Of a DNA stretch of 5,056 nucleotides, positions 1 to 5,056 are shown piece by piece. The stretch is from positions 1 to 5,056 of the forward strand of contig JAJYOO010000222.1 in assembly GCA_021796155.1 (NCBI GenBank). The letters run 5' to 3'. Below the pieces are notes generated by a model that was not told the origin of the DNA, made no database searches, and saw only the letters and a program-made list of their open reading frames with translations. Both the position numbers and the translations under genes were made by a program. Every line of letters begins with the position of its first letter. The first letter of the stretch is position 1. Source of the stretch: Chloroflexota bacterium (GTDB taxonomy: Bacteria > Chloroflexota > Anaerolineae > Anaerolineales > Villigracilaceae).

Positions 1-160
1 TGCCCTTGGCAACCTGGGGTTGGCGTATGCGGACTTGGGCGATGCCCGCAAAGCCATCGAGTTCTATGAGCAATATTTGTCAATTGCGCGTGAAATCGGC
101 GACCGCCGCGGCGAAGGCAATGCCCTTGGCAACCTGGGAGTGGCTTACAAGAACTTAGGC
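1..160 (+). repeat. 120-bp tandem repeat inside the TPR gene
   Basis: The 18 bases at 1-18 recur exactly at 121-138, a spacing of 120 bp or 40 codons. Similarity then decays (ttaggcgat versus ttgggcgat). This is the DNA-level trace of internal TPR-unit duplication. The array probably continues upstream of the window. Confidence 0.8.
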
Positions 161-298
161 GATAAAGAAAGAGCAAGAAAGTTGTGGCAGGAAGCCATTC
201 AAATTTTTCATGTAATAGAAAGCCCAAGTGAGAAAGTTGTGCAAAATTGGTTGAATGAATTGGATGGGAAGCCGCAGGAAGAAACCAAAGGGATTTGA
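2..298 (+). CDS. TPR-repeat protein, 3' end only (partial)
   Basis: The frame is open from the first complete codon at position 2 and ends at TGA 296-298, so only the last 98 codons are visible and the true start lies upstream. One complete 40-residue TPR unit (ALGNLGLAYADLGDARKAIE onward, to GDRRGEGN) is followed by a second that starts ALGNLGVAYKNLGD and runs into a divergent C-terminal cap rich in Lys, Glu and Trp (…QNWLNELDG…). The unit resembles the 40-residue TPRs (TPR_12-like) found in many tandem copies in large bacterial signalling or NB-ARC-type proteins. Such repeats bind other proteins, and the effector domain, if there is one, would be upstream of the window. No signal peptide or membrane segment is visible in this part. 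The TTG at 20 is an internal Leu codon, not a start. A hairpin begins 9 nt after the stop. Confidence 0.9.
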   Translation, partial: ALGNLGLAYADLGDARKAIEFYEQYLSIAREIGDRRGEGNALGNLGVAYKNLGDKERARKLWQEAIQIFHVIESPSEKVVQNWLNELDGKPQEETKGI

Positions 299-306
299 GT
301 TTTGCT

Positions 307-345
307 CTGGTGACGACGCTGAGCATCGCCACCAGCTCTATTTAT
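307..345 (+). terminator. Probable intrinsic terminator of the TPR gene
   Basis: CTGGTG (307-312) pairs with CACCAG (330-335). Inside it CGA pairs with TCG and GC with GC, around a TGA loop, with two single mismatches (313/329 and 317/325). The hairpin starts 9 nt after the stop codon. It is followed by a T-rich but interrupted stretch (ctctatttatta), so termination may be weak. It could also be a repeat element. Confidence 0.5.
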
Positions 346-357
346 TAGGGTTGGTTA

Positions 358-432
358 CACCGCTCTGCGTTAGCAGGTCTGGTGCAACGCTCTGCACTGA
401 AACCCGTCAGGTCTGCCCGTAAAATCACCTGA
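358..432. repeat. Cluster of short imperfect hairpins and direct repeats
   Basis: The octamers CGCTCTGC (361-368 and 388-395) and CAGGTCTG (374-381 and 408-415) each occur twice in the same order, making two imperfect units of about 27-34 bp. In addition CACC…GGTG (358-361/381-384) encloses CTGC…GCAG (365-368/373-376), GTGCA/TGCAC pairs at 382-386/393-397, and TCAGGT (407-412) is the inverse of ACCTGA (427-432). It looks like a degenerate palindromic repeat. No function can be assigned. Confidence 0.4.
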
Positions 433-460
433 TGGAGAAGTTAGATAAAACCGCATAAAG

Positions 461-540
461 TGTCACTGCGAGGAGGCCGTAGGCCAACGTGGCAGTCTCC
501 TCGTTGCTGGGAGATTGCTTCTCGAAGACTCGCAACGACA
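461..540. repeat. 80-bp MITE-like palindromic repeat
   Basis: Terminal inverted repeats TGTCACTGCGAG (461-472) and CTCGCAACGACA (529-540) match at 10 of 12 positions. Internally, CAGTCTCC (493-500) faces GGAGATTG (510-517), pairing with one G-T wobble, and GGCC-GTA-GGCC (475-485) forms a small extra dyad. The whole element could fold into one long cruciform or RNA hairpin. The motif combination TGCGAGGAG…GGCAGTCTC…GAGATTGCTTC…CTCGCAA resembles, from memory, a palindromic repeat family scattered through intergenic regions of Chloroflexota and other bacteria. It has no coding capacity, so it would be mobilised in trans if at all. Confidence 0.75.
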
Positions 541-610
541 TATCCGATTGTACGAAGTTTGAATACTTTGACTATCAGATGAACCCAAAAATCACCTGGA
601 ACGGCCTTAA

Positions 611-740
611 AACTCATCAAGATGATTTCAGCAACTCATCAAGACGATTTCGGAAAATCATGAAGACGATTTAAAAAATCATCAAGACGATTTCAGAAAA
701 TCATGCAGATGATTTCAGTAAATCATGCAGACAATTTTGC
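611..740. repeat. Six-copy 22-bp tandem repeat with internal dyad
   Basis: TCAT recurs at 614, 636, 658, 679, 701 and 723, giving periods of 22, 22, 21, 22 and 22 bp. The approximate consensus is aaatcatSMagaYgatttca (S = c/g, M = a/c, Y = t/c). Each unit is itself an imperfect palindrome, with AAATCAT facing ATGATTT across a 4-nt centre, perfect in the fifth unit (698-715). The last unit is the most diverged (caatttt). There are no unique spacers, so this is not a CRISPR. The 21-bp third unit breaks any reading frame, so the array is non-coding. Confidence 0.85.
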
Positions 741-770
741 CTTCCTGACCTAATAACCCATTTTTCGCGT

Positions 771-808
771 TGAGCGGACACTGAGCGACCCTGAGCTTGA
801 CGAAGGGG
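771..808. repeat. TGAGC-type intergenic repeat (REP-like)
   Basis: TGAGC occurs three times at 771, 782 and 792. The core CCCTGAGCTTGACGAAGGG (789-807) has complementary ends (CCCT/AGGG). The same sequence style (CCTGAGCG…AGTCGAAGGG) occurs in the palindrome between the two ABC genes, which suggests two copies of one dispersed repeat family in this window. Downstream sequence to about 830 (gaagtggcagtcgaaacg) may belong to the same element. Confidence 0.5.
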
Positions 809-858
809 AGGCGAAGTGGCAGTCGAAACGCAGTCATTGTGCTTGGCTCAGCAAGGGG

Positions 859-901
859 TAGGTCGCGTTTGCGAAGTCCTCGAAGAGGAAAACGTGACCT
901 A
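859..901. repeat. 43-nt compound hairpin
   Basis: TAGGTCGCGTTT (859-870) pairs with AAACGTGACCTA (890-901) over 12 positions with one G-T wobble. Inside, TCCTC (877-881) and GAGGA (885-889) close a GAA loop, leaving GCGAAG (871-876) as a bulge. No T-run follows on either strand, so this is not an intrinsic terminator. It is best read as another palindromic repeat. Confidence 0.6.
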
Positions 902-925
902 CGAATTTGCACGGCACAGGACGAC

Positions 926-963
926 AAAAAATTCGCCCGATGGAGTCTCCTCCGCCGGGCGAA
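926..963 (-). terminator. Intrinsic terminator of the ABC transporter operon
   Basis: Read leftward, TTCGCCC (963-957) pairs perfectly with GGGCGAA (938-932), with an inner GGAG-GAGA-CTCC stem-loop, and is followed at once by six T (931-926). The stem begins 43 nt after the stop of the second ABC gene. On the plus strand the stem is followed only by ACCTTTT, so any bidirectional activity would be weak. Confidence 0.9.
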
Positions 964-1000
964 ACCTTTTAACCTACAAACCTGTAACCTTCCAACCAAA
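963..1000. repeat. AACCT tract with about 8-bp periodicity
   Basis: AACCT starts at 963, 971, 979 and 986, with AACCA at 994, giving spacings of 8, 8, 7 and 8. This is a short, degenerate simple-sequence tract between the operon's stop codon and its terminator. It would be transcribed as a purine/T-rich (AGGTT-repeating) 3' UTR. Confidence 0.55.
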
Positions 1001-1006
1001 CAAAAT

Positions 1007-2860
1007 CTAATCCGCCGCCACTGTTTCTTCCTCGTTCTCAACTTCCTCCGCGGAATTTTCCATTACACCATACTGCACTTCCAGTTCGCGCCTGAATTGC
1101 TGCGTGTAAAGCTTGTAGTAATGCCCGCGCATTCGCAGTAATTCGGTGTGCGTGCCTTGTTCGGCGATCTTTCCGTCTTCGATGACGATGATCCGATTCG
1201 CTTTTCGAATGGTCGAAAGACGGTGCGCGATCACGAACGATGTGCGGCCCTGCATCAAGGCTTCCATGCCGCGCTGGATGAGCGCTTCGGTCAACGTATC
1301 AACCGAGGATGTCGCCTCGTCCATGATGAACAGTTCGGGCTTTGCCAGCACGGCGCGCGCCAGCGAGATCAACTGCTTCTGTCCAACCGATAAAAGATTG
1401 CCGCCTTCGCCGACATTCTGGTCGTAACTTTTTTCGAGCGTTGTGATGAAATCATGTGCGCCCGCGATCTTCGCCGCGGCGATGATGTCATCGTCGGTCG
1501 CGTTCAATCGTCCATAACGGATGTTGTCGCGTACCGTCCCGGAGAAAAGGTGCGGCGTTTGAAGCACAATGCCAATCCGCGAGTGAATGGACGCCATCGT
1601 ATATTCCATGTAGTTGCGTCCGTTGATGCGGATCGTCCCTTCGCGCGGTTCGTAAAAGCGGCAGAGTAGATTCACAATCGTGGACTTGCCGCCGCCGGTC
1701 GGTCCGACCAGAGCGATGGTCTCGCCGGGATTCACTTTCAGCGTGAAATCGGTCAGGACGGGTTTGCGGTCTTCGTAATAAAAGTGGACGTGGTCGAATT
1801 CGATCTCGCCCATCAACGTCGAGGCGGGAACCGCGCCGGGTCTATCGTGGACTTCGGGCGGCGTGTCAATCAACTTGAAGATTCTCTCCGCTGACGCGAT
1901 GGAGTGCTGCATCTCGGCGTAGACGCGCGCCAAATCCTGCACCGGCCACATCATGAAGGTGAGATACGAGACGAAAGCATTGATGCCGCCAATCGTCATC
2001 AAGCCAACCATGATCTGATCGCCGCTATACCAAACGATGACGCCAAGCGCCACGGCTGCGATGATCTGCACGGTGGGGAGGAAGAGCGCCGAGAGCCACG
2101 CGGCTCGATACGATGCGTGATACATCGTGCCGGTCAGCGATTGGAACTCTTTCAGGTTTTCATCCTCGCGCCCCAACGCCTTGACCACGCGCACGCCCTG
2201 GATGTTTTCGTTGTATGCGCCTGTGATCTTCGAGTTGGCGCGGCGGCTGTTGCGGAACTCCACCAAAATCTTTTTGCGGAATTGCACGGCGATGATCATC
2301 ATGATCGGGATGATGACCGAAACGATCAGCGCCAGCTTCCAATTGATGATCGTCATGAAGATCAATGATGTTGTGATGTTCATGAACGCCCAGGTTGTGT
2401 CTACCACGCCCCAGGTCATCAAGTCCGCAACACGTCCGCTGTCCGATGTGACGCGCGCGATCAATCGTCCCACCGCGTTCTGTGCATAATACGAAAGCGA
2501 CAGCTCCTGCAAATGGTTGAACATCATGCGGCGCAGATCATATTGGACGCGCTCGCCCAGGACACCCGCAAGGTAAACGAAGCTGAACACGGTCACAGCC
2601 TGGAACAAAATCAGTGAGCCGTAGATGGTTGCGAGGTGCATCAACGCGGCGTTGTCCTTCATGCTGATGCCTTGATCCACGAAGCCTTTGTTAATGTATG
2701 TGAAATAGGCATCCATGCAAGACGTCAGCGCGATGGTGATGAAGAAGCCGACGACCCATTTCCAATGCGGCTTCATCAACCCGACGATGCGGTTGAACAC
2801 GGGCGTGGTAAGTTGTGATGTGTATTCTTCTTCTTCGAGTTCAATAAATTCATCACTCAT
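1007..2860 (-). CDS. Heterodimeric ABC exporter half-transporter, subunit with catalytic Glu and degenerate signature
   Basis: This 617-residue protein is a typical ABC exporter half: a six-helix transmembrane domain (about residues 30-315) fused to one ATPase domain (about 350-590). Visible motifs are Walker A GPTGGGKS (386-393), Q-loop Gln434, signature LSVGQ (490-494, where the family usually has LSGGQ), Walker B FIMDE with Asp514 and catalytic Glu515, D-loop SSVD (518-521) and switch His546. The N-terminus (DEFIELEEEEY) and the last 17 residues are very acidic. The signature change with intact Walker B marks the catalytic partner of a heterodimeric exporter (TM288/BmrD type). Its obligate partner should be the gene 117 bp upstream. 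It acts in the cytoplasmic membrane, exporting an unknown, probably amphipathic, substrate. The start ATG is supported by GGAG seven nt upstream. The stop is TAG. MsbA-like homodimers are less likely given the complementary pair. Confidence 0.95.
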   Translation of the reverse strand: MSDEFIELEEEEYTSQLTTPVFNRIVGLMKPHWKWVVGFFITIALTSCMDAYFTYINKGFVDQGISMKDNAALMHLATIYGSLILFQAVTVFSFVYLAGVLGERVQYDLRRMMFNHLQELSLSYYAQNAVGRLIARVTSDSGRVADLMTWGVVDTTWAFMNITTSLIFMTIINWKLALIVSVIIPIMMIIAVQFRKKILVEFRNSRRANSKITGAYNENIQGVRVVKALGREDENLKEFQSLTGTMYHASYRAAWLSALFLPTVQIIAAVALGVIVWYSGDQIMVGLMTIGGINAFVSYLTFMMWPVQDLARVYAEMQHSIASAERIFKLIDTPPEVHDRPGAVPASTLMGEIEFDHVHFYYEDRKPVLTDFTLKVNPGETIALVGPTGGGKSTIVNLLCRFYEPREGTIRINGRNYMEYTMASIHSRIGIVLQTPHLFSGTVRDNIRYGRLNATDDDIIAAAKIAGAHDFITTLEKSYDQNVGEGGNLLSVGQKQLISLARAVLAKPELFIMDEATSSVDTLTEALIQRGMEALMQGRTSFVIAHRLSTIRKANRIIVIEDGKIAEQGTHTELLRMRGHYYKLYTQQFRRELEVQYGVMENSAEEVENEEETVAAD

Positions 2861-2866
2861 GATTCA

Positions 2867-2871
2867 TCTCC
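2867..2871 (-). promoter_or_regulatory. Ribosome binding site of the second ABC gene
   Basis: GGAGA lies 6 nt before the ATG at 2860 (the GGAG core is 7 nt away), which fixes this start. Its first two G (2871-2870) lie at the foot of the intercistronic palindrome and can pair with CC at 2977-2976, so folding of that stem may partly limit access to this site. Confidence 0.75.
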
Positions 2872-2977
2872 ATATATCGCCCTGAGCGGAGTGGCGCTCT
2901 GGCCGCTATGAAGTCGAAGGGCATATTTCAATTCGATCACGCTTCGACTTCACTTCGTTCCGCTCAGCGCGATATGG
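2870..2977 (-). repeat. Long palindrome filling the gap between the two ABC genes
   Basis: The outer arms 2874-2889 and 2960-2975 match at 15 of 16 positions (ATATCGC…CTGAGCGG). An inner stem, TGAAGTCGAAG (2909-2919) with CTTCGACTTCA (2942-2952), is perfect over 11 bp. With a 2-nt bulge the outer stem extends to CC 2870-2871 / GG 2976-2977. It therefore runs from next to the first gene's stop codon to the second gene's Shine-Dalgarno. The left arm has about 11 extra bases (around 2892-2907). The content (CCTGAGCGGAG, AAGTCGAAGGG) is that of a dispersed REP-like repeat. There is no T-run, so it should not terminate transcription. It may stabilise the upstream mRNA or lower translation of the downstream gene. 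Confidence 0.8.
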
Positions 2978-4816
2978 TCAATTCGCTCTTTCAATCTCCA
3001 TTTCCAACTCTTCGTCAATCCGCGTTTGGATGTCATAGATTTGCCGGTAAATTCCATTTTCCTGCACGACCAAATCTTCATGCGTTCCCATTTGGACGAC
3101 CTCGCCTTTATCAAGCACCAAAATCAAATCGGCGGTCATCACGGACTGAATGCGGTGTGCAATGATGAACGTTGTGCGATCTTCCATCAAGTCATACAGT
3201 GCAGAACGGATTTCGGCTTCGGTCTCGGTATCAACAGATGACGTCGAGTCGTCCAAAATCAGAATGCGCGGGTTCTTCAAAAGCGTTCGCGCAATCGTCA
3301 CGCGCTGTTTCTGCCCGCCGCTCAACGTCACGCCTTTCTCTCCGACCAATGTGTTGTATCCATCGGGGAAGGACAAAATCACATCGTGGATCGCGGCGGC
3401 TTTTGCGGCGGTCTCGATCTCGTCCTGCGTTACGCTTCGTCCTACGCCGTATAAAATGTTCTCGCGGATCGAACGACTGAACAGGAACGGCTCCTGCTGC
3501 ACAATGCCAATTTGCTCACGCAGATACTTGCGCGGATAATCCTCCAGCTCGATGCCGTCCAACAAAATTCGTCCGCTCGTGTATTCATGGAAGCGCGGCA
3601 GAAGATTGACCAGCGACGTTTTACCCGAACCGGTCGAGCCAAGCAGTGCGATGGATTGTCCCGGCTTGATGTGGAACGAAATGTTTTTCAGCACTTCATT
3701 CTTGCCATCCGCATAGACGAATGAGACATTCTCAAAGACGATGTCGCCTCGCACCGGACCCTTCGGCTGGACGCGGCCCTCGGTGAGCGGTTCGCGCACC
3801 TGCTTGACGATCTCCATCAGACGGCCGTATGAAACCATGCCGGTTGACGTCTGTACGATCATGCGTCCAAGATTTCGGATCGGCCAGATGAGCCAAACGA
3901 CCAGACCGACGTAAACCAGATAATCGCCAATCGTGATCTCGCCGCGGATCGCCATCATGGCCGCAAAGACAAATCCGAACAACATTTGAAAGCCGAGCAC
4001 AACATCCGAAAGCGGCCAGAAGAGCGATTGCATGATGAGCAACAACTTTCCCTTCAGGAACTTGCCCCAGTTGTCCTTTTCGAACTTGCCCATCTCGTAA
4101 TCCTGACGTCCGAAAGCCTTGACCACGCGCACACCAGTCAGGTTCTCTTGCAGGGTTGTCGAGAGAATTGCTTCCTGTGCCTGATAGTCTTCATAACGTT
4201 TCGTCAACTGTTTGAAGAACCAGAGCGATACCGCCAGGATGAACGGGATGACTACAATGGAAATCCAGCCCAATGTGGCATTCAGTTCGTGGATGGCGAA
4301 CCAGTTGATCGTGAACAGGATGATGATGCGGCCCATGCCGATGGCCTGCTCGCTGAAGAAACGTCGTAACGCATCCACATCGGATGTTACACGCTCGATG
4401 AGATCACCGGTCGGCGTTTGGCTGTGATACGAGAAGCTCAAGCGCTGGATGTGATCGAAGAGAAAATCTCTCAGTCGCCGCGTGATGCCCTCGGCGGTAT
4501 ACGCCGCTAAACGTCCGGAAAGATACGAGAAGGAACCTTCCACCGCGGCCAAGCCAATGAATCCAAGTCCGATCAGCGCCAGTGTTTTGTTCAACGTCCC
4601 GGCAAGGTAGATTTTCTGAGTCAAAACCTTGTCTGCAAAATAACCAAGCAGAAGGTATGTGCAAGTCTTGGCCGTTGCCGAGATAGCCAACGCAGCCGTT
4701 GCGCCGATGTACGGCACACGAAAGTCCGACATCATGCGCCACAGGCCGGAAATGCGATTCTTAGTGAGCGCATTGCGGAAGTCAAAGTATTTTGATGAAG
4801 GTGTAATGGCAGTCAT
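2978..4816 (-). CDS. Heterodimeric ABC exporter half-transporter, subunit with Asp at the catalytic position
   Basis: This 612-residue protein has a six-helix ABC exporter membrane domain (about 35-320) followed by an ATPase domain (about 355-595). Motifs are Walker A GSTGSGKT (393-400), Q-loop Gln441, X-loop VGEKG (491-495), canonical signature LSGGQ (498-502), Walker B ILILD (518-522) followed by Asp523 where the catalytic Glu normally sits, D-loop SSVD (526-529) and switch His554. Glu-to-Asp at this place with a normal signature is the hallmark of the non-catalytic subunit of heterodimeric exporters (TM287, BmrC, LmrC). Its own Walker A/B would pair with the LSVGQ of the next gene to make the degenerate site, and its LSGGQ completes the active site. 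It is the first structural gene after the attenuator. AAGGA lies 7 nt before the ATG. The stop is TGA. The gene order (Asp subunit first) matches bmrC-bmrD. The substrate is unknown. Confidence 0.95.
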   Translation of the reverse strand: MTAITPSSKYFDFRNALTKNRISGLWRMMSDFRVPYIGATAALAISATAKTCTYLLLGYFADKVLTQKIYLAGTLNKTLALIGLGFIGLAAVEGSFSYLSGRLAAYTAEGITRRLRDFLFDHIQRLSFSYHSQTPTGDLIERVTSDVDALRRFFSEQAIGMGRIIILFTINWFAIHELNATLGWISIVVIPFILAVSLWFFKQLTKRYEDYQAQEAILSTTLQENLTGVRVVKAFGRQDYEMGKFEKDNWGKFLKGKLLLIMQSLFWPLSDVVLGFQMLFGFVFAAMMAIRGEITIGDYLVYVGLVVWLIWPIRNLGRMIVQTSTGMVSYGRLMEIVKQVREPLTEGRVQPKGPVRGDIVFENVSFVYADGKNEVLKNISFHIKPGQSIALLGSTGSGKTSLVNLLPRFHEYTSGRILLDGIELEDYPRKYLREQIGIVQQEPFLFSRSIRENILYGVGRSVTQDEIETAAKAAAIHDVILSFPDGYNTLVGEKGVTLSGGQKQRVTIARTLLKNPRILILDDSTSSVDTETEAEIRSALYDLMEDRTTFIIAHRIQSVMTADLILVLDKGEVVQMGTHEDLVVQENGIYRQIYDIQTRIDEELEMEIERAN

Positions 4817-4823
4817 AGTTCAA

Positions 4824-4828
4824 TCCTT
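4824..4828 (-). promoter_or_regulatory. Ribosome binding site of the first ABC gene
   Basis: AAGGA ends 7 nt before the ATG at 4816. It lies just beyond the T-run of the leader terminator, so this site is transcribed only by polymerases that read through. Confidence 0.75.
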
Positions 4829-4841
4829 GATAAATAGCAAC

Positions 4842-4874
4842 AAAAAAGCCACGGTGCGGAGCGCAACCGTGGCT
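4842..4874 (-). terminator. Leader terminator (attenuator) before the first ABC gene
   Basis: Read leftward, AGCCACGGT (4874-4866) pairs perfectly with ACCGTGGCT (4855-4847), extended by GC/GC across one unpaired base, with a GCTCC loop. It is followed by T-rich sequence (4847-4842, then G). It lies 25 nt before the first ABC start codon and downstream of a good promoter, with only a 28-codon ORF between. It is therefore a premature, presumably conditional, terminator rather than the end of a structural gene. On the plus strand no T-run follows, so it works leftward only. Confidence 0.87.
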
Positions 4875-4995
4875 GTAAAACCAAAGAAACAGTTTGACTT
4901 ATGGACAGTCAATAGGCGCACTCCGAGGAGGGTTTAAATTGCCCGAAGCTTTACGAACGAGAATGGTGCTGAACATGCAGATCATGAGTGCGCCT
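4857..4995 (-). promoter_or_regulatory. Mutually exclusive leader RNA pairings (candidate anti-terminator)
   Basis: Three leader segments compete. Segment 1, AGGCGCACTC (4995-4986), overlaps the leader Shine-Dalgarno. Segment 2, GAGTGCGCCT (4923-4914), lies near the end of the leader ORF and is a perfect 10-bp complement of segment 1. Segment 2 shifted by two bases, CGGAGTGCG (4925-4917), can also pair over 9 bp, including two G-U wobbles, with TGCGCTCCG (4865-4857) in the 5' arm and loop of the terminator. Pairing 1:2 would leave the terminator free to form, and pairing 2:3 would disrupt it. The switching itself is inferred. The complementarity is read directly from the sequence. Confidence 0.6.
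4899..4985 (-). CDS. 28-aa leader peptide of the ABC exporter operon
   Basis: ATG at 4985 opens a 28-codon frame ending in TAA (4901-4899), preceded by a perfect AAGGAGG seven nt upstream, the best Shine-Dalgarno in the window. The peptide begins MICMFSTILVRKAS, has N-P-P-R at 18-21 and ends I-D-C-P directly before the stop. It has no hydrophobic segment long enough for a membrane helix. It sits between the promoter and the leader terminator and overlaps both alternative RNA stems, which points to a regulatory cis-acting peptide comparable in position to BmrB of the B. subtilis bmrBCD operon. Pro-Pro and a terminal Pro before stop are contexts known to slow ribosomes. I do not recognise the sequence as a described leader family. 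A structural small protein is less likely. Confidence 0.68.
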   Translation of the reverse strand: MICMFSTILVRKASGNLNPPRSAPIDCP

Positions 4996-4999
4996 CCTT
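4993..4999 (-). promoter_or_regulatory. Perfect Shine-Dalgarno of the leader ORF
   Basis: AAGGAGG is followed by 7 nt and then the ATG at 4985. Its last three bases fall in the 10-bp inverted repeat with 4914-4923. The CCTCCT at 4931-4926 inside the ORF is also complementary to it, so initiation on the leader may itself be gated by RNA folding. Confidence 0.8.
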
Positions 5000-5025
5000 T
5001 CCTTAGAATTTTATTAGCGGTTTGG

Positions 5026-5055
5026 AGTTTATCACGGGTTGTGAAAAGGTGTCAA
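5026..5055 (-). promoter_or_regulatory. Sigma70-type promoter of the ABC exporter operon
   Basis: A perfect -35 TTGACA lies at 5055-5050. The -10 is GATAAA (5033-5028, spacer 16) or the overlapping TAAACT (5031-5026, spacer 18); each matches TATAAT at 4 of 6 positions. The predicted start near 5018-5021 gives a 5' leader of about 20 nt before the Shine-Dalgarno. The window ends 1 bp beyond the -35, so upstream operators or UP elements are not visible. Confidence 0.75.
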
Positions 5056-5056
5056 G

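Follow-up and report, generated by a model that had tools for sequence, protein, structure and literature searches.

A multi-copy translated leader RNA ahead of ABC exporter, acetyltransferase and ribosome-care genes in Anaerolineae, probably a ribosome-mediated transcription attenuator

The DNA analysed here, a stretch of 5,056 nt from a Chloroflexota bacterium (below, the window), carries on its minus strand a short translated leader in front of a two-gene ABC exporter operon. This leader is one copy of a multi-copy RNA family that lies ahead of many different genes, a point that goes beyond an earlier, sequence-only reading of the window. The leader is likely to be a ribosome-mediated transcription attenuator, a reading to which we give a probability of about three in four; antibiotics as the signal, a kinetic preference for one of the helices (2:3, below) and the order of events are the parts that we infer. 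Its copies apparently form a distributed regulon of likely resistance and ribosome-care genes in uncultured Chloroflexota.

The sequence-only reading had described a promoter, a Shine-Dalgarno (SD) sequence, a 28-codon ORF and a terminator ahead of the first transporter gene, and all of them were recovered on the minus strand (Table 1). The promoter has an 18-nt spacer, a TG before the -10 box and 10 of 12 matches in a motif scan. In a simple scan, neither promoter-like motifs (6 found, 3.6 +/- 2.1 expected) nor terminator-like motifs (4 found, 6.4 +/- 3.1 expected) were in clear excess in the window, and the leader stands above chance because of its conservation, as it is kept in all 12 relatives with at least 76% identity. 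No Rfam family matched the window at its gathering threshold. Three matches at relaxed thresholds were set aside as chance, the best having 17.5 bits against a threshold of 43.

Table 1. Positions of the leader elements and exporter genes in the window
Feature	Position	Strand	Details
Sigma-70-type promoter	5026..5055	-	-35 TTGACA 5055-5050, -10 TAAACT 5031-5026
SD of leader ORF	4993..5000	-	AAAGGAGG; from sequence
P1 5' arm (segment 1), overlaps SD	4986..4995	-	10-bp perfect complement of 4923-4914
Leader ORF, 28 aa	4899..4985	-	MICMFSTILVRKASGNLNPPRSAPIDCP; ATG 4985, stop TAA 4899
Segment 2, end of leader ORF	4914..4925	-	partners: segment 1 (by 4923-4914) or terminator arm/loop (by 4925-4915)
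Small hairpin P2, contains leader stop codon	4894..4912	-	TTGACT/AGTCAA; from folding
Antiterminator 3' arm (upper 5' arm, loop and inner stem of terminator)	4857..4868	-	from folding and own-versus-swapped test
Intrinsic terminator	4842..4874	-	hairpin 4874-4847, U-run 4847-4842
ABC exporter half 1, 612 aa	2978..4816	-	Walker B LILDDS, signature LSGGQ
ABC exporter half 2, 617 aa	1007..2860	-	Walker B FIMDEA (canonical), signature LSVGQ (non-canonical)

Folded alone, the terminator hairpin reaches -19.8 kcal/mol (-7.8 +/- 2.4 for shuffled sequences), and the whole 176-nt leader -57.7 (-41.3 +/- 3.8 for shuffled, none of 200 being as low). The proposed device consists of three segments, 1 (the SD region), 2 (the end of the ORF) and 3 (the 5' arm and loop of the terminator), which would form mutually exclusive helices. 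The 10-bp pairing that had been described between segment 2 and the ribosome-binding region of the leader is perfect (4923-4914 with 4995-4986; helix 1:2). Pairing of segment 2 with the terminator 5' arm was also found, but in place of the 9 bp first counted it comprises 11 pairs with one bulge and two G-U (4925-4915 with 4868-4857, -18.7 kcal/mol; helix 2:3). The fold of the full-length leader includes both 1:2 and the terminator. RNAalifold drew a pairing of the SD with the U-run, which has no part in the proposed device. When the competing states were folded, as the sequence-only reading had proposed, the outcome was divided: helix 2:3 is the minimum free energy structure as long as the 3' arm of the terminator is unmade (folding of 4857-4950), but with segment 1 absent and the whole terminator present the window folds into the terminator. 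Since the terminator wins over 2:3 once it is complete, antitermination would have to be kinetic.

The two-gene ABC exporter expected downstream is present as a heterodimeric pair. In the Walker B motif of half 1, Asp replaces the catalytic Glu (LILDDS), and we take this Asp, together with the LSVGQ signature of half 2, to be marks of a degenerate nucleotide-binding site. With adjacent halves and one such site, the exporter is predicted to be of the heterodimeric BmrCD / TM287-288 type. The best PDB relatives of half 1 are ABCB4/ABCB1, and its relatives also include B. subtilis YheI (8t1p_C, E 7e-85) and TM_0288 (3qf4_B, E 1e-95).

A genome-contig scan gave 48 loci with relatives of half 1, of which the 13 best were inspected for the leader; ten genomes of the remaining 35 loci (at most 46% identity) served as controls. 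The leader was found upstream in all 12 loci whose half 1 has at least 76% identity, in metagenome-assembled genomes (MAGs) labeled Chloroflexi, Anaerolineales, Anaerolinea and Anaerolineaceae. In each of these, an orthologue of half 2 (73-93% identity) comes next, in one locus (L011) as two tblastn pieces. The 13th relative (L013, 64% identity) had no leader upstream, and the covariance model R1 described below found none in its genome; it also has a half 2 orthologue (64%). In L011, the only downstream ORF of the first exporter gene has 178 aa (2989-3522 and on), yet tblastn matches continue beyond it, which looks like a broken gene or an assembly error.

In a MAFFT alignment of 13 rows that was not fitted to structure (A1), GAAAGGAG of the SD is invariant. 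For P1 and P2 taken together, 96.4% of cells are paired, with 10 two-sided cells (3.2 shuffled, reached in 0 of 500) and four pairs with two-sided changes (2.0 shuffled, 13 of 500); pair types were not in excess (5 against 5.7). Two-sided changes occur in two of the eight P1 pairs, and in L004 and L005 GCGCACTC/GAGTGCGC is replaced by GCGCACTAC/GTAGTGCGC. They also occur in two of the five P2 pairs, one of which is unpaired in 4 of 13 rows. The sequence-only reading had looked to missing conservation of the ORF, terminator or pairing in close relatives as the sign against it; instead, the ORF, the SD, both alternative pairings and the terminator are conserved there, which supports its interpretation of the leader as a ribosome-mediated transcription attenuator.

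Some of the relatives contain inserts. A MITE-like element with inverted ends (TGTTTCTTAAA...TTTAAGAAACA) lies between the leader promoter and SD of L002 (about 2645-2785). In L001 (about 2881-2905) and L002 (about 2877-2904), a palindrome (GCCGCAGGTCCCGCGTTA..GCGGGAT) is inserted after segment 2 and before the stop hairpin, where it shifts the leader stop codon.

A covariance model of the window leader and its 12 orthologues (R1, 13 leaders) was run on the 13 genomes of L001-L013 and matched in 12 of them. The 28 matches comprise the 12 known leaders and 16 more, which precede genes for GNAT acetyltransferases (10), ABC exporters (4), RtcB (1) and a DUF4440 protein (1). With a model of 29 leaders (R2), 129 of 396 genomes of the class matched at E<=0.001, weak matches being checked in part. 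A third model (R3, 84 leaders) matched 37 of 400 genomes of the phylum, all of them among the 55 that had already been drawn earlier, and none of the 345 newly drawn ones (G415-G759), some of which may belong to the class because both draws were taken from larger groups. In these large draws stricter filters drop weak matches, and the E-values of the models are rough.

As controls, none of 190 genomes from the class of a Stappia genome matched R3, and 4 of 196 from the class of a Clostridiaceae MAG did so, at 33.6-35.8 bits; ten unrelated genomes gave one match, itself among these four. By eye, all four Clostridia matches were rejected as family members: L162, L169 and L170 are without an SD-led leader, and L168 precedes an ABC-F-like gene but is without segment 2. 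The last has an SD, a very short ORF and a terminator ahead of that gene (1501-1642), and is probably an unrelated attenuator of similar logic.

Altogether we examined 154 leaders from 97 genomes, the source of the window included. They comprise the window, the 12 orthologues, the 16 paralogues, 25 R2 loci and two further sets of 60 and 40 regions, with R3 scores from 39.1 to 136.2 bits. Five R2 matches with E from 1.8e-7 to 2.6e-6 (G345, G368, G191, G288, G069), most weaker ones and six weak R3 matches in the phylum were left out, and L049-L060 and L163-L167 duplicate other loci. Of 152 family leaders, 82 have the promoter motif TTGAC-N16..20-TAwAhT upstream, whereas dinucleotide shuffles would give 0.3.

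The gene behind the leader encodes an ABC transporter protein (exporter or ATPase) in 69 of the 154 cases, a GNAT acetyltransferase in 42, an RsgA GTPase or a RIO1-like kinase in 10 each, a HAD hydrolase in 6 and an ABC-F protein in 5. RtcB, DUF4440 and methyltransferase genes occur once each and nine genes are without a class; these 12 leaders are grouped as "other", and six of the nine have an ABC, GNAT or RtcB gene further on (L097, L129, L130, L134, L158, L194). The classes were assigned by BLAST clusters and best matches, supplemented by Pfam or NCBIfam scans of 27 representatives. For 38 of the 40 leaders found late, the downstream ORF has a BLAST match to an earlier target, and 37 of 40 downstream proteins of L061-L101 match the target of another locus. 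Among 79 ORFs of the upstream flanks, none matched the target of another leader (2 of 81 before correction; both were artefacts from L069, where the leader begins 28 nt from the start of the locus and the upstream slice wrongly included downstream sequence). As ABC and GNAT proteins form large families, single matches there say little, and those of RsgA, RIO1 and RtcB are more telling. RtcB RNA ligase is encoded by the first gene behind L074 and further on behind L069 and L097. In some genomes the leader stands before three or more different genes; G007, for example, has it ahead of the exporter pair (L054), a second exporter (L064) and a GNAT gene (L076).

Support for the helices differs among the three stems. 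The check for their covariation, which the sequence-only reading had suggested, gave a strong signal for the terminator, a lesser one for the SD pairing (1:2) and a modest one for the antiterminator (2:3). We used an alignment of 84 rows (A4), from which 30 of 114 leaders were omitted by hand as near-duplicates or bearers of large inserts; it was fitted to P1, P2 and P3 and therefore leans towards these helices, whereas the antiterminator lies outside the fitted structure. Across the three fitted helices, 93.1% of cells are paired, with 278 two-sided cells (76 shuffled) and 59 further pair types (44.3 shuffled), neither being reached in 500 shuffles, which ignore relatedness. Most of this signal comes from the terminator helix (96.6% paired, two-sided changes in 10 of 10 pairs). 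P1 alone is 90.9% paired (slid versions at most 72.9%) and has 44 two-sided cells (15.3 shuffled, 0 of 500). On the two measures that are least sensitive to relatedness, pairs with two-sided changes and further pair types, P1 stays within the shuffles (reached in 76 and 182 of 500). Of its two outer pairs, one is broken in 33 and the other in 20 of the 84 rows. In P2, gaps affect three of the five pairs in 27-30 of 84 rows, and the hairpin is missing from some family members. In the antiterminator, 92.4% of cells are paired, compared with no more than 68.7% when it is slid, and 10 cells are two-sided (3.7 shuffled, 0 of 500); its two of seven pairs with two-sided changes and nine pair types are at shuffle level (330 of 500 in each case).

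These figures bear on a simpler explanation, in which helix 1:2 only limits translation of the leader and a plain terminator follows, giving a short RNA and no antitermination. Helix 1:2 and the terminator are indeed the best supported helices, they stand together in the full-length fold, and the covariation of 2:3 is weak on the stricter measures. However, segment 2 pairs better with the terminator arm of its own leader (mean -16.8 kcal/mol over the 154 leaders) than with swapped arms (-14.5); none of 2000 permutations was as low and the own arm beat the median swap in 117 of 154, relatedness being ignored. With shuffled arms the mean was -12.4, the own arm being better in 142 of 154. Some changes in 2:3 are two-sided: column 168 of A4 has C instead of U in eight rows, all of which have G at column 284 (20 of the 76 others), and seven of the eight also have G at column 25, a three-way change. 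Conserved bases in the region of the terminator loop also argue against a plain terminator; G282 (79 of 84 rows) and C283 (76 of 84) are kept outside the consensus terminator stem, and in the subtype of the window they can also close an inner stem. In addition, the terminator is nearly always followed by a same-strand gene of a recurring kind, with L161, L207 and L124 (at a contig end) left unassigned. Thus, we consider the plain terminator unlikely. By eye, L139 and L182 have two tandem terminator-like hairpins after the leader ORF.

An SD-led ORF runs through segment 2 in 150 of the 154 leaders, by a rule that requires the stop to fall between segment 2 and the terminator; of the two remaining frames, 108 of 300 are open across the same interval. 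Among the four failures of the rule, L143 and L200 do have ORFs by eye, L193 stops inside segment 2 and L140 appears by eye to have an ORF that ends early. The distance from segment 2 to the stop codon has a median of 11 nt (10th-90th percentile 11-19, range 8-38), and in about nine tenths of members the stop lies 8-19 nt after segment 2. Presumably, given the size of its footprint, a terminating ribosome would thus be placed on or against this segment.

Segment 2 is read in one frame, as RSAP or variants, in 134 of 150 leaders. Because the remaining 16 read it in other frames, the RNA appears to be the more constant part and the peptide dispensable. The peptide is nevertheless constrained as well, beside the RNA. 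Arg stands at position -3 in 97 of the 134 same-frame members, encoded by CGT, CGG, CGA and CGC alike; the third base of this codon, which lies in P1, has an entropy of 1.77 bits, compared with 1.03 and 0.98. The last residue is Arg in 64 of 150 peptides, and TAG is the stop codon in 89 of 150 leaders, compared with 68 of 233 mechanically called ORFs of at least 150 aa at the same loci (Fisher p 7e-9, relatedness ignored). The use of all four CGN codons for Arg -3, the terminal Arg and the TAG excess would fit an arrest peptide, in which a C-terminal P-[SC]-R-S-A-P-x-x-R stalls the ribosome and RNA pairing is secondary. However, Arg -3 is found in none of 10 RsgA leaders and 1 of 10 RIO1 leaders, and a ribosome stalled at this site would sit over segment 2, so that the gene would stay off. 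We therefore regard such a sensor as very unlikely, and the SAP motif as sole sensor was rejected as the primary mechanism on account of the 16 leaders in another frame.

Of six patterns tried in the leader peptides, R-[LIVMF]-R in the N-terminal part was found in 16 of 150 (2.1 shuffled, maximum 7); F-rich, four-aliphatics-in-a-row and PPP/WPP patterns were not enriched in these 150. The carriers precede 12 ABC, 2 GNAT, 1 HAD and 1 other gene. None was found in 10 RsgA, 10 RIO1 and 4 ABC-F leaders with ORFs, and R-x-R is absent from the window's own peptide. Where present, R-x-R lies mostly at about codon 10-15. R/K-x-R/K is the stall motif of ketolides according to PMC8298421, and passages of PMC6310831 give RLR as a mark of macrolide leaders. 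The targets and the R-x-R motif suggest that translation inhibitors may be the signal. The same architecture would also serve an amino-acid attenuator of the trp/his type, in which the ribosome slows at codons for one scarce amino acid, and anatomy alone cannot tell the two apart. However, no single residue dominates the pooled N-terminal parts of 150 leader peptides (Val 9.4%, Ile 9.3%, Phe 8.6%), and the targets that could be assigned encode pumps, acetyltransferases, ABC-F proteins and ribosome factors rather than amino-acid biosynthesis enzymes, so we consider this explanation highly improbable.

In the ribosome-mediated attenuator that we favor, segments 1 and 2 would pair when no ribosome is present, and the terminator would form, keeping the gene off. 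A ribosome that reads to the stop codon would sit on or against segment 2, the terminator would again form and the gene would stay off. If a translation inhibitor stops a ribosome early, this ribosome or the queue behind it would occupy segment 1 and leave segment 2 free. Stalling at about codon 10-15 leaves segment 1 uncovered by the stalled ribosome, and another one queued behind it would be needed in that case. Free segment 2 could then seize segment 3 before the 3' arm of the terminator is made, and the pump would be transcribed. With the same device ahead of other resistance and ribosome-care genes, the result would be a distributed translation-stress regulon.

It is also possible, though we hold this at somewhat below even odds, that the new RNA class is a modular, distributed translation-stress regulon in Anaerolineae. 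Its output device (segment 2, stop and terminator) would be fixed and its N-terminal sensing peptide exchangeable, with R-x-R for macrolide-like drugs in some members, and Arg-TAG termination would be slow, tuned so that the ribosome stays on segment 2 and the gene off. If this were true, RIO1-like kinases, RsgA and RtcB would join the antibiotic-response genes.

Ribosome-mediated attenuators of resistance genes are known mostly from single loci in Firmicutes and Actinobacteria. The passages of PMC4191407 (Reilman 2014) describe the bmrB-bmrC-bmrD attenuator of B. subtilis as induced by ribosome-targeting antibiotics and dependent on leader translation. It shares with our leader the translated ORF, an intrinsic terminator, alternative stems and a heterodimeric ABC exporter of the same kind. 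However, bmrB as described there has 53 codons and the terminator inside its coding region, whereas the window leader has 28 and its terminator lies past the stop; here, moreover, homologous leaders stand before many unrelated genes in another phylum. The off/off/on logic is supported by mutants for hflXr in passages of PMC6310831 and was proposed, with mutant support, for bmrBCD in those of PMC4191407. According to the former, rli80-hflXr of Listeria monocytogenes has an anti-anti-terminator, an anti-terminator and a terminator, with a small ORF over the anti-anti-terminator. Its RLR motif is of the R-[LIVMF]-R type found in some family leaders here, and its target is likewise a ribosome-associated GTPase. 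Unlike the present family, it has a 14-aa ORF and one locus is described; the likeness is one of architecture. Similarly, the uORFC-6-1 motif found upstream of hflX in Bacillales is a structured RNA with an Arg-Leu-Arg uORF and a ribosome-rescue GTPase, as passages of PMC8632094 have it. It belongs to another phylum and resembles our leader by description only; Chloroflex- and Anaerolin- do not occur in the main text of that paper.

The targets resemble those of the WblC/WhiB7 regulon of Streptomyces, which in passages of PMC7157823 include ABC transporters, GNATs such as Eis, methyltransferases and ribosome GTPases; an RsgA paralogue is mentioned, and wblC itself is under a uORF attenuator. 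There, one attenuated transcription factor drives the regulon, whereas here each target has its own attenuator. An attenuator common to several genes is not a new idea, since Naville and Gautheret described attenuators before many ABC transporter genes that can 'hop' from gene to gene, along with regulons built from related attenuators, the fabH-leaders among them (PMC2965389, passages). Those passages name no ribosome-stalling family of the present kind, and the main text does not contain the terms Chloroflex-, Anaerolin- and acetyltransferase. Among the literature matches listed, titles and abstract starts gave no account of this leader; an earlier description is possible. From the sequences, this is apparently a known mechanism in a new RNA family, the novelty being one homologous device that serves many genes in Chloroflexota.

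Throughout a largely uncultured class, one recognizable RNA family stands ahead of genes for pumps, acetyltransferases, ABC-F proteins and ribosome-maturation factors. It flags genes whose role is unclear, such as those for bacterial RIO1-like kinases, HAD hydrolases and GNATs, as likely members of a translation-stress response. It also offers a way to search Chloroflexota sequences for candidate resistance genes, and to test the idea that leader peptides are drug sensors that can be interchanged in evolution.

Several other features of the window lie outside the leader. About six tandem copies of a 22-bp unit (AAAATCATCAAGACGATTTCAG) occupy 610-737, between the end of a TPR gene and the exporter operon. 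The interval between the two ABC genes (2861-2977) contains by eye an inverted-repeat-like element (CCCTGAGCGGAGTGGC... / ...CTTCGACTTCACTTCGTTCCGCTCAGCGC), and similar letters occur near 770-830; it looks like a dispersed repeat. Finally, positions 1-298 hold the 3' end of the TPR-repeat protein gene, where two 40-residue repeats closely resemble each other; this gene is separate from the finding described here.
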